Positions 1-55,361 of a stretch of DNA of 55,361 nucleotides are shown here, one piece after another. The translations under genes and the position numbers were made by a program. Each line of letters starts with the position of its first letter. Position 1 is the first letter of the stretch. Below the pieces are notes generated by a model. The model ran no database searches, was not told the DNA's origin, and worked only from the letters and a program-made list of their open reading frames with translations. Source of the stretch: Acidisoma sp. L85 (lineage in GTDB: Bacteria > Pseudomonadota > Alphaproteobacteria > Acetobacterales > Acetobacteraceae); the NCBI RefSeq assembly GCF_009765865.1, contig NZ_LMUQ01000076.1, positions 212,934-268,294 of the forward strand, given 5' to 3'.

Positions 1-226
1 TGGCACCGGGAAGGACGTCGACGAGAAGAAGCTGGAGCGCGTGCTGCGCGAGCTGGTCAATCTCTCGCCGCGCGGTATTCGCGAGCATCTCCACCTCAAC
101 CGCCCGATCTACGCGGTGACCTCGGCCTACGGCCATTTCGGCCGCACGCCGGATGAGGAGAAGGGCACCTTCACCTGGGAGCGGACCGATCTCGAGGGAC
201 CGCTGAAGTCCGCCTTCGGACGCTGA
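1..226 (+). CDS. metK: S-adenosylmethionine synthetase, C-terminal fragment
   Basis: The frame is open from the window edge to a TGA at 224-226, so only about the last 74 residues are present. They contain the conserved MetK C-terminal signature: ...[10 protein letters not shown] followed by a Pro-Ile-Tyr segment and SAYGHFGR. In MetK this part belongs to the C-terminal domain of the methionine/ATP-binding tetramer. The enzyme makes S-adenosylmethionine from methionine and ATP in the cytosol. The SAM-dependent tRNA methyltransferase trmB follows 16 bp downstream on the same strand, a common alphaproteobacterial pairing that suggests cotranscription. The true start lies outside the window. Confidence 0.95.
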
Positions 227-242
227 ACCGGCGGCTTGCGGG

Positions 243-947
243 TTGATCGCGTCGGTCAAGCCGCAACCTGACCGGCTTTACGGTCGCCAGCGCAGCCATC
301 CGCTCAGGGCGCGGCAGGAATGGCTGATGCAGGTCGTCCTGCCGGTCGCGGCTTTCGCGGCCGAGTGCGCGACCGATCCGCGGCGAGCCTTTCCGGCCTC
401 CATAGCTGAGGTCTGGCTGGAAGTCGGTTTCGGCGGCGGCGAGCATGCGCGCGCGCTTGCGGCAGCGCACCCCACCGCGGGGCTGATCGCCTGCGAGGTC
501 TTCGAGAACGGGCTGTGTTCGATGCTGTCCGCCCTCGTCCCGGATGACGGTTCGGAGAAAATTCCGCTCTTGCCCGCCAACCTCCGGCTTTGGAGCGACG
601 ACGCACGGACGTTGCTGGCCGCATTGCCCGCCGGGTCGCTGTCGAGACTATTCCTGATGTTTCCCGATCCCTGGCCGAAAACGCGGCATGCGAAGCGCCG
701 CTTCATGCACCCGGCCAACATCGCCTTGGCGGCGCGTGTGTTGCGGCCGGGCGGTCTCTGGCGAATCGCGACGGACGATCCGACCTACCAGGACTGGACC
801 ACCGAGGTTCTCGCCACGCAGCAGGATTTCGACGTGCCGCCGCCCGCGACCGAACGGCCCGACGGCTGGCCGCCAACCCGGTACGAGGCGAAGGCCGCTT
901 TGGCTGGACGGCCGTCGCTTTACTGGAACCTTACCCGCCGGCCGTGA
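243..947 (+). CDS. trmB: tRNA (guanine-N7-)-methyltransferase TrmB
   Basis: A 234-residue cytosolic SAM-dependent methyltransferase that modifies G46 in the tRNA variable loop. Visible family marks are the N-terminal RLYGRQRSHPLR segment, the SAM-binding loop VGFGGGEHA near residue 60, and the signature FPDPWPKTRHAKRRF near residues 140-154, followed by a conserved Ala-rich helix. The start is TTG 243; the next Met (327) would remove the conserved RLYGR segment, so the upstream TTG is preferred. The gene sits 16 bp after metK, which supplies its methyl donor. Its last 17 bp overlap the 3' end of the convergent acyltransferase gene. Confidence 0.93.
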   Translation: MIASVKPQPDRLYGRQRSHPLRARQEWLMQVVLPVAAFAAECATDPRRAFPASIAEVWLEVGFGGGEHARALAAAHPTAGLIACEVFENGLCSMLSALVPDDGSEKIPLLPANLRLWSDDARTLLAALPAGSLSRLFLMFPDPWPKTRHAKRRFMHPANIALAARVLRPGGLWRIATDDPTYQDWTTEVLATQQDFDVPPPATERPDGWPPTRYEAKAALAGRPSLYWNLTRRP

Positions 948-2061
948 TCGGGGCTGGTCCGCGGACTTTCGCCCAGTTTTGGCCGGGCAGCTCAATGAGA
1001 TGGTGCAGTAGCCAGGCGGCCAGGATCGGCAACAGGATCGCCGGCGGCACCCAAAGCCAGACGAAACGCCAGGGATCGCCACTTGCCAGATTGCCCGCCG
1101 CCAGCATCAACGCGCGCTGAACCGGCGCGTGGATGAGGTAAAGCGGGTAAGAAACAGCGCCGAGCCACAGAAGCGGCGGCAGGCACAACAGTCTCCTCGT
1201 CAGCCGGCCTACTGCGCTCTGAGCCCACAAGCTCGTCAGGCAGACCGCCCAAAACAAGGGCGCGCCGATTTTGGCGAACCCTCCGTCGAAGACAGCCGAT
1301 AAAATGCATCCAATGAGGGCAACGGCGAAAAGCCCGCTCGATTTCGCCTCTCGCCGCGCCAGCGCATCACTCGCGACGCCGAGCGCGAAGTAGGCGGCCT
1401 CTTGCGGCAGGAAGGCACGGCCGAACTGCCACTCGGGCGGCAGCAACTCCAACGCCCGGCCCGCGATGCTCAGGATCAGCAATCCGGCGACCAAGGGCGC
1501 AGGGCGGGGGCGCCGAAGAACAAGGATCGCGGCGAGGCACAGATAGAACTGCCACTCCGTGCTGAGGCTCCAGGCCGGTCCGAGGATGGAAAACTCGGCA
1601 TCCGGCAGCATCGCCGGAGGGAAAAGGCCCTGCGCCATCATCAGGTGGACGGCGAGATGCGTCATCGCCTGCGGCGGCCAGCCGGCGGCCACGATGTCGC
1701 GCGCCTCCGGCCGGCTCAGGGCGGGCAGCACGGCGTAAGGGTCGCCGAGCGATAACGCCGCGCATGCCGCCATCAGCGCGACGAGGTAAACCGGCAAGAG
1801 TCTCGCCGCCCGCGCGCGCAGAAAAGCCATCGCGACGGTCCGGCCAGGCCGCTCGCTTTGCCAGCGCCGCAGCGAGCGGAAGATCACCATGCCGCTCAGG
1901 ATGAAGAAGACATCGACTGCCGCCCGGCCATGCGAGGCGCCTCGCGCCAGCCAGCCCAGCCATGAGGTTGCCGGAACGAAGGGCATCGTGTGGCCGAGCA
2001 GGATGTAGACGGCGAGGATACCCCGCAGCCCGTCCAGGCTTCTCAGTCTGTCCGTTGCCAT
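931..2061 (-). CDS. Acyltransferase family 3 membrane protein (OafA/YrhL-like)
   Basis: A 376-residue polytopic membrane protein. The N-terminus RLRSLDGLRGILAVYILLGH is the hallmark of the acyltransferase-3 family: an Arg-x-Leu-Asp-Gly-x-Arg motif and a conserved His in the first membrane helix. About ten hydrophobic segments follow. Members transfer acetyl or other acyl groups to sugars of O-antigen, exopolysaccharide, macrolides or peptidoglycan. The substrate cannot be deduced here because no polysaccharide genes are nearby. The ATG at 2061 directly precedes the conserved N-terminus. The gene is convergent with trmB and overlaps its end by 17 bp. A YbhB-like gene lies upstream on the same strand, 55 bp away. 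Confidence 0.85.
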   Translation of the reverse strand: MATDRLRSLDGLRGILAVYILLGHTMPFVPATSWLGWLARGASHGRAAVDVFFILSGMVIFRSLRRWQSERPGRTVAMAFLRARAARLLPVYLVALMAACAALSLGDPYAVLPALSRPEARDIVAAGWPPQAMTHLAVHLMMAQGLFPPAMLPDAEFSILGPAWSLSTEWQFYLCLAAILVLRRPRPAPLVAGLLILSIAGRALELLPPEWQFGRAFLPQEAAYFALGVASDALARREAKSSGLFAVALIGCILSAVFDGGFAKIGAPLFWAVCLTSLWAQSAVGRLTRRLLCLPPLLWLGAVSYPLYLIHAPVQRALMLAAGNLASGDPWRFVWLWVPPAILLPILAAWLLHHLIELPGQNWAKVRGPAPITAGG

Positions 2062-2116
2062 CTGGCAACGATATCACGACCTGATTATGCCGTGGAGTGG
2101 CGTCCCAGCCGTAATT

Positions 2117-2767
2117 TCAGTGGCGGCTGTAGTGCGGCGTCAGGCTGGCGTGGCCGATGGCATGGCGGCGGAGGTAGATCGCGATGGCATCCGCCGGTTC
2201 GCCGTTCTTGAACGGCATCTGCGCCTGGGTCAGCGCCCAGACGGTGATGAGGTAATGATGCGGCAGACTGCCGCGCGGCGGGCAGGGGCCGCTATATCCC
2301 AAGACATTGAAGCTATTGACCGCCTGACGCGCTCCCGTAGGCCGCAACGCCGGATCGAAATCCGCATTCTGTGCCATGTCAGTTGTGGCGGCGGGAATAT
2401 CGAACAGGATCCAATGCCAGAGCACGCCGACCTTGGCATCCAGATCGGCCATGGTGACCGCGAAAGCGGCGGTGCCGGATGGGGCATGGGCCCAGGTGAG
2501 CGGCGGCGACTGGTTGGCGCCCGAGCACCCACCGCGATTGGAGATCTGTAGCGGCGGCATGGCCGCGTTATTGTGCACTGCTGAGCTGCTCAGGCTGAAG
2601 GCGGCTCCCGTCGCCGCGGCCGAGGGAGTGCGCGCGGCCAATCCCAAAGCGCTCGTGAGAATCACGAGTCCCAGGACCAAACGGCGAAACCCGAGACGGT
2701 TCAGCAGCACATCCCGGCAATGCCGCGACAAACCGCTTGGCACGCCGCCGGGTTGCGAGTTATACAT
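2117..2767 (-). CDS. Secreted YbhB/YbcL-family (PEBP/Raf-kinase-inhibitor-like) protein
   Basis: A protein of about 216 residues with an N-terminal hydrophobic export segment (LVLGLVILTSALGLAA, around residues 30-45) followed by a complete phosphatidylethanolamine-binding-protein fold. Marks are SPPLTW, the DLDAKVGVLWHWILFDIP segment (PEBP signature, ligand-pocket residues D and H), a GYSGPCPPRG loop and a C-terminal HHYLITVWAL strand. Bacterial members are small ligand-binding or inhibitor-like proteins of unclear physiological role. An upstream GTG at 2770 also opens this frame. A GTG start at 2710 would give a shorter, more typical signal peptide and is a serious alternative. Nothing in the context gives a specific function. 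Confidence 0.82.
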   Translation of the reverse strand: MYNSQPGGVPSGLSRHCRDVLLNRLGFRRLVLGLVILTSALGLAARTPSAAATGAAFSLSSSAVHNNAAMPPLQISNRGGCSGANQSPPLTWAHAPSGTAAFAVTMADLDAKVGVLWHWILFDIPAATTDMAQNADFDPALRPTGARQAVNSFNVLGYSGPCPPRGSLPHHYLITVWALTQAQMPFKNGEPADAIAIYLRRHAIGHASLTPHYSRH

Positions 2768-2788
2768 CACGCAACAAACACTCCCGCA

Positions 2789-2794
2789 TATAAT
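2789..2794 (+). promoter_or_regulatory. Candidate -10 hexamer for the rimP operon leader
   Basis: A perfect TATAAT lies in the short divergent gap after the ybhB-like start, in front of the terminator-bearing rimP leader. No good -35 hexamer sits 16-18 bp upstream, so only the -10 is supported. If it is used, transcription would begin near 2800 and meet the first terminator hairpin after only about 20 nt. Confidence 0.35.
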
Positions 2795-2820
2795 GGGAAC
2801 AGATCACCGACCTAGAAAAG

Positions 2821-2844
2821 GGTGGCCAAGTGGCCGCCTTTTTT
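2821..2844 (+). terminator. First intrinsic terminator/attenuator in the rimP leader
   Basis: The stem GGTGGCC / GGCCGCC (7 bp, one G-U pair) with an AAGT loop is followed directly by six T residues. No plus-strand gene ends here. The only sensible role is attenuation of transcripts that start just upstream and run towards rimP. A near copy occurs at 3030-3054. Confidence 0.7.
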
Positions 2845-2973
2845 ATTTCGTTTTCGAACGTTACGTCCCCCGGCCCGCATCTAGCGAGGGCCGGAAGCGC
2901 TTGGCAAGAGCGGTGGGATGAAGCTTGGCTATCCGGACAGCCGACCCGCTGCGCGCCGATGGCGCTTGCACCG

Positions 2974-3012
2974 GGATGATTGGATGTCTATATGCCCCTC
3001 ATCCAATCATTC
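2974..3012 (+). promoter_or_regulatory. Long leader hairpin between the two rimP attenuators
   Basis: ATGATTGGATG (2976-2986) and CATCCAATCAT (3000-3010) are perfect reverse complements. The stem extends by one G-T and one G-C pair to 13 bp, with a 13-nt loop containing TATATG. It lies 18 nt before the second terminator stem. It could be a protein-binding or pausing hairpin, or part of an antiterminator; the sequence does not decide which. Confidence 0.6.
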
Positions 3013-3029
3013 ATGTCAGATCGAATGGG

Positions 3030-3054
3030 GGTGGCCCAAAAGGCCGCCTTTTTT
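3030..3054 (+). terminator. Second intrinsic terminator/attenuator, abutting the rimP start
   Basis: The stem GGTGGCC / GGCCGCC encloses the loop CAAAA and is followed by TTTTTT. Stem sequences and T-tract are identical to the 2821 hairpin; only the loop differs. The T-tract ends 3 nt before the TTG proposed as the rimP start, so readthrough here decides whether the operon is made. If translation began at an upstream in-frame ATG (2992, 3013 or 3025), ribosomes would cross this hairpin. Confidence 0.72.
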
Positions 3055-3057
3055 GCA

Positions 3058-3588
3058 TTGAGCAACGAAGACAGACCACACCACACCGGGATCGAAGCCC
3101 GAATCGCCGATATCGTGGAGCCTCGGCTGGCCGCGATGGGCTATGAGCTCGTGCGGATCGCCTTGCTCGGACGGGAGAGGCCGACCCTGCAGATCATGGC
3201 GGATCGCGCCGATGGCGGCTTGATCGCCGTCGAGGATTGCGAGGTGATCAGCCATCAGATCGGCGCCGTGCTCGACGTCGAGGATATCGTGCCCGGCGCC
3301 GCCTGGACGCTGGAGGTCAGCTCGGCGGGCATCGACCGCCCTCTGACACGGGTGCGGGATTGGAACCGTTTCGCCGGACACTCGGCCAAGGTCGAGATGT
3401 CGGTGCCGACTCTGGACGGCCGGAAGCGCTTCACCGGCACTTTGCTAGGCGCTGCTGGCGGCGAGGGCCGGCTGAAACTCGACGACGGAACCGAGGTTGT
3501 GGTGCTGCTCGCCGATATCCGGCGCGCGCGACTCGTTCTGACTGACGCCCTGATCGCCGCGACGGCCGCGCCGCCGCCGGTGAATTGA
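3058..3588 (+). CDS. rimP: Ribosome maturation factor RimP
   Basis: About 176 residues. RimP is a cytosolic factor that binds free 30S subunits and assists assembly around S12/S5. The family pattern starts at [21 protein letters not shown] and continues with [43 protein letters not shown] and a C-terminal SH3-like domain. The start is uncertain. TTG 3058 gives a normal-length protein (LSNEDRPHH...) but has no Shine-Dalgarno and sits 3 nt after the T-tract of an attenuator. In-frame ATGs at 2992, 3013 and 3025 would translate through that hairpin. It is the first gene of rimP-nusA-ylxR-infB-rbfA, which pairs ribosome assembly with transcription elongation and translation initiation. Confidence 0.93.
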
Positions 3589-3646
3589 TCGCCTAGCCGG
3601 CCGGCCCTGCCGACCGAATCGAGACCTGAGTGAGAGGCCACGAGTG

Positions 3647-5242
3647 ATGGACACCGCGATAGCCCGCCCCGAATTGCTTTTGGTCGCCGACGCGGTCGCG
3701 CGCGAGAAGTCGATCGACCGCGACGAAGTCCTGGAAGCCATGGAGCAGGCCATTCAGAAAGCCGGCCGCGCGAAATACGGCCAGGAGAAGGACATCCGCG
3801 CCACCATCGACCGCAAGACCGGCGATGTCCGGCTGTCCCGCTGGACCGAGGTCGTGGAAACCGCGGAGAATGAAGACACCCAGATCCCGCTGCATATCGC
3901 GCTGAAGTTCAAGCCGGAGATCACGCTCGGCGAGTTCATCGTCGATCCGCTGCCGCCAATCGATTTCGGCCGTATCGCGGCGCAGACGGCCAAGCAGGTC
4001 ATCGTCCAGCGCGTGCGGGAATATGAGCGCAAGCGCCAGTTCGCGGAGTTCAAGGACCGCGTCGGCGAGATCATCAACGGCGTGGTGAAGCGCACCGAAT
4101 ACGGAAACCTCATGGTCGATCTCGGCCGTGCGGAGGCCTTGCTGCGCCGCGACGAGCTGATTGCTCGCGAGAGCTTCCGCAACGGGGACCGCGTGCGCGC
4201 CTATATCTATGATGTCCGCGAGGAGCCGCGCGGGCCGCAGATTTTCCTGTCCCGCACGCATCCGGGGTTCCTGGCGAAGCTCTTCGCGCAGGAAGTGCCG
4301 GAAATCTATGACGGCATCATCGAGATCAAGGCCGTGGCGCGTGATCCCGGCAGCCGCGCGAAGATGGCGGTGATCAGCCGCGACAGTTCGATCGATCCGG
4401 TCGGCGCTTGCGTCGGCATGCGCGGATCGCGCGTGCAGGCCGTGGTGCAAGAGCTGCAGGGCGAGAAGATCGACATCATTCCCTGGAGCCAGCAGGCCGC
4501 GACCTTCGTCGTGAATGCCCTGGCCCCCGCCGAAGTTACCAAGGTGGTGATGGAGGAGGAGACCGGCCGGGTCGAGGTTGTGGTGCCCGATACGCAGCTT
4601 TCGCTGGCCATCGGCCGGCGCGGCCAGAACGTCCGGCTGGCGAGCCAGCTTACTCGCTGGGACATCGACATCCTGACCGAGGCTGAGGAGAGCGAGCGCC
4701 GGCAGGAAGAGTTCCGCCGCCGCTCCGGCCTTTTCGTCGAGGCGATGGACGTGGACGACGTGATCGCGGGCCTTTTGGTGACCGAGGGATTCACCACTTT
4801 GGAGGAGCTTGCCTTCACGCCCCTAGACGAATTGGCTGATATCGAGGGCTTCGACGAGAGCGTCGCGGCTGAGCTTATCCGCCGTGCTGAGGAAGCCCTG
4901 GTCCGTCGCAACAATGAGTTGGACGAGAAGCGCTTGTCCCTCGGCGTCACCGATGACGTCGCCGCTTTCGAGATCTTCACGCCGGCTATGCTGGTCACGC
5001 TGGGTGAGAAAGGCGTCAAGACTCTGGATGATCTCGCGGACCTCGCGTCGGACGAGCTTATTGAGATTCTCGGCACCGCCGCGCTCGATGAGGAAGCGGC
5101 GAATGAGATCATCATGCAGGCCCGCGCTCATTGGTTTGAAAATGAAGAGGGTGGTGAGGGCGTCGCGGATGAGGATGCGGATGACGTGACGCCGGGCGAA
5201 AACCCGGAAAGCGGGGAAGCGGTTGCCCACGACCGAAACTGA
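3647..5242 (+). CDS. nusA: Transcription termination/antitermination factor NusA
   Basis: About 531 residues. NusA binds RNA polymerase and nascent RNA and modulates pausing, termination and antitermination. The N-terminal RNAP-binding domain (LLLVADAVAREKSIDRDEVL) is followed by an S1 domain near residues 135-200, KH1 (DPVGACVGMRGSRVQAV) and KH2 (LAIGRRGQNVRLASQLT). Two helix-hairpin-helix repeats near the C-terminus are typical of proteobacterial NusA, and an acidic tail ends the protein. GTG 3644 or ATG 3647 can start it; GAGAGG at 3632-3637 suits both, and ATG was chosen. NusA is known to control its own operon in E. coli, which makes the two terminator hairpins ahead of rimP relevant. 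The end overlaps ylxR by 20 bp. Confidence 0.97.
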   Translation: MDTAIARPELLLVADAVAREKSIDRDEVLEAMEQAIQKAGRAKYGQEKDIRATIDRKTGDVRLSRWTEVVETAENEDTQIPLHIALKFKPEITLGEFIVDPLPPIDFGRIAAQTAKQVIVQRVREYERKRQFAEFKDRVGEIINGVVKRTEYGNLMVDLGRAEALLRRDELIARESFRNGDRVRAYIYDVREEPRGPQIFLSRTHPGFLAKLFAQEVPEIYDGIIEIKAVARDPGSRAKMAVISRDSSIDPVGACVGMRGSRVQAVVQELQGEKIDIIPWSQQAATFVVNALAPAEVTKVVMEEETGRVEVVVPDTQLSLAIGRRGQNVRLASQLTRWDIDILTEAEESERRQEEFRRRSGLFVEAMDVDDVIAGLLVTEGFTTLEELAFTPLDELADIEGFDESVAAELIRRAEEALVRRNNELDEKRLSLGVTDDVAAFEIFTPAMLVTLGEKGVKTLDDLADLASDELIEILGTAALDEEAANEIIMQARAHWFENEEGGEGVADEDADDVTPGENPESGEAVAHDRN

Positions 5243-5849
5243 AACGACGGAGGCGGCTGACAACGACGCGGAAGACGAGAGCGGCCCGTCTCGCCGCTGC
5301 ATCGTGACGCGGGAACGCGGTCCGGCGGAGACGATGATACGATTCGTTGTCAGCCCGGACCGCATAGTCGTGCCGGATATCTTGGCAACCCTGCCTGGGC
5401 GGGGAATGTGGTTGAGCGCGCGGGGCGATGTGTTAGAAACCGCTCTCGCTCGCAAGGCCTTCGCCCGGGCGGCCCGTGCGGAGGTGATTATCCCCGCGGG
5501 ATTGCCGATGATGATCGAGACGGCGCTGTTCCGCAGGGTGCGGGACCTTCTCGGTCTGATCCGACGTGCGGGGCAGGCGGTCAGCGGCTTCGAGAAGACG
5601 CGGGAATGGCTGGTACTGCAGCGCGCGGCGCTTGTGGTTCAAGCATCTGACGGTAGCCCAGACGAGCGGGCAAGAGTTTTGAGTGGACGAGACGTGCCTG
5701 TGATCGCGCCGCTGCTGGCCCAGGAACTCGGGCAGGTATTCGGTCGGGATCGCGTTGTGCATGTGGCGGTGGCGGCTGGACGTTTGGCCGCGACGTTACG
5801 GACTGAGGATGGACGCTTGACCGGCATGCGCCGGTCGATTGCGGGCTGA
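5223..5849 (+). CDS. YlxR-family RNA-binding protein with C-terminal L7Ae-like domain
   Basis: 208 residues. The N-terminal YlxR domain is recognisable from SRRCIVTRERGPAETMIRFV, the IVPDILATLPGRGMWL strand and a following Ala/Arg helix (ETALARKAFARAA). The C-terminal half (DLLGLIRRAGQAVSGFEK ...) matches the L7Ae/L30e RNA-binding fold that is fused to YlxR in alphaproteobacteria. YlxR (RnpM in Bacillus) binds RNase P RNA. Whether that role holds here is inference. The gene starts at TTG 5223 inside the end of nusA (20 bp overlap), which implies translational coupling, and ends 16 bp before infB. Confidence 0.85.
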   Translation: MPTTETETTEAADNDAEDESGPSRRCIVTRERGPAETMIRFVVSPDRIVVPDILATLPGRGMWLSARGDVLETALARKAFARAARAEVIIPAGLPMMIETALFRRVRDLLGLIRRAGQAVSGFEKTREWLVLQRAALVVQASDGSPDERARVLSGRDVPVIAPLLAQELGQVFGRDRVVHVAVAAGRLAATLRTEDGRLTGMRRSIAG

Positions 5850-5865
5850 TTAAGCGGGCGGGTGA

Positions 5866-8475
5866 ATGAGCGATACTAAAGATCAAGACGGCAAGGCGCG
5901 TCTGTCCCTGCGTCCCGCGGGGCGGCTGGAACTTGGGCGGACGGTCGATGCCGGTTCTGTCCGGCAGAGCTTCAGCCATGGACGTTCCAAGGTGGTGCAG
6001 GTGGAGGTGCGCAAGAAGCGCGCGGCCACGGCTCCGCTGCCGGCGGGGCCTACGCCTGCGGGCACGACCCCAGCACGGCCCAGTGGTGGGAGCCGGGGCC
6101 CAAGCGGTGCGCCAACCCGCGCGCTGACAGCGAACGAGCTTGCCATCAGGCAGCGCGTTCTCGCCGATCAGCAGCGCGACACCGCGAAGCGCGAGGCCGA
6201 GGCACGTGAGCAGGAGAAGATCTCGATCCTCTCCGCCGCCGAGGAAGCGCGCCGCCGTGAGGATGACGCGAGGCGCGCGGCCGAGGAAGCCGAACGCATG
6301 AAGGCCGAGGAGGCTGCGCGCGCGATCGCCGAGGAAGCTGAGCGGCGCGCTGCCGCTGAGGCTCACGAGCGAGCTGCCGCCGCACCTGTGCCGGTTGCCG
6401 ATCAGCCGGTGGCGCCGCCACCGCCGCGTCCCGCGCCCGGTGAGACTCTGCGTCTCAAGACACCCTCTCGCCCCGGCGAGGAGGATGAGGATCAGCGCCC
6501 GGTTCGCCGTCTCGGCGTGCTGGTGCCGCCGCGCAAGCCGGCCGTCGTCGCGCCTAAGAAGGGTGCCGATGATCGCCGCCGTACCGGCAAAATCAATGTT
6601 CAGGCCGCGATCGAGGGTGACGACGAGCGGGTGCGCAGCATCGCCTCGATGCGCCGCCAGCGCGACCGTGAGCGCCGTCAGCAGGAACTCGAGCGTCTGC
6701 GCGCCGATCAGGTGAAGGTGGTGCGCGATGTCGTGCTGCCGGAAGCCATTACGGTGCAGGAACTCGCCAATCGTATGGCCGCGCGGGCCGGCGATGTGGT
6801 CAAGACGCTGATGCGGATGGGCGTGATGGCGACCATCACCCAGAGTATCGATGCCGACACCGCCGAACTCGTGGTGCAGGAATTCGGCCATCGCGTGAAG
6901 CGCGTGTCCGAAAGCGATGTCGAGATCGGTCTCGAAGGCGCGGATGACGAGGACGTTGACCTCATCAAGCGCGCGCCTGTTGTGACCGTCATGGGCCATG
7001 TCGATCACGGCAAAACGAGCCTGCTCGACGCGCTGCGCCGGACCGATGTCGCGGCCGGAGAGGCGGGCGGCATCACCCAGCATATCGGCGCCTATCAGGT
7101 GACGCTGCCTTCGCAGGAACGCATCACCTTCATCGATACGCCTGGCCATGCCGCCTTCACGGCGATGCGGGCACGCGGCGCCGGTGTCACGGATATTGTG
7201 GTGCTGGTCGTCGCGGCGGATGATGGCGTGATGCCGCAGACGATCGAGGCGATCAGCCATGCCAAGGCCGCGCATGTGCCGATCATCGTCGCCATCAACA
7301 AGATGGATAAGCCGAGCGCCAACCCCGAGCGCGTGCGCAACGAGCTGTTGCAGCACGAGATCGTGGTCGAAAGCCTCGGCGGCGATACGCAGGAAGTCCA
7401 TGTCTCGGCGCTGAAGGGCACGGGTCTCGACAAGCTCGAGGAAGCGATCCTCGTCCAGGCCGAAATCCTCGACCTGCGCGCTAACCCCGATCGCGATGCG
7501 GAAGGTACTGTGATCGAAAGCCGCCTCGACCGCGGGCGTGGTCCGGTCGCGACGGTGCTGGTCCAGAAGGGCACCTTGTTCCAGGGCGATATCGTGGTGG
7601 CCGGCGCCGAATGGGGCCGGGTGCGCGCGATGCTCGATGCCAGCGGCCAGCCGGTGAAATATGCCGGTCCGTCCATGCCGGTCGAGGTGCTCGGCCTGTC
7701 GGCGGTGCCTTCCGCCGGCGAGCCCTTCGTGGTCGTTGCCGACGAGGCGCGGGCACGCGAAGTCGCCGAGTTCCGCACCCGCAAGGCGCGCGACAAGGTG
7801 ACGGCGGGCCAGATCGCGGGCCGCGGCACGCTCGACCAGATGCTCGCCCGCATCCAGGCCGGCGTGCAGAAGGAAGTCGGTGTGCTGATCAAGGCCGATG
7901 TGCAGGGCAGCGCGGAAGCGCTCCAGGCCGTCGTGCTGAAACTCGCCAATGAGGAAGTGAAGGTTCGCGTGCTGCTGGCCTCGGTGGGTCAGATCACCGA
8001 GAGCGACATCCAGCTCGCGCGTGCCTCGAACGGCATCATCGTTGCCTTCAATGTGCGTGCCACCGTGCAAGCGCGGGAACTGGCGACGCGTGAGGCGGTC
8101 GATATCCGCTACTACAGCATCATCTACGATGTCGCCGACGACATCGAGAAGCTGGTGCGTGGCCGGATGGCACCGATCGTGCGCGAGAACTTCCTGGGCT
8201 ACGCGCAGATCCGCAAGGTCTTCGACATCACCAAGTCCGGCAGGGTTGCTGGTTGCATGGTGACCGAGGGTCTGGTCCGCCGTGGCGCCGGTGTCCGCCT
8301 GCTGCGCGACAATGTGGTCATCCACGAGGGCGATCTGTCGCAGCTCAAGCGCTTCAAGGACGATGTCCGCGAAGTGGCGCGCGGCTACGAGTGCGGCCTG
8401 TCCTTCGCCGGGTTCCAGGACCTGCGTGAGGGCGACATGGTCGAGTGCTACGAGAGGGAACTCGTTCCGGCGTGA
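5866..8475 (+). CDS. infB: Translation initiation factor IF-2
   Basis: 869 residues. IF-2 is the GTPase that places fMet-tRNA on the 30S subunit and promotes subunit joining. The N-terminal part (about 1-280) is low complexity, rich in Ala, Glu, Arg and Pro with long charged helices, as in alphaproteobacterial IF-2. An IF2_N segment ([19 protein letters not shown]) precedes the G domain. G1 is [14 protein letters not shown] (near residue 377), G3 is [15 protein letters not shown] and G4 is NKMDKPSAN. Domains II, III and C2 (fMet-tRNA binding) follow to a normal C-terminus. Its stop overlaps the GTG start of rbfA (GTGA), so rbfA translation is probably coupled. Confidence 0.97.
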
Positions 8476-8885
8476 TTGCCGAAGCTCCGACCCAGAGACA
8501 GCTTCGCGTCGGCGAAGAGATCCGCCACATCCTGGCGGGTCTCTTCGCGCGCGACATGATCCGCGAGCCGTCTCTCAATGGTGTCACCATCACCGTCACC
8601 GAGGTTCGCGTAAGCCCGGATCTCCGAAATGCGACGGCTTTCGTGACGCGTCTGGGGCGGGATGATGTGGACAAGCTGCTGCCAGCGTTGAAGCGCGCCG
8701 CGCCTTTTCTGCGCGGTCAGGTCGCGAAGGCGATCCGTTTGCGTGTGGCGCCCGAACTTTCCTTCCAGGCCGACACCTCGATCGACTACGCGATGCAAGT
8801 CAGCGCGCTGCTGCACCGGCCCGAGGTCGCACGCGATCTAGGCGCGGACGAGCAGCCTGCCGAGGGCAAGACTTCCACCGGTTAA
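8472..8885 (+). CDS. rbfA: 30S ribosome-binding factor RbfA
   Basis: 137 residues. A cold-adaptation and ribosome-assembly factor that binds the 30S subunit and helps form the 5' helix of 16S rRNA. The KH-like fold is visible: [18 protein letters not shown], then [42 protein letters not shown] and [10 protein letters not shown]. The start is GTG 8472, overlapping the infB stop by four bases. A longer in-frame start at 8445 lies inside infB and adds non-conserved residues. In many relatives truB and rpsO follow, but here the operon ends at rbfA, with a repeat element downstream. Confidence 0.95.
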
Positions 8886-8935
8886 GCGGCAGCTAGACCA
8901 GGCTCTCTCTGGTGTGAACCCTGCTCATGCCACCG

Positions 8936-9028
8936 CGTCATCCTCGGCGAAGGCCGAGGATCCACGCCTTGCCTTCGCTTGCGTGACGAAGGCAAGGCGT
9001 GGATGGCATGCCTTCGCATGCCATGACG
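8936..9028 (+). repeat. Dispersed three-hairpin repeat, copy 1
   Basis: A 93-bp element bounded by CGTC / GACG. It holds three abutting perfect hairpins: ATCCTCGGC-gaag-GCCGAGGAT (8940-8961), a 16-bp stem CCACGCCTTGCCTTCG with a 9-nt loop (8962-9002), and ATGGCATGC-cttc-GCATGCCAT (9003-9024). Flanking sequence on both sides (to about 8918 and 9059) is partly shared with copy 3. Three further copies lie at 11740, 31138 and 34115. It is noncoding and sits between rbfA and the cyclodeaminase-like gene. Confidence 0.9.
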
Positions 9029-9170
9029 GCGCTTTGAGGCACGGTTCAGTATCAAATCATCACGCTGTAGGCAGCGTGGCCGCACGTTTCGCATGCGGCC
9101 ACGCTGATTGGTGGATGGCATCAAACGCGATAGCCTCGGCCTGACGCAATCTCAGTCCGAGGAGCCGCGC

Positions 9171-10172
9171 GTGGCGCCGATCTACATCACCTACCTCAAT
9201 CGCCTCGATATCGAGGAACTCAAGATCACCGATGAGGAAATCCTGACGGCGATCGAGACCAGTCTCGCGACGCAAGGGCGCGGCGAAGCGGTGATCGAGC
9301 CGCGCATGCATCTGGAGCCGAAAGTCGCGAATGGCCATTTCAACGTATTGCGCGGTGCGCTGAAGGCTCCGATCGATTTGGCGGGCGTCAAGGTGGTCGG
9401 TGATTTCGTCGATAACTACAAGCTGGGCTTTCCCTCCGAACTCGCGGTGCTGTTGTTGCTCGACCCCGCGATGGGCGCGCCGAAAGCGATCCTGGACGCG
9501 AGCGGCATCACCGATATGCGCACCGGCGCAGTGACCGCGATCGGTGCGAAGTATCTGGCGCGCAAGGACGCCAAGGTGCTCGGCCATATCGGCGCCCGTG
9601 GCACAGCTTATTGGAACGTGCGCCTGCTCAACCACCTCTTCGACTTCGACGAAATTCGCATTCATTCCCGGCGCCGCGAGAGCCGCGAGGAGTTTGCCGA
9701 GCGGCTGCGCCAGGATCTCGGCAAGCCCGTAACCGTCACTGAGGATTGGCGAAGCTGTGTCGAGGGCGCCGATATCGTGGTCGAGGCTTCGCGGCTGAGC
9801 GAGCCGCAGCCGCTGCTGCTCACCGAATGGATCAAGCCCGGCGCGCTTGTTGTGCCCTACGGCACAATGAGCGCTGTCGAGTTGTCGCTGACCGACATCA
9901 TGTCGAAGCTCGTGGTGGATGACTGGGGCCAGTGCAGTGGCGGGAAGTTCGGCAGTCTGCGCGCCCATGTCGAAAGCGGCCGGTTGTCCGAGGAAACGCT
10001 GTATGCCGAGCTTGGGCAGATCGTCGCCGGTCTGCGCCCCGGCCGGGAACGCGAGGATGAGACGATCCTGCTTTGGCATCGCGGGTTGTCGCTGTCGGAT
10101 ATCGCACTGGGTCATGCGATGCTGGAGAAGGGCGCGCGCCTCGGCATCGGCCAGCGCCTGCGTTTCGCCTGA
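9171..10172 (+). CDS. Ornithine cyclodeaminase/mu-crystallin family protein
   Basis: 333 residues. The family binds NAD(P) in a Rossmann domain and includes ornithine and lysine cyclodeaminases, imine reductases and dehydrogenases. Seen here: VIEPRMHL, GVKVVGDFVDNYKLGFPSE, the conserved ILDASGITDMRTGAVTAIG stretch, and a dinucleotide-binding loop GHIGARGTAYW that differs from the usual GxGxQA. The start is GTG 9171, with GAGGAG at 9159-9164 and a 6-nt spacer; an upstream in-frame start at 9108 has no such site. The next gene, an ammonia-lyase homologue, begins 5 bp after this stop, so the two form an operon. Databases label similar proteins as a subunit of an amine oxidase, but I cannot support a substrate from sequence. 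Confidence 0.85.
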   Translation: MAPIYITYLNRLDIEELKITDEEILTAIETSLATQGRGEAVIEPRMHLEPKVANGHFNVLRGALKAPIDLAGVKVVGDFVDNYKLGFPSELAVLLLLDPAMGAPKAILDASGITDMRTGAVTAIGAKYLARKDAKVLGHIGARGTAYWNVRLLNHLFDFDEIRIHSRRRESREEFAERLRQDLGKPVTVTEDWRSCVEGADIVVEASRLSEPQPLLLTEWIKPGALVVPYGTMSAVELSLTDIMSKLVVDDWGQCSGGKFGSLRAHVESGRLSEETLYAELGQIVAGLRPGREREDETILLWHRGLSLSDIALGHAMLEKGARLGIGQRLRFA

Positions 10173-10177
10173 ATCCG

Positions 10178-11701
10178 ATGGACGCGCTCGAAATAGGGAC
10201 CGTTCCACTGCGTCCGCGCGCGGTCGCGGTCGCGGCGCGATCGGGGCTGGCGGTGCGCCTGCATCCGGCGGCCTGGGAGCGCATCGTGACGGGCCACGAG
10301 GCACTCGGCCGGCTGATCGTCTCGGGCGACGCGATCTATGGTGTGAGCACGGGTTTGGGCGCGGTCGCGGATACCCGCATCGCGCCGGACGGTGATGGGG
10401 TGCAGCGCCGTGTTGTGCTGGGGCGCATGGTCGGCGTCGGACCGCGCGCATCCGCCGAGCAAGTGCGCGCGGTGATGCTGGCGCGCCTCGCCGGTTTCGC
10501 CGAGGGGCGGTCCGGCGCTTCGCCGGAAATCGTCGCGGCCTATATCGGTCTGCTCAATGCCGGCGTCATCCCGGTCATGCCGCTGATCGGCTCGGTTGGC
10601 GAGGCCGATCTGGCGCCGCTCGCGCATATCGCCGGCGTATTGGCTGGGGCAGGCGAGGCGATGATCGACGGCGAGGCCCTGCCCGGACCCGAGGCGCTTG
10701 CTCGCGCGGAGCTTATCCCGCCGGTGTTCGGCGTGAAGGATGGTCTGGCGCTTGTTTCGTCCAACGCCGTGGCGACCGGTCTCGGCGCCCTGATTCTGGC
10801 GGATGCGGAGCGGCTGTTCGGTGCGTGGCTGGCCGCGGCGGCGCTGAGCTTCGAGGGCTACCGGGCGAATCTGGCGCCGCTCCACCCTCAGGCGGCGGCG
10901 CTGCGCCCCGCGCCAGGGCAGGGCGAGGTGGCAGCAGCACTCCTCGGCCTGTTCGAGGGCGGCGACCTCGTCCTGCCGGGCGCCGCGCGAAAGCTGCAGG
11001 ATCCGCTGAGTTTCCGATGTGTGGTGCCGGTTCTGGGTGCCTGCCTCGCCGCGCTGCGTGGCGCGACGGCGGCCGTGGAGCTGGAACTTAATAGTTCGGA
11101 CGACAACCCGGCGATCATCGCGGCTGAGGGAGCGGCGGACGACGCGGTGCAGCCGAACGCCAACTTCGACACGACGCACCTGGCGCTGGCTTTCGAAACC
11201 CTGAGCCTGGCTGTGGCGCGTGTGGCATCGGCGCAAGCCGCGCGGATCCTCAGGCTGATGTCGGCGGAGTCGAGCGGCCTGCCGCGATTCCTGTGTTCGG
11301 CGCAGGACGGGCGGAGCGGTCTGGCCGGGGTGCAGAAAACCGTGGCGGCGCTGGTGGCGGAGATCGGGCAGCGCGCTGGGCCGATGCCGATCTGGTCTGT
11401 GCCGGCAGCGGATGGCGTTGAGGATTATGCCACCATGGTCGTCTCGACGCTGGGCAAGCTCGGCGAGTCGCTGGAACGCCTGCGCTTGCTCTGCGGCATC
11501 GAATTGCTGGTGGCGGCGCAGGCTTGCGACCTGAGGTCTGAATTGCGGCTCGGCCTGGGCACCGCCGCCGTGCGGCGCGCGGTGCGGGGCACGGCGGCGA
11601 TGCTGCTGGAGGATCGTCCGATCGCCCCGGACATCGAGGCTCTGGGTGCGCTGATCGCCAGCGGCCGGTTCGACGATTTCGCGGCAGGGATGTTTCGCTG
11701 A
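10178..11701 (+). CDS. Histidine/phenylalanine ammonia-lyase family protein lacking the MIO triad
   Basis: 507 residues of the aromatic amino acid lyase fold. Canonical enzymes form the MIO cofactor from Ala-Ser-Gly within GSVGASGDLAPL. Here residues 138-148 read GSVGEADLAPL: the triad is replaced by Glu-Ala and the loop is one residue shorter. Other family positions persist: YGVSTGLG (active-site Tyr), an Asn in SSNAVATG, QDPLSFRC, ELNSSDDNPAI, NANFDTTHLAL and a C-terminal VEDYATM. The protein is therefore a complete, in-frame homologue that should not use MIO chemistry. ATG 10178 begins 5 bp after the cyclodeaminase-like stop. An inactive or repurposed lyase working with its neighbour is the likely meaning; function unknown. 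Confidence 0.85.
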   Translation: MDALEIGTVPLRPRAVAVAARSGLAVRLHPAAWERIVTGHEALGRLIVSGDAIYGVSTGLGAVADTRIAPDGDGVQRRVVLGRMVGVGPRASAEQVRAVMLARLAGFAEGRSGASPEIVAAYIGLLNAGVIPVMPLIGSVGEADLAPLAHIAGVLAGAGEAMIDGEALPGPEALARAELIPPVFGVKDGLALVSSNAVATGLGALILADAERLFGAWLAAAALSFEGYRANLAPLHPQAAALRPAPGQGEVAAALLGLFEGGDLVLPGAARKLQDPLSFRCVVPVLGACLAALRGATAAVELELNSSDDNPAIIAAEGAADDAVQPNANFDTTHLALAFETLSLAVARVASAQAARILRLMSAESSGLPRFLCSAQDGRSGLAGVQKTVAALVAEIGQRAGPMPIWSVPAADGVEDYATMVVSTLGKLGESLERLRLLCGIELLVAAQACDLRSELRLGLGTAAVRRAVRGTAAMLLEDRPIAPDIEALGALIASGRFDDFAAGMFR

Positions 11702-11739
11702 GCCTGACGATCCAAGGCTGCGGCGCGACCCAAAATGTC

Positions 11740-11826
11740 CGTCATGGCATGCGAAGGCATGCCATCCACGCCTTGCCTTGGTGGAGCAAGCAAGGCGTGG
11801 ATCCTCCGCCTTCGCGGAGGATGACG
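11740..11826 (-). repeat. Dispersed three-hairpin repeat, copy 2 (inverted)
   Basis: An 87-bp element in the opposite orientation to copy 1, lying between the converging 3' ends of the lyase-like gene and the S41 protease gene. Reading along the plus strand, the hairpins are ATGGCATGC-gaag-GCATGCCAT, a stem CCACGCCTTG/CAAGGCGTGG with an inner CTTG/CAAG pair, and ATCCTCCGC-cttc-GCGGAGGAT. The last stem differs from copy 1 by a compensated G-C to C-G change. The outer bases are CGTC/GACG again. Confidence 0.9.
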
Positions 11827-11887
11827 TGGTAAAATGCGAACGCTCAACTGAAGACATCCCGCTGAGCGGATAGCCTTGCCTCGCGAC

Positions 11888-13393
11888 CTATCGCAGGCTG
11901 GCCTGCGCGGCGGCGTAGGCGGCGGGCGTGGTCAGCAGGAACTGCGCCGCCTGGGAATCGAGCGCGGAGCCGAGCGCGGCGGGACAGGCCTGGCGGATCT
12001 GGAGAATGCGGCTCAGCGAAATGCCGGGACGAGCCGCGCGTGACGCATTCAGGGCCCCGGCAAGAACCTGCGTGCCGTCGGCCAGGGACTGCAGTGCCGC
12101 CTCCACCTGATCGGCGCCGCCGCTGGTGCAGACCTGCGGCATCACGCCCAAGCCCTGCAACGGCCAGCCCAGCGGCGCCAGCACGCGCGCCCAGGTGACG
12201 AGCAGATCGCCGCCATCCGGTAGCGCCGTGCCGGTCTGCACGAGACCTTTTCCCAGCGTCGCGCTGCCGACCACCACCGCGCGGCGGTTATCGGCCAGCG
12301 CCGCCGCCAGCACTTCGGCGGCGCTGGCGGTACGGCCATCGACCAATACGATGATCGGCAGGCCGCTCGCGGTATCGACGCCGCTGCCGCGCCAGAGCTG
12401 GTTGGCCGCGGGGTCACGGCCGATGGTGCTCGCGATGGTGCCGGAGACGACCAGCGTGCCCGCTATCGCGACCGCCTGGTCGAGCAGCCCACCGCGATTG
12501 CCGCGCAGGTCGAGGACGATGCCGCGAACGTTGCCCGTGGAACTCGCGATGGCCTGGCGCAGATGCTGGGCGGTGTTGCGCTCGAAGCCGGCGATCTGGA
12601 TCGTGAGGATGCCGTTTTGCAGAGCCGGAAACACCGTCTCGGGCAGCAGGGCGGCGCGCGGCACCGCGATATGAACCGGCCGCCGGCTACCTTGGGGCAG
12701 GATGACAAGGTCCGCCGTACTGCCAGGCGCGCCGCCCAGCCAGTTGTCCAGCGTCGAAAGCGCTTGCCCCCGCGTCCGGTGGCCGTCGATCGACAGCACG
12801 CGGTCGCCGACGGCAAGGCCCGCTGTCGCCGCTGGCCCGCTCGGATCCACGCTCTCGATCGACGCGCCGCGCCCCCGCGAACCAAGCGCGAAGCCCGGTC
12901 CCGCCGAAAGCCTGTCGGGATCGGAGTCGCCGGGCGCGATGTAGCGGGAATAGGGGTCGAGATGGTTGAACAGCTCGTCGAAGAAACTCGTGACGATGCC
13001 AGTGGTGCCGGCGCTCGCGATGGCGGGCGAGACCTGCGTCGCCTTGTCGCAGAGCGTGGCGGCGATATTGCCCCAGCTAGCCGCATCGGTTGGCGGCGGC
13101 AGCGGCAGGGTGAGGACGGTCTGGTTGCGGCTGATCAGGTTGATCGCGGTGCTGCTCAGGGTCGGGCCAACAAGGGGGTCGAGCGCCGTGAGCCCCCGCA
13201 ATCCCCATAGCGTCAGATTGGCCATCGGGATCGCGTTCAGCGTGCGCGGCGCCATGAAGGCGAAGGCGGCGCCATAGACCTGCGCGGCGAGTCTCGGGTT
13301 CCAGCCCTCGGCCGCCACGGGAGAACCGCTTTGGGCTTCGGCCGTGACCGGAAAGGCGAATAGCAGGAGAACGAGGAAGGCGCCGCGCCTCAC
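11888..13393 (-). CDS. S41-family carboxyl-terminal processing protease-like protein with PDZ domain
   Basis: 501 residues. An N-terminal signal peptide (FLVLLLFAFPVTAEA, cleavage near residue 20) directs it to the periplasm. A PDZ domain near residues 165-245 (GFALGSRGRGASIESVDPSG ... AGLAVGDRVLSIDG) is followed by the S41 catalytic core. The core includes LDLRGNRGGLLDQAV, then the Ser nucleophile in DGRTASAAEVLAAAL and the Lys in SATLGKGLVQT, so the Ser-Lys dyad is present. Such proteases trim or degrade periplasmic proteins from the C-terminus. The GTG start overlaps the rnr stop (GTGA), making this the last gene of the gltX-to-protease operon. The approximately 145-residue N-terminal segment before the PDZ is longer than in classical CtpA. 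Confidence 0.85.
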   Translation of the reverse strand: MRRGAFLVLLLFAFPVTAEAQSGSPVAAEGWNPRLAAQVYGAAFAFMAPRTLNAIPMANLTLWGLRGLTALDPLVGPTLSSTAINLISRNQTVLTLPLPPPTDAASWGNIAATLCDKATQVSPAIASAGTTGIVTSFFDELFNHLDPYSRYIAPGDSDPDRLSAGPGFALGSRGRGASIESVDPSGPAATAGLAVGDRVLSIDGHRTRGQALSTLDNWLGGAPGSTADLVILPQGSRRPVHIAVPRAALLPETVFPALQNGILTIQIAGFERNTAQHLRQAIASSTGNVRGIVLDLRGNRGGLLDQAVAIAGTLVVSGTIASTIGRDPAANQLWRGSGVDTASGLPIIVLVDGRTASAAEVLAAALADNRRAVVVGSATLGKGLVQTGTALPDGGDLLVTWARVLAPLGWPLQGLGVMPQVCTSGGADQVEAALQSLADGTQVLAGALNASRAARPGISLSRILQIRQACPAALGSALDSQAAQFLLTTPAAYAAAQASLR

Positions 13394-15666
13394 CGGCGAC
13401 CCGATCGCGGAACCGCCGAGCCTTGGCCGGATTTTGAGCGAGGCTGAGGCCGCCCGCCCTCGCTTCCGCGCGAACCGTCCGTGATCTGGAACAACAGGCC
13501 CCCCGTCAGTGGCCGCGCTTCCACCAAACGCACCGCGACAGTTTGCGCGAGGTGATAAACGACCCGGCTGCGGCGTCCGCTCAGGCTCTGGGTGGCTTCG
13601 TCATACATCCAGAAATCATCAGGGAGAGCAGAGAGCGGAACCATTCCGCTCGCACCGCTGTTAGCCAATGTGACGAAAATACCAAAGCGCGTAACGCCAG
13701 AAATGCGTGCGTCGAAGATGAAGCCGATCTTTTCCGCCATAAAAGCCGCCATGTAGCGGTCAGTCGCATCGCGCTCGGCCTGCGCGGCGCGGCGTTCAGT
13801 GGTGGTGATGTGTTCGGCGGTATCCTCGAGTCGGGCTTCCTCATCCGCCGTCATGCCGTCATCGCCGAGCTTCAGCCCTTTGATGAGCGAGCGATGCACC
13901 AGCAGGTCCGCATAGCGCCGGATCGGGCTGGTAAAATGCGCGTAGCGGGTGAGGGCGAGGCCGAAATGGCCGATATTCTCGGGGCTATAGGCAGCCTGGG
14001 ATTGGCTGCGCAGCACTGCCTCATTGACCAGCGGCGCCTCCTCCGTCTCCGCGACGCGTTGCAGAACGGCGTCTAGGTCGCGCGGATGCAGCTGGTCACC
14101 GGGCGGCAGGGAGATGCCCATGGAATGGAGATAGGTGCGGAGCCCTTCGAGCTTCTGTTCCGATGGCGGCGCATGGACGCGATAGACCACCGGGCGCTGT
14201 AACCGCTCCAGCTCCTCGGCGACCGCGATATTGGCGAGAACCATGAACTCTTCGATGAGCCGATGGCTGTCGAGGCGCGGGCGGCGGGAAACGTTGGCGA
14301 TTTTGCCTTCCTCGTCCAGCGCGACCTTCCATTCGGGCAAATCGAGGTCGAGCGTGCCGCGTGCCTGCCGCGCCCCGAGTAGCAGGCGGAACGCGCCATA
14401 GAGATCGTCGAGCGGTAGGCCCGGCGTTTCGCGCCCGGCGTTATGCGCTTCCTGAACCTCCTCATAGGTCAGGCGGGCGGCGCTGCGCATGAGGCCTCGG
14501 CCGAAGCGATGGGAGAGCTTGCGGCCGTCTCGGGCGATGCGCATCTCGGCAAAGAGGCAGGCGCGGTCCTCGTTCGGCCGCAGGCTGCACCAGCCGTTGG
14601 AGAGCGCCTCCGGCAGCATCGGCACGACGCGATCGGGGAAATAGACGGAATTGCCCCGGTCACGCGCCGAGCGGTCGAGCGGCGAATCCGCCCTCACGTA
14701 ATGCGCGACATCGGCGATGGCGACGAATAGGCGATAGCCGTCGCCATCGGGCGTGGCGAATACGGCATCGTCGAAGTCCCGCGCATCGGCGCCGTCGATG
14801 GTGACGAGGGGAATGTCCCGCAGATCCTCGCGGCCGTCCGGCCCGACGCCGCGCGCGCGTTCCGCCTCGGCGACCACTTCATCGGGGAAGCTGTCGGGAA
14901 TGCCGAGAGTCGCGATGACCAGCAGGCTAACGGCTTTCGCGGCGCCGGCATCGCCGAGGCGTTCGAGCACGCGGGCGGGTTTGAGGCCGAGACCGCCATG
15001 CGGCAGGGGCTCGGCGCGGACGATCTCGCCATTCTGGGCGCCGCCATCCTCGCCAGGCGGCACGATCCATTCGGCCTTCACCTTCTTGTCGGTGGGCTCG
15101 ATCCGCATGAGGCCGCCTTTGCGGCGGAAAACACCGATGACGCGGCCGGGTGTCGCCTCGATGCGCTTGAGGGTGCGGCCCTCAAACTTCCGGGCGCCGC
15201 CACGGCCCTCGCCGATCGGCTTGAGGCGGGCGAGAACCTTCTGGCCGGGCGCGAGCGCCGGTTGGCCGCGTGCCTCGGGCTGCATGAAGATCGCGGGAGG
15301 CGGGCCGTCGCCACGCCAGCCGATGGGGCGGCCGATGGCGTCGCCCTCGCTGTCGATGCCGGTGATCTCGACCATCACGGCTTCCGGCATGCCCTCGCCG
15401 CCGCGCCGTGCCGCGCTTCCCGAAGGTGCGGTGAAACGCTTGTGTCCGGCGGGGGCCGCTTCGCCGCGCGACGCCAGTTCCTTGAGCGCGGCGCGCATCT
15501 CGACACGGTGCTCGGGACCCAGCCCGAAGGCGCGCATTGCCTCGCGTTTGCCGACGCGGCCGGGGGCCTCGGCGAGGAAGGCTCGGAGCGCGTCTCGGCT
15601 GGGGAAGCTGCGCGGCTCGACCGGGAGTTTGGCGGCTGCCTTGGGCTTCTTCCGCGCGGTCTTCAT
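13390..15666 (-). CDS. rnr: Ribonuclease R
   Basis: 758 residues. RNase R is a processive 3'-5' exoribonuclease that degrades structured RNA, including rRNA fragments and tagged mRNA. Visible parts are a basic N-terminus with an HTH-like segment (KREAMRAFGLGPEHRVEMRAALKEL) and cold-shock domains. The RNB catalytic motif is TIDGADARDFDDAVFA (near residue 290), whose Asp residues bind magnesium. DRGNSVYFPDRVVPMLPE and FTSPIRRYADLLVHR follow, then a C-terminal S1 domain (ISGVTRFGIFVTLANSGASG). The ATG at 15666 lies 9 bp after the topA stop, and the end overlaps the next gene's start by four bases. Confidence 0.95.
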   Translation of the reverse strand: MKTARKKPKAAAKLPVEPRSFPSRDALRAFLAEAPGRVGKREAMRAFGLGPEHRVEMRAALKELASRGEAAPAGHKRFTAPSGSAARRGGEGMPEAVMVEITGIDSEGDAIGRPIGWRGDGPPPAIFMQPEARGQPALAPGQKVLARLKPIGEGRGGARKFEGRTLKRIEATPGRVIGVFRRKGGLMRIEPTDKKVKAEWIVPPGEDGGAQNGEIVRAEPLPHGGLGLKPARVLERLGDAGAAKAVSLLVIATLGIPDSFPDEVVAEAERARGVGPDGREDLRDIPLVTIDGADARDFDDAVFATPDGDGYRLFVAIADVAHYVRADSPLDRSARDRGNSVYFPDRVVPMLPEALSNGWCSLRPNEDRACLFAEMRIARDGRKLSHRFGRGLMRSAARLTYEEVQEAHNAGRETPGLPLDDLYGAFRLLLGARQARGTLDLDLPEWKVALDEEGKIANVSRRPRLDSHRLIEEFMVLANIAVAEELERLQRPVVYRVHAPPSEQKLEGLRTYLHSMGISLPPGDQLHPRDLDAVLQRVAETEEAPLVNEAVLRSQSQAAYSPENIGHFGLALTRYAHFTSPIRRYADLLVHRSLIKGLKLGDDGMTADEEARLEDTAEHITTTERRAAQAERDATDRYMAAFMAEKIGFIFDARISGVTRFGIFVTLANSGASGMVPLSALPDDFWMYDEATQSLSGRRSRVVYHLAQTVAVRLVEARPLTGGLLFQITDGSRGSEGGRPQPRSKSGQGSAVPRSGRR

Positions 15667-15675
15667 ACGGTCTTG

Positions 15676-18411
15676 CTACTGCGCTGCGCGGCGGGGAGGC
15701 GCCTTGGTCGCGGCTTTCCGGGCGGCGGGTTTCGCTGTTTTGCCAGCGGGCTTGGGGGTCGCTGACTTAGCCGCCGGTTTGGCGGCGGCTGTCTTTTTGG
15801 CTGGAGCTTTGCGCGGTGTGGCGCTCGGTGCCGCTGTCTTTGCCGCAGGCTTGGCCTTCGCCTTCGTTGACTTCGCACCACGCGCACCGGGCTTCGGCTT
15901 GAGTTCTTTGCCCTTCTCGGCGAGCAGCGTGACCGATTCCTCAAGCGTGATGTCTTCCATCGCGACGCCGCGCGGAAGGTTGGCGACCATCTTGCCGTGC
16001 TGGAGATAGGGGCCGAACCGCCCCTTCTTGACCATCACCGCCTCGCCATCCTTGGGATGGGAGCCGAGCGCGCGGACGCTCGCCAGCTTCTTCGCCAGCA
16101 GATCAACGGCGCGATTGGCGCCCACGCTCAGCACATCGTCGTCGCGGTCGAGCGAAGCATAGACGGAGCCCATGCGGATATAGGGTCCGAACCGGCCGAC
16201 GCCGGCTTCCATGGGTTCCTTCGCCTCGGGATGCAGGCCGATGAGGCGGGGCAGGCCCAGCAGGCCGATGGCCTGTTCCAGCAATATCGTCTCACCATCC
16301 ACGCCGCGCGGCAGGGACATGCGCTTGGGCTTCTCGGCTTTCTTGCCCTTGGTCTCCGACGGCGGCGGTTCGCCTTGCTGGACATAGAGGCCGTAGGGAC
16401 CCCGGCGGACCGTGATCTCCTCGCCAGTCTCGGGCGAGCGGCCGAGCACGCGCATGCCCTCCTTCAGCGTCTCCTCGCCCTCCTCGCCGCCATTGATGGC
16501 GAGGCGGCGGGTATATTGGCAGGCAGGGTAGTTCGAGCAGCCGATGAAGCTGCCATGGCGCCCGAGCTTCAGTCCGAGGCGGCCATTGCCGCAGGCCGGG
16601 CATTTGCGCGGATCGCTGCCATCGGCGGGCGGCGGAAAGAAATGCGCGCCGAGGTCATTGTCCAGCGCATTGATGACGTCGGAGATCTTGAGGTCCTTGG
16701 TCTGGTCCACGGCCTCCGAGAAGTCGTGCCAGAAGGCCCGCATCACTGCGCGCCAATCGGCTTTGCCGTCCGAGATCTCGTCGAGCTTCTCCTCCAGCGA
16801 GGCGGTGAAGCCGGTATCGACGTAGCGGGTGAAGAAGCTGGTGAGGAAGGCGGTGACGAGCCGGCCGCGATCCTCCGGCACCAACCGCTTGGCGTCCATT
16901 CGGACATAGTTGCGGTCGCGCAGCACCGAGAGGGTGGAGGCATAGGTGGAGGGGCGGCCGATGCCGAGCTCCTCCATTTTCTTGACCAGGCTCGCCTCGG
17001 TGAAGCGGGGCGGCGGCTGGGTGAAATGCTGGCTGGCCTTGACGCCACGGCGGGTGAGGGGATCGCCCTCCACCATGGCGGGCAGCACGCGGCTTTCGTC
17101 GTCTTCTTCCGACTGGTCGTCCCGGTCCTCGCGGTAGAGTTTGAGGAAGCCGTCGAAGGCCAGCAGGGAGCCGGTTGCGCGCAGCACGGTGCCCTGGCCG
17201 TCGGCGATGTCCACGGCCACCTGATCGAACTCGGCATGGCTCATCTGGGAAGCGACGGCGCGTTTCCAGATCAGCTCATAGAGCCGGGCCTGGTCATGGC
17301 TGAGGCGCCCGGCGACATCCTGCGGGCGGCGAGAGACATCGGTCGGGCGGATCGCCTCATGCGCTTCCTGCGCGTTTTTCGCCTTGGTGCTGTATTCGCG
17401 CGGGGCGCCGGGGATGTAGTTGGACCCGAATTCGGCCTTCACATGATCGCGGATAGCATGCACCGCCTCGCGCGCCATCTGCACGCCGTCGGTCCGCATA
17501 TAGGTGATGAGACCCACGGTCTCGCCGCCGACATCGATACCCTCGTAGAGCTGTTGCGCGATGCGCATGGTCTGCTGCGCGCCGAAGCCGAGCTTGCGGC
17601 TCGCCTCCTGCTGCAAGGTCGAGGTGGTGAAGGGCGCGCTGGGATTGCGGCGGACACGCTTGCGCTCGATCTCGGCGACCGAGAAGGTGCCGGCTTCGAC
17701 CGCCGCCTTGGCGGCCTCGGCGGCGGCGGAATTGGGCAGGTCGAACTGGTCGAGCTTGCGGCCCTTGAGGGTGGTCAGCCGCGCGGTGAAGGGGGCGCCG
17801 GCGGGCGTCGCCATCTGCGCTTCGATCGACCAGTATTCGCGTGCCCGGAAAGCCTCGATCTCGGCCTCGCGCTCGCAGACCAGGCGGAGGGCGACGGATT
17901 GCACGCGGCCGGCGCTGCGGCTCCCGGGCAGCTTGCGCCAGAGCACCGGAGAGAGGGTGAAGCCCACGAGGTAATCGAGGGCGCGGCGGGCGAGATAGGC
18001 CTCTATGAGTGGCTGATCCAGCTCGCGCGGCTTGCCCATAGCCGTTGTCACGGCGTTGCGGGTGATCTCGTTGAAGGTCACGCGATGGACGATCTTGCCC
18101 CGCAGCGCGTTCTGGTCCTGCAACATGGCGCGGACGTGCCAGGAGATCGCCTCGCCCTCACGATCCGGATCGGTTGCAAGGTATAGGGTGCCGGCGCCCT
18201 TGAGGGCGCGGGCGATCACGGCGACCTGGCGGGCACCGCGCTCATCCGCTTCCCAATCCATCGCGAAGTCCTGGTCCGGCCGCACGCTGCCATCTTTCGG
18301 TGGCAGATCACGCACATGGCCGAAGCTGGCGAGGACGGTGTAGCCGTCGCCCAGATACTTGTTGATCGTCTTAGCCTTAGCGGGGGACTCGACGACGACG
18401 ACGTCCGGCAT
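15676..18411 (-). CDS. topA: DNA topoisomerase I
   Basis: 911 residues. A type IA topoisomerase that relaxes negative supercoils. The N-terminus VVVESPAKAKTINKYLG and the TOPRIM acidic triplet in TDPDREGEAISWH are present. The active-site Tyr lies in GLITYMRTDGVQMARE (Gly where Ser is usual after Asp). One zinc finger (CPACGNGRLGLKL ... CSNYPACQ) is followed by several TopA C-terminal repeats of the GRFGPYIRMG / GRFGPYLQHG type. The last roughly 75 residues are a Lys/Ala/Pro-rich basic tail, as in many alphaproteobacterial and actinobacterial enzymes, probably for DNA binding. It lies 15 bp after dprA and 9 bp before rnr in one operon. Confidence 0.96.
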   Translation of the reverse strand: MPDVVVVESPAKAKTINKYLGDGYTVLASFGHVRDLPPKDGSVRPDQDFAMDWEADERGARQVAVIARALKGAGTLYLATDPDREGEAISWHVRAMLQDQNALRGKIVHRVTFNEITRNAVTTAMGKPRELDQPLIEAYLARRALDYLVGFTLSPVLWRKLPGSRSAGRVQSVALRLVCEREAEIEAFRAREYWSIEAQMATPAGAPFTARLTTLKGRKLDQFDLPNSAAAEAAKAAVEAGTFSVAEIERKRVRRNPSAPFTTSTLQQEASRKLGFGAQQTMRIAQQLYEGIDVGGETVGLITYMRTDGVQMAREAVHAIRDHVKAEFGSNYIPGAPREYSTKAKNAQEAHEAIRPTDVSRRPQDVAGRLSHDQARLYELIWKRAVASQMSHAEFDQVAVDIADGQGTVLRATGSLLAFDGFLKLYREDRDDQSEEDDESRVLPAMVEGDPLTRRGVKASQHFTQPPPRFTEASLVKKMEELGIGRPSTYASTLSVLRDRNYVRMDAKRLVPEDRGRLVTAFLTSFFTRYVDTGFTASLEEKLDEISDGKADWRAVMRAFWHDFSEAVDQTKDLKISDVINALDNDLGAHFFPPPADGSDPRKCPACGNGRLGLKLGRHGSFIGCSNYPACQYTRRLAINGGEEGEETLKEGMRVLGRSPETGEEITVRRGPYGLYVQQGEPPPSETKGKKAEKPKRMSLPRGVDGETILLEQAIGLLGLPRLIGLHPEAKEPMEAGVGRFGPYIRMGSVYASLDRDDDVLSVGANRAVDLLAKKLASVRALGSHPKDGEAVMVKKGRFGPYLQHGKMVANLPRGVAMEDITLEESVTLLAEKGKELKPKPGARGAKSTKAKAKPAAKTAAPSATPRKAPAKKTAAAKPAAKSATPKPAGKTAKPAARKAATKAPPRRAAQ

Positions 18412-18426
18412 ACTGCTCCTGCTCGC

Positions 18427-19566
18427 TCAGCCGCCAAATTCGGGGATCAGGACCACGCGATTGCCGGGAAGAGACTCGATGCGGCCGCCGAGTTCCAGGT
18501 CCAGCAGGGCGGCCATAATGGCGGCATGAGACGTGAACTGGCAGTGTCGGAGCAGATCGTCAACAGACGTAGGTGCCGGGCTGAGCATCTGCAGCACAGC
18601 ATTTCGCGTTTCGATGGGTGCCTCTTCCGTTTCTGAAGCGTAATCGAACGCCTGCGCGGGCTCGGCCAGGCTCGCGGGCGGGCGTAGCTGCTCGGGCCCC
18701 TGCGGTAGGTTGGCGAGGACATCGGCGGCCGTCTCGGTGAGCTGGGCGCCTTGGCGGATGAGGTCGTTGGAGCCATGGCAGCGGGGGTCCAGCGGTGAGC
18801 CGGGCACGGCGAAAACCTCGCGGCCGGATTCGAGCGCGAGCCGGGCGGTGACGAGACTGCCGGAATGGCGCGCGGCTTCGACAACCACCACGCCGAGAGA
18901 GAGCCCGGCGATGATGCGGTTGCGGCGCGGGAAGTGGCGCGCCTGGGGCTGGGTGCCGAACGGCGCCTCGCTGACCACCGCGCCGGTCTCGGCGATGCGG
19001 CGCTGCAGGTCGATGTGCTGTGGCGGATAGGTCTGGTCGAGGCCGCCGGCGACGGCCGCGATGGTGATCCCGCGCGCCTTCAGCGCCGCCTCATGCGCGG
19101 CCGCATCCACGCCGCGCGCCAGGCCGGAGACGATGGCGAGACCGGCTTCCGCGAGCGACGCCGAGAGGTTGGCGGCGATGTGCTGGCCATTGAGGGAGGC
19201 CTGGCGGCCGCCGACGATGGCGACCGCGCGTTTCGCGAGGAGGGTGACGTCGCCGAGCACGCTCAGCGCCGGCGGGGGATCGGCCAGCATGGCGAGAAGG
19301 GGCGGGTAGGCGGGCATATGCGCCATCAGCAGCGTGGCGCCGAGGCGGGTCAGGGCCGCGATCTCATCCTCGACGGCGGCCACCGGCGGGATGGTCTTTT
19401 CCGTGCGCCCGGCGGCGCGGATGAGGCCGGGCAGGGCGTCGAGTGCGGCGGCGGCGCTGCCGAAGCGGGTGAGCAGGCGGCGGTAGGTTACCGGCCCAAC
19501 GCCATCAGTCCGCGCCAGTCTGAGGCGGGCAACGAGGTCGCTGATGGGTCGGGTCCCGCGGCTCAC
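18427..19566 (-). CDS. dprA: DNA-processing protein DprA
   Basis: 379 residues. DprA binds incoming single-stranded DNA and loads RecA during natural transformation. An N-terminal SAM-like domain (TDGVGPVTYRRLLTRFGSA) precedes the Rossmann-like core: AIVGGRQASLNGQ, SGLARGVDAAAHEAAL, AGGLDQTYPPQH and ARHFPRRNRIIAGLS. VVVEAARHSGSLVTARLALE and FAVPGSPLDPRCHGSNDLI follow. The C-terminal part resembles the DprA winged helix (LQMLSPAPTSVDDLLRHCQF). The start is GTG 19566, overlapping the plsY stop by four bases. The frame is open further upstream, to 19776, but that lies inside plsY. comEC nearby suggests competence potential. Confidence 0.93.
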   Translation of the reverse strand: MSRGTRPISDLVARLRLARTDGVGPVTYRRLLTRFGSAAAALDALPGLIRAAGRTEKTIPPVAAVEDEIAALTRLGATLLMAHMPAYPPLLAMLADPPPALSVLGDVTLLAKRAVAIVGGRQASLNGQHIAANLSASLAEAGLAIVSGLARGVDAAAHEAALKARGITIAAVAGGLDQTYPPQHIDLQRRIAETGAVVSEAPFGTQPQARHFPRRNRIIAGLSLGVVVVEAARHSGSLVTARLALESGREVFAVPGSPLDPRCHGSNDLIRQGAQLTETAADVLANLPQGPEQLRPPASLAEPAQAFDYASETEEAPIETRNAVLQMLSPAPTSVDDLLRHCQFTSHAAIMAALLDLELGGRIESLPGNRVVLIPEFGG

Positions 19567-20165
19567 GTCGCGCCGATACGCGGTTCGGTGCCCGCCAGAA
19601 GGCGGCGGATATTGGCGTGATGGCGGGCCAGCACCAGGATGGCGACGACAAGCGCCAGGATCGCGCGGGCCGGACCGCCGAAACCCCAGGCAAGCAGCGG
19701 CGAGAGGATGAAGGCCAGCAGCGCTGAGGCGGAGGAGATGCGAGTCGTTTTCGCGCCGACCAGCCAGATGAGGCACATGATCGCGCCCTCCGGCCAGCAG
19801 GCGGCGAGCGCCACACCGAGGCCGGTCGCGACACCCTTGCCGCCGCGAAAGCGCAGCCAGACCGGGAACATGTGGCCGAGCACCGCTAGACCGCCTGCCC
19901 AGAGCGGGGCGAAGCTGCCCGGTATGTCGAGCGCCGGGACATTGGCCACGATCAGAACCGCGGCGGCGCCCTTGAGCCCGTCGAGCAACAGGGTCGCGGC
20001 GGCGAGGCCTTTGCGGCCGGTGCGGAGAACATTGGTGGCGCCGATATTGCCGGAGCCGATCTGGCGGATGTCTCCCGCGCCGCCGAGGCGGGTGATAATG
20101 AGGCCGAAGGGGATGCTGCCAAGCAGATAGCCGACGAGCACCGCGAGGAAGGGGAATTGGGTCAT
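19563..20165 (-). CDS. plsY: Acyl-phosphate:glycerol-3-phosphate acyltransferase PlsY
   Basis: 200 residues, an inner-membrane enzyme making lysophosphatidate from acyl-phosphate and glycerol 3-phosphate, the first step of phospholipid synthesis. It shows the N-terminal membrane helix VGYLLGSIPFGLIITRL, then the three family motifs: GSGNIGATNVLRTGRKG, the phosphate-contacting FRGGKGVATGLG, and a later PlsY-like membrane segment. About five hydrophobic helices are visible. The ATG at 20165 overlaps the upstream stop (ATGA), and the stop overlaps the dprA GTG. Confidence 0.95.
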   Translation of the reverse strand: MTQFPFLAVLVGYLLGSIPFGLIITRLGGAGDIRQIGSGNIGATNVLRTGRKGLAAATLLLDGLKGAAAVLIVANVPALDIPGSFAPLWAGGLAVLGHMFPVWLRFRGGKGVATGLGVALAACWPEGAIMCLIWLVGAKTTRISSASALLAFILSPLLAWGFGGPARAILALVVAILVLARHHANIRRLLAGTEPRIGAT

Positions 20166-21460
20166 CCGAATACCCTCCGTCCCGCTTTCCAGGTGCCGAG
20201 CACGCGACCCTCTAGCGCGCGGCCGTCGAAGGGCGTGTTGCGCGCCTTGCCGGGGAGTTTCCCGGCCTCGACCTTCCAGGCGCGGTCAGGATGAAACAGG
20301 CAGAGGTCGGCGGCGACGCCTTTTGTGAGCCTCCCCTGCGGCAGCCGCAACACGGTGGCCGGACCGGACGTCAGCAAAGCCAGCGCGCGGATGAGCGGGA
20401 TGGCGCCGCCATGGACCTGCGCCAGCGTCACCGCCAGCAGGGTGGCGAGACCGGCGCCGCCAGCGGAGGCCTGGGCGAAGGGCTGGCGCTTGTCGTCAGC
20501 GTCGCGCGGCTGATGGTCGGAGGCGACGGCGTCGATCGTACCATCGGCGAGTGCCGCGACCACCGCCAGGCGGTCGCTGTCGGCGCGCAGCGGCGGTGAG
20601 AGTTTCGCGTAGGTGCGGAAATCGCCGATGGCGATCTCGTTGAGGTCGAAATAGGGCGGCGCCGTATCGCAGGTGATGCGCAACCCCTCCGTCTTCGCGG
20701 CGCGGATGAGGTCGAGCGCGGCGGCGGTGGAGATATGGGCGAAATGGACCCGGCCGCCGGTGAGGCGAACCAGGGCGATGTCCTGCGCGACCTGGATCGC
20801 CTCCGCCGCCGCCGGGATGGCCGGCAGGCCGAGACGTGTCGCCAGCTCGCCCTCGGTCGCGCAACCGCCCTCGGCGAGCGACGGATCCTCGGGGTGCTGG
20901 ACCACAATGCCGTCGAAGCCGCGCGTATAGGAGAGGACCGCGCGCATGAAGCGGGCCGGGCCGATGGCGCGGCCGCCATCGGTGAAGGCGACTGCGCCGG
21001 CTTCACGCAACAAACCAAGCTCGGCGAGTTCCACCCCGGCGCAGCCGCGCGTCACGGCGCCATAGGGGAGGATGCTGAGGCTGCCGGTCTCGACACCACG
21101 CGCCAGCAGCAGCCGTACCAGCGCCGGATCGTCGATGGCAGGGCGGGAGTCGGGGAGCGCTACCAGCGTCGTGATGCCACCGGCGGCGGCGGCGCGGGCG
21201 ACCGAGGCGATGGTCTCGCGATATTCATGGCCGGGCTCGCCGAGTTCCGCGCGCATATCCACCAGGCCGGGGCAGAGCACGGCGCCCTCGGCGGCGATGA
21301 TGTCGGCGCCCTCGGGCTGGACGAGGCCCGTTGCGATCTCGGCGATCAGACCGTCGCGGAGCAGAACGTCGGCGGTCTGGTCGAAGCCGCTGGCCGGGTC
21401 GATGACCCGGGCGCCGGCGATGAATGTGTCCCGCAACTGCACCGGGGGCATGGCGTTCAT
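20162..21460 (-). CDS. Dihydroorotase-like protein without the metal-binding HxH motif (PyrC'/PyrX type)
   Basis: 432 residues of the amidohydrolase fold. Active dihydroorotases carry PGLVDxHxHxREPG. Here residues 64-77 read [14 protein letters not shown], so both zinc-binding His are replaced (Arg70 and Glu72). Later positions are partly kept: [10 protein letters not shown], a His in [10 protein letters not shown], and [16 protein letters not shown]. In Pseudomonas-type bacteria such inactive PyrC' subunits form a dodecamer with aspartate transcarbamoylase and are needed for its activity. The direct overlap with pyrB (ATGA) makes that the best interpretation. An active dihydroorotase would then be encoded elsewhere. 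The ATG at 21460 is used; a second ATG lies three codons later. Confidence 0.88.
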
Positions 21461-22383
21461 CGGCGCACGATCTGCAGTGGCCGGGCGAGGCGGTCGAGCA
21501 CCGCCATGCGGATGGCGACGCCCATTTCCACCTGCTCGCGGATGACGCTGTGGACGGGGTCGTCCGCCACCGCGCTGTCGATCTCGACGCCGCGGTTCAT
21601 CGGGCCGGGATGCATCACCAGTGCATTGGGCTTGGCATAGGCGAGCTTGTCCGCATCGAGGCCGAAGAAGCGGAAATATTCGCGCGCGCTCGGGACAAGG
21701 TTGCGGGTCATGCGTTCTTTCTGCAATCGTAACATCATGACCACATCCACCCCCGCCAGTCCATCCGCCATGTCGTTGAAGACCAAGACGCCGAGTTCCT
21801 CGATAGCCGCCGGGATCAGGGTTGGCGGTCCCACCACGCGCACCTGGCTGCCCATCGACAAGAGAAGATGGATGTTCGAGCGCGCGACGCGGGAATGGCC
21901 GATATCGCCGCAGATCGCGATGGTCAGCCCTTCGAGGCTGCCGCGATGACGCCGGATCGTCAGCGCGTCGAGCAGCGCCTGGGTCGGGTGCTCATGCGTG
22001 CCGTCCCCGGCATTGATGACCGCCGCATCGACTTTCTGGGCGAGCAGGTTGGGCGCGCCGGATTGGTCGTGCCGCACCACCAGCAGATCGCATTGCATGG
22101 CGTTGAGCGTGGAGGCGGTGTCGAGCAGCGTCTCGCCCTTCTTCACGCTGCTGGTGGAGACCGACATATTGAGCACATCGGCGCCGAGGCGCTTGCCGGC
22201 GAGTTCGAAGCTGGTCCGCGTGCGCGTGCTGTCCTCGAAAAAAAGGTTGATGAGAGTGCGGCCGCGCAGCACGTCCCGCTGCGTCTTGCCCGAGCGGTTG
22301 AGCAGAACATAGCTCTCGGCGAGGTCGAGAAGATCCTCGATGACGGAAGGCGCCATGCCCTCGATGGCGAGGAGGTGGCGCAT
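21457..22383 (-). CDS. pyrB: Aspartate carbamoyltransferase catalytic subunit
   Basis: 308 residues. PyrB condenses carbamoyl phosphate with aspartate in the second step of pyrimidine synthesis. The carbamoyl-phosphate loop [20 protein letters not shown] (near residues 48-67) is intact. So are [46 protein letters not shown] (substrate-binding His/Pro/Gln) and [13 protein letters not shown]. It starts at ATG 22383, directly after the gltX stop, and overlaps the dihydroorotase-like gene by 4 bp. The two probably form an ATCase-PyrC' complex. No pyrR or leader-peptide attenuator can be seen because the gene is internal to an operon. Confidence 0.96.
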
Positions 22384-23799
22384 TCAGGCGGCATCCTGCG
22401 TCGCGGCCGTGACGGCGGCGATGCGGGCGAGACTCTCCTCCCGCCCCAGAGCGGCGAGAGTCGCGTCGATCGGCGGGCTGGTGGTGGTGCCGGTGAGCGC
22501 CGCGCGCAGCGGCTGGGCGACCTGGCCGAGCTTGCGGCCGGTGGCCTCGGCGAAGGCGCGGAGGGCGGCATCGACCGCGGCGGCGGAGAAGTCGGTCGCG
22601 GCGAGATGCGGCGCGAGGTTGGCCAGCATGGCGCGCGCTTCCGGAGTGAGCTGCAGAGCCGCCTTATCGGTTATCGCGAATGGCAGGCGGCGCGCGAGGA
22701 AGGCGGCGGAGGCCGCGAGTTCGAGCAGGGTTTTCGCGCGTTCCTTGAGGCCGGGCATCAGCGTGGCGATACGCGCCTCGGTCGTCTCGTCGAGGACGAG
22801 GCCGGGCTCATCCGCGAGACGGCGCGCGACGTCCCGCGCCAGCCGTGCGTCATCCGCCTGGCGCAGCCAGAAGCCGTTGAGGTGGGTGAGTTTGGCGTAG
22901 TCCATCCGGCTCGCCGCGCGGCCGACGCCATCGAGGTCGAAGAGGGAAATGGCTTCGTCCCGCGACAGTATTTCCGCGTCGCCGTGGCCCCAGCCGAGGC
23001 GGAGGAGGTAGTTGCACAAGGCTTCCGGCAGGAAGCCCTCGCGCTCGAATTCCAGCACGCTGACGGCGCCGTGACGTTTCGAGAGCTTTGCGCCATCCGC
23101 GCCGTGGATCAGCGGGATATGGGCAAAGCGCGGCAGGTCCCAGCCCATCGCGCGGTAGATCTGGACCTGCCGGAAGGTATTGGTGAGGTGATCGTCGCCG
23201 CGAATGACATGCGTGATCGCCATGTCGTGGTCGTCCACCACCACGGCATGCAGGTAGGTCGGCGTGTTGTCGCTCCGCAGGATGATCATATCGTCGAGCT
23301 CGGCATCGGCGACGCGGACCATGCCCTGCACCAGGTCGTCCACCTCGGTCACGCCGCCACGCGGGACCTTCAGGCGGATCGAGGGTTTGACGCCGGCCGG
23401 CGCCTCGGCCGGGTCGCGGTCTCGCCAGCGGCCGTCATAGCGCGGCGGGCGGCCTTCCTTGATGGCGGTCTCGCGCATCGCCGTAAGCTCCTCGGGCGTG
23501 CAGTAGCAGCGATAGGCGCGGCCTTGGTCCAGCAGCGCGTGCGCGACCTCGACATGGCGCGCCTCGCGGGCGGATTGGTAGACGGCTGGCTCGTCAGGCT
23601 GCAGATCGAGCCAGGCGAGACCTTCGAGGATGACCTGGGTCGCGGCGGCGGTGCTGCGGGCGCGATCGGTATCTTCGATCCGCAGCAGGAACTGGCCGCC
23701 GTGGTGGCGGGCGAAGAGGTAGTTGAACAGCGCGGTGCGTGCTCCGCCGATATGGAGCAAACCGGTGGGGCTGGGGGCGAAGCGCGTGCGGACGGTCAT
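22384..23799 (-). CDS. gltX: Glutamate--tRNA ligase
   Basis: 471 residues, a class I synthetase charging tRNA-Glu (in this group often also tRNA-Gln, for later amidation). The N-terminus [19 protein letters not shown] contains the HIGH motif (HIGG, residues 16-19). [12 protein letters not shown], the zinc-region [22 protein letters not shown] and the KMSKS equivalent [15 protein letters not shown] follow. The anticodon-binding domain is complete. The frame is open well upstream, to 24342, but the conserved start at 23799 sets the true N-terminus. It is the first gene of an eight-gene minus-strand operon and diverges from comEC with only 40 bp between the proposed starts. Confidence 0.95.
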
Positions 23800-23839
23800 G
23801 GCCGCTCCATAGAACATTTGAGGGCGGCGTGAAAACGCC

Positions 23840-25978
23840 GTGAGGTGGCGGCGGCCGCCCGATGCGGCCCGCCTTTGGGCAGGCGCCCGGCTCGCCTTCG
23901 ATCGATGGACGATGGCCGAGCATGGCCGGTTCCTGGCTTGGCTGCCGGTCTTCATGGGCGCGGGAGTGCTGCGATACTTCGCGGCGGAAAAGCCGGCGGT
24001 GCCCTGGCTTGGCCCGGCGATGGTTGCGGCGGCGCTCGTGGCGGTGATGGCGTCGCGGCTTTGGCTGGCGCCCCGCGCGGTGGCTTTGGCGGGACTCGCG
24101 GCAGCCATCGGCTTCGCTTCCGCCGCTCTGCGAACGGAGCGGATGGCGGCGATGCCCGACCTGCCGCGCCACGCCGCGATGATCTCGGGCATCATCCGCG
24201 CGGTCGAACCGCTGCCCGCCGGGCGGCGCTTGGTGCTGGATGATGTGCGGATCGACGACGCGGCTGCGCTCAGTCGCCGCATCCGCATAAGGGTGCGTGG
24301 CACTGACCGGCAGGCGCTGCTGCCTGGCGAGCGGGTCAGCATGAAGGTGCTGGTGCGACCGCCTTTCGCGCCGACCTATCCCGGCGGCTGGGATCTGCGG
24401 CGCGACGAATTCTACGCGGGTCTCGCAGGCGGTGGCTTCGCGCTGTCGGCGGTGACGCGTGAGAGTTTGCCCGAAGCGCAGGGGCTGAGCGAACGCTGGC
24501 AGGTACTGCGCGAGACTATCGCCGGCCGGATTCTGGCGGTGCTGCCGGGCACGACGGGCGCGGTGGCAGCGACGCTCCTCACCGGCATCGCGACCGCGAT
24601 CCCGCCGGACGACCGCGCCGCCTTCGCGACCGCTGGGCTCGCGCATATCCTGGCGGTCGCCGGGCTGCATATCGGCATCGTCATGAGCACGGTTTTCGCG
24701 GCGTCCCGTGCCGCCCTCGCTTTGTCGCGCCATACGGCTTTGCGCTGGCCCATTAAAGAGATCGCCGCCGTCATCGCGATCGCGGCCGGTGGCGGCTACA
24801 TGGCGCTGACCGGCATGCATCTGCCGATCATCCGCAGCTTTGCGATGGCGTCCCTGGTGACGGTCGGCCTGGTCCTCGGCCGCCGCGCCTTGTCGCTGCG
24901 CGGGCTTGGGCTGGCGGCGACGCTGCTGATGCTGACGCAGCCTGAGGCGGTGGCGGATGTCAGCTTTCAGATGAGCTTCGCGGCTGTGCTGGTGCTGATC
25001 GCGGGCTATGAGGCGATCCGGCAGCGGCCCATCGTGTTACTCGCGCGCGGTGCCGGCTTCTTGCGATGGCTGCGGCGCGACCTGCTGCTGGTGGCAACGA
25101 CGAGCCTGCTCGCCGCAGCGGCAACGGCGCCCTTCGTCGCCTACCATTTCGGCCAGGTGCAGCCCTATTCGGTGATGGCCAATCTGCTGGCCGTGCCGTT
25201 GACGGCGTTCTGGGTGCTGCCGTGGGGACTGGCGGCGCTGGCGCTCATGCCGCTGGGCCTCGCCTTCCTCGCGCTTGTTCCGATGGGTTGGGGCTGTGCA
25301 CTGCTGATCGGCATCGCGCGGCTCATCAGCCGGTTGCCCGCCGCGACCCTGGCTGTGCCGCCTGAGACGCGCCTCGCATTGGCGCTCGCGGCCTTTGGGC
25401 TGATTTGGCTGTGTCTGTGGCAGAGCCGCCTGAGGTTATTGGGTCTGGTGCCGCTTGTAATCGGCGCTTGCGTGCTGCCTTGCCTGGTCACGGTGCCGGA
25501 TCTGCTGGTCTCGCCCGATCTCCGCATCATCGCCTTCCGCACGCCGGGCGCGATCTATCTGCTGCAGGCGGGCAAGGACGACTTCACGCTTGGCGAGTGG
25601 CACCGCTTCTTCGGCGCGCGGACGCTGCGGAGTTTTCCCGCGCAGGGCAGCTCACCCGATGGCAAAGTGGTTTGCAGCCCCGACGGCTGCCTGTTGCACG
25701 GCGCCTCGACCGCGCTGCTGTGGCGCGCGGAGGCACCACCGGAGAATTGTCGTGGGTTCGCGGTCCTGGTCACCACCGACTTCCTGGACGGTCTGTCCGG
25801 CCCGGCTTGCGCCGAGATGCCGGTCATCGATCGTTCGACCGTTCGGCGCGTGGACGCAGTCTCGGTCAGGCTGACGCCCAAGGGCGCCGTGCTGGCGGAG
25901 GACCGGCCGTTGCGTGGCGACTGGCCCTGGCTGCCGTCGCCTTGGCGGCCGGAAAACGGCTCCGATGAGCATTGGTAA
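23840..25978 (+). CDS. comEC: ComEC/Rec2-family competence membrane protein
   Basis: 712 residues. ComEC forms the inner-membrane channel for DNA uptake. An N-terminal pair of helices is followed by an OB-like DUF4131 domain ([21 protein letters not shown] ... [16 protein letters not shown]). The competence domain has signatures [31 protein letters not shown] and [16 protein letters not shown], with about ten hydrophobic helices. The C-terminal 190 residues are not a metallo-beta-lactamase domain, which many alphaproteobacterial homologues also lack. The start is GTG 23840; a start at ATG 23912 (MAEHGRF) is plausible and would leave a more usual divergent gap to gltX. With dprA in the window it hints at natural transformation. 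Confidence 0.9.
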
Positions 25979-26057
25979 CGACTTCCGCATTGCATTTGCC
26001 CACAAGTCGGGCAAGACTTCGCATCAACGAATAAGCCGCGATCCGCGGGGGGACGTC

Positions 26058-27041
26058 ATGAACGAGAGGTCGGCCGCCGAGATGCGGTCGCCGCAAGGTG
26101 CCCGGCTGGAACAGGCCGCACGCGCGGCATGGCTCTACTATGTCGGTGGCCGCACGCAGGATGAGGTGGCGGGGCAACTCAACATCTCGCGGCAGGCGGC
26201 GCAGCGGCTGATTTCGCTCGCGCTGTCCGAGAAACTCATCAAGTTCCGCTTCGACCACCCCATTGGGCCGCGCATGGAAACCGCCGAGGCGCTGTCGCGG
26301 CGCTTTGGCCTCACGGTCTGCGAAATCGTGCCGACGATGGGCAATGCCACAACGACTCTCGCCTCCGTCGCCATCGCGGGCGCGCAATTCGTCGAGAAAT
26401 GGCTGGCGCAACGCGCGCCGCTGGTACTGGGGATGGGAACCGGCCGCACGCTGCGTGCGATCGCCAATGAGCTTTCGCCGATCGCTGCACCGCAGCACAA
26501 GATATTCTCGCTTTGCGGCACGATTCTGCCGATGGGACGCGCCATCGCGCTCGATCCTGTCTTGCGTCTTGCCGAAAGGTCCGGCGCGCAATGCTACTCG
26601 CTGCCAAGCCCGGTCATCGCCGCGACTGTCGAGGAACGCGAGATGCTGCAAAAGCAGCAGCCCTATACGACGGTACGCCACCTCATCAGCCAGGCACGCT
26701 GCATGTTGGTGGGCATCGGCGCGGTCGGCTGGCGGGAAGCCCTGCATGTCGATGGCGTGGTCTCCGACGCCGAATTGACTGAACTGATCGAGGAGGGGGC
26801 GGTGGGCGAAATCACCGGCTGGTCCTACGACGCGAGCGGAAAACTGCTCGGCGGCGCGATCAACGACCGGGTGGCGGGGCTGTGGCCCTTGGCGCTCGAA
26901 TCGGGTGCCCTGCGGGTGGGCGCTGCCTTCGGGGCCCAGAAGGTAGCCGCTATACGGGCGGCCCTTTCGGGCGGCATGGTGAGCGGGCTGATCACCGACG
27001 AAGCGACGGCGGAAGCGCTTCTAGTGGAAGGGAGTTCTTGA
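26058..27041 (+). CDS. SorC/DeoR-type sugar-binding transcriptional regulator
   Basis: 327 residues. The N-terminal helix-turn-helix (ARAAWLYYVGGRTQDEVAGQ then LNISRQAAQRLISLAL) is followed by the SorC sugar-phosphate-sensing domain (EIVPTMGNATTTLASVAIAGA, VLGMGTGRTLRAIANEL, MLVGIGAVGWREA, GEITGWSYDASGKLL). These regulators bind a phosphorylated sugar or polyol and control adjacent catabolic operons. The polyol ABC transporter and smoS lie immediately downstream on the same strand. ATG 26058 is chosen: it has a G-rich ribosome site (GGGGGG near 26047) and precedes the conserved HTH. Earlier in-frame starts overlap comEC. Confidence 0.9.
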   Translation: MNERSAAEMRSPQGARLEQAARAAWLYYVGGRTQDEVAGQLNISRQAAQRLISLALSEKLIKFRFDHPIGPRMETAEALSRRFGLTVCEIVPTMGNATTTLASVAIAGAQFVEKWLAQRAPLVLGMGTGRTLRAIANELSPIAAPQHKIFSLCGTILPMGRAIALDPVLRLAERSGAQCYSLPSPVIAATVEEREMLQKQQPYTTVRHLISQARCMLVGIGAVGWREALHVDGVVSDAELTELIEEGAVGEITGWSYDASGKLLGGAINDRVAGLWPLALESGALRVGAAFGAQKVAAIRAALSGGMVSGLITDEATAEALLVEGSS

Positions 27042-27126
27042 CAGTCGTTTCTCTACTTGATGTTCTGCTCAAAGCCTGGGCATACGCTCGGTTCCGGATT
27101 GGCTTAAAATTATAAACGACGAGGGG
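27038..27126 (+). promoter_or_regulatory. Probable promoter region and ribosome site of the polyol operon
   Basis: A consensus TTGACA (27038-27043) overlaps the regulator's stop codon. The hexamer 17 bp further on (27061-27066, TGTTCT) is a poor -10. A TATAAA at 27111-27116 is too close to the start to be a usual -10. GAGGGG at 27121-27126 is the ribosome site that decides the smoE start: it sits 6 nt before ATG 27133 but abuts ATG 27127. No clear operator palindrome was found. Confidence 0.35.
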
Positions 27127-27132
27127 ATGGAC

Positions 27133-28440
27133 ATGCGCATGAAGACCATCGCGGCTTTTGCCGCCGCTTTGCTAGCCGGCACGAGCCTCGCGGCCAGCGC
27201 CGAGACGATCACCATCGCGACCGTGAACAACTCGCAGATGGTCGTGATGCAGAAACTCGCTCCCACCTGGGAGAAGAAGACCGGCAACAAGATCAACTGG
27301 GTCGTGCTCGAGGAGAACGTGCTGCGCCAGCGCGTCACCACCGACATCGCGACCCATGGCGGCCAGTTCGATGTCATCACCATCGGGTCCTATGAGACGC
27401 CGATCTGGGGCAAGCAGGGCTGGCTCACGAGCGTCGGCGATATCAAGGGCTACGACTATAACGACGTGTTCCCGTCGGTCCGTTCGGCGCTCAGCGAGGG
27501 CGGCAACCTCTACGCGCTGCCCTTCTATGCCGAGAGCTCCTTCACCTATTACCGCAAGGATCTGTTCGACGCGGCCGGGCTGAAGATGTCGGACGCGCCG
27601 ACCTATAAGGATATCGACGCCGCCGCCGCCAAGCTCACCGACAAGAGCAAACAGCAGTACGGCATCTGCCTTCGCGGCAAGCCGGGCTGGGGCGAGAACA
27701 TGGCTTACCTCGATACCGTCGTGAATACTTTCGGCGGCTCGTGGTTCGACATGAAGTGGAATGCGCAGCTCGACAGCAAGCAGTGGAATGACGCTGTCAC
27801 CTTCTACATCCACCTGCTCAAGGATTACGGCCCGCCGGGCGCCAGCTCCAACGGCTTCAACGAGAACCAGGCGCTGTTCGCCACCGGCCATTGCGCGATG
27901 TGGATCGATGCGACTTCCGGCGCCGGCATGATCTACGACAAGAGCAGCAGCCAGGTGGCCGACAAGGTCGCCTTCACCGCCGCGCCGGTCGATGTGACGC
28001 CGCATGGTTCGCATTGGTTCTGGGCCTGGGCGCTCGGCATTCCTAAGACCTCGACCAAGGCAGAAGTCGCCAAGGACTTCATCGGCTGGGCGACGTCCAA
28101 GGATTACATCGACCTCGTTGGCCAGACCAATGGCTGGACGACGCTGCCTCCCGGCACGCGCCTCTCCACCTACGAGAATGCCGACTATCTCAAGGCGGCA
28201 CCTTTCGCCCCTGCCGTGAAGCAGGCGATCGATACGGCCGATCTCGATCATCCGACGATGAATCCGGTGCCCTATACCGGCGTCCAATACGTCTCCATCC
28301 CCGAGTTCCAGGCGATGGGCACGACGGTTGGTCAGCTCGTTGCCGCGGCCCTGACCGGCCAGAGCACGGTCGAGAGCGCGTTGAAGCAGGCACAGGCTTC
28401 CGTCACCTCGACGATGCAGCAGGCCGGCTACACGCAGTAA
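27133..28440 (+). CDS. smoE: Sorbitol/mannitol ABC transporter substrate-binding protein
   Basis: 435 residues. The signal peptide (MRMKTIAAFAAALLAGTSLAASA) sends it to the periplasm. The mature part matches SmoE-type polyol-binding proteins: TIATVNNSQMVVMQKLAP, VLEENVLRQRVTTDIATHGG, FDVITIGSYETPIWGKQGWL, LPFYAESSFTYYRKDLFDAAG and a late AMWIDATSGAGM. It captures polyols for import by the two permeases downstream. The start at ATG 27133 is set by GAGGGG at 27121-27126. A palindrome and a stable hairpin follow the stop, the usual arrangement that keeps binding-protein mRNA more abundant than permease mRNA. Confidence 0.9.
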   Translation: MRMKTIAAFAAALLAGTSLAASAETITIATVNNSQMVVMQKLAPTWEKKTGNKINWVVLEENVLRQRVTTDIATHGGQFDVITIGSYETPIWGKQGWLTSVGDIKGYDYNDVFPSVRSALSEGGNLYALPFYAESSFTYYRKDLFDAAGLKMSDAPTYKDIDAAAAKLTDKSKQQYGICLRGKPGWGENMAYLDTVVNTFGGSWFDMKWNAQLDSKQWNDAVTFYIHLLKDYGPPGASSNGFNENQALFATGHCAMWIDATSGAGMIYDKSSSQVADKVAFTAAPVDVTPHGSHWFWAWALGIPKTSTKAEVAKDFIGWATSKDYIDLVGQTNGWTTLPPGTRLSTYENADYLKAAPFAPAVKQAIDTADLDHPTMNPVPYTGVQYVSIPEFQAMGTTVGQLVAAALTGQSTVESALKQAQASVTSTMQQAGYTQ

Positions 28441-28454
28441 CGCGTCTAGACGCG
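28441..28454. repeat. Perfect 14-bp palindrome directly after smoE
   Basis: CGCGTCTAGACGCG begins at the first base after the smoE stop codon. It may be part of the mRNA 3'-end structure together with the hairpin at 28472. No factor is known to me for this site. Confidence 0.5.
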
Positions 28455-28471
28455 GTTTGGCGTAACTTCAT

Positions 28472-28502
28472 GAACGGCTCGACGTACCGCGTCGGGCCGT
28501 TC
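28472..28502 (+). promoter_or_regulatory. Intercistronic hairpin smoE-smoF
   Basis: GAACGGCTCGACG (28472-28484) pairs with CGTCGGGCCGTTC (28490-28502) around the loop TACCG: 13 bp with one G-U pair. There is no T-run of terminator quality (CATTGTATTTG follows). A partial terminator or an RNA-stabilising 3' end for the smoE message is the likely role. Confidence 0.65.
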
Positions 28503-28561
28503 ATTGTATTTGAAACGAACCCGGGGACACACCGGGGGCCGCGAAGCGGGGGAGGATTTGG

Positions 28562-29488
28562 ATGAGTACGGCCGCATCTGCGACAATGGGCGGCCCGCGC
28601 GCCAAGCCGGGCAAGAAAAAAGCGATAGGCGGCGGCGTCAATACTATGCCGCTGCTGGCTCCCGCGGTCGGCTTATTGCTGATCTGGATGATCGTGCCTC
28701 TGGCGATGACGCTGTTCTTCGCCTTCCGCCGCTACAATTTGCTCAACCCGATGATCCATGGGTGGGCCGGGTTCAACAATTTCAAATATCTTTTCGAGGA
28801 CCCCGCACTTCTCCACTCGCTGCTGGTCTCGGTGATCCTGGTGGTCGGTGTCATCGCCATCACCATCATTCTGGGTTCCATTCTCGCCGCCATCTTCAAC
28901 CAGCCCTTTCCGGGGCAGGGCGTCGCGCGCGTGCTGATGATCTCGCCCTTCTTCGTGATGCCAACGGTGAGCGCGCTGGTATGGAAGAACCTGCTCATGC
29001 ATCCGGTGAGCGGCCTTTTCGCCGCCTTCGCGCGCATGCTCGGCTTTCAGCCGATCGACTGGTTCGGCTCCTTCCCGCTCAGTTCGATCATGCTGATCCT
29101 GTGCTGGGAATGGCTGCCTTACGCCTTCCTCATTCTGTTCACCGCGCTGCAGTCAATGGATGAGGAACAGCTGGAAGCCGCCCGGCTGGACGGTGCCACG
29201 GCCTACAACATCTTCGTCAGCATCCAATTGCCGCATATGGCGCGCGCTATCTCGGTCACGATCATGATCGAGATGATCTTCCTGCTCAGCGTCTTCGCCG
29301 AAATCTACGTGACGACGGCGGGCGGCCCGGGCTTCGCCACGACGAACCTGACCTTCCTCATCTACCAGCGCGCGCTGCTGGCCTTCAACGTGGGCGGCGC
29401 TTCCGCCGCCGGTGTCATCGCCATCATTCTCGCCAATATCGTCTCCGCCTTCCTCACGCGGAGCGTCGGAAAGAGGCTTGAGATATGA
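28562..29488 (+). CDS. smoF: Polyol ABC transporter permease, first subunit
   Basis: 308 residues, an inner-membrane MalF-like permease with six hydrophobic helices. The EAA loop that contacts the ATPase is visible as EQLEAARLDGATAYNIFVSI, near residue 200. The start at ATG 28562 has GGAGG at 28551-28555 with a good spacer. It pairs with SmoG and the SmoE binding protein to import sorbitol or mannitol. The stop overlaps the smoG start (ATGA). No ATP-binding subunit is encoded in this operon, so the permeases must borrow one from elsewhere in the genome. Confidence 0.9.
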   Translation: MSTAASATMGGPRAKPGKKKAIGGGVNTMPLLAPAVGLLLIWMIVPLAMTLFFAFRRYNLLNPMIHGWAGFNNFKYLFEDPALLHSLLVSVILVVGVIAITIILGSILAAIFNQPFPGQGVARVLMISPFFVMPTVSALVWKNLLMHPVSGLFAAFARMLGFQPIDWFGSFPLSSIMLILCWEWLPYAFLILFTALQSMDEEQLEAARLDGATAYNIFVSIQLPHMARAISVTIMIEMIFLLSVFAEIYVTTAGGPGFATTNLTFLIYQRALLAFNVGGASAAGVIAIILANIVSAFLTRSVGKRLEI

Positions 29489-30312
29489 GCCATTCTGTCG
29501 CCAAGCAGCGCCATCCCGTCGCCGGCATCATCGCCTGGGTCGTGGCGCTCGTCATGTTCTTCCCAATCGCCTGGATGGCGCTCGCAAGTTTCAAAACCGA
29601 GGTGGAAGCGGTACAGACGCCGCCGCTGCTGTTCTTCATGCCGACGCTGGAGAATTACCGGGCAATTTTCTCCGAGGCGAATTACCTGCTGTTCGCGGGC
29701 AATAGCGTCGGTATCGCGGTCGGCGCAACCTTGCTGACGCTGATCATCTCCGTCCCGGCCGCCTTCGCGATGGCCTTCTACCCGTCGCCGCGCACCCGTG
29801 GCCTGCTACTATGGATGCTTTCGACCAAGATGCTGCCCGCGGTGGGTGTGCTGGTGCCGATCTACCTTCTGGTGCGCGACGCGGGGCTTTTGGATAGCCG
29901 CACCGCGCTGATCGTCATCAATACCCTCAGCAATATGCCGATCGCGATCTGGATGCTGTTCACCTTCTTCCGCGATCTGCCGAAGGACATCATCGAGGCG
30001 AGCCGCATCGACGGTGCCAATCTGCGGCAGGTTCTGGTGCATGTGCTGCTGCCGCTGGTGATGCCGGGCATCGCCTCCACCGGGCTGCTCTGTATCATCC
30101 TGTGCTGGAACGAGGCTTTCTGGAGCCTCAACCTCACGGCGCATAACGCGGCACCGCTCACCGCCTTCATTGCGTCTTTCTCGGCGCCTCAGGGTCTGTT
30201 CTGGGCGAAGCTTTCGGCGGCTTCGGTGCTGGCGATCGCGCCGATTCTCATCTTCGGCTGGTTCAGCCAGAAGCAACTGGTCAGCGGCCTGACCTTCGGA
30301 GCTGTGAAGTGA
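29485..30312 (+). CDS. smoG: Polyol ABC transporter permease, second subunit
   Basis: 275 residues, a MalG-like inner-membrane permease with six helices. The N-terminal helix AGIIAWVVALVMFFPIAWMAL and the EAA loop DIIEASRIDGANLRQVLVHV (near residue 175) are clear, and the C-terminus QKQLVSGLTFGAVK is the conserved MalG-type end. The ATG overlaps the smoF stop by four bases, and its own stop overlaps the GTG of smoS, so the transporter and dehydrogenase are translated as one coupled unit. Confidence 0.9.
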   Translation: MSHSVAKQRHPVAGIIAWVVALVMFFPIAWMALASFKTEVEAVQTPPLLFFMPTLENYRAIFSEANYLLFAGNSVGIAVGATLLTLIISVPAAFAMAFYPSPRTRGLLLWMLSTKMLPAVGVLVPIYLLVRDAGLLDSRTALIVINTLSNMPIAIWMLFTFFRDLPKDIIEASRIDGANLRQVLVHVLLPLVMPGIASTGLLCIILCWNEAFWSLNLTAHNAAPLTAFIASFSAPQGLFWAKLSAASVLAIAPILIFGWFSQKQLVSGLTFGAVK

Positions 30313-31079
30313 GACTACTGGGCAAAGTCGCCGTCATCACAGGCGGCGCGCGGGGCATCGGCCGCGCCATCGCGACGCGCTATGCGGAAGAAGGCGCGCG
30401 GGTGGTGATCGCGGACATCAACCAGGCGGAGTCGGAGAACGTCGCGCGAGAGATCGGGCATGACGCTCTCGGCGTTGGCCTCAATGTCACCAAGCAAGAG
30501 TCGATCGACGCGATGGTGCGTGACGTCGTGGCGCGGGCGGGGCGAATCGACATCCTCGTCAACAACGCCGGCGTTTTCGAGATGGCGCCGGTACTGGAGA
30601 TCACACGCGAGAGCTACGCAAAGCAATTCGCGGTGAATGTTGAGGGTCTGCTCTTCACTCTTCAGGCTGTGGCGAAGCAGATGGTTTCGCAAGGAGAGGG
30701 CGGCAAGATCGTCAATTTCGCCTCCCAGGCGGGGCGGCGAGGGGAGGCGCTGGTCGCGGTCTATTGCGCCTCCAAGGCCGCGGTCATCAGCCTGACGCAG
30801 AGCACCGGCTTGGGCCTGATCAAATACGGCATCAACGTCAATGGCATCGCGCCGGGCGTGGTGGATACCCCGATGTGGGATGTGGTGGACGCGCAATTCG
30901 CGAAATACGAGAATCTCCCGCTCGGCGAGAAGAAGCGGCAGGTAGGCCTTGCGGTGCCTTATGGGCGTATGGGCAATGTCGGGGATATGGTGGGCGCGGC
31001 GGTGTTTCTGGCGAGCGCCGATGCCGGGTATATCGTGGCGCAGACGCTCAATGTCGATGGCGGGAATTGGATGAGCTGA
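30309..31079 (+). CDS. smoS: Sorbitol dehydrogenase, short-chain dehydrogenase family
   Basis: 256 residues. An NAD-dependent SDR that oxidises D-sorbitol to fructose, and often other polyols. The cofactor motif TGGARGIGRAIA (near residue 12), NNAG near residue 88, the catalytic Ser in FASQAGRRGE, and YCASKAA with the catalytic Tyr and Lys are present. The C-terminus AQTLNVDGGNWMS is characteristic of SmoS. The start is GTG 30309 inside the smoG stop. It completes a regulator-uptake-oxidation operon. Fructose would next need a fructokinase, which is not in this window. Confidence 0.9.
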   Translation: MRLLGKVAVITGGARGIGRAIATRYAEEGARVVIADINQAESENVAREIGHDALGVGLNVTKQESIDAMVRDVVARAGRIDILVNNAGVFEMAPVLEITRESYAKQFAVNVEGLLFTLQAVAKQMVSQGEGGKIVNFASQAGRRGEALVAVYCASKAAVISLTQSTGLGLIKYGINVNGIAPGVVDTPMWDVVDAQFAKYENLPLGEKKRQVGLAVPYGRMGNVGDMVGAAVFLASADAGYIVAQTLNVDGGNWMS

Positions 31080-31137
31080 AGGGGGCCGTTCATTCAGAGC
31101 GGGATGACTTTGGCTCGAAACCGTGCCCACTCCACCT

Positions 31138-31224
31138 CGTCATGCTCGGCGAAGGTCGAGCATCCACGCCTTGCTTGCTCGACGAAGGCAAGGCGTGGAT
31201 GGCATGCCTTCGCGTGCCATGACG
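31138..31224 (+). repeat. Dispersed three-hairpin repeat, copy 3
   Basis: An 87-bp element between the converging ends of smoS and an XRE regulator. Hairpins are ATGCTCGGC-gaag-GTCGAGCAT (one G-U pair), a CCACGCCTTG/CAAGGCGTGG central stem, and ATGGCATGC-cttc-GCGTGCCAT (one G-U pair), closed by CGTC/GACG. Upstream CCACTCCACC and downstream TTGG...CAGTATTAGATCA resemble the flanks of copies 1, 2 and 4. Confidence 0.9.
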
Positions 31225-31262
31225 AGTATTTGGTTCGCGGTCCAGTATTAGATCAATACGTT

Positions 31263-32129
31263 TCAGCCCAAAGTCTTCAGCAGGTCCCGGAAATAGCGCG
31301 GCAGGTCATTCGGCTGGATGACCGCCGCTCTCACCGTCTGGTCGAAATGTTGCACCAGCGCGCGGACGTGTTCGCGTGACTGGAACACGAGATACATCTG
31401 GCCGACATAGATGGTCGCGCGGATCGGCCCGAAGATGGTGATCGGCGCGGAATACAAACGCCGCCCGTCATAAAGATACCAGCGATATCGGGGATAAAGC
31501 TCGTCGCACAGGGCGATGAGATGCTCCAGCTGCGCGCGGCGTGTCGCGAGCGGGAGATCCTCCCAGATCCCCGTGCCCCGTGCGAAGCTTTCGATCACCT
31601 GGATCGACGCGCAGACTTCCATATCCGTCTCGGGACGCCGCAAATAATCGAGACGAGATCGCGTGATTTCAATTCGTCGCTGTGGCGAGAGGGCGATGAA
31701 GTGCTCGTATTCGAAGGCGATGACCTCCTCGGTCTTCAGCACATCGGGGAAATTGCTGGGAATGTGCCGCACTTTGTAGCCGGTCGCTTCCTCGTGCCAC
31801 TCGATCAAGCGCTCATCGACCGGCGACAGGGCATTGGCCTCGATGCGCGGTCTGTCATCGCTGAGCACGCCGGCTTCACGGTCCTCGATTTCCCGCAGAC
31901 CCAGCAGCCAGTCCACCGAGACCTGGCCGATCCGAGCGATAGCGGCCACCGACTCGATCCGCGGCAGGCGATCGTTTGTGGGTGAAAGAATCTGCGACAG
32001 GGTCGAGCGGTCTATCCCGATAGCCCGGGCGAAGTCGCTCTGCCCCCCGCCGGAGCGGGACATGACCGAGAGCAGGCGGGTGCGGAAGACACGGACAAGC
32101 TCGGCGCGACTTGAAGAGGCTGAGATCAT
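31263..32129 (-). CDS. XRE-family transcriptional regulator
   Basis: 288 residues. The N-terminal helix-turn-helix (QSDFARAIGIDRSTLSQILS, near residues 30-49) is of the Xre/Cro type. The C-terminal approximately 200 residues form an undefined sensory region ending in YIFGPIRATIYVGQMYLVF-like strands; I recognise no ligand class. It is transcribed divergently from a membrane fatty-acid desaturase with 121 bp between starts, so it probably controls that gene and itself. The gap contains direct and inverted repeats that could be its operators. ATG at 32129 immediately precedes the HTH region. Confidence 0.82.
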   Translation of the reverse strand: MISASSSRAELVRVFRTRLLSVMSRSGGGQSDFARAIGIDRSTLSQILSPTNDRLPRIESVAAIARIGQVSVDWLLGLREIEDREAGVLSDDRPRIEANALSPVDERLIEWHEEATGYKVRHIPSNFPDVLKTEEVIAFEYEHFIALSPQRRIEITRSRLDYLRRPETDMEVCASIQVIESFARGTGIWEDLPLATRRAQLEHLIALCDELYPRYRWYLYDGRRLYSAPITIFGPIRATIYVGQMYLVFQSREHVRALVQHFDQTVRAAVIQPNDLPRYFRDLLKTLG

Positions 32130-32176
32130 AAATACATTGTAAAGCCAATGCTGTGAATTATCAACAGAAGCGGATA

Positions 32177-32252
32177 TTGGTTATCATTCCCACGATCCAT
32201 TTGTTGGTTATCTTATTGAATCCCTCATATTCCCCGATCATCATAGGGGAAT
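32177..32252. promoter_or_regulatory. Candidate operator sites between the XRE regulator and the desaturase
   Basis: TTGGTTATC occurs twice as a direct repeat (32177-32185 and 32204-32212, 27 bp apart). ATTCCCC (32229-32235) and GGGGAAT (32246-32252) form an inverted repeat with a 10-bp spacer that ends on the AT of the desaturase ATG. A repressor bound there would block translation-proximal transcription. The link to the XRE protein is inference from position. Confidence 0.4.
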
Positions 32253-33291
32253 GCAATTACAGAGCCCAGCCGCCAGCCTGCGCCACCACTCAGCCGTCGA
32301 ATGGCCGACCTGTTTTCTGGCGCTCGGGATCTATCTCTGCTGGGGGTTGCTGACCTTTTTCCACGCGTCCATTCCCTGGCCGGTATTGGTCGTTGGCGGC
32401 GGCTGGATCGTCGCCTGGCAGATGTCGCTGCAGCATGAGGTCATGCATGGTCATCCGACGCGTTATCGCTGGCTGAATGACGCGATTGGGTTGCCGCCGC
32501 TCACGCTTTGGCTGCCCTATCCGATCTACCGGCGGTCGCATCTTCGGCATCATCGAAACGCGCATCTCACCGATCCGCTCGAGGATCCTGAGAGCTACTA
32601 CCTGACGCCGGAGCGTTTCGGCCGTCTAGGGAGCGCTGCCCGCGCCTTCCTGCGGTTCCGCAACACGTTTTTCGGCCGCATCACCTTCGGCGCCGTCCGC
32701 AGCATCGTGCTTTTCCTCTGGAGCGAGTTGCGTCACGCCCTGCAAGGCGATCGTGCGACCTTGCGCATCTGGTTGCCCCATCTTCTCGGTGTCGGGTTTC
32801 TCTTAGTCTGGGTCTGGGGAGTTTGCGGCATGTCGCCGCTGGTCTACGTGGCCTGCTTTGTGCTGCCGAGCCGCTCGCTATCGCAGATCCGCTCCTTCGC
32901 CGAACATCGTGCGGCCGACGTGCAGGACGAGCGAACCGCGATTGTCGAGAATTCCCCCGTCCTGGGCCTGCTGTTCCTCAACAACAATCTGCACGTCGTC
33001 CATCACGACAAGCCCGCGCTGCCCTGGTACCGCATCCCGGCCTATTACCAAGCAAATCGCGCACGGATCATCGAGGCGAATGGCGGGCTGGTCTATGACG
33101 GCTATGGCGATGTGATCCGGCGCTATTTCCTGACGCCGCATCACGAGGGCGCCCATCCCGGCCATGACGCCCCGCGCGTCTCGGTGCCATCGCCGGCGCG
33201 GCGATTAGCCCATGCGGCAGTGCTTTCTCAGGCGATTGTGGAATACCCCGCCGCTGCCGCCTCCTCCTCGAAAGCCGCGACGGCCGCGTAG
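32251..33291 (+). CDS. Membrane fatty acid desaturase family protein
   Basis: 346 residues, an integral membrane di-iron enzyme. All three histidine clusters of the family are present: HEVMHGH near residue 63, HLRHHRNAH near residue 98, and HVVHH near residue 250 (preceded by LNNNL). Two pairs of hydrophobic segments flank them. Substrates in this family include acyl chains, carotenoids, sphingolipids and others; the short size suits acyl-lipid or beta-carotene-type enzymes, and the substrate is unknown here. ATG 32251 is the only early start but has no spaced Shine-Dalgarno: AGGGGA abuts it and lies in an inverted repeat. Its last 64 bp overlap the convergent PhnD-like gene. Confidence 0.87.
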   Translation: MQLQSPAASLRHHSAVEWPTCFLALGIYLCWGLLTFFHASIPWPVLVVGGGWIVAWQMSLQHEVMHGHPTRYRWLNDAIGLPPLTLWLPYPIYRRSHLRHHRNAHLTDPLEDPESYYLTPERFGRLGSAARAFLRFRNTFFGRITFGAVRSIVLFLWSELRHALQGDRATLRIWLPHLLGVGFLLVWVWGVCGMSPLVYVACFVLPSRSLSQIRSFAEHRAADVQDERTAIVENSPVLGLLFLNNNLHVVHHDKPALPWYRIPAYYQANRARIIEANGGLVYDGYGDVIRRYFLTPHHEGAHPGHDAPRVSVPSPARRLAHAAVLSQAIVEYPAAAASSSKAATAA

Positions 33292-34052
33292 GTTTGGGCC
33301 TTGACGGGGCGGATGTCCCGGATGCTCAAGCCGGTCATCGCCTGCCGCAGCGCCGGACGGTGAGCGGCGCCGGTCAGCACCCGGCGCAAGGCTTCGATGA
33401 GGGCCGGCTCGGTGTGGGACGAGGTGATGAACGGAATGGCGGGGCTGGCGGCGGTCTCGGCGATGATGCGAAGGCGAGTGATGTCCTTCGGCCGATAGTG
33501 CGCGACGAGGCCGAAGGTCACGCAGTCGATCGCGGCAACATCGGCCGAGCCCTCCGCCACCGCTGCCATGCTGGCGACATGGGCGCCGCTGACGGTGACG
33601 GAGCCGAAGAAACGGGCCTCGCGCGCGAGACGTGCCACGAGATGACGAGGCAGGTTCATCCCTGAATTCGAGTGCCATCCATTCATGGTGAAACGCGCGC
33701 CGCGAAGATCTTCGAGGTTGCGAAGCGGCGAGTCGGTTGCCACGACGATGAAGGATCGGTGGGTCGGCATGCCGCTCGGGTCCATCGCGCAGCCCGGCAG
33801 ATCATGCAGCGGCGCGGCGAGGATTTCATATTGGCCGGGATAGAGGGCGAGCAGCGGGTAGCCGCACATGTGGCTGAGGAGCGTTTGGGGCTCGATCTCC
33901 TCTGGCAGGTCCAAGCTCGGCTGAACGATCGTCTCCGGGATGTTCGCAAAGCCTTCCTCTTGGAGAGCTTCGCGGATCGCGGCCCAAAATGTAGCGTTGG
34001 CGGCGGCCATCTCGGGCAAGGCGTACATCGACAGCGAGACGAAAGGCGTCAT
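33228..34052 (-). CDS. PhnD/SsuA-type substrate-binding protein without signal peptide
   Basis: 274 residues of the phosphonate-binding (PhnD-like) periplasmic fold: an initial strand VSLSMYALPEMAAANATFW, LSHMCGYPLLAL, HRSFIVVATDSPLRNLEDLRGARFTMN, SNSGMNLPRHL, SGAHVASMAAVAEGSADVAAID, and a C-terminal helix. No signal peptide or lipobox precedes the first strand, so the product appears cytosolic unless the start is wrong; no better upstream start was found. No permease or ATPase genes adjoin. A free ligand-binding protein with a sensing or scavenging role is possible, but function is unknown. It is convergent with the desaturase and shares 64 bp with it. Confidence 0.8.
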   Translation of the reverse strand: MTPFVSLSMYALPEMAAANATFWAAIREALQEEGFANIPETIVQPSLDLPEEIEPQTLLSHMCGYPLLALYPGQYEILAAPLHDLPGCAMDPSGMPTHRSFIVVATDSPLRNLEDLRGARFTMNGWHSNSGMNLPRHLVARLAREARFFGSVTVSGAHVASMAAVAEGSADVAAIDCVTFGLVAHYRPKDITRLRIIAETAASPAIPFITSSHTEPALIEALRRVLTGAAHRPALRQAMTGLSIRDIRPVKAQTYAAVAAFEEEAAAAGYSTIA

Positions 34053-34114
34053 TGTTATTCGATGGCCGTTAGAAGCCGAGGATATCTCTGGCCTGGACCG
34101 TCCTCACTCCACCA

Positions 34115-34216
34115 CGTCATGCTCGGCGAAGGCCGAGCATCCACGCCTTCCTTGCGCGACGAAGGCAAGGCGTGGATGGCACGCGGGGGGCCGCCCCGCC
34201 TTAGCGTGCCATGACG
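34115..34216 (+). repeat. Dispersed three-hairpin repeat, copy 4 (expanded third hairpin)
   Basis: A 102-bp element closed by CGTC/GACG. Hairpin 1 is ATGCTCGGC-gaag-GCCGAGCAT, and the central stem CCACGCCTT...AAGGCGTGG is shared. Hairpin 3 reads ATGGCACGC ... GCGTGCCAT: relative to copy 1 the T-A pair has become C-G, a compensated change. Its loop has grown from 4 to about 19 nt, with G6 and GCCCCGCC able to pair. It lies between the 5' end of the PhnD-like gene and the 3' end of parA. Confidence 0.88.
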
Positions 34217-34293
34217 GATCTTAGGGGCCTGGTTCAATGCTTGGGCGCCACTTTTCAAAGAGTCGTCGTGACCCAACTCGGGCCAAGTCAGCC

Positions 34294-34923
34294 TCATGTC
34301 AGCAGCGCTTCCACTTCCGCCAGGAGCGCCACCATCTCGCGCGCCGCCTGGGACTTTGGGCTCGCTTCCGTCACACCCATGCCGACGGCGAAGGCATTGG
34401 CAAAACCCGCGCGGTTGCCGAGCGTGGATGTGAGCAAGGCATAGCCTCCGCCGGCGATCTCCTGCTCGACGAGGCTGCGCAAGCGGGAGGAGGCTGGCGT
34501 CCGGTTGAGCAGCAGCCGAACCAGCCGCTTCTCCGCCTGCGCGAGTTTCAGCGTTCCCTCGGCAGCCCAGAGATCTGGCGGACTCGGCTGGAGGGGCACG
34601 AGCACCAAATCAGCCTCCCGCACGGCGAGCTTCGCATCGGTGTCGATATGCGGTGGGCTATCGACGACAACCACGTCGTGGCTTTGCCGCAACCGGTTGA
34701 GCTCCGACCGCAACCGCCATCCCGATAAATCCGAGGCGGTGATCTTGGGGAGCGGCCGGGATTGGCGTTCCCGCAACTCGTGCCAGCGGGCCAGGCTGCG
34801 TTGCGGGTCGATATCGAGCACCGCGACGCGGCGCGTGGCGGCGAGCGCGGCAGCAAGATTGACGGCAACCATCGTCTTGCCCGCTCCGCCCTTCTGCTGT
34901 GCGATCGTAATCACGAATGACAT
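34294..34923 (-). CDS. ParA-family ATPase without a partner ParB
   Basis: 209 residues. The deviant Walker A motif QQKGGAGKTMVAVN near residue 9 (KGGxGKT) and the Walker B region VVVVDSPPHIDTDAKLAV define the ParA/MinD family. The protein is short, with no N-terminal HTH, like plasmid type-Ib ParA and many orphan chromosomal ParAs that place protein complexes. The start is ATG 34923; the frame is open upstream, to 35052, but that region overlaps choV and is not conserved in style. No parB or obvious cargo gene is adjacent, so its role is undetermined. Confidence 0.85.
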   Translation of the reverse strand: MSFVITIAQQKGGAGKTMVAVNLAAALAATRRVAVLDIDPQRSLARWHELRERQSRPLPKITASDLSGWRLRSELNRLRQSHDVVVVDSPPHIDTDAKLAVREADLVLVPLQPSPPDLWAAEGTLKLAQAEKRLVRLLLNRTPASSRLRSLVEQEIAGGGYALLTSTLGNRAGFANAFAVGMGVTEASPKSQAAREMVALLAEVEALLT

Positions 34924-34993
34924 GCGCACGACTCCATCGAGACGCCCATTATAGGACGAGATGGTGTCTATGCGTCTGCAACGACTCTCGCGG

Positions 34994-36214
34994 TCAACTT
35001 GCTGCCTGCACCGTCTGCCATCCCTCGGAGGCAAGGGCGTGCAGGATCTCATCCTCTCCGCATAACCCGACCACGCGGCCCTCCGCCGTCATGATGACGG
35101 GGAGCCCGGAGGTCTGCCGCGCCTGGATGACCGACTTCATCGTCGCCTCGGAACTGATCGCCGTGCACCAGCCTGGCTGCGTGACGTCGTTTTCGGTCGC
35201 GGCGAGCAGTACTGGCACAGGCTTGCCATCGACCTTTACCTGGATGTCGCGGCCATTGCCGAGATCCATGAGGATGTCGCGATGCGGATCGAGCACTTTC
35301 CAGCCGTCGCGGCTCGGCAGCTGGTCGAGCTGCCGCATGAAGGTCCGGCCGCGCAACACGTTCAGCGGATTCATGTGCTGGACGAATTCCCGGACATATT
35401 CGCTGGCCGGGCGCAGCACGATATCCTCCGCCACGCCGGATTGGATGATCCGGCCGCCTTCGAGAATGGCGATCTGGTTGCCCAGCTTCAGCGCCTCGTC
35501 GAGGTCGTGGCTCACGAAGATGATGGTTTTCCGGACCTCCTTCTGCAGGGCGAGAAGCTCGTCCTGAAGCTTGGTCCGGATGAGTGGATCGAGCGCGGAA
35601 AATGGCTCATCCATCAGCAGAATATCGGCATCGGTCGCGAAGGCGCGGGCGAGGCCGACGCGTTGCTGCATGCCCCCTGAGAGTTCGCGCGCGTATTTGT
35701 CGCCCCATTTATCCAGCGCCACGAGCTTCAGCTTCTCATCGACGATGCGGCGGCGCTCGGAATCCGAAACCCCGCGCAGCTCGAGGCCGAGGCCAACATT
35801 TTCGCGCACCGTGCGCCAGGGCAGCAGCGCGAATTGCTGGAACACCATGGCGATGCGCCTTGTGCGCATGAAGCGCAGAGTGGCGGCGTCGCAACTCGCC
35901 ATATCGACCTGGCCTTGGTCACGCGCCACCAGGATGCGGCCGCGCGTCACCTTGTTCAGGCCGTTGACGGCGCGCAGCAGGGTGGATTTGCCCGAACCGG
36001 ACAGACCCATGAGAACGCAGATCTCGCCCTCGCGAATTTTCAGCGAAGCACCTTGTACGCCCATGACGACGCCGGTTTTGGCGATGATCTCGTCCCGGCT
36101 GTGGCCCTTGTCCATCAGCGCGAGGGCCTCGTTCTTGGCACGAGCGCCGCGCCGGCCGCGGCCTGAGAACAGAATATCGACGTTCGAGAATTCGATGACC
36201 GTCTTGTCGTCCAT
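34994..36214 (-). CDS. choV: Choline ABC transporter ATP-binding protein
   Basis: 406 residues, of the ProV/ChoV type. An N-terminal extension typical of quaternary-amine importers (ALALMDKGHSRDEIIAKTG) precedes Walker A MGLSGSGKSTLLRAVNGLN near residue 70. The Q-loop segment MVFQQFALLPWRTVRENV, the signature ELSGGMQQRVGLARAFATDA, Walker B ILLMDEPFSALDPL and the switch SHDLDEALKLGN follow. A C-terminal CBS-like regulatory part ends the protein. It powers choline uptake through ChoW, whose stop lies 2 bp upstream. Last gene of choXWV on the minus strand, divergent from the bet genes that oxidise choline. Confidence 0.94.
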   Translation of the reverse strand: MDDKTVIEFSNVDILFSGRGRRGARAKNEALALMDKGHSRDEIIAKTGVVMGVQGASLKIREGEICVLMGLSGSGKSTLLRAVNGLNKVTRGRILVARDQGQVDMASCDAATLRFMRTRRIAMVFQQFALLPWRTVRENVGLGLELRGVSDSERRRIVDEKLKLVALDKWGDKYARELSGGMQQRVGLARAFATDADILLMDEPFSALDPLIRTKLQDELLALQKEVRKTIIFVSHDLDEALKLGNQIAILEGGRIIQSGVAEDIVLRPASEYVREFVQHMNPLNVLRGRTFMRQLDQLPSRDGWKVLDPHRDILMDLGNGRDIQVKVDGKPVPVLLAATENDVTQPGWCTAISSEATMKSVIQARQTSGLPVIMTAEGRVVGLCGEDEILHALASEGWQTVQAAS

Positions 36215-36216
36215 GA

Positions 36217-37068
36217 TCAGCCCTCCCCGCTCTCACGCGGGCGACAGACGCGATCGAGAATTACGGCCAGGACGACGATGCAGAGACCGGATTCGAAGCC
36301 GACATCGACCCGGACGGAATTCAGCGCTTCCACCACCGGCACGCCCAAACCACCTGCGCCCACCAGGGCCGCAATGACGACCATCGACAGGCTGAGCATG
36401 ATGCATTGGGTTAGCCCGGCCATGATCGTCGGCAGCGCGTGCGGCAATTCAACCTTCCAAAGGAGCTGACGCGGAGATGCGCCGAAGGCCTGTCCCGCCT
36501 CGATCAATGGCAACAGCACGGAGGCGATGCCGAGCTGCGTGAGCCGGATTGGCGCGGGCAGGGCAAAGATGATGGTGGAGATCAGGCCCGGCACGGCACC
36601 AAGGCCGAATAGCACCAGCGTCGGGATGAGATAGACGAAGGTTGGCAAGGTCTGCATGAGGTCGAGGAACGGCCGGACGCCGACGAAAAGCCAAGGCCGA
36701 TGGGCGCAAGCGATGCCGATCGGCACGCCGATGAGCATGGAAATCACGGTCGCGAAGATGATTAGCGACAGCGTCTCCATCGTCGCCGTCCAATAGCCCT
36801 GGTTGAGGATAAAGAGCAGGGCGATCGCGACGAAGAGCGAGAGTTTCCAAGACCGGCGCATCGCATAGGTGATGGCGATGACGATGAGGATCAGCACGAT
36901 CGCCGGGATCGCTTCCAGCACGTAAGTGACGCCGTTGATGGCGCCAGCGATCCCGTTCGAGATGGCGTCAATGAAGTCCGTGCCGTTAATCGCGTTGACG
37001 ATGCTCGCAAGCCAGTCGCCGATCGGGATTTTGTGACCGGAAACGAGCTTGGCGATTCCATCGAACAT
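36217..37068 (-). CDS. choW: Choline ABC transporter permease
   Basis: 283 residues, a ProW-like inner-membrane subunit with about six to seven helices (AIPAIVLILIVIAITYAM, LSLIIFATVISMLIGVPIGI and others). The permease loop is GASPRQLLWKVELPHALPTI, near residue 205. The N-terminal amphipathic segment GDWLASIVNAINGTDFIDAI is typical. It transports choline delivered by ChoX and is cotranscribed with choX (108-bp gap containing a hairpin) and choV (2-bp gap). Confidence 0.94.
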   Translation of the reverse strand: MFDGIAKLVSGHKIPIGDWLASIVNAINGTDFIDAISNGIAGAINGVTYVLEAIPAIVLILIVIAITYAMRRSWKLSLFVAIALLFILNQGYWTATMETLSLIIFATVISMLIGVPIGIACAHRPWLFVGVRPFLDLMQTLPTFVYLIPTLVLFGLGAVPGLISTIIFALPAPIRLTQLGIASVLLPLIEAGQAFGASPRQLLWKVELPHALPTIMAGLTQCIMLSLSMVVIAALVGAGGLGVPVVEALNSVRVDVGFESGLCIVVLAVILDRVCRPRESGEG

Positions 37069-37140
37069 GCGGCACTCCGTTGCTAGTTGAAAACGATCGT
37101 AACACGGCGCACCGCTTCGGCGAAGGCGAAGATTCCTTTG

Positions 37141-37166
37141 GCGCCGGCGACCATCGCCGCCGGCGC
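37141..37166 (-). promoter_or_regulatory. Intercistronic hairpin choX-choW
   Basis: GCGCCGGCG (37141-37149) and CGCCGGCGC (37158-37166) form a perfect 9-bp, all-GC stem with an 8-nt loop. It lies 10 bp after the choX stop on the minus strand. There is no T-run. It probably marks the stable 3' end of the choX message, as with the smoE hairpin. Confidence 0.6.
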
Positions 37167-37176
37167 GCTTTCTGAC

Positions 37177-38145
37177 TTACGAGGTGGCGAGCGCCTTTTT
37201 GACGGCCTCATCGGCCGGCTGGCTGCCGTCCATCGTCGTCACGCCCTGCAGCCAGGGCGTCATCGCATCCGGATTGGCCTTCAGCCACTTCGTCGCCGCA
37301 GGCACGGGATCCATCTTGTCATACATGATCGAACCCATGATCGTGTTCTCCATGTCAAGATTGAACTTCAACTGCGTCAGGAACTTCCCGAGATTCGGGC
37401 AATCCTGCAGGTAGTTCGCGGCCACATTCGTATAGACGGTGGCGCCGCCGTAGTTCGGACCGAACACTGCGTCACCGCCCGACAAATACTTCATGTCGTA
37501 TTTGGTGTTCATCGGGTGCGGCTCCCACCCTAGGAACACAATGCCTTTGTTGTGCTTGGTTTTACGGGAAACCTCGGCGAGCATGCCCTGCTCGCTGGAC
37601 TGCACCAGCGTGAACTTGCCGACGCCATCGGTGTTGTTCTTGATCATATCGAGGATGAGGCGATTGCCGTCATTGCCCGGCTCGATGCCGTAAATCTTGC
37701 CGTCCAGTTCACTGTAGAACTTCGGAATGTCCTGGAAGGACTTCAGCCCCTGGTTGTAGAGATAGGTCGGAACCGCGAGCGTGTATTTGGCGCCCTCGAG
37801 GTTCGCCCCGACAACATAGACTGTTTTATTTGCGACATATGGCTTGATGTTATCCGCCATCGTCGGCATCCAATTGCCGAGGAAGACATCGATCTTCTTC
37901 TGCTTCATTTCCTCGTAGGTGACGGGAACCGAGAGCATCGTTGTCGTCGGATTATAGCCGAGCGCCTGAAGAATTGCCGTCGCGGTGCCCGTTGTGGCCG
38001 TGATGTCGGTCCAGCCGACATTGGAGAACGGTACGTTTTTACAGCTCGCCGGATCACCGGCGGCGCGCGCCGCCTGAACGCCGCCGCCAATCGTGACCGC
38101 GGCCAAGCCCATTGCCGCGACAGCCCGAAGAAGTTGTTTGCGCAT
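37177..38145 (-). CDS. choX: Choline ABC transporter substrate-binding protein
   Basis: 322 residues. The signal peptide (MRKQLLRAVAAMGLAAVTIG to ARA, near residue 28) leads to a periplasmic OpuAC/ChoX-type protein: NVGWTDITATTGTATAILQA, MKQKKIDVFLGNWMPTM, IYGIEPGNDGNRLILDMI, FLGWEPHPMNTKYD. Trp and Asp residues in these segments form the quaternary-ammonium box of the family. The start at ATG 38145 is favoured by AAGGAA 7 nt upstream and by the signal peptide; an upstream in-frame start adds 19 non-signal residues. First gene of choXWV, in front of BetI-box-like sites. Confidence 0.94.
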   Translation of the reverse strand: MRKQLLRAVAAMGLAAVTIGGGVQAARAAGDPASCKNVPFSNVGWTDITATTGTATAILQALGYNPTTTMLSVPVTYEEMKQKKIDVFLGNWMPTMADNIKPYVANKTVYVVGANLEGAKYTLAVPTYLYNQGLKSFQDIPKFYSELDGKIYGIEPGNDGNRLILDMIKNNTDGVGKFTLVQSSEQGMLAEVSRKTKHNKGIVFLGWEPHPMNTKYDMKYLSGGDAVFGPNYGGATVYTNVAANYLQDCPNLGKFLTQLKFNLDMENTIMGSIMYDKMDPVPAATKWLKANPDAMTPWLQGVTTMDGSQPADEAVKKALATS

Positions 38146-38205
38146 CGCGCGGTTCCTTTTGACGAACGGAGTCTGGGAGCCCGAGGCGCTAGGCCTGGAC
38201 AAGAG

Positions 38206-38221
38206 TTGAACATACTTTCAA
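38206..38221. promoter_or_regulatory. Second candidate BetI-type site, choX-proximal
   Basis: TTGAACATACTTTCAA has 5-bp arms (TTGAA/TTCAA) related to the better palindrome at 38359. It lies 60 bp upstream of the choX start and could place a repressor over that promoter. It is weaker than the other site. Confidence 0.35.
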
Positions 38222-38358
38222 TAATCGGGTGGGGTCACGCATTTTTCGCCCAAGACGAGGCCAAATCAGCAAAATTAACCCGAAGCCCACCAAATTCTTC
38301 GGCTCGCTGGGCGAGATCTGGTGATGAAAGGCGGGGCCGAGGTCCATTTCGACATCGC

Positions 38359-38378
38359 TTGATTGCACGTTCAAGCAA
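38359..38378. promoter_or_regulatory. Candidate BetI operator between choX and the bet genes
   Basis: TTGATTGCACGTTCAAGCAA is a 20-bp imperfect palindrome (8 of 10 pairs match). It closely resembles the TTGATTG...CGTTCAA style of known BetI boxes. It sits 42 bp before the BetI start, in the 275-bp divergent gap. BetI would repress here until choline is present (known for the family; inferred here). Confidence 0.6.
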
Positions 38379-38420
38379 TTCTACAAGAGCCGGCCAACTC
38401 ATCGACGGACAGGAGCATTC

Positions 38421-40499
38421 GTGGCCCGCCGAGATTCCGAGGATGTCCGACGCCGGCAATTGATCGATACGACGATCATCGTCATGGCGCAGGTCGGGTT
38501 CAATGGAACCACGCTTGGCCTCATCGCGAAACATGCAGGCGTCTCCACGGGGCTCGTCGCTCATTATTTCGGCGACAAGGACGGGCTGCTGGAAGCGACG
38601 CTTCGCGCCCTCGCTTCCCGCCTGAGCCTTGCCGCCGCAGCGCGGATGCGCGCGGCCACGTCGCCGCGCGCAAGGCTGCAGGCGGTAGTGGATGCAAATC
38701 TGGCGCCAGAGGAGATGGATTCGCAAACCGCGACCGTCTGGCTAGCCTTCTGGGGTCAGGCGATCCATTCGGAGCCGCTCAAGCGCATCCAGCGCGTCTA
38801 TCAGCTCCGCGTCCTGTCCAATCTCCGCCACGCCCTGCGCAGCCTGGTGCCGGAAAGCGAGGTCGCGCGTCTCGCCATTATCATCGCCGCTATCATCGAC
38901 GGTCTCTGGCTGCGTACCACGCTGTCCGCGTCCTGGAGCGAGGCGGATGCCGATGCGATACGCCGCATCGCCGCCGGTTTCGTGGAAAGCCAGATCATCG
39001 TCCGCACGGAAGGACTTCCCATGGCCGCCAAAGCCGTCCCGCATCCGCGGCACCTGAATTGGATCGGCGGCGCGCCCGTCGCCTCCGCCGCGGGCCGCAG
39101 CTTCACGACGATCAATCCCGCGACAGGCGAGGTGCTGGCGGAGATCGAGATCGCCGAAGCGCCCGAGGTCGAGGCGGCCGTATCGGCCGCACGGGCGGCG
39201 CAGAAGCTCTGGGGCCGCATGACGGGATCGGAACGCGGCCGGATTCTGCGCCGGGTCGCGGATATCCTGCGGGCAAAGAATGACGAGCTGGCCGAGTTGG
39301 AGACGCTCGACACCGGCAAGCCGATCCAGGAGACGCGGGTCGTCGATGTCATTTCGGGCGCCGACTGCATCGACTATTTCGCGGGTCTCGCGGGCGGGCT
39401 GGCGGGCGAGCATATCGATCTCGGTCCGGGTGCCATGGGCTATACACGGCGGGAGCCGCTGGGCGTCGTCGCCGGGATCGGCGCCTGGAATTATCCGTTG
39501 CAGATCGCCTGCTGGAAGGCCGCGCCGGCGCTGGCGGCGGGCAATGCGATGATCTTCAAGCCCGCCGAACTCACGCCGCTCACCGCGATCAGGCTCGCCG
39601 AGATCATGCGGGAAGCGGGGGTGCCGGACGGTGTTTTCAATGTCGTGCAGGGCTTCGGCGACACCGGGCGGCTACTGACGCGCCATCCCGGCATCGCGAA
39701 GATCTCGCTGACCGGCGAGGTCGGCACCGGCAAGAAGGTGATGGCGGATGCCGCCGAGACCCTCAAGCAGGTGACGCTGGAATTGGGCGGCAAGTCGCCG
39801 ATCCTCGTGTTTGAGGATGCCGATATCGAGAATGCGGTGTCGGGCGCGTTGCTCGGCAATTTCTACTCGGCGGGCGAAGTCTGCTCCAACGGCACGCGGG
39901 TTTTCGTGCATCGCGCGATCAAGGAGCGGTTTCTGGCGCGCCTCACCGAGCGCACCGCGCGCATGGTGGTGGGCGACCCGATGGACCCCGCAACGCAGGT
40001 GGGCGCGCTGATTTCCGAGAAGCATATGGAGAAGGTGCTGTCCTACGTCGCGCGCGGCGTAGCCGAGGGCGCGCGGCTGGTCTGCGGTGGCGAGCGCATG
40101 ACGCGCGACGGGCTCGATCGTGGCTTCTTCGTCTCGCCCGCCATTTTCGATGGCTGCCGCGACGATCATGCCATCGTGCGGGAGGAGATCTTCGGCCCGG
40201 TGATGACCGTGCTCGACTTCGAGCATGAGGACGAGGTCGTGGCGCGCGCGAACGATACCCCCTTCGGCCTCAGCGCCGGGGTGTTCACGCGCGATATCTC
40301 GCGCGGCCATCGGGTGATCGCGGAGCTTCAGGCCGGGACCTGCTGGATCAACACCTATAACGTGACGCCGATCGAGCTACCCTTCGGTGGGTACAAGCAG
40401 TCGGGCCTGGGGCGGGAGAACAGCCGCGCGGCGCTGGAGCATTACACGCAGCTCAAGAGCGTCTATGTCGCGCTCACCGATATCGACGCACCGTACTAA
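38421..40499 (+). CDS. Single open frame joining BetI repressor to betaine aldehyde dehydrogenase BetB
   Basis: 692 codons without a stop. Residues 1-200 are a full-length BetI, a TetR-family choline-responsive repressor: RRRQLIDTTIIVMAQVGFNG, the HTH IAKHAGVSTGLVAHYFGDKD, WLAFWGQAIHSE, and AAIIDGLWLRTTLS near residue 165. Residues 201-692 are a full-length BetB aldehyde dehydrogenase. Normally betI ends just before betB; here the codons run through (...IIVRTEGLP then the BetB Met). The start is GTG 38421 with AGGAG at 38411-38415. Either a DNA-binding/enzyme fusion is made, or BetI lost its stop recently, or a sequencing error removed it. The internal BetB start keeps its own ribosome site, so separate BetB is also possible. 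Confidence 0.85.
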   Translation: MARRDSEDVRRRQLIDTTIIVMAQVGFNGTTLGLIAKHAGVSTGLVAHYFGDKDGLLEATLRALASRLSLAAAARMRAATSPRARLQAVVDANLAPEEMDSQTATVWLAFWGQAIHSEPLKRIQRVYQLRVLSNLRHALRSLVPESEVARLAIIIAAIIDGLWLRTTLSASWSEADADAIRRIAAGFVESQIIVRTEGLPMAAKAVPHPRHLNWIGGAPVASAAGRSFTTINPATGEVLAEIEIAEAPEVEAAVSAARAAQKLWGRMTGSERGRILRRVADILRAKNDELAELETLDTGKPIQETRVVDVISGADCIDYFAGLAGGLAGEHIDLGPGAMGYTRREPLGVVAGIGAWNYPLQIACWKAAPALAAGNAMIFKPAELTPLTAIRLAEIMREAGVPDGVFNVVQGFGDTGRLLTRHPGIAKISLTGEVGTGKKVMADAAETLKQVTLELGGKSPILVFEDADIENAVSGALLGNFYSAGEVCSNGTRVFVHRAIKERFLARLTERTARMVVGDPMDPATQVGALISEKHMEKVLSYVARGVAEGARLVCGGERMTRDGLDRGFFVSPAIFDGCRDDHAIVREEIFGPVMTVLDFEHEDEVVARANDTPFGLSAGVFTRDISRGHRVIAELQAGTCWINTYNVTPIELPFGGYKQSGLGRENSRAALEHYTQLKSVYVALTDIDAPY
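39021..40499 (+). CDS. betB: Betaine aldehyde dehydrogenase (internal start of the joined frame)
   Basis: 492 residues if initiated at ATG 39021, which has GGAAGGA at 39008-39014. NAD(P)-dependent oxidation of betaine aldehyde to glycine betaine, the second step of choline oxidation. Marks are AGIGAWNYPLQIACWKAAPALAAGN, FKPAELTPLTA, LTGEVGTGKKVM, the general base Glu in LELGGKSPI, the catalytic Cys in SAGEVCSNGTRVF, and EEIFGPVMTVL. The C-terminus GGYKQSGLGREN ... YTQLKSVYV is standard. This entry nests in the longer frame 38421-40499, because the sequence supports initiation at either site. Betaine made here serves as an osmoprotectant or carbon/nitrogen source. Confidence 0.85.
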   Translation: MAAKAVPHPRHLNWIGGAPVASAAGRSFTTINPATGEVLAEIEIAEAPEVEAAVSAARAAQKLWGRMTGSERGRILRRVADILRAKNDELAELETLDTGKPIQETRVVDVISGADCIDYFAGLAGGLAGEHIDLGPGAMGYTRREPLGVVAGIGAWNYPLQIACWKAAPALAAGNAMIFKPAELTPLTAIRLAEIMREAGVPDGVFNVVQGFGDTGRLLTRHPGIAKISLTGEVGTGKKVMADAAETLKQVTLELGGKSPILVFEDADIENAVSGALLGNFYSAGEVCSNGTRVFVHRAIKERFLARLTERTARMVVGDPMDPATQVGALISEKHMEKVLSYVARGVAEGARLVCGGERMTRDGLDRGFFVSPAIFDGCRDDHAIVREEIFGPVMTVLDFEHEDEVVARANDTPFGLSAGVFTRDISRGHRVIAELQAGTCWINTYNVTPIELPFGGYKQSGLGRENSRAALEHYTQLKSVYVALTDIDAPY

Positions 40500-40859
40500 C
40501 GGTGCTGCCGTCTCCCGCCGTGAGGTCAGAAGAACCGAATCATATGCAGTGCAGGCAGGGCACTGAATGGCGGTGTCGTAGTCGTTGTCGCGTTGACCGT
40601 GGTACATGATTCGTTGCCCAGAACGCGCGCGAAGCGGTCGAGCACGATGGGCAGAACCCCAGCCGCTATTCGCGCGGTTAGGTGCGGTTCGAAACCTCCA
40701 TTAGGGGACGTGAAGTTATCAAACACGGAAAATCGAACAGTGCCGTGGCCAATTCTCGCATCAGACGTTTAGTCATCTCCTGATTTTCGACCAGGACACC
40801 CTAAGCCCGCCGGCACTAACAAAACCTGAGTCAATCATTCCAGCCAACGGAACAAGGAT
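40500..40859. other. 360-bp gap between betB and betA
   Basis: betB and betA are usually adjacent. This gap holds no recognisable gene on the plus strand. On the minus strand an open frame ends at 40526, with GTG 40724-40726 as its only initiator. It encodes about 66 residues (VFDNFTSPNGGFEPHLTARI onward) plus a readable upstream stretch lacking a start codon. I cannot assign it and find no ribosome site for it. It may be a gene remnant. AAGGA at 40854-40858 lies immediately before the betA ATG. Confidence 0.4.
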
Positions 40860-42515
40860 ATGGAAAGCTTCGACTACATCATCGTCGGCGCGGGCTCCGC
40901 CGGCTGCGTGCTGGCGAACCGGCTGACCGAGGATGGCGAGCACAAGGTGCTGGTGCTGGAATATGGCGGGTCGGATCGCTCGATCTTCATCCAGATGCCG
41001 GCGGCGCTTTCCATTCCGATGAACCGGAAACGTTATAACTGGTTCTATGAATCTGAGCCGGAGCCGCATCTGGCGGGCCGGCGCATGCATACGCCGCGCG
41101 GCAAGGTGATCGGCGGCTCGTCCTCGATCAACGGCATGGTCTATGTGCGCGGCAATGCCCATGATTTCGAAAGCTGGGAGCGGCAGGGCGCGCGCGGCTG
41201 GGGCTATCGCCATGTGCTGCCCTATTTCCGCCGCGCCGAAACGCGGGAGGAGGGTGGAGACGCATATCGCGGCGCGGATGGTCCGCTCTACACCTCCTAT
41301 GGCAAGCTGAAGAACCCGCTGTATCGCGCCTGGATCGAGGCGGCGAAGCAGGCCGGCTATCCGGAGACCGAGGATATCAACGGCTTTCAGCAGGAAGGCT
41401 TCGGCCGCATGGACATGACGGTCCGGCGCGGCCAGCGCTGGAGCGCCGCGAATGCCTACCTGAAGCCGATCCGTAGCCGGACCAATCTTGAAATCCGCAG
41501 CCATTGCCTCGTTACTTCGCTGATCCTGGAAGGCCGGACGGTGGTGGGCGTGCGCTACCGGCGGGGCAATGTCTCGCATGAGGTCAGGGCGTCGCGCGAA
41601 GTTATCCTCGCCGGCGGTCCGATCAATTCGCCGCAGTTGTTGAAACTCTCTGGTATCGGGCCTGCGGCGGAACTCGCGGAACACGGCATTACCACGGTCG
41701 CGGACCGTCCCGGTGTTGGTGAAAACCTCCAGGACCATCTGGAGTTTTACTTCCAGGTCGCGGTGACACAGCCGATCACGCTGTTTTCCGCGCAGGCGCT
41801 GCTGCCGAAAGCGGCGATCGGCTTGCGGTGGCTGCTGCGGCGGGATGGGCTCGGCGCCACCAATCATTTCGAGAGCTGCGGCTTCATCCGCAGCCGTGTG
41901 GGGATCGATTATCCGGACATCCAGTATCATTTTCTGCCGCTCGCGGTGTCCTATGACGGCAATAGCCTTGCCACCGAGCATGGCATGCAGGCGCATGTCG
42001 GCCCGATGCGTTCCAAAAGCCGTGGCTGGGTGCGGCTGCGATCAGCCGATCCCGCCGACAAGCCGCGCATCTTCTTCAACTACCTCAGCCATCCGGACGA
42101 CCGGGAGGAGATGCGCGCCTGTGTCCGCCTGACGCGGGAGATTTTCGCCCAGCCCGCATTCGCTCCTTATCGCGGGCGTGAGATCCAGCCGGGTGCAGAT
42201 GTGACGAGCGACGAGGCGATCGATGCCTTCGTCGCCGCGAAGGTGGAAAGCGCCTACCACCCGTCCTGCACTTGCAGGATGGGCGATGCCGCCGACCCCA
42301 TGGCGGTGGTCGATCCGGAAACGCGCGTGATCGGCGTCGAGCGGCTGCGGGTGGTCGATTCCTCGATCATGCCGAGTGTGACCAATGGCAATCTCAACGC
42401 GCCGACCATCATGATCGGCGAGAAGGGGGCTGATCATATCCTCGGGCGGCCGTTGCTCGCGCCCTCCAACGCGCCCTTCTACACCGCCGCGAATTGGGAG
42501 CAGGCGCAGCGATGA
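40860..42515 (+). CDS. betA: Choline dehydrogenase
   Basis: 551 residues, an FAD-dependent GMC oxidoreductase oxidising choline to betaine aldehyde at the inner membrane. The N-terminal dinucleotide fold YIIVGAGSAGCVLANRLTED is followed by GMC signature 1 (GKVIGGSSSINGMVYVRGN, near residue 82) and GMC signature 2 (AGGPINSPQLLKLSGIGP, near residue 258). The active-site His lies in SAYHPSCTCRMG near residue 463. Length and C-terminus (SVTNGNLNAPTIMIGEKGAD) are normal. It is separated from betB by an unusual 360-bp gap, and its stop overlaps the DUF2177 gene (ATGA). With BetB and ChoXWV it completes choline-to-betaine conversion. Confidence 0.95.
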   Translation: MESFDYIIVGAGSAGCVLANRLTEDGEHKVLVLEYGGSDRSIFIQMPAALSIPMNRKRYNWFYESEPEPHLAGRRMHTPRGKVIGGSSSINGMVYVRGNAHDFESWERQGARGWGYRHVLPYFRRAETREEGGDAYRGADGPLYTSYGKLKNPLYRAWIEAAKQAGYPETEDINGFQQEGFGRMDMTVRRGQRWSAANAYLKPIRSRTNLEIRSHCLVTSLILEGRTVVGVRYRRGNVSHEVRASREVILAGGPINSPQLLKLSGIGPAAELAEHGITTVADRPGVGENLQDHLEFYFQVAVTQPITLFSAQALLPKAAIGLRWLLRRDGLGATNHFESCGFIRSRVGIDYPDIQYHFLPLAVSYDGNSLATEHGMQAHVGPMRSKSRGWVRLRSADPADKPRIFFNYLSHPDDREEMRACVRLTREIFAQPAFAPYRGREIQPGADVTSDEAIDAFVAAKVESAYHPSCTCRMGDAADPMAVVDPETRVIGVERLRVVDSSIMPSVTNGNLNAPTIMIGEKGADHILGRPLLAPSNAPFYTAANWEQAQR

Positions 42516-42919
42516 GGTCCGCGTTTGCCTATGGCGCCGCGCTGATTGTCTTCGTGGCGCTCGACTTTGTTTGGTTGACGCTCACGGGCGGCTTCTATCG
42601 GGAGGTTCTGGGTGACTTGCTGGCGCCCAGTGTGCGCATCGCTCCGGCGGTTTTGTTCTATCTGGTCGATACCCTCGGGCTCCTGCTCTTCGTCATGCGG
42701 CCCGGCTTGGGCGGATCGGCTGCCAGCGTGCTTGGCCGGGGTGCTCTGTTCGGGGCCTTCACCTACGCGACTTATGATCTGACGAATTACGCGATCCTGC
42801 GCCGCTGGACACTGGGGATCACGCTCGCCGACATCCTCTGGGGCATGGTGATCAGTGCTCTGGTGTCACTCGCCGGCTGGGCGGTGCTCAGAAGAGGAAA
42901 TCGCGCGAGCCCGGAATAG
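42512..42919 (+). CDS. DUF2177 family membrane protein
   Basis: 135 residues with four hydrophobic segments (FAYGAALIVFVALDFVWLTL, APAVLFYLVDTLGLLLFVM, a GALFGAFTYATYDLTNYAIL helix and a C-terminal ISALVSLAGWAVL). The DFVWL near the first helix and FTYATYDLTNYA near the third are typical of DUF2177, whose function is unknown. ATG 42512 overlaps the betA stop by four bases, so it is translated with the choline operon. Whether it has any role in osmoprotection is not known. Confidence 0.85.
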   Translation: MRSAFAYGAALIVFVALDFVWLTLTGGFYREVLGDLLAPSVRIAPAVLFYLVDTLGLLLFVMRPGLGGSAASVLGRGALFGAFTYATYDLTNYAILRRWTLGITLADILWGMVISALVSLAGWAVLRRGNRASPE

Positions 42920-43136
42920 CCTCTCGAAAGGCGGCGGCTTCGCTCCGGCGAATGCATTCCGGAAGCGGATCGTTAACATCTTTCTGGTCTTATATCGTCA
43001 CGAATAGCCGACGGATTGATAAGGACTCATTCAGGTCTCTCTCATTTCCGGATGGTGACAGGTGGGAGAACAATCCGTTCTCGACCGAGTCTCGTGACAA
43101 TATCGCCGCCGCAGTGGCGCCGTAATGAGGTTCAAC

Positions 43137-44141
43137 ATGTCGAGCGTCGCGCCCTTTTCCTCGGTCTCTTCTGCGGATGGTCTATTCGGGTCTGAAGGCG
43201 TTGGCTCGACGACGCAGCCTGATTTCGCCGCGCTCTTCAATTCCTATCTCGATGACGACGACGAGACCGGCGGCGAGTCGCAGTCGTCGGCCGCTGGCCC
43301 CCTCGCGAGCGCGCAGGACAATGACATACTGCAGCAGATTACCGCCGGGGATTCCACACTGGGCGCGAAGTTCGAGAAGGATATGAAGAGCGGCGACAAG
43401 AAAGCGATCCTGAATGACATCCAGAATGCGTTGCATGAGGGTCTGATCTCGAAAGACGCCGCCTCCCAGTTCATGCAGCAGCCCGACATGGAGAAGTTGT
43501 TCAAGGGCACGCATATGGCGACGTACAAGGGTTACGAAGACGTCATCAACGAAGACGATACGAGAGGTTTCGACGGCGGCAAGGGCGGCTCCGATCTGCT
43601 AAAGGCCGGCGATAAATACGATGCCGAGCAGGTCGGAATGATTTTCGCTAAAATCTTCCTTGGCGTTGTCGCGGCGGCGGCGCTCGTCATTCCCGGCGTG
43701 GGTGAGGCGGTCGCTGGCGCAATGGGCGGCGTCGCCGCCGGTGTCGCGGTCGGTATAGGGGAGGGCGCGTCGGCGGCGGTCGATGTTGCGACCGGAGTAA
43801 GCTCGACGGTCGCCGGCGTCGTTGGCTCGGTCAGCGATGCCGCCGGTTCGGTCGCCGACGGCGTGGGTTCGGTCGTCGATGGCGTCTCGGACGCAATCAG
43901 CCCCGCCACCGATGCCGTCAATCAGGCCGTCAATCGGGCCGTCACGCCGGCGGCGGATCTCTTCGATACCACCAACGAGGACCTCTTACAGAGCGCTCAG
44001 GATGCGACAAACAAGGCCAATGATGCGGCCAATTTCGCGCAGCAGCAGGAGCGGAACGTCAGCCAGCAGCAAGACTACGATCAGCAGCAGGCCGCTCTGC
44101 AACTCCAGGCGTTGCAGGCGCAGGCAGCCGTAGGCGCCTGA
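43137..44141 (+). CDS. Secreted-type protein of unknown function with hydrophobic repeats and Gln-rich coiled-coil end
   Basis: 334 residues, not recognised. The first 90 residues are Ser/Asp-rich and polar (FNSYLDDDDETGGESQSS). Residues 60-120 carry a helical stretch (LGAKFEKDMKSGDKKAILND). About residues 160-215 are strongly hydrophobic (IFAKIFLGVVAAAALVIPGV ...). They run into Gly/Ser/Val repeats spaced about seven residues (VGSVSDAAGSVADGVGSVVD). The C-terminus is a Gln-rich coiled coil (QQQERNVSQQQDYDQQQAAL). There is no classical signal peptide. The layout recalls type III secretion translocators or harpins, but no secretion genes are nearby; that is only a resemblance. The start at ATG 43137 is set by TGAGG at 43126-43130 with a 6-nt spacer. 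A terminator overlaps its stop. Confidence 0.75.
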   Translation: MSSVAPFSSVSSADGLFGSEGVGSTTQPDFAALFNSYLDDDDETGGESQSSAAGPLASAQDNDILQQITAGDSTLGAKFEKDMKSGDKKAILNDIQNALHEGLISKDAASQFMQQPDMEKLFKGTHMATYKGYEDVINEDDTRGFDGGKGGSDLLKAGDKYDAEQVGMIFAKIFLGVVAAAALVIPGVGEAVAGAMGGVAAGVAVGIGEGASAAVDVATGVSSTVAGVVGSVSDAAGSVADGVGSVVDGVSDAISPATDAVNQAVNRAVTPAADLFDTTNEDLLQSAQDATNKANDAANFAQQQERNVSQQQDYDQQQAALQLQALQAQAAVGA

Positions 44142-44160
44142 CGAGCAGGCGCCTTGCTTT
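44133..44160 (+). terminator. Intrinsic terminator overlapping the stop of the unknown secreted-type gene
   Basis: GGCGCCTG (44133-44140) pairs perfectly with CAGGCGCC (44146-44153) around the loop ACGAG and is followed by TTGCTTT. The left arm includes the last two codons and part of the TGA stop, so the gene is a single transcription unit. Confidence 0.75.
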
Positions 44161-44458
44161 CTGCGTTACGACGGTCGTTTTCTTCTCGGTGCGGCGCCAT
44201 TCGTCGTGCGGATAGACGACGAAAGTCTCGACAAGGACGTGCTTGGCGCACTCGTTGAGACGGCATAGCCAGAGGAGCCGAGAGACGATCCAGGCTCGGG
44301 CGAAATCCTCTCGAACAGGGTGGCAAGGCGGCCTTTCGGTGCGGTATCGAGCCGTTCCGATAAGCGTATCTTAAACGCGCAATGCCTAAGGTCGGTGCGG
44401 TCAATCGGCGCCAGAGCGAATTCGCTTCGCGTGCGTTCGGGGAAAAGGAGGTCGGATC

Positions 44459-45175
44459 ATGACGATAGCGCACGCTTCTAGACGGTCTGCTACCCAGTTT
44501 ACGCGGACTCATGCCCTGGAAAACAAAGGCGAGGAGCAAGAGTCACAGCACGCGTTCACGACGCATGCTCCTATCGCGACTTTGCACCATCAGCCGGACA
44601 GAGAGCCGCCAAGACAGGCGAATCCGAGGCGTTTTGTCTCTTCCAAAAATAGTCCGCGCGGGCTTCTCACAAGGTCCTCGCGTCGCTTTTCGTCGGCGTT
44701 CTTGGGTGATCGTGCCGCTGACCTGGATGGTGACGACATTGAAGGGAGCAACGATGCTGATGCCAGGCAGACAGGCTCCAACAGCCTCAGGCCTGCTACC
44801 GGACGGCCCAGGGCGCGCACCTATGGCGATAAATACATCTTCATGGATCGGAAACGCCAGTCGCATAGGCCGGTTACGCTTAGAGCGGCTAAAGGAAAAA
44901 TTCAGCCGCTGACGCCAGCTGAACGGAGGGCCACGCTCAGCGCGTATCGCGCTGCAGCGACATACGGTGGGAAGGCGCAGTCCTACAGAAAGAGAAGTCT
45001 CAGGGCACCTTGGCGGGCGCAGCCGAAGCCGCCATCCCAGAGCCGGGTGCGCTTACTAAACGAGCAGACTCTGCGAAACGCGATGATTCGACGCGGAAGT
45101 CGTAGCGATGTGCCCCGTAAAGCCGTCGCCAACATTCCCATAGGCGCCATGTTTGCCAGTGCGGCCCGCAGATAG
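44459..45175 (+). CDS. Hypothetical arginine-rich protein
   Basis: 238 codons, not recognised. It is rich in Arg, Ala, Ser and Pro, without a signal peptide, membrane helix or known motif. A basic C-terminal half (LTPAERRATLSAYRAAATYG ... RKRSLRAPWRAQPKPP) could bind nucleic acid. The argument for a real gene is a perfect Shine-Dalgarno, AAGGAGGT at 44445-44452, 6 nt before ATG 44459. Against it, codon use is unlike the neighbours: many AGA/AGG arginines and A/T third positions. Other frames in this stretch are also partly open. A recently acquired or decaying gene is possible. The 317 bp before it (44142-44458) contain only the terminator and no supported gene. Confidence 0.4.
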   Translation: MTIAHASRRSATQFTRTHALENKGEEQESQHAFTTHAPIATLHHQPDREPPRQANPRRFVSSKNSPRGLLTRSSRRFSSAFLGDRAADLDGDDIEGSNDADARQTGSNSLRPATGRPRARTYGDKYIFMDRKRQSHRPVTLRAAKGKIQPLTPAERRATLSAYRAAATYGGKAQSYRKRSLRAPWRAQPKPPSQSRVRLLNEQTLRNAMIRRGSRSDVPRKAVANIPIGAMFASAARR

Positions 45176-45255
45176 CGACCGTCAATCGCCAAACGACAAG
45201 ATCAAGTCTCGGTAGTGACACCACCGCGGACTGGAACTCGCCGTCCCGAACGCCC

Positions 45256-46356
45256 TTAGCTCTCGCCATCCGTCTTGAAGCGAAAGATCGTGCTCGACCG
45301 GAAGACGTGGCCAGGCTCCAGAACCGTCGAGGGGAAGCCCGGCTTGTTTGGTGAGTCCGGGAAATGCTGCGTCTCGAAACAAAAGGCGTCGGACTGGCGA
45401 TAGGCGCGCCCCGCCGTGCCCGCCGAGCCGCCCCCTAGGTAGTTGGCGGTGTAGAACTGCACACCCGGCTCAGTTGTATCCACTTCCATGATGCGGCCGC
45501 TCACCGGATGATAAGCTCGGGCGGCGAGCGTCATCGCATGCGGCGCGGGTTTGTTCAGGACCCAATTGTGGTCGTAGCCATGGCCTAGCAGGATCTGCGG
45601 ATGGGCGATCCGAATCCCGGCCGCGATCGGCTTGGGGTGGCGCAGGTCGAAGGGCGTGCCGTCGACCGGGGCGATCTCGCCTGTCGGGATGCCGGTCGGA
45701 TCCGTGGGTGTGAAGGCATCGGCATTGATCTCGACGAGGTGCTCAAGCACCGAGCCGCTGTCATTGCCCCCGAGGTTGAAATAGGCGTGGTTGGTCAGGT
45801 TGATGACCGTGGCGGCCGTGGTCTCGGCCCGGTAGTCGATGCGGAATTCGCGTTGATCGTTCAGGCTATAGACGACCTCGACCGTGAGCGTGCCGGGGAA
45901 ACCCTCATCACCGTCAGGGCTGGTGTGGGACAGGATAGCGGAGAGCGCGTGGCCGCTTTGGGCTGCGGTCACCGTCCAGATGGCACGGTCGAAGCCGCTT
46001 ACGCCGCCATGCAGCGTGTTGCCCTTCTCGTTCGCCGCGAGGCGATACGTCTTGCCGTGCAGCGAGAATGCCGCCCCACCGATCCGATTGGCGTAGCGCC
46101 CGATGAGCGCGCCGAAATGGCCGGGATTCTCCTCGTATCCGGCCATATCGGCCTGATCGAGGGTCACGTTGGCGAGCCTGCCGTGGCGGTCGGGTACGAG
46201 GATCGCGGTCAAGATGCCGCCGAGATCGAGGAAGCGTACCTCGACCCCGTTCTCGGTGCGCATGCGATGCTCGGTCACCGCGCTGCCGTCAGCTAGGTGG
46301 CCGAAAGGGCGATGCGACAGGCCGATCGAGTCCCGATCCTTGGTGCTGGTCGTCAT
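45256..46356 (-). CDS. galM: Aldose 1-epimerase
   Basis: 366 residues. GalM interconverts the alpha and beta anomers of aldoses such as galactose and glucose. Recognisable are FLDLGGILTAILVPDRHGRL, YRLAANEKGNTLHGGVSGFD (substrate-binding Asn/His), the catalytic His in VINLTNHAYFNLGG, the Asp region GHGYDHNWVL and the catalytic Glu in FCFETQHFPDSPNKPGFPS. The ATG at 46356 has GGAGGG just upstream. The frame extends further upstream, to 46866, but that part overlaps marC and is not conserved. It is cytosolic, as no signal peptide is seen. It is unlinked to other sugar genes here. Confidence 0.93.
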   Translation of the reverse strand: MTTSTKDRDSIGLSHRPFGHLADGSAVTEHRMRTENGVEVRFLDLGGILTAILVPDRHGRLANVTLDQADMAGYEENPGHFGALIGRYANRIGGAAFSLHGKTYRLAANEKGNTLHGGVSGFDRAIWTVTAAQSGHALSAILSHTSPDGDEGFPGTLTVEVVYSLNDQREFRIDYRAETTAATVINLTNHAYFNLGGNDSGSVLEHLVEINADAFTPTDPTGIPTGEIAPVDGTPFDLRHPKPIAAGIRIAHPQILLGHGYDHNWVLNKPAPHAMTLAARAYHPVSGRIMEVDTTEPGVQFYTANYLGGGSAGTAGRAYRQSDAFCFETQHFPDSPNKPGFPSTVLEPGHVFRSSTIFRFKTDGES

Positions 46357-46429
46357 GATGCCCTCCGCCTGATGGCCGGACCCTAGACGACCCTCGGGGC
46401 GAGGGGAAATGCCGGGATCGGGCCTCGGC

Positions 46430-47131
46430 TTAACCCGCGGCCTTGAGCATCGGCAAAAGAAGATCCTGTACACCGGCGGCGACGATCTGCACGCCGATGG
46501 CGAGAAGAATGAGCGCGACCAGCCGCGTGACGATGCGCGAGCCGGTGTCGCCGAGGCTGCGGACCACGAAATCCGCATAGCTGTAGATAATCCAAACGAT
46601 GAGGGCGATGGCGATCGAGGCGATGGAGACGCCGAGGTAGAAGGGGATTGTGCGATCGCCCGGATGCGCGGCCCCCAAGGCGATGGCGACCGAGATCGAG
46701 CCGGGTCCCACAGTGAAGGGCAGAGTGAGCGGGAAGAAGGCGACATCGGCGAGATCGGCGGTGGCGACGGTTCGTCCGTCCTGATGAGCCTGGTCGCGCT
46801 TCTCGGCCTCCCGCACCTCGGGCGACTGCAGCATGCTCCACCCCCGCGCCGCGACCACGAGACCACCGGCGATCCGCAGCGCGCCCAGGGTGATGCCGAA
46901 GAAACTCAGGAGATAGGAGCCGGCCCAGAGCGAGATGAGCAGCAGCACCATCGAATAGAAGCCAACCTTGCCGGCCAGTTTGCTCCGCTCGGCATGGCTG
47001 CGGCCTGCCGTAACCTGGGCGAAGATCAGCGCGCCGCCGATCGGATTGACGATCGAGAATAGCGCCGGGAAGGCGAGGAGAAACGCCTTCGGCACCGTGG
47101 AGACATCGCCGATCGTGAATAGAGAGGTCAT
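46430..47131 (-). CDS. MarC family integral membrane protein
   Basis: 233 residues with about six hydrophobic helices. Family marks are the N-terminal LLAFPALFSIVNPIGGALIF, a central LTLPFTVGPGSISVAIALGA and a C-terminal LVALILLAIGVQIVAAGVQD. MarC (UPF0056) proteins were once linked to multiple antibiotic resistance, but that role was not confirmed and the function is unknown. The start is ATG 47131; an upstream in-frame start at 47218 adds a non-hydrophobic leader that seems not to belong. It is separate from galM by 73 bp and may be cotranscribed with it. Confidence 0.88.
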   Translation of the reverse strand: MTSLFTIGDVSTVPKAFLLAFPALFSIVNPIGGALIFAQVTAGRSHAERSKLAGKVGFYSMVLLLISLWAGSYLLSFFGITLGALRIAGGLVVAARGWSMLQSPEVREAEKRDQAHQDGRTVATADLADVAFFPLTLPFTVGPGSISVAIALGAAHPGDRTIPFYLGVSIASIAIALIVWIIYSYADFVVRSLGDTGSRIVTRLVALILLAIGVQIVAAGVQDLLLPMLKAAG

Positions 47132-47327
47132 CGGCGCGCTCCCAACGTGGCGCCAGGATGCCGCAGCCTCGAAGCTGGTCAAGCCCGGCGGTGCAGTCGG
47201 TTCGCGGCTGTCCGCCACTTGGCCATTGCTGGCGGAGGGGCCTAGACTTTGCGACCGCCTCGGCCATTTCGCTGCCGAAGGCGAGTAAAAAGACGTTGGT
47301 AGAACGCAAAAACAGGAGAACGCTCCG

Positions 47328-47900
47328 ATGAGTGCTACCCTAATTCATCCTACTGTGGATAAAGGCGTCGTGCCGGGGAAAGCGGGCTTCGCCGGCGGCA
47401 CGCTGGTGTGTCACTGCAAGAGCGATCAGGTAAAGGTCGAGGTCGCTTCGGATGTCGCGCATAATCATGTGTGCGGCTGCACTCAATGCTGGAAGCCTGA
47501 GGGCGCGGACTTCGCGGTCATCGCGGTGGTGCCGCGCGATAAAGTGCGGGTTGTGGCGCATGAGGAGAAGCTGGCGGTGACCAACCCTGCCGCCACGATC
47601 CAGCGCCATGCCTGCAAAGCCTGCGGCGTTCATATGTTTGGCCGCATCGAGAAGAAGGACCACCCTTTCTACGGCCTCGATTTCGTGCATACGGAGTTGG
47701 CGAGCGAAACCGGCTGGTCGCCGCCGGGCTTCGCGGCCTTCGTGTCCTCGGCGATCGAGGGGGGCGTTTCACCCGGCCAGATGGCCGCGGTCCGCGCCCG
47801 TCTCAAGGAATTGGGACTTGAGCCTTATGACTGTCTCTCGCCGGCGCTGATGGATGCGATCGCCACCCATGTCGCCAAGGCGAGCGGTAAGCTGCATTGA
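47328..47900 (+). CDS. gfa: S-(hydroxymethyl)glutathione synthase (glutathione-dependent formaldehyde-activating enzyme)
   Basis: 190 residues, a zinc-binding GFA/CENP-V fold protein that speeds condensation of formaldehyde with glutathione for detoxification. Zinc ligands are visible: CHCKSDQ near residue 28, [20 protein letters not shown] near residue 46, and [14 protein letters not shown] near residue 94. The length and the C-terminal [20 protein letters not shown] are typical of Gfa. No formaldehyde dehydrogenase is adjacent; adhC/frmA would be needed for the next step. The ATG at 47328 has GGAG upstream. Confidence 0.92.
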
Positions 47901-47945
47901 TACAAGGCGGAGCGAAAGAAGGATGACCCGGCCATTCTCCAAGCA

Positions 47946-48770
47946 TTGACCGGCCTGCTTTGCAGCCTGCCAACCACCCTCGCGACGGTCGTGGCGATGG
48001 TGGTGGCAGGTTTACTTTCCGCAGGCTGCCTGCTGGCGGTCCATCGCCTGATCCCGCACAACCTCCGCAGCCTGCACAACGACATCGCGGGATTCGTGCT
48101 CGCCATCGTCGGCGTGATCTATGCCGTGCTGCTGGCTTTCATCGCTATCGCGGTGTGGGAGAACTACACCGCCGCCGACAACCTGGTGCAGACCGAGGCC
48201 AATCTGGTGGGGGATCTATACCGCGCCACGATCAGTCTGCCCGACGATGTCGCGCAGGGGTTGAGGCGCGATCTCTTCGCTTACACCGAAGCTGTCGTGA
48301 AGACCGAGTGGCCCGAGCTCGCCGGCGGTAAGGTCATGCAGCATGGCGGATGGCTGGCGCTCGACAACGTGCACCTCAAGCTCGCCGCGCTGCATCAGGA
48401 GGACCCGGGCACGCTGGCGGCTCAAACCTCGATGCTGCACATGCTGAACCAGCTTTACGATGTCCGGCGCGGCCGCTTCCACGCCGCGGCGGCAAGCCTG
48501 CCGGAGATCTTGTGGTGGAATTTGCTGGCGGGCGGTGGGATCCTGATTGTCTTCAGTTGTCTGTTCGGGGTGCCGCGACTTGCCATGCACGCGGTCATGG
48601 TCGGGTTGCTGGGTGCATCGATCGGGCTGGTGCTGATGCTGATCGTGCTGCTGGACAACCCCTTCAGGGGCCGCAGCCACGTCTCCGCCGAACCCTTCGA
48701 CTCGTTGTCGAAAGCAGTGGAGACGATGGAGTATCCGGGCTTCATGGCGCCAGCGATGCGCGTGCGTTAG
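47946..48770 (+). CDS. DUF4239 family membrane protein
   Basis: 274 residues. Two N-terminal hydrophobic helices (TTLATVVAMVVAGLLSAGCL and IAGFVLAIVGVIYAVLLAFI), a polar central region, and two C-terminal helices (ILWWNLLAGGGILIVFSCLF and a second) match the DUF4239/bestrophin-like layout. VIYAVLLAFIAIAVWENYTA and the following VQTEANLVGDLYRATISLPD are the conserved core. Its function is unknown, possibly an ion channel-like protein. The start is TTG 47946. A nine-codon minigene (ATG 47923 to TGA 47949) overlaps it by four bases and may feed ribosomes into the TTG. Confidence 0.8.
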   Translation: MTGLLCSLPTTLATVVAMVVAGLLSAGCLLAVHRLIPHNLRSLHNDIAGFVLAIVGVIYAVLLAFIAIAVWENYTAADNLVQTEANLVGDLYRATISLPDDVAQGLRRDLFAYTEAVVKTEWPELAGGKVMQHGGWLALDNVHLKLAALHQEDPGTLAAQTSMLHMLNQLYDVRRGRFHAAAASLPEILWWNLLAGGGILIVFSCLFGVPRLAMHAVMVGLLGASIGLVLMLIVLLDNPFRGRSHVSAEPFDSLSKAVETMEYPGFMAPAMRVR

Positions 48771-48783
48771 GCTGGCGAAACGA

Positions 48784-49272
48784 TCAGGCGCGTCGCCGGT
48801 CACCCGGCTTAGCGAGTCGGACCGAGGTTACGCCGGTCTGTCCCCTAGACTCATGCAGCGCACCGCAGGCTTGGCATTCGATGATTTCACCGCCGGCCGC
48901 CGATGGTTCCCGTGCTGCATCTTCTCTCAGGCAGACCGGGCACCCGCGCAACGAACGCATCGCCGTATGCGGAATACGCCAGAAAACGCGAAGCAATGCC
49001 CGCACGGCAGGATCAATCTCAACCCGCTCCTGCTCCCAGTTGCGCCAGGTCGCCACTGGCAACTGCAGCTGTTCCGCCAGTTCGACCTGACTTAATCCAA
49101 GCTTCCGCCGCACCGAGGCAGGAGAAGGATACCAGTCGTCATGAACGACGTCTGGGTCCTCGCCATCCTCGATCATATGGCCCCGAATGTCTGCCTGCGT
49201 TGTGGCGGTCGTCTTAGGCCTGTTTATCCGGCCAGCGCCCAGCTCTGAGGCTGTCAGCCTCACTTCAGCCAT
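48784..49272 (-). CDS. HTH antitoxin with zinc-ribbon-like C-terminus, partner of a BrnT-type toxin
   Basis: 162 residues. The first 50 residues are polar (MAEVRLTASELGAG ... EDGEDPDVVHDDWYPSP). Residues 53-95 form an XRE-like helix-turn-helix (VRRKLGLSQVELAEQLQLPV then ATWRNWEQERVEIDPAVRAL), common in antitoxins that repress their own operon. The C-terminal approximately 50 residues add CPVC and CQAC pairs 22 residues apart, a zinc-ribbon pattern not usual in such antitoxins. The start ATG 49272 overlaps the toxin stop by 13 bp; toxin-first order is standard for brnTA. An inverted repeat before the toxin gene is the likely operator. Confidence 0.78.
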   Translation of the reverse strand: MAEVRLTASELGAGRINRPKTTATTQADIRGHMIEDGEDPDVVHDDWYPSPASVRRKLGLSQVELAEQLQLPVATWRNWEQERVEIDPAVRALLRVFWRIPHTAMRSLRGCPVCLREDAAREPSAAGGEIIECQACGALHESRGQTGVTSVRLAKPGDRRRA

Positions 49273-49532
49273 CTGTCCAGCTCCTTCTGATGGGCACGTC
49301 TCGCGGAGATGATGTGCTTAGCGCTGCCGCGTTGCGTGTAAATAATGGCGTAAAGCTGCCCACCGACGCGGCCAATCTGTCTTCGTACCTCGCCGTAATC
49401 GAACCGATCACCAACCCGCTCCAAATAAGAACTGGAGAAGAGGCGGGCGACGTATTCAAAGTCTAATCCGCGCGCCGCGTAGCATCGGTCACTCTTGGCA
49501 TGATCCCAAGTAAATGAGGCATCCTCGCTCAC
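49260..49532 (-). CDS. BrnT-family ribonuclease toxin
   Basis: 90 residues. The BrnT pattern is visible: FTWDHAKSDRCYAARGLDFE at the N-terminus, an acidic RFDYGEVRRQIGRVGGQL core, the strand YAIIYTQRGSAKHIISARRA, and a C-terminal ELDRW helix. BrnT is a RelE-fold RNase that cleaves mRNA and arrests growth until bound by its antitoxin. It starts at GTG 49532 and ends inside the antitoxin start. The usual Asn after the Lys of the first motif is absent. A 7-bp inverted repeat lies 9 bp before its start. Confidence 0.82.
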   Translation of the reverse strand: MSEDASFTWDHAKSDRCYAARGLDFEYVARLFSSSYLERVGDRFDYGEVRRQIGRVGGQLYAIIYTQRGSAKHIISARRAHQKELDRWLK

Positions 49533-49540
49533 GCACTAGA

Positions 49541-49557
49541 CTACGCTCCTAGCGTAG
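49541..49557. promoter_or_regulatory. Candidate operator of the toxin-antitoxin operon
   Basis: CTACGCT-cct-AGCGTAG is a perfect 7-bp inverted repeat with a 3-bp spacer, centred 17 bp upstream of the toxin GTG. Position and symmetry fit autorepression by the HTH antitoxin. Confidence 0.55.
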
Positions 49558-49592
49558 GCAGCTAAAGAGATTTGTGTGGACGAGGGGTCGCT

Positions 49593-51641
49593 TTACAGCT
49601 GCTCCAGCTCGGCCTTCGCCACGCGTCCCATCTGGTCCAGCTCCAGGTGGCAGCGGATGCCGTGGTCGCCTTCGCGCTGGATGAGGGCTGGTTCCTGAGT
49701 CTCGCAGATGGCGCCGATCTTGCGGGGGCACCGGGTGTGGAAGACGCAGCCGGAGGGCGGGTTCATCGCGCTCGGGATCTCACCATGGAGGCGCCGGGTG
49801 CCCTCGCTGTCAGTCTGCGCGGCGGCGGCGAGCAGGCTTTCGGTATAGGGGTGGTGCGGTCCGCCGAAGACCCGCTCGGCCGGGCCGATCTCCATCAGGC
49901 GCCCGAGATACAGCACGGCGATGCGGTCGGAGATGTAGCGCACGACACGCAGGTCGTGGGAGACGAAGAGGTAGCTCACCCCCTGCTCGGCCTGGAGATC
50001 GGCGAGCAGGTTGAGGATCGCCGCCTGGACCGAAACGTCGAGCGCGGAAGTCGGCTCGTCGCAGACGACGACTCTCGGGTCGCCCGCGAAGGCGCGGCCG
50101 ATGGCGACGCGCTGCTTGAGGCCGCCCGAAAGCTGGCGGGGCCGCATCGGCAGATAGCGCTCGGCGAGACGGATATGGCCCATCAGCGCGGTCAATTTCG
50201 TCGCCAGCGCGGCGCCACGATAGCGGCCGAGCTTGCGCATCGGGCGAGACATGATGCGGCGGATGGTCTGGCTGCGGTTGAGCGCCGCGTCTGGGTTCTG
50301 GAAGATGATCTGCAGCGCTTCGAGTTCGGCGGGCTGGCGCTTCACGGCGGCGGCGGCGAGCTTGTTGCCGTCGAGTTCGATGACACCGTTGAGATCGGGC
50401 GCGGAGAGGCCGAGCAACAGCTTGGCGAGAGTGGTTTTTCCGCTGCCGGATTCGCCGACCAGACCGAGCGTCTCGCCCGGCCAAAGCTCCAGCGAAATGT
50501 CATGCAAAGCACGGATCGGGGTGAGCGCGCTGCCGAAGGTCTTGCTCACCTCGGCGGCCCTCAGTACGGGGCGCAGGGCGGCGCGGCTGGCGGTGCTTTT
50601 CGGCGGCGAGGGCGGGGTCGCCCGCGGCAGCGCCGGCGCCTCTTCGTGGAAGTGGCAGCGGCTGAAACGGCCGCCGGGGAGGGCGATGAGCGGCGGCTCC
50701 TCCTGCCTGCATAGGTCGCGGGCGAGGCCGCAGCGGTCGGCGAAGACACAGCCTTTGAGACCCGCAAGGGATGTCGGCAGGAATCCCGGAATGGTATCGA
50801 GCCGCGTCTCATGTTTGGAGAGGCCGGCTTGCGGCAGGCAGCGCAGCAGTCCCACAGTGTAAGGGTGCCGTGGCGCCGCGAAGACTTGCCGCGTGGGTCC
50901 TTCCTCGACCAGCGTTCCGGCGTAAAGCACTCCGACGCGGGCGCACATGCGGCTGATGACCGCCAGGTTGTGGCCGATGAACAGCACGGAGCTGCCGAAT
51001 TCCTGGCGGAGTTGCTGGATGAGGTCGAGCACCTCCGCCTCGACCGTGGCGTCCAGCGCCGTCGTCGGCTCGTCGAGAATGAGCAACGTGGGATCGACGG
51101 CGAGCGCCATGGCGATCACCACGCGCTGCAGCATGCCGCCCGAAAGTTCGTGCGGGTAGCGGTGCATGACACGCCCGGCATCGACAATGCGAACGCGTTT
51201 GAGCATCGCCTCGGCACGGTCCAAGCGTTCGGCGGCGGGCACGCCCGCCACCTCGAAGACCTCGGCGAGCTGGCGGCCGATGCGTAAGGAGGGGTTCAGC
51301 GCCCGGCCGGGGTCCTGGTAGACCATCGAGATACTGCGTGTGCGGAGGCGCCTGAGTGCGACGGCATCCATCGCCAGCGCATCCTCGCCCGCGATGCGGA
51401 TGGCACCGGCGCGCACGCGGCCGTTGCTCGGCAGATAGCGGGTGACCGCGAGGGCGACGGTCGATTTGCCGCAGCCGGATTCGCCGACGAGGCCGAAGGT
51501 TTCGCCGCGGCCGATGCGGAAGGAGACGCCGCGGATGACTTGCCTGTCCCGGCCACGCACCCGATAGGCGATGTCGAGATCCTGCACGTCCAGCGCATCA
51601 GCGGCCGCTGCGGAGGTGCCGAGGGTTGTGGCGTCAGGCAT
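49593..51641 (-). CDS. Dipeptide/oligopeptide-type ABC transporter, double ATP-binding subunit
   Basis: 682 residues containing two complete DppD/DppF-like ATPases in one chain. ATPase 1: Walker A GESGCGKS at residues 53-60, signature LSGGMLQRVVIAMALAVDPT, Walker B LLILDEPTTALD. ATPase 2: Walker A GESGSGKT near residue 400, signature LSGGLKQRVAIGRAFAGDPR, Walker B VVVCDEPTSALD. Each half ends with the Cys-rich oligopeptide-ATPase tail (GCVFADRCGLARDLC and GCVFHTRCPRKIGAIC), which in this family can hold an iron-sulphur cluster. The start is ATG 51641, overlapping the permease stop by 8 bp; a longer frame, to 51740, lies inside the permease. It powers the two permeases and the Tat-type binding protein upstream. 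Confidence 0.93.
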   Translation of the reverse strand: MPDATTLGTSAAAADALDVQDLDIAYRVRGRDRQVIRGVSFRIGRGETFGLVGESGCGKSTVALAVTRYLPSNGRVRAGAIRIAGEDALAMDAVALRRLRTRSISMVYQDPGRALNPSLRIGRQLAEVFEVAGVPAAERLDRAEAMLKRVRIVDAGRVMHRYPHELSGGMLQRVVIAMALAVDPTLLILDEPTTALDATVEAEVLDLIQQLRQEFGSSVLFIGHNLAVISRMCARVGVLYAGTLVEEGPTRQVFAAPRHPYTVGLLRCLPQAGLSKHETRLDTIPGFLPTSLAGLKGCVFADRCGLARDLCRQEEPPLIALPGGRFSRCHFHEEAPALPRATPPSPPKSTASRAALRPVLRAAEVSKTFGSALTPIRALHDISLELWPGETLGLVGESGSGKTTLAKLLLGLSAPDLNGVIELDGNKLAAAAVKRQPAELEALQIIFQNPDAALNRSQTIRRIMSRPMRKLGRYRGAALATKLTALMGHIRLAERYLPMRPRQLSGGLKQRVAIGRAFAGDPRVVVCDEPTSALDVSVQAAILNLLADLQAEQGVSYLFVSHDLRVVRYISDRIAVLYLGRLMEIGPAERVFGGPHHPYTESLLAAAAQTDSEGTRRLHGEIPSAMNPPSGCVFHTRCPRKIGAICETQEPALIQREGDHGIRCHLELDQMGRVAKAELEQL

Positions 51642-52536
51642 CGACCACCCCATGGATGCCTTCAGCGGCCAGATTGACGCCGACAACAAGCGAGCCGATG
51701 GCGAGGGCGTCGAACAGCACCGTCCACCAATAGCCGCCACCGATCAGCCCGTAATTCTGCGAGATGGCGAGACCCCAATCCGATGAAGGCGGCTGAATGC
51801 CCAGGCCGAGGAAACTCAGCGAGGCGACGGTAAAGATGGCGTAGCCAAGGCGAACGGTCGCTTCCACGAGGATGGGCGGCAGGACGTTCGGCAAGATTTC
51901 GACGGTCATGATGTAGAGCGGATTTTCGCCGCGCAGATTGGCGGCGGCCACGTAATCGAGGTCGCGTTCGCTCAACACGGCGGCGCGTACTGTGCGAGCG
52001 ATGACGAGACCGAAGGACAGGCCGATGACGATGATGACCGTGGTATTCGAGATGCCGAGCGCGGTGATCACCAGCATCGCGATGATGAGCAGTGGCAGCG
52101 CGAGAAACGCTTCCATGATTCGGCTCACGACATCATCGGTCAGGCCGCGCGCATAGCCGGTGAGCAGGCCCAGGAATGTTCCGACTATGGTGCCGAGCAG
52201 CGTCGCGAGCGGGGCCACAATCAGGATGTCACGCGAGCCGACGATGACGCGGGAGAGCACGTCGCGGCCATATTGGTCGGTGCCGAACCAATGATCGCCG
52301 GAGGGTGGTGTGAGGGTATTGAGCAGGTCGGTGTCGTTCGAGCCGTAAGGCGCGATGAACGGTCCGGCGATCGCCATGACGATCCAGAAGATAAGGATGA
52401 CTGCGCCAATAACGAAAGACGGCGAGCGCAGCAGCAGTCCGAGGCGTTGGCGGCGGATGACGTCGGGCGTGTCGAGCGAGGGTGCGTTCGGCGGAACGGG
52501 CGCGGCCTCGACGTCCGGCGTGAGGGCCGTGCTCAT
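51634..52536 (-). CDS. Peptide-type ABC transporter permease (DppC-like)
   Basis: 300 residues, an inner-membrane subunit with about six helices. DppC-family features are the N-terminal helix FVIGAVILIFWIVMAIAGPF, FGTDQYGRDVLSRVIVGSRD near residue 87, and the permease loop AAANLRGENPLYIMTVEILP near residue 200. The C-terminal LGLGIQPPSSDWGLAISQNY is typical of the family. The start overlaps the end of the DppB-like gene (ATGA), and the end overlaps the ATPase gene. The cargo could be peptides, nickel chelates, opines or polyamine-like compounds; sequence alone does not decide. Confidence 0.93.
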   Translation of the reverse strand: MSTALTPDVEAAPVPPNAPSLDTPDVIRRQRLGLLLRSPSFVIGAVILIFWIVMAIAGPFIAPYGSNDTDLLNTLTPPSGDHWFGTDQYGRDVLSRVIVGSRDILIVAPLATLLGTIVGTFLGLLTGYARGLTDDVVSRIMEAFLALPLLIIAMLVITALGISNTTVIIVIGLSFGLVIARTVRAAVLSERDLDYVAAANLRGENPLYIMTVEILPNVLPPILVEATVRLGYAIFTVASLSFLGLGIQPPSSDWGLAISQNYGLIGGGYWWTVLFDALAIGSLVVGVNLAAEGIHGVVDA

Positions 52537-53492
52537 TCGCGTCGTCCGAAGGAAATGCGCGGATTGAGCGCGGAATACAGCATGTCGGCGACTAGGTTCG
52601 CGACGATGTAGGTTAGACCGATGACCAGGATGCCGGCGGCGAGCATCGGGAAATCCTTCGCCTTCGCCGCCGCGAAGATCAGGCCGCCAATGCCGTGGTA
52701 GTTGAAGAGCGTCTCGACCACGACGAGTCCGCCGATCAGATAGCCGCTCTGCACAGCGACAACGGTGATGGTAGGCAACAGCGCATTGCGTAACACGTGC
52801 CGCCAGATCACTTGGCGATAGGTAAGCCCCTTGAGTACGGCGGTGCGCGTATAGTCGGAGGCGAGGGCTTCGACCATGCCGGCGCGCGCCATGCGAGCGA
52901 TATAGCCGAAGATGATCATGAAGAGCGGGATTGCCGGCATCAGCAGGTAATAGAGTTGGGTGAGTCCTCCGGCGCTGTTCGGCGCCGTTGCTGTAAGCGG
53001 GAAGACGTGCAGCCAGATGCTGAACACCATGATGAGCACAATGCCCGACACGAATTCGGGCACTACGGTCGCCGACAATCCGGACAGCACGATGGCGCGG
53101 TCAATCCAGGTGCCGAGCCGCAACGCCGCCACGACACCGCCGAGGATGCCGAGCGGCACGACAAAGACGAAGGCCACGCCGGCTAGTTTCAGCGAATTGA
53201 CCAGCGCATGGCCGATGAACGGGCCGACCGGCGCGCGGTAGGTATAGGACATGCCCATATTGCCCTGCACCATGCCGCTGACCCAATGCCAATACTGGAG
53301 GAGAAGCGGCTGATCGACGCCGAGCTGGTGGTTCAAAACGGCGACCGCCCGCGCATCGGCGAGCGGTCCCAGAATGGCGCGGCCCACATCGCCGGGCAGC
53401 ACCTGGCAGCCCGCGAAAACGATGATGCTGAGCAGCACAAGGGTAATGACCGCGAGCAATAGACGGTAGGCGAGGGCCTGTGCGAATCTCAT
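52533..53492 (-). CDS. Peptide-type ABC transporter permease (DppB-like)
   Basis: 319 residues with about six membrane helices. The DppB signature N-terminus (LLLAVITLVLLSIIVFAGCQ, then LPGDVGRAILG), a periplasmic segment with LGVDQPLLLQYWHWVSGMVQ and GNMGMSY, and the permease loop MVEALASDYTRTAVLKGLTY near residue 218 are seen. The C-terminus GILVIGLTYIVANLVADMLY then ALNPRI is standard. ATG 53492 follows the binding-protein stop by 23 bp. It forms the pore with the DppC-like protein. Confidence 0.93.
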   Translation of the reverse strand: MRFAQALAYRLLLAVITLVLLSIIVFAGCQVLPGDVGRAILGPLADARAVAVLNHQLGVDQPLLLQYWHWVSGMVQGNMGMSYTYRAPVGPFIGHALVNSLKLAGVAFVFVVPLGILGGVVAALRLGTWIDRAIVLSGLSATVVPEFVSGIVLIMVFSIWLHVFPLTATAPNSAGGLTQLYYLLMPAIPLFMIIFGYIARMARAGMVEALASDYTRTAVLKGLTYRQVIWRHVLRNALLPTITVVAVQSGYLIGGLVVVETLFNYHGIGGLIFAAAKAKDFPMLAAGILVIGLTYIVANLVADMLYSALNPRISFGRRE

Positions 53493-53515
53493 CCTGCCTG
53501 CGGTCTCCCCTATGG

Positions 53516-55180
53516 TCAGGTTTTCGCGATGCTCACACGATCGAGGAACGGACGGTCCGCCACGGCAGGCAGGCCCGAGACGTTCTTCGAGGTTGCATAG
53601 AGATAGTTGTAGAAATAGCCGAAGATGATCGGCGTCTCGTCGAGCAGCAGGCTCTCGATCTTGCCGGAAACGGCGCGCTGCCCGCTGAGATCCAGCGCCT
53701 TCACATAATCGACAACGAGGCCGTCATAGGTCTTGTTGTTGAAATGCGCCGCGTTCCACGGACCGCCGGTTACCAGCGGCGCACCAAGGAACACATTCGG
53801 CACACCACGATTGCCGTAATCGGTTATGCCGAGCGGGCTGTCGAGCCAGTCGGATTGACCGAAGACCGCCTTGCCGTAATAGGCGCCCTGATCCTCGACA
53901 TGCAGCTTGATGTCGATGCCGATCTTCTTCGCGAAGCTCTGGATGAGCACGGCGTAATCGGGAATTTCGAGGAACTGTTCGGTGGTCAGCGTGACAGAGA
54001 AGCCGTTGGACACTCCGGCGGCGCCTAGCAGCTCGCGCGCTTTCTTCAAATCCTGGTCGCGCTGCGGAATCGAGGTGTCGGTCGATGGGAAAGCGGGGCA
54101 GAAGGGACTGTCATTGCCGACATCCGCATGGCCCTGGAACAACCCGCGCACGAGCGCCTTGCGGTTGATCGAGAGCGCGAGCGCCTGACGCACGCGCTTG
54201 TCGCGGAACGAGCCCTGGTCGCAACGCATATGCACCTGCTGATGCGCGCTCGACTTGCAGCTGACGATCTTGAAATCAGGATTGTTGAGGATCGCGCGGC
54301 CGGCGGCGACGGGCATCTGCGCCAGCATATCGACCTGGCCGCCCTGCAACGCCAGAACCTGAGGCTGCATGTCGGAGTAGAAGGTGAATTCGAGCCGGTC
54401 GGGAAGCGCCTTCGGCCCCCAATAGCTGTCGTTTCGGGTGTAGGAGCAGCCGACCTTCGGGATGTATTTTTCGAGCTTGAACGGCCCGGTGCCGATGAAG
54501 CTCTGCTCGAACCCGCCCGTGTAATTCGCCGGCAGGATGTAGCAGTTATAGTTGTCGGAGGAGAGAATATAAGGGAAGTTTCCGCTGGGCGCGTCGAGAT
54601 GGAATTCGACGGTCAGATCGTCAACCTTGTGCGATGCGCCGACCGAGAGCACGCCCTTGAAGGCGGATAGCGCGTTGGAGGCGTTCTTAGGATTGGCCAG
54701 CCGCTCCACGCTCGCGATCACCGCATCCGCGTTCATCGGTTCGCCATTGGTGAACTTCACGCCCGAGCGCAGCTTGAAGGTCCAGACCGAGCCGTCCGTG
54801 TTGGGAGACCAGCTCGTTGCCAGAACCGGACGGAGGGTGAAGTCGGGATTGAGGGCGCAGAGGTATTCGGCGCTTTGCATCGCAACCATCAACCCGCCAT
54901 CGTCGGCGATTGTAACGGGATCGATCGCGCCGGCCGGCATCGTCATGGCGACGCGCAAAGTGCCGCCCGAGGTTCCATCCGCTCGCGCACCGCGGCTGCC
55001 GGCCATGCCCATGGCGCCCGCAAGCGTTCCGAGCAGCGGCAGGGACAGGCCGAGGCGCGTGCCGTGAATGAGAAACCCGCGGCGATCGACCCGCCCGGCC
55101 AGGGCGTTGTCCATCAGGTCGTTGTCGACTTCCGACAGGTTGCGCCGAATGGCGGAGATCAGGCTATCGCGCTGGGACAT
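53516..55180 (-). CDS. Peptide-type ABC transporter substrate-binding protein (family 5) with Tat signal
   Basis: 554 residues. A twin-arginine signal is visible: DRRGFLIHG near residues 32-40, followed by GLSLPLLGTLAGAMGMAG. The mature part is an SBP_bac_5 protein: GGTLRVAMTMPAGAIDPVTI, LRPVLATSWSPNTDGSVWTF, KLRSGVKFTNGEPMNADAVI, YILPANYTGGFEQSFIGTGP and FKLEKYIPKVGCSYTRNDSY. These bind peptides, glutathione, opines or metal chelates. The start at ATG 55180 is supported by GAGG about 6 nt upstream; the ATG one codon earlier is too close to that site. First gene of the operon; 55184-55361 upstream holds no gene. Confidence 0.93.
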   Translation of the reverse strand: MSQRDSLISAIRRNLSEVDNDLMDNALAGRVDRRGFLIHGTRLGLSLPLLGTLAGAMGMAGSRGARADGTSGGTLRVAMTMPAGAIDPVTIADDGGLMVAMQSAEYLCALNPDFTLRPVLATSWSPNTDGSVWTFKLRSGVKFTNGEPMNADAVIASVERLANPKNASNALSAFKGVLSVGASHKVDDLTVEFHLDAPSGNFPYILSSDNYNCYILPANYTGGFEQSFIGTGPFKLEKYIPKVGCSYTRNDSYWGPKALPDRLEFTFYSDMQPQVLALQGGQVDMLAQMPVAAGRAILNNPDFKIVSCKSSAHQQVHMRCDQGSFRDKRVRQALALSINRKALVRGLFQGHADVGNDSPFCPAFPSTDTSIPQRDQDLKKARELLGAAGVSNGFSVTLTTEQFLEIPDYAVLIQSFAKKIGIDIKLHVEDQGAYYGKAVFGQSDWLDSPLGITDYGNRGVPNVFLGAPLVTGGPWNAAHFNNKTYDGLVVDYVKALDLSGQRAVSGKIESLLLDETPIIFGYFYNYLYATSKNVSGLPAVADRPFLDRVSIAKT

Positions 55181-55361
55181 CATATCCTCTTTTATTGTGG
55201 CCGCGTGGCAGGAAGGGGCCGATCCTCTAAAGTGGCCGCCGGTGTCCCCGGCCATTGGGCGAGCCACAGGCATACACTCCACGGCATGAATGACGGACGG
55301 AAAATCTAGCTTTGTCAAATCCCGCGGACCCGCCAATCCGGATCTTTTGGCGTTACAACTT

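Follow-up and report, generated by a model that had tools for sequence, protein, structure and literature searches.

A BetI-type repressor and a betaine-aldehyde dehydrogenase joined in one conserved reading frame in alphaproteobacteria

The fused gene and its neighborhood

The window, i.e., the whole stretch of 55,361 nucleotides of Acidisoma sp. L85 analyzed here, contains one open reading frame at 38421–40499 on the forward strand that encodes a BetI-type repressor followed by a betaine-aldehyde dehydrogenase, and we use betIB as its working name. The gene starts with GTG, preceded by AGGAG a few bases 5', and encodes 692 amino acids. The first-pass annotation had placed BetI and BetB in one uninterrupted frame, with BetI at residues 1–200 and BetB at residues 201–692. 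The stop-free translation of 692 codons bears this out, with BetI at residues 1–193 and BetB from about residue 210.

Three Pfam domains were found in the fusion: TetR_N (residues 14–59), the BetI-type TetR_C_6 (residues 82–191), and Aldedh (residues 223–681). The BetI half (residues 1–193; 38421–38999, + strand) comprises the TetR-type DNA-binding domain and the BetI-type C-terminal domain. It matched the NCBIfam model NF001978 with 194.9 bits (cut-off 118) and TIGR03384 with 200.2 bits, about one bit below the cut-off of 201.3. The BetB half (39057–40496, + strand) passed the cut-offs of both betaine-aldehyde dehydrogenase equivalogs, NF009725 and TIGR01804. Residues N357, K380, E454, and C488 (fusion numbering), which we take to be the catalytic Asn, Lys, Glu, and Cys of aldehyde dehydrogenases (ALDHs), are present in this half and invariant across 25 fusions of the family. 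Both the equivalog matches and the four residues mark it as a BetB. The nearest other ALDH of the same genome is 43% identical to the BetB half, and the other TetR proteins are 26–40% identical to the BetI half, with the value of 40% spanning only 59 residues.

Genes of a choline/betaine ABC transporter are oriented divergently on the reverse strand and encode a choX-like substrate-binding protein (37177–38145; OpuAC, inferred ATG start), a permease (36217–37068; BPD_transp_1), and an ATPase (34994–36214; ABC_tran). Downstream of the fusion is betA (40860–42515, + strand), encoding choline dehydrogenase, a GMC oxidoreductase with GMC_oxred_N and _C domains. This gene follows the fusion in all 25 family fusions. 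A 360-bp stretch (40500–40859), found by a repeat search to be single copy in its genome, separates betIB and betA in the window, and betA directly follows in the four other members of the genus. An open frame of 338 amino acids with an Ala/Gly/Val-rich middle and no Pfam match is located at 43125–44141.

Distribution of the fusion

The same open frame was found in all five genomes of the genus, the window included. It is not open by chance, since the other four genomes keep it at 76–80% identity over its full length. No stop codon was present at the junction in any of the five, the comparison of close relatives that the first-pass annotation had proposed for a lost stop codon.

Searching 397 genomes of the family with the BetI half as a query yielded 33 matching genomes at E ≤ 1e-20, and 25 of the 33 have a fusion-sized frame. 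Inspection of these loci (the window and 32 others) revealed 25 fused genes, 7 pairs of separate genes, and 1 locus ending at the contig end (G013). The 25 fusions include that of the window, and the remaining ones are 57–80% identical to it.

Named genomes were scanned with a 25-row BetI alignment, and the best 80 loci of a longer list were used. Among them were 41 fused genes, 36 separate genes, and 3 loci in which a contig end or a stretch of N interrupts the sequence; the value of 41/80 is not a frequency because the query was built from fused BetIs. Five of the 41 have a degenerate enzyme, one is broken inside BetB, and one is cut at the contig end. Carriers among these best 80 loci were assigned to Faunimonas, Azorhizobium, Ancylobacter, Aureimonas, Kaistia, Bauldia (a MAG), Methylobacterium, Methylorubrum, Novosphingobium, Sphingorhabdus, Acetobacter, and Gluconacetobacter, and also to MAGs labeled as gammaproteobacterial. 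A fusion copy in a Parvibaculaceae MAG (L123, 6001–7203) has a frame break within the BetB part, which is either an error or real decay. On a plasmid of Komagataeibacter saccharivorans the fusion is annotated as a single CDS named betaine-aldehyde dehydrogenase.

In a sample of 385 genomes of the class, 51 had a match and 4 were fused (G000, G747, G748, and the degenerate G659). In a sample of 398 genomes of the phylum, 107 had a match and 5 were fused (G000, G748, G1032, G1212, and G1228). In a quick motif check on loci of this sample, L301 had all four ALDH motifs, and L302 and L303, both short loci, had at most three of the four. Six candidates with long frames from these samples (G732, G1001, G559, G491, G997, and G432) were rejected: their frames extend upstream and stop 6–32 residues past BetI, and no ALDH is in frame with BetI in any of them. 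G423 and G553 were also rejected, the genes being separate. Among the papers listed in a search of the open-access literature, with subscription papers and preprints outside its scope, none was on a BetI-BetB fusion.

Origin of the fusion

A tree of 137 BetI domains was built from 68 separate genes, 60 fusions, 6 fusions with a degenerate enzyme, and 3 cut loci, after 5 duplicate or partial rows were dropped. The fused rows were on one side of a branch with SH-aLRT support of 96, corresponding to one state change. The tree of 103 betaine-aldehyde dehydrogenase (BADH) domains, which omits 11 loci as well as any locus lacking a usable ALDH, also has one state change (SH-aLRT 86), as does a joined tree of BetI and BADH for 67 chosen rows (SH-aLRT 98). 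All three trees were obtained by a quick method without bootstrap and with the root taken among the separate genes. Judging from these sequences, the fusion probably arose once, if the root indeed lies among the separate genes. No reversion to separate gene pairs was seen inside the fused clade of the BetI tree in the 66 of 69 rows that could be judged; the other three were cut. The first-pass annotation had considered that a lost stop codon would leave BetI with a tail of 492 residues; a recent loss of this kind with a harmful tail is not borne out, given the old origin on the trees and the fusion of 25 of the 33 family loci.

Two close relatives without the fusion, L159 and L298, have a betI stop codon that overlaps the betB start codon (ATGA in L159 and ATGCCTGA in L298). 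On the BetI tree, L159 is the closest of the separate relatives. Another unfused relative, L297, has a short gap between the two genes and no overlap. We infer that the fusion likely originated by a frameshift at an overlapping stop and start.

Junction and possible internal start

The linker between the domains (39000–39056, + strand) varies in length and sequence among relatives and is in frame in all 72 fused proteins that were aligned (L292 was missed by the profile). Between the BetI domain and the NPATG motif of BetB lie 15–58 residues that show little sequence conservation and in many cases contain much Ala, Pro, and Ser. BetB lacks its first residues in the sphingomonad copies and in many copies labeled as gammaproteobacterial. 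In seven intact pairs, dN/dS was 0.03–0.23 on both halves, indicating purifying selection, and 0.36–1.22 in the linker.

The ATG at 39021 behind GGAAGGA reported by the first-pass annotation is present. This in-frame codon (39021–39023) and the ribosome-site-like sequence (39008–39014; together 39008–39023, + strand) form a candidate start for free BetB. A junction ATG occurs in all five genomes of the genus, and in four of them its ribosome-site pairing is among the strongest tenth of internal ATGs. The earlier proposal that free BetB is made alongside the fusion is therefore plausible for this genus, which, on the sequence evidence, may make both. Considering ATG and well-primed GTG codons, with TTG left uncounted, the 72 fused junctions comprise 8 with a strongly pairing ATG, 15 with a weak ATG, 3 with only a strongly primed GTG, and 46 with neither. 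The window and three of the four other genus members belong to the strong-ATG group, and the fourth has a weak ATG. Five of the 46 fused proteins without a junction start have a degenerate enzyme. With neither an ATG nor a well-primed GTG at these 46 junctions, BetB probably works there as the fusion itself, and much of the clade seems to make BetB only in the fused form.

Operator-like boxes

An operator-like box, TTGATTGCACGTTCAA, is located upstream of the fusion (38359–38374) and agrees at 15 of 16 positions with what we take to be the E. coli BetI box consensus. By this sequence match the locus has a predicted BetI operator upstream of its operon, as expected for a BetI. A second box, TTGAACATACTTTCAA (38206–38221), lies near the divergent choX start and is present in all five genomes of the genus, 153–156 bp from the first. 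The whole window contains three matches to TTGA-N8-TCAA, compared to 0.24 expected; the third (27057–27072) is far from the bet locus and probably occurs by chance. Among the fused genes, 67 of 72 have an exact TTGA-N8-TCAA within at most 400 bases upstream, with 0.28 expected from mononucleotide shuffles. The footprinted palindrome given for Ruegeria pomeroyi BetI1 is ATTGACG*CGTCAAT, which has the TTGA/TCAA ends in common with TTGA-N8-TCAA and a shorter center; the BetI2 boxes of the same organism do not fit the consensus (PMC12442346).

Two or more boxes lie between BetI and the divergent transporter gene at 40 of the 52 fused loci, compared with 2 of the 34 separate ones. Six loci (L155, L165, L199, L204, L141, and L113) were removed from this count as duplicate or cut, and near-identical relatives were kept. 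The difference has a Fisher p of 2e-11 and represents one evolutionary contrast, since the fusion changes once on the tree. A matrix derived from 19 separate-locus sites gave the same counts, 40/52 versus 2/34, at a threshold of 9, and 38 versus 1 at a threshold of 11. With exact boxes only, and with these removals not yet complete, pairing occurred at 19/53 fused and 0/36 separate loci. Fused loci have somewhat longer intergenic regions than separate loci (median 352 versus 313, p 0.04). The two unfused loci with two boxes are L120, where they are 20 bp apart, and L159; the latter indicates that box pairing may predate the fusion.

Fusions with a degenerate enzyme half

Of the 72 aligned fused proteins, 62 have the complete set of four catalytic residues. 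The other 10 comprise one protein cut at a contig end, one with a frame break, and eight degenerate proteins in which catalytic residues have been lost and the enzyme half is still joined. The degenerate fusions are L127, L129, and L130 of Kaistia (L127 being an alphaproteobacterial MAG), L288 (family of Kaistia granuli), L158 and L160 (Methylobacteriaceae), L293 (family of Methylobacterium terricola), and L294 (G659). The genes are located at 5995–7989 in L158, 5995–7941 in L160, 5995–7974 in L129, and 6001–7962 in L130.

An operator-like box is kept in all eight, and six of the seven transporter-linked degenerate fusions have two exact boxes. The fetched loci of L129, L130, L288, and L127 contain no betA, as is also the case for L286, in which the enzyme is intact. 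L158, L160, and L293 have separate betB and betA genes nearby, and betA remains in L294. When genomes were searched with the fusion as the query, those of L127, L129, L130, and L294 yielded no further ALDH above 45% identity, and those of L158 and L160 yielded another ALDH with 56–57% identity to the fusion.

For 14 pairs in which one or both proteins are degenerate, dN/dS was 0.26–0.85 at dS of 0.6–1.2, which corresponds to relaxed rather than strong constraint. Indels in multiples of three accounted for 8/8 in L129/L288, 3/3 in L288/L285, 4/6 in L129/L285, 8/12 in L130/L285, 5/13 in L158/L160, 6/8 in L127/L124, and 11/18 in L158/L293, although these counts, taken from plain nucleotide alignments, are unsure at such divergence. 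Given the relaxed dN/dS and the mixed indel counts, we make no claim of selection for function, only of a joined frame.

Retention of residues was evaluated at 215 columns conserved in 60 intact proteins, with 4 truncated or broken rows excluded. The presumed ALDH oligomerization segments were not preferentially retained in the degenerate enzymes (0.35 versus 0.42, p 0.87). The residues kept are scattered over the fold, and the stretch 230–249, presumably the NAD-binding loop, was retained at 0.08. Independent losses of catalysis would number four by the BetI tree, which has six degenerate rows, and one by the trees built with the enzyme half, for which the program issued a long-branch warning.

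Proposed function of the fusion

We consider it quite probable that betIB encodes a genuine, old, and conserved bifunctional protein, in which a choline-responsive BetI is connected by a variable linker to a BetB under its control. A PutA-like repressor-enzyme is the best reading of the data. The frame, its conservation, and the boxes point to an autogenous arrangement, with the enzyme and the predicted repressor of its own operon in one chain. BetI represses the bet genes and is released by choline, and BADHs such as BetB are tetramers. By analogy with these known proteins, the fusion is expected to bind choline, repress, and form tetramers. When choline is lacking, the BetI half would occupy the operators between the divergent transporter genes and betIB-betA, and both would be repressed. 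Choline would release the BetI half from the operators. Each newly made dehydrogenase chain would carry a new repressor, so that the switch would be rebuilt in fixed proportion to the enzyme. An operon under its own repression would thus supply repressor and enzyme 1:1, with control spanning both choline uptake and oxidation. The internal start may provide extra free BetB in the genus of the window, and the fusion could be cleaved, or bypassed there by internal initiation.

Alternatively, the BetB half could act as a trigger enzyme that senses betaine aldehyde or NAD(H) and alters DNA binding by the BetI half, somewhat like the effect of proline and the flavin state on PutA. The layout is that of trifunctional PutA (PMC5293562), and the catalytic residues are kept in 62/72 fusions. 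However, the eight degenerate fusions have lost these residues and retain the 230–249 stretch at only 0.08, while the boxes and BetI stay, so active-site sensing is not essential there. Moreover, BetI is already choline-binding according to its family description (the name of TIGR03384). We regard sensing by the enzyme half as rather unlikely.

An oligomeric enzyme half could instead enable two BetI dimers to hold both operators at once by looping the DNA. The excess of paired boxes at fused loci (40/52 versus 2/34) agrees with such bridging, as do the two exact boxes of six of the seven transporter-linked degenerate fusions. However, L159 is unfused and yet has two boxes, and two promoters facing apart could each need a box of their own. 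Box spacing in 28 lineage representatives showed no clear helical phase: at 10.5 bp, R was 0.27 and p about 0.13, and the lowest p, about 0.02 near 11 bp, is uncorrected. The degenerate enzymes show no preference for keeping the oligomerization segments, which speaks against bridging in those fusions. Looping therefore appears possible but doubtful.

The degenerate fusions raise a related scenario, in which the ALDH was recruited as a working part of the repressor, serving as a bridge or sensor. A pseudoenzyme domain would then persist in those Kaistia and Methylobacteriaceae relatives where betA is no longer adjacent or another betBA took over, in a transcription factor that still faces the choline-uptake genes across two operators. 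If true, it would be an enzyme caught on its way to becoming a regulator. We hold this to be rather unlikely, and a decaying tail that remains joined would explain the degenerate halves just as well as a newly gained role in regulation.

It is improbable that the join is translated and neutral, with BetB mostly free owing to an internal start or proteolysis. This would fit the junction ATG and ribosome site kept in the genus of the window and the freely evolving linkers (dN/dS 0.36–1.22), but 46/72 junctions have no ATG or well-primed GTG (TTG uncounted), and no separate pairs occur among the 66/69 judgeable rows of the fused clade.

Finally, the idea that two ordinary genes were merged by an error of sequencing or assembly, or by a stop-loss mutation private to this genome, has practically no chance of being correct: the earlier annotation rested on one sequence and frame breaks do occur in MAGs, e.g., L123, but assembly error is refuted by independent assemblies, the frame being open in 5/5 genus and 25 family genomes as well as in isolates with names, and annotated as one CDS on a plasmid.

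Comparison with known systems

To our knowledge, few enzymes carry their own repressor, PutA being the textbook case. Repression by PutA responds to proline and to the flavin state. Trifunctional PutA is the nearest known counterpart of the BetI-BetB fusion, and both have an N-terminal DNA-binding domain attached to a catabolic enzyme that contains an aldehyde dehydrogenase module. However, the DNA-binding domain of PutA has the RHH fold, whereas that of the fusion has the TetR fold, and the flavin-containing proline dehydrogenase domain of PutA is absent from the fusion. The fusion was accordingly rejected as a PutA member, since RHH and proline dehydrogenase are lacking and Pfam reports only TetR_N, TetR_C_6, and Aldedh. 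The functional switching of PutA to the membrane is not expected for BetI-BetB. By analogy, the fusion may work like PutA without being a PutA. According to PMC5293562, trifunctional PutA, with its N-terminal DNA-binding domain and ALDH-containing enzyme, represses its own gene and a transporter gene.

Ordinary betIBA operons resemble the fused locus in that both halves are recognizable family members, the operator is of the same type, and betA and transporter genes are neighbors, but BetI and BetB are two proteins there. BirA and NadR are also self-regulating enzymes with an enzyme and a DNA-binding repressor in one chain, and they differ from the fusion in folds, ligands, and pathways. BirA is also treated in PMC5882156.

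This TetR-type fusion is easily overlooked, having been called a plain betaine-aldehyde dehydrogenase in one annotated record examined, and a genome listed with betBA but without betI may conceal the repressor within betB. Acidiphilium is tabulated with proXWVbetBA and no betI in PMC7824335, and its repressor may be hidden inside betB in this way. BetI-BetB offers a natural example of an enzyme bearing its own gene regulator in a number of alphaproteobacteria. With an apparently single old fusion, unfused relatives, forms with and without an internal start, and degenerate forms, one can test, by comparing these forms and by separating the two halves, why a repressor should be tied to its enzyme and whether enzymes are able to turn into regulators.
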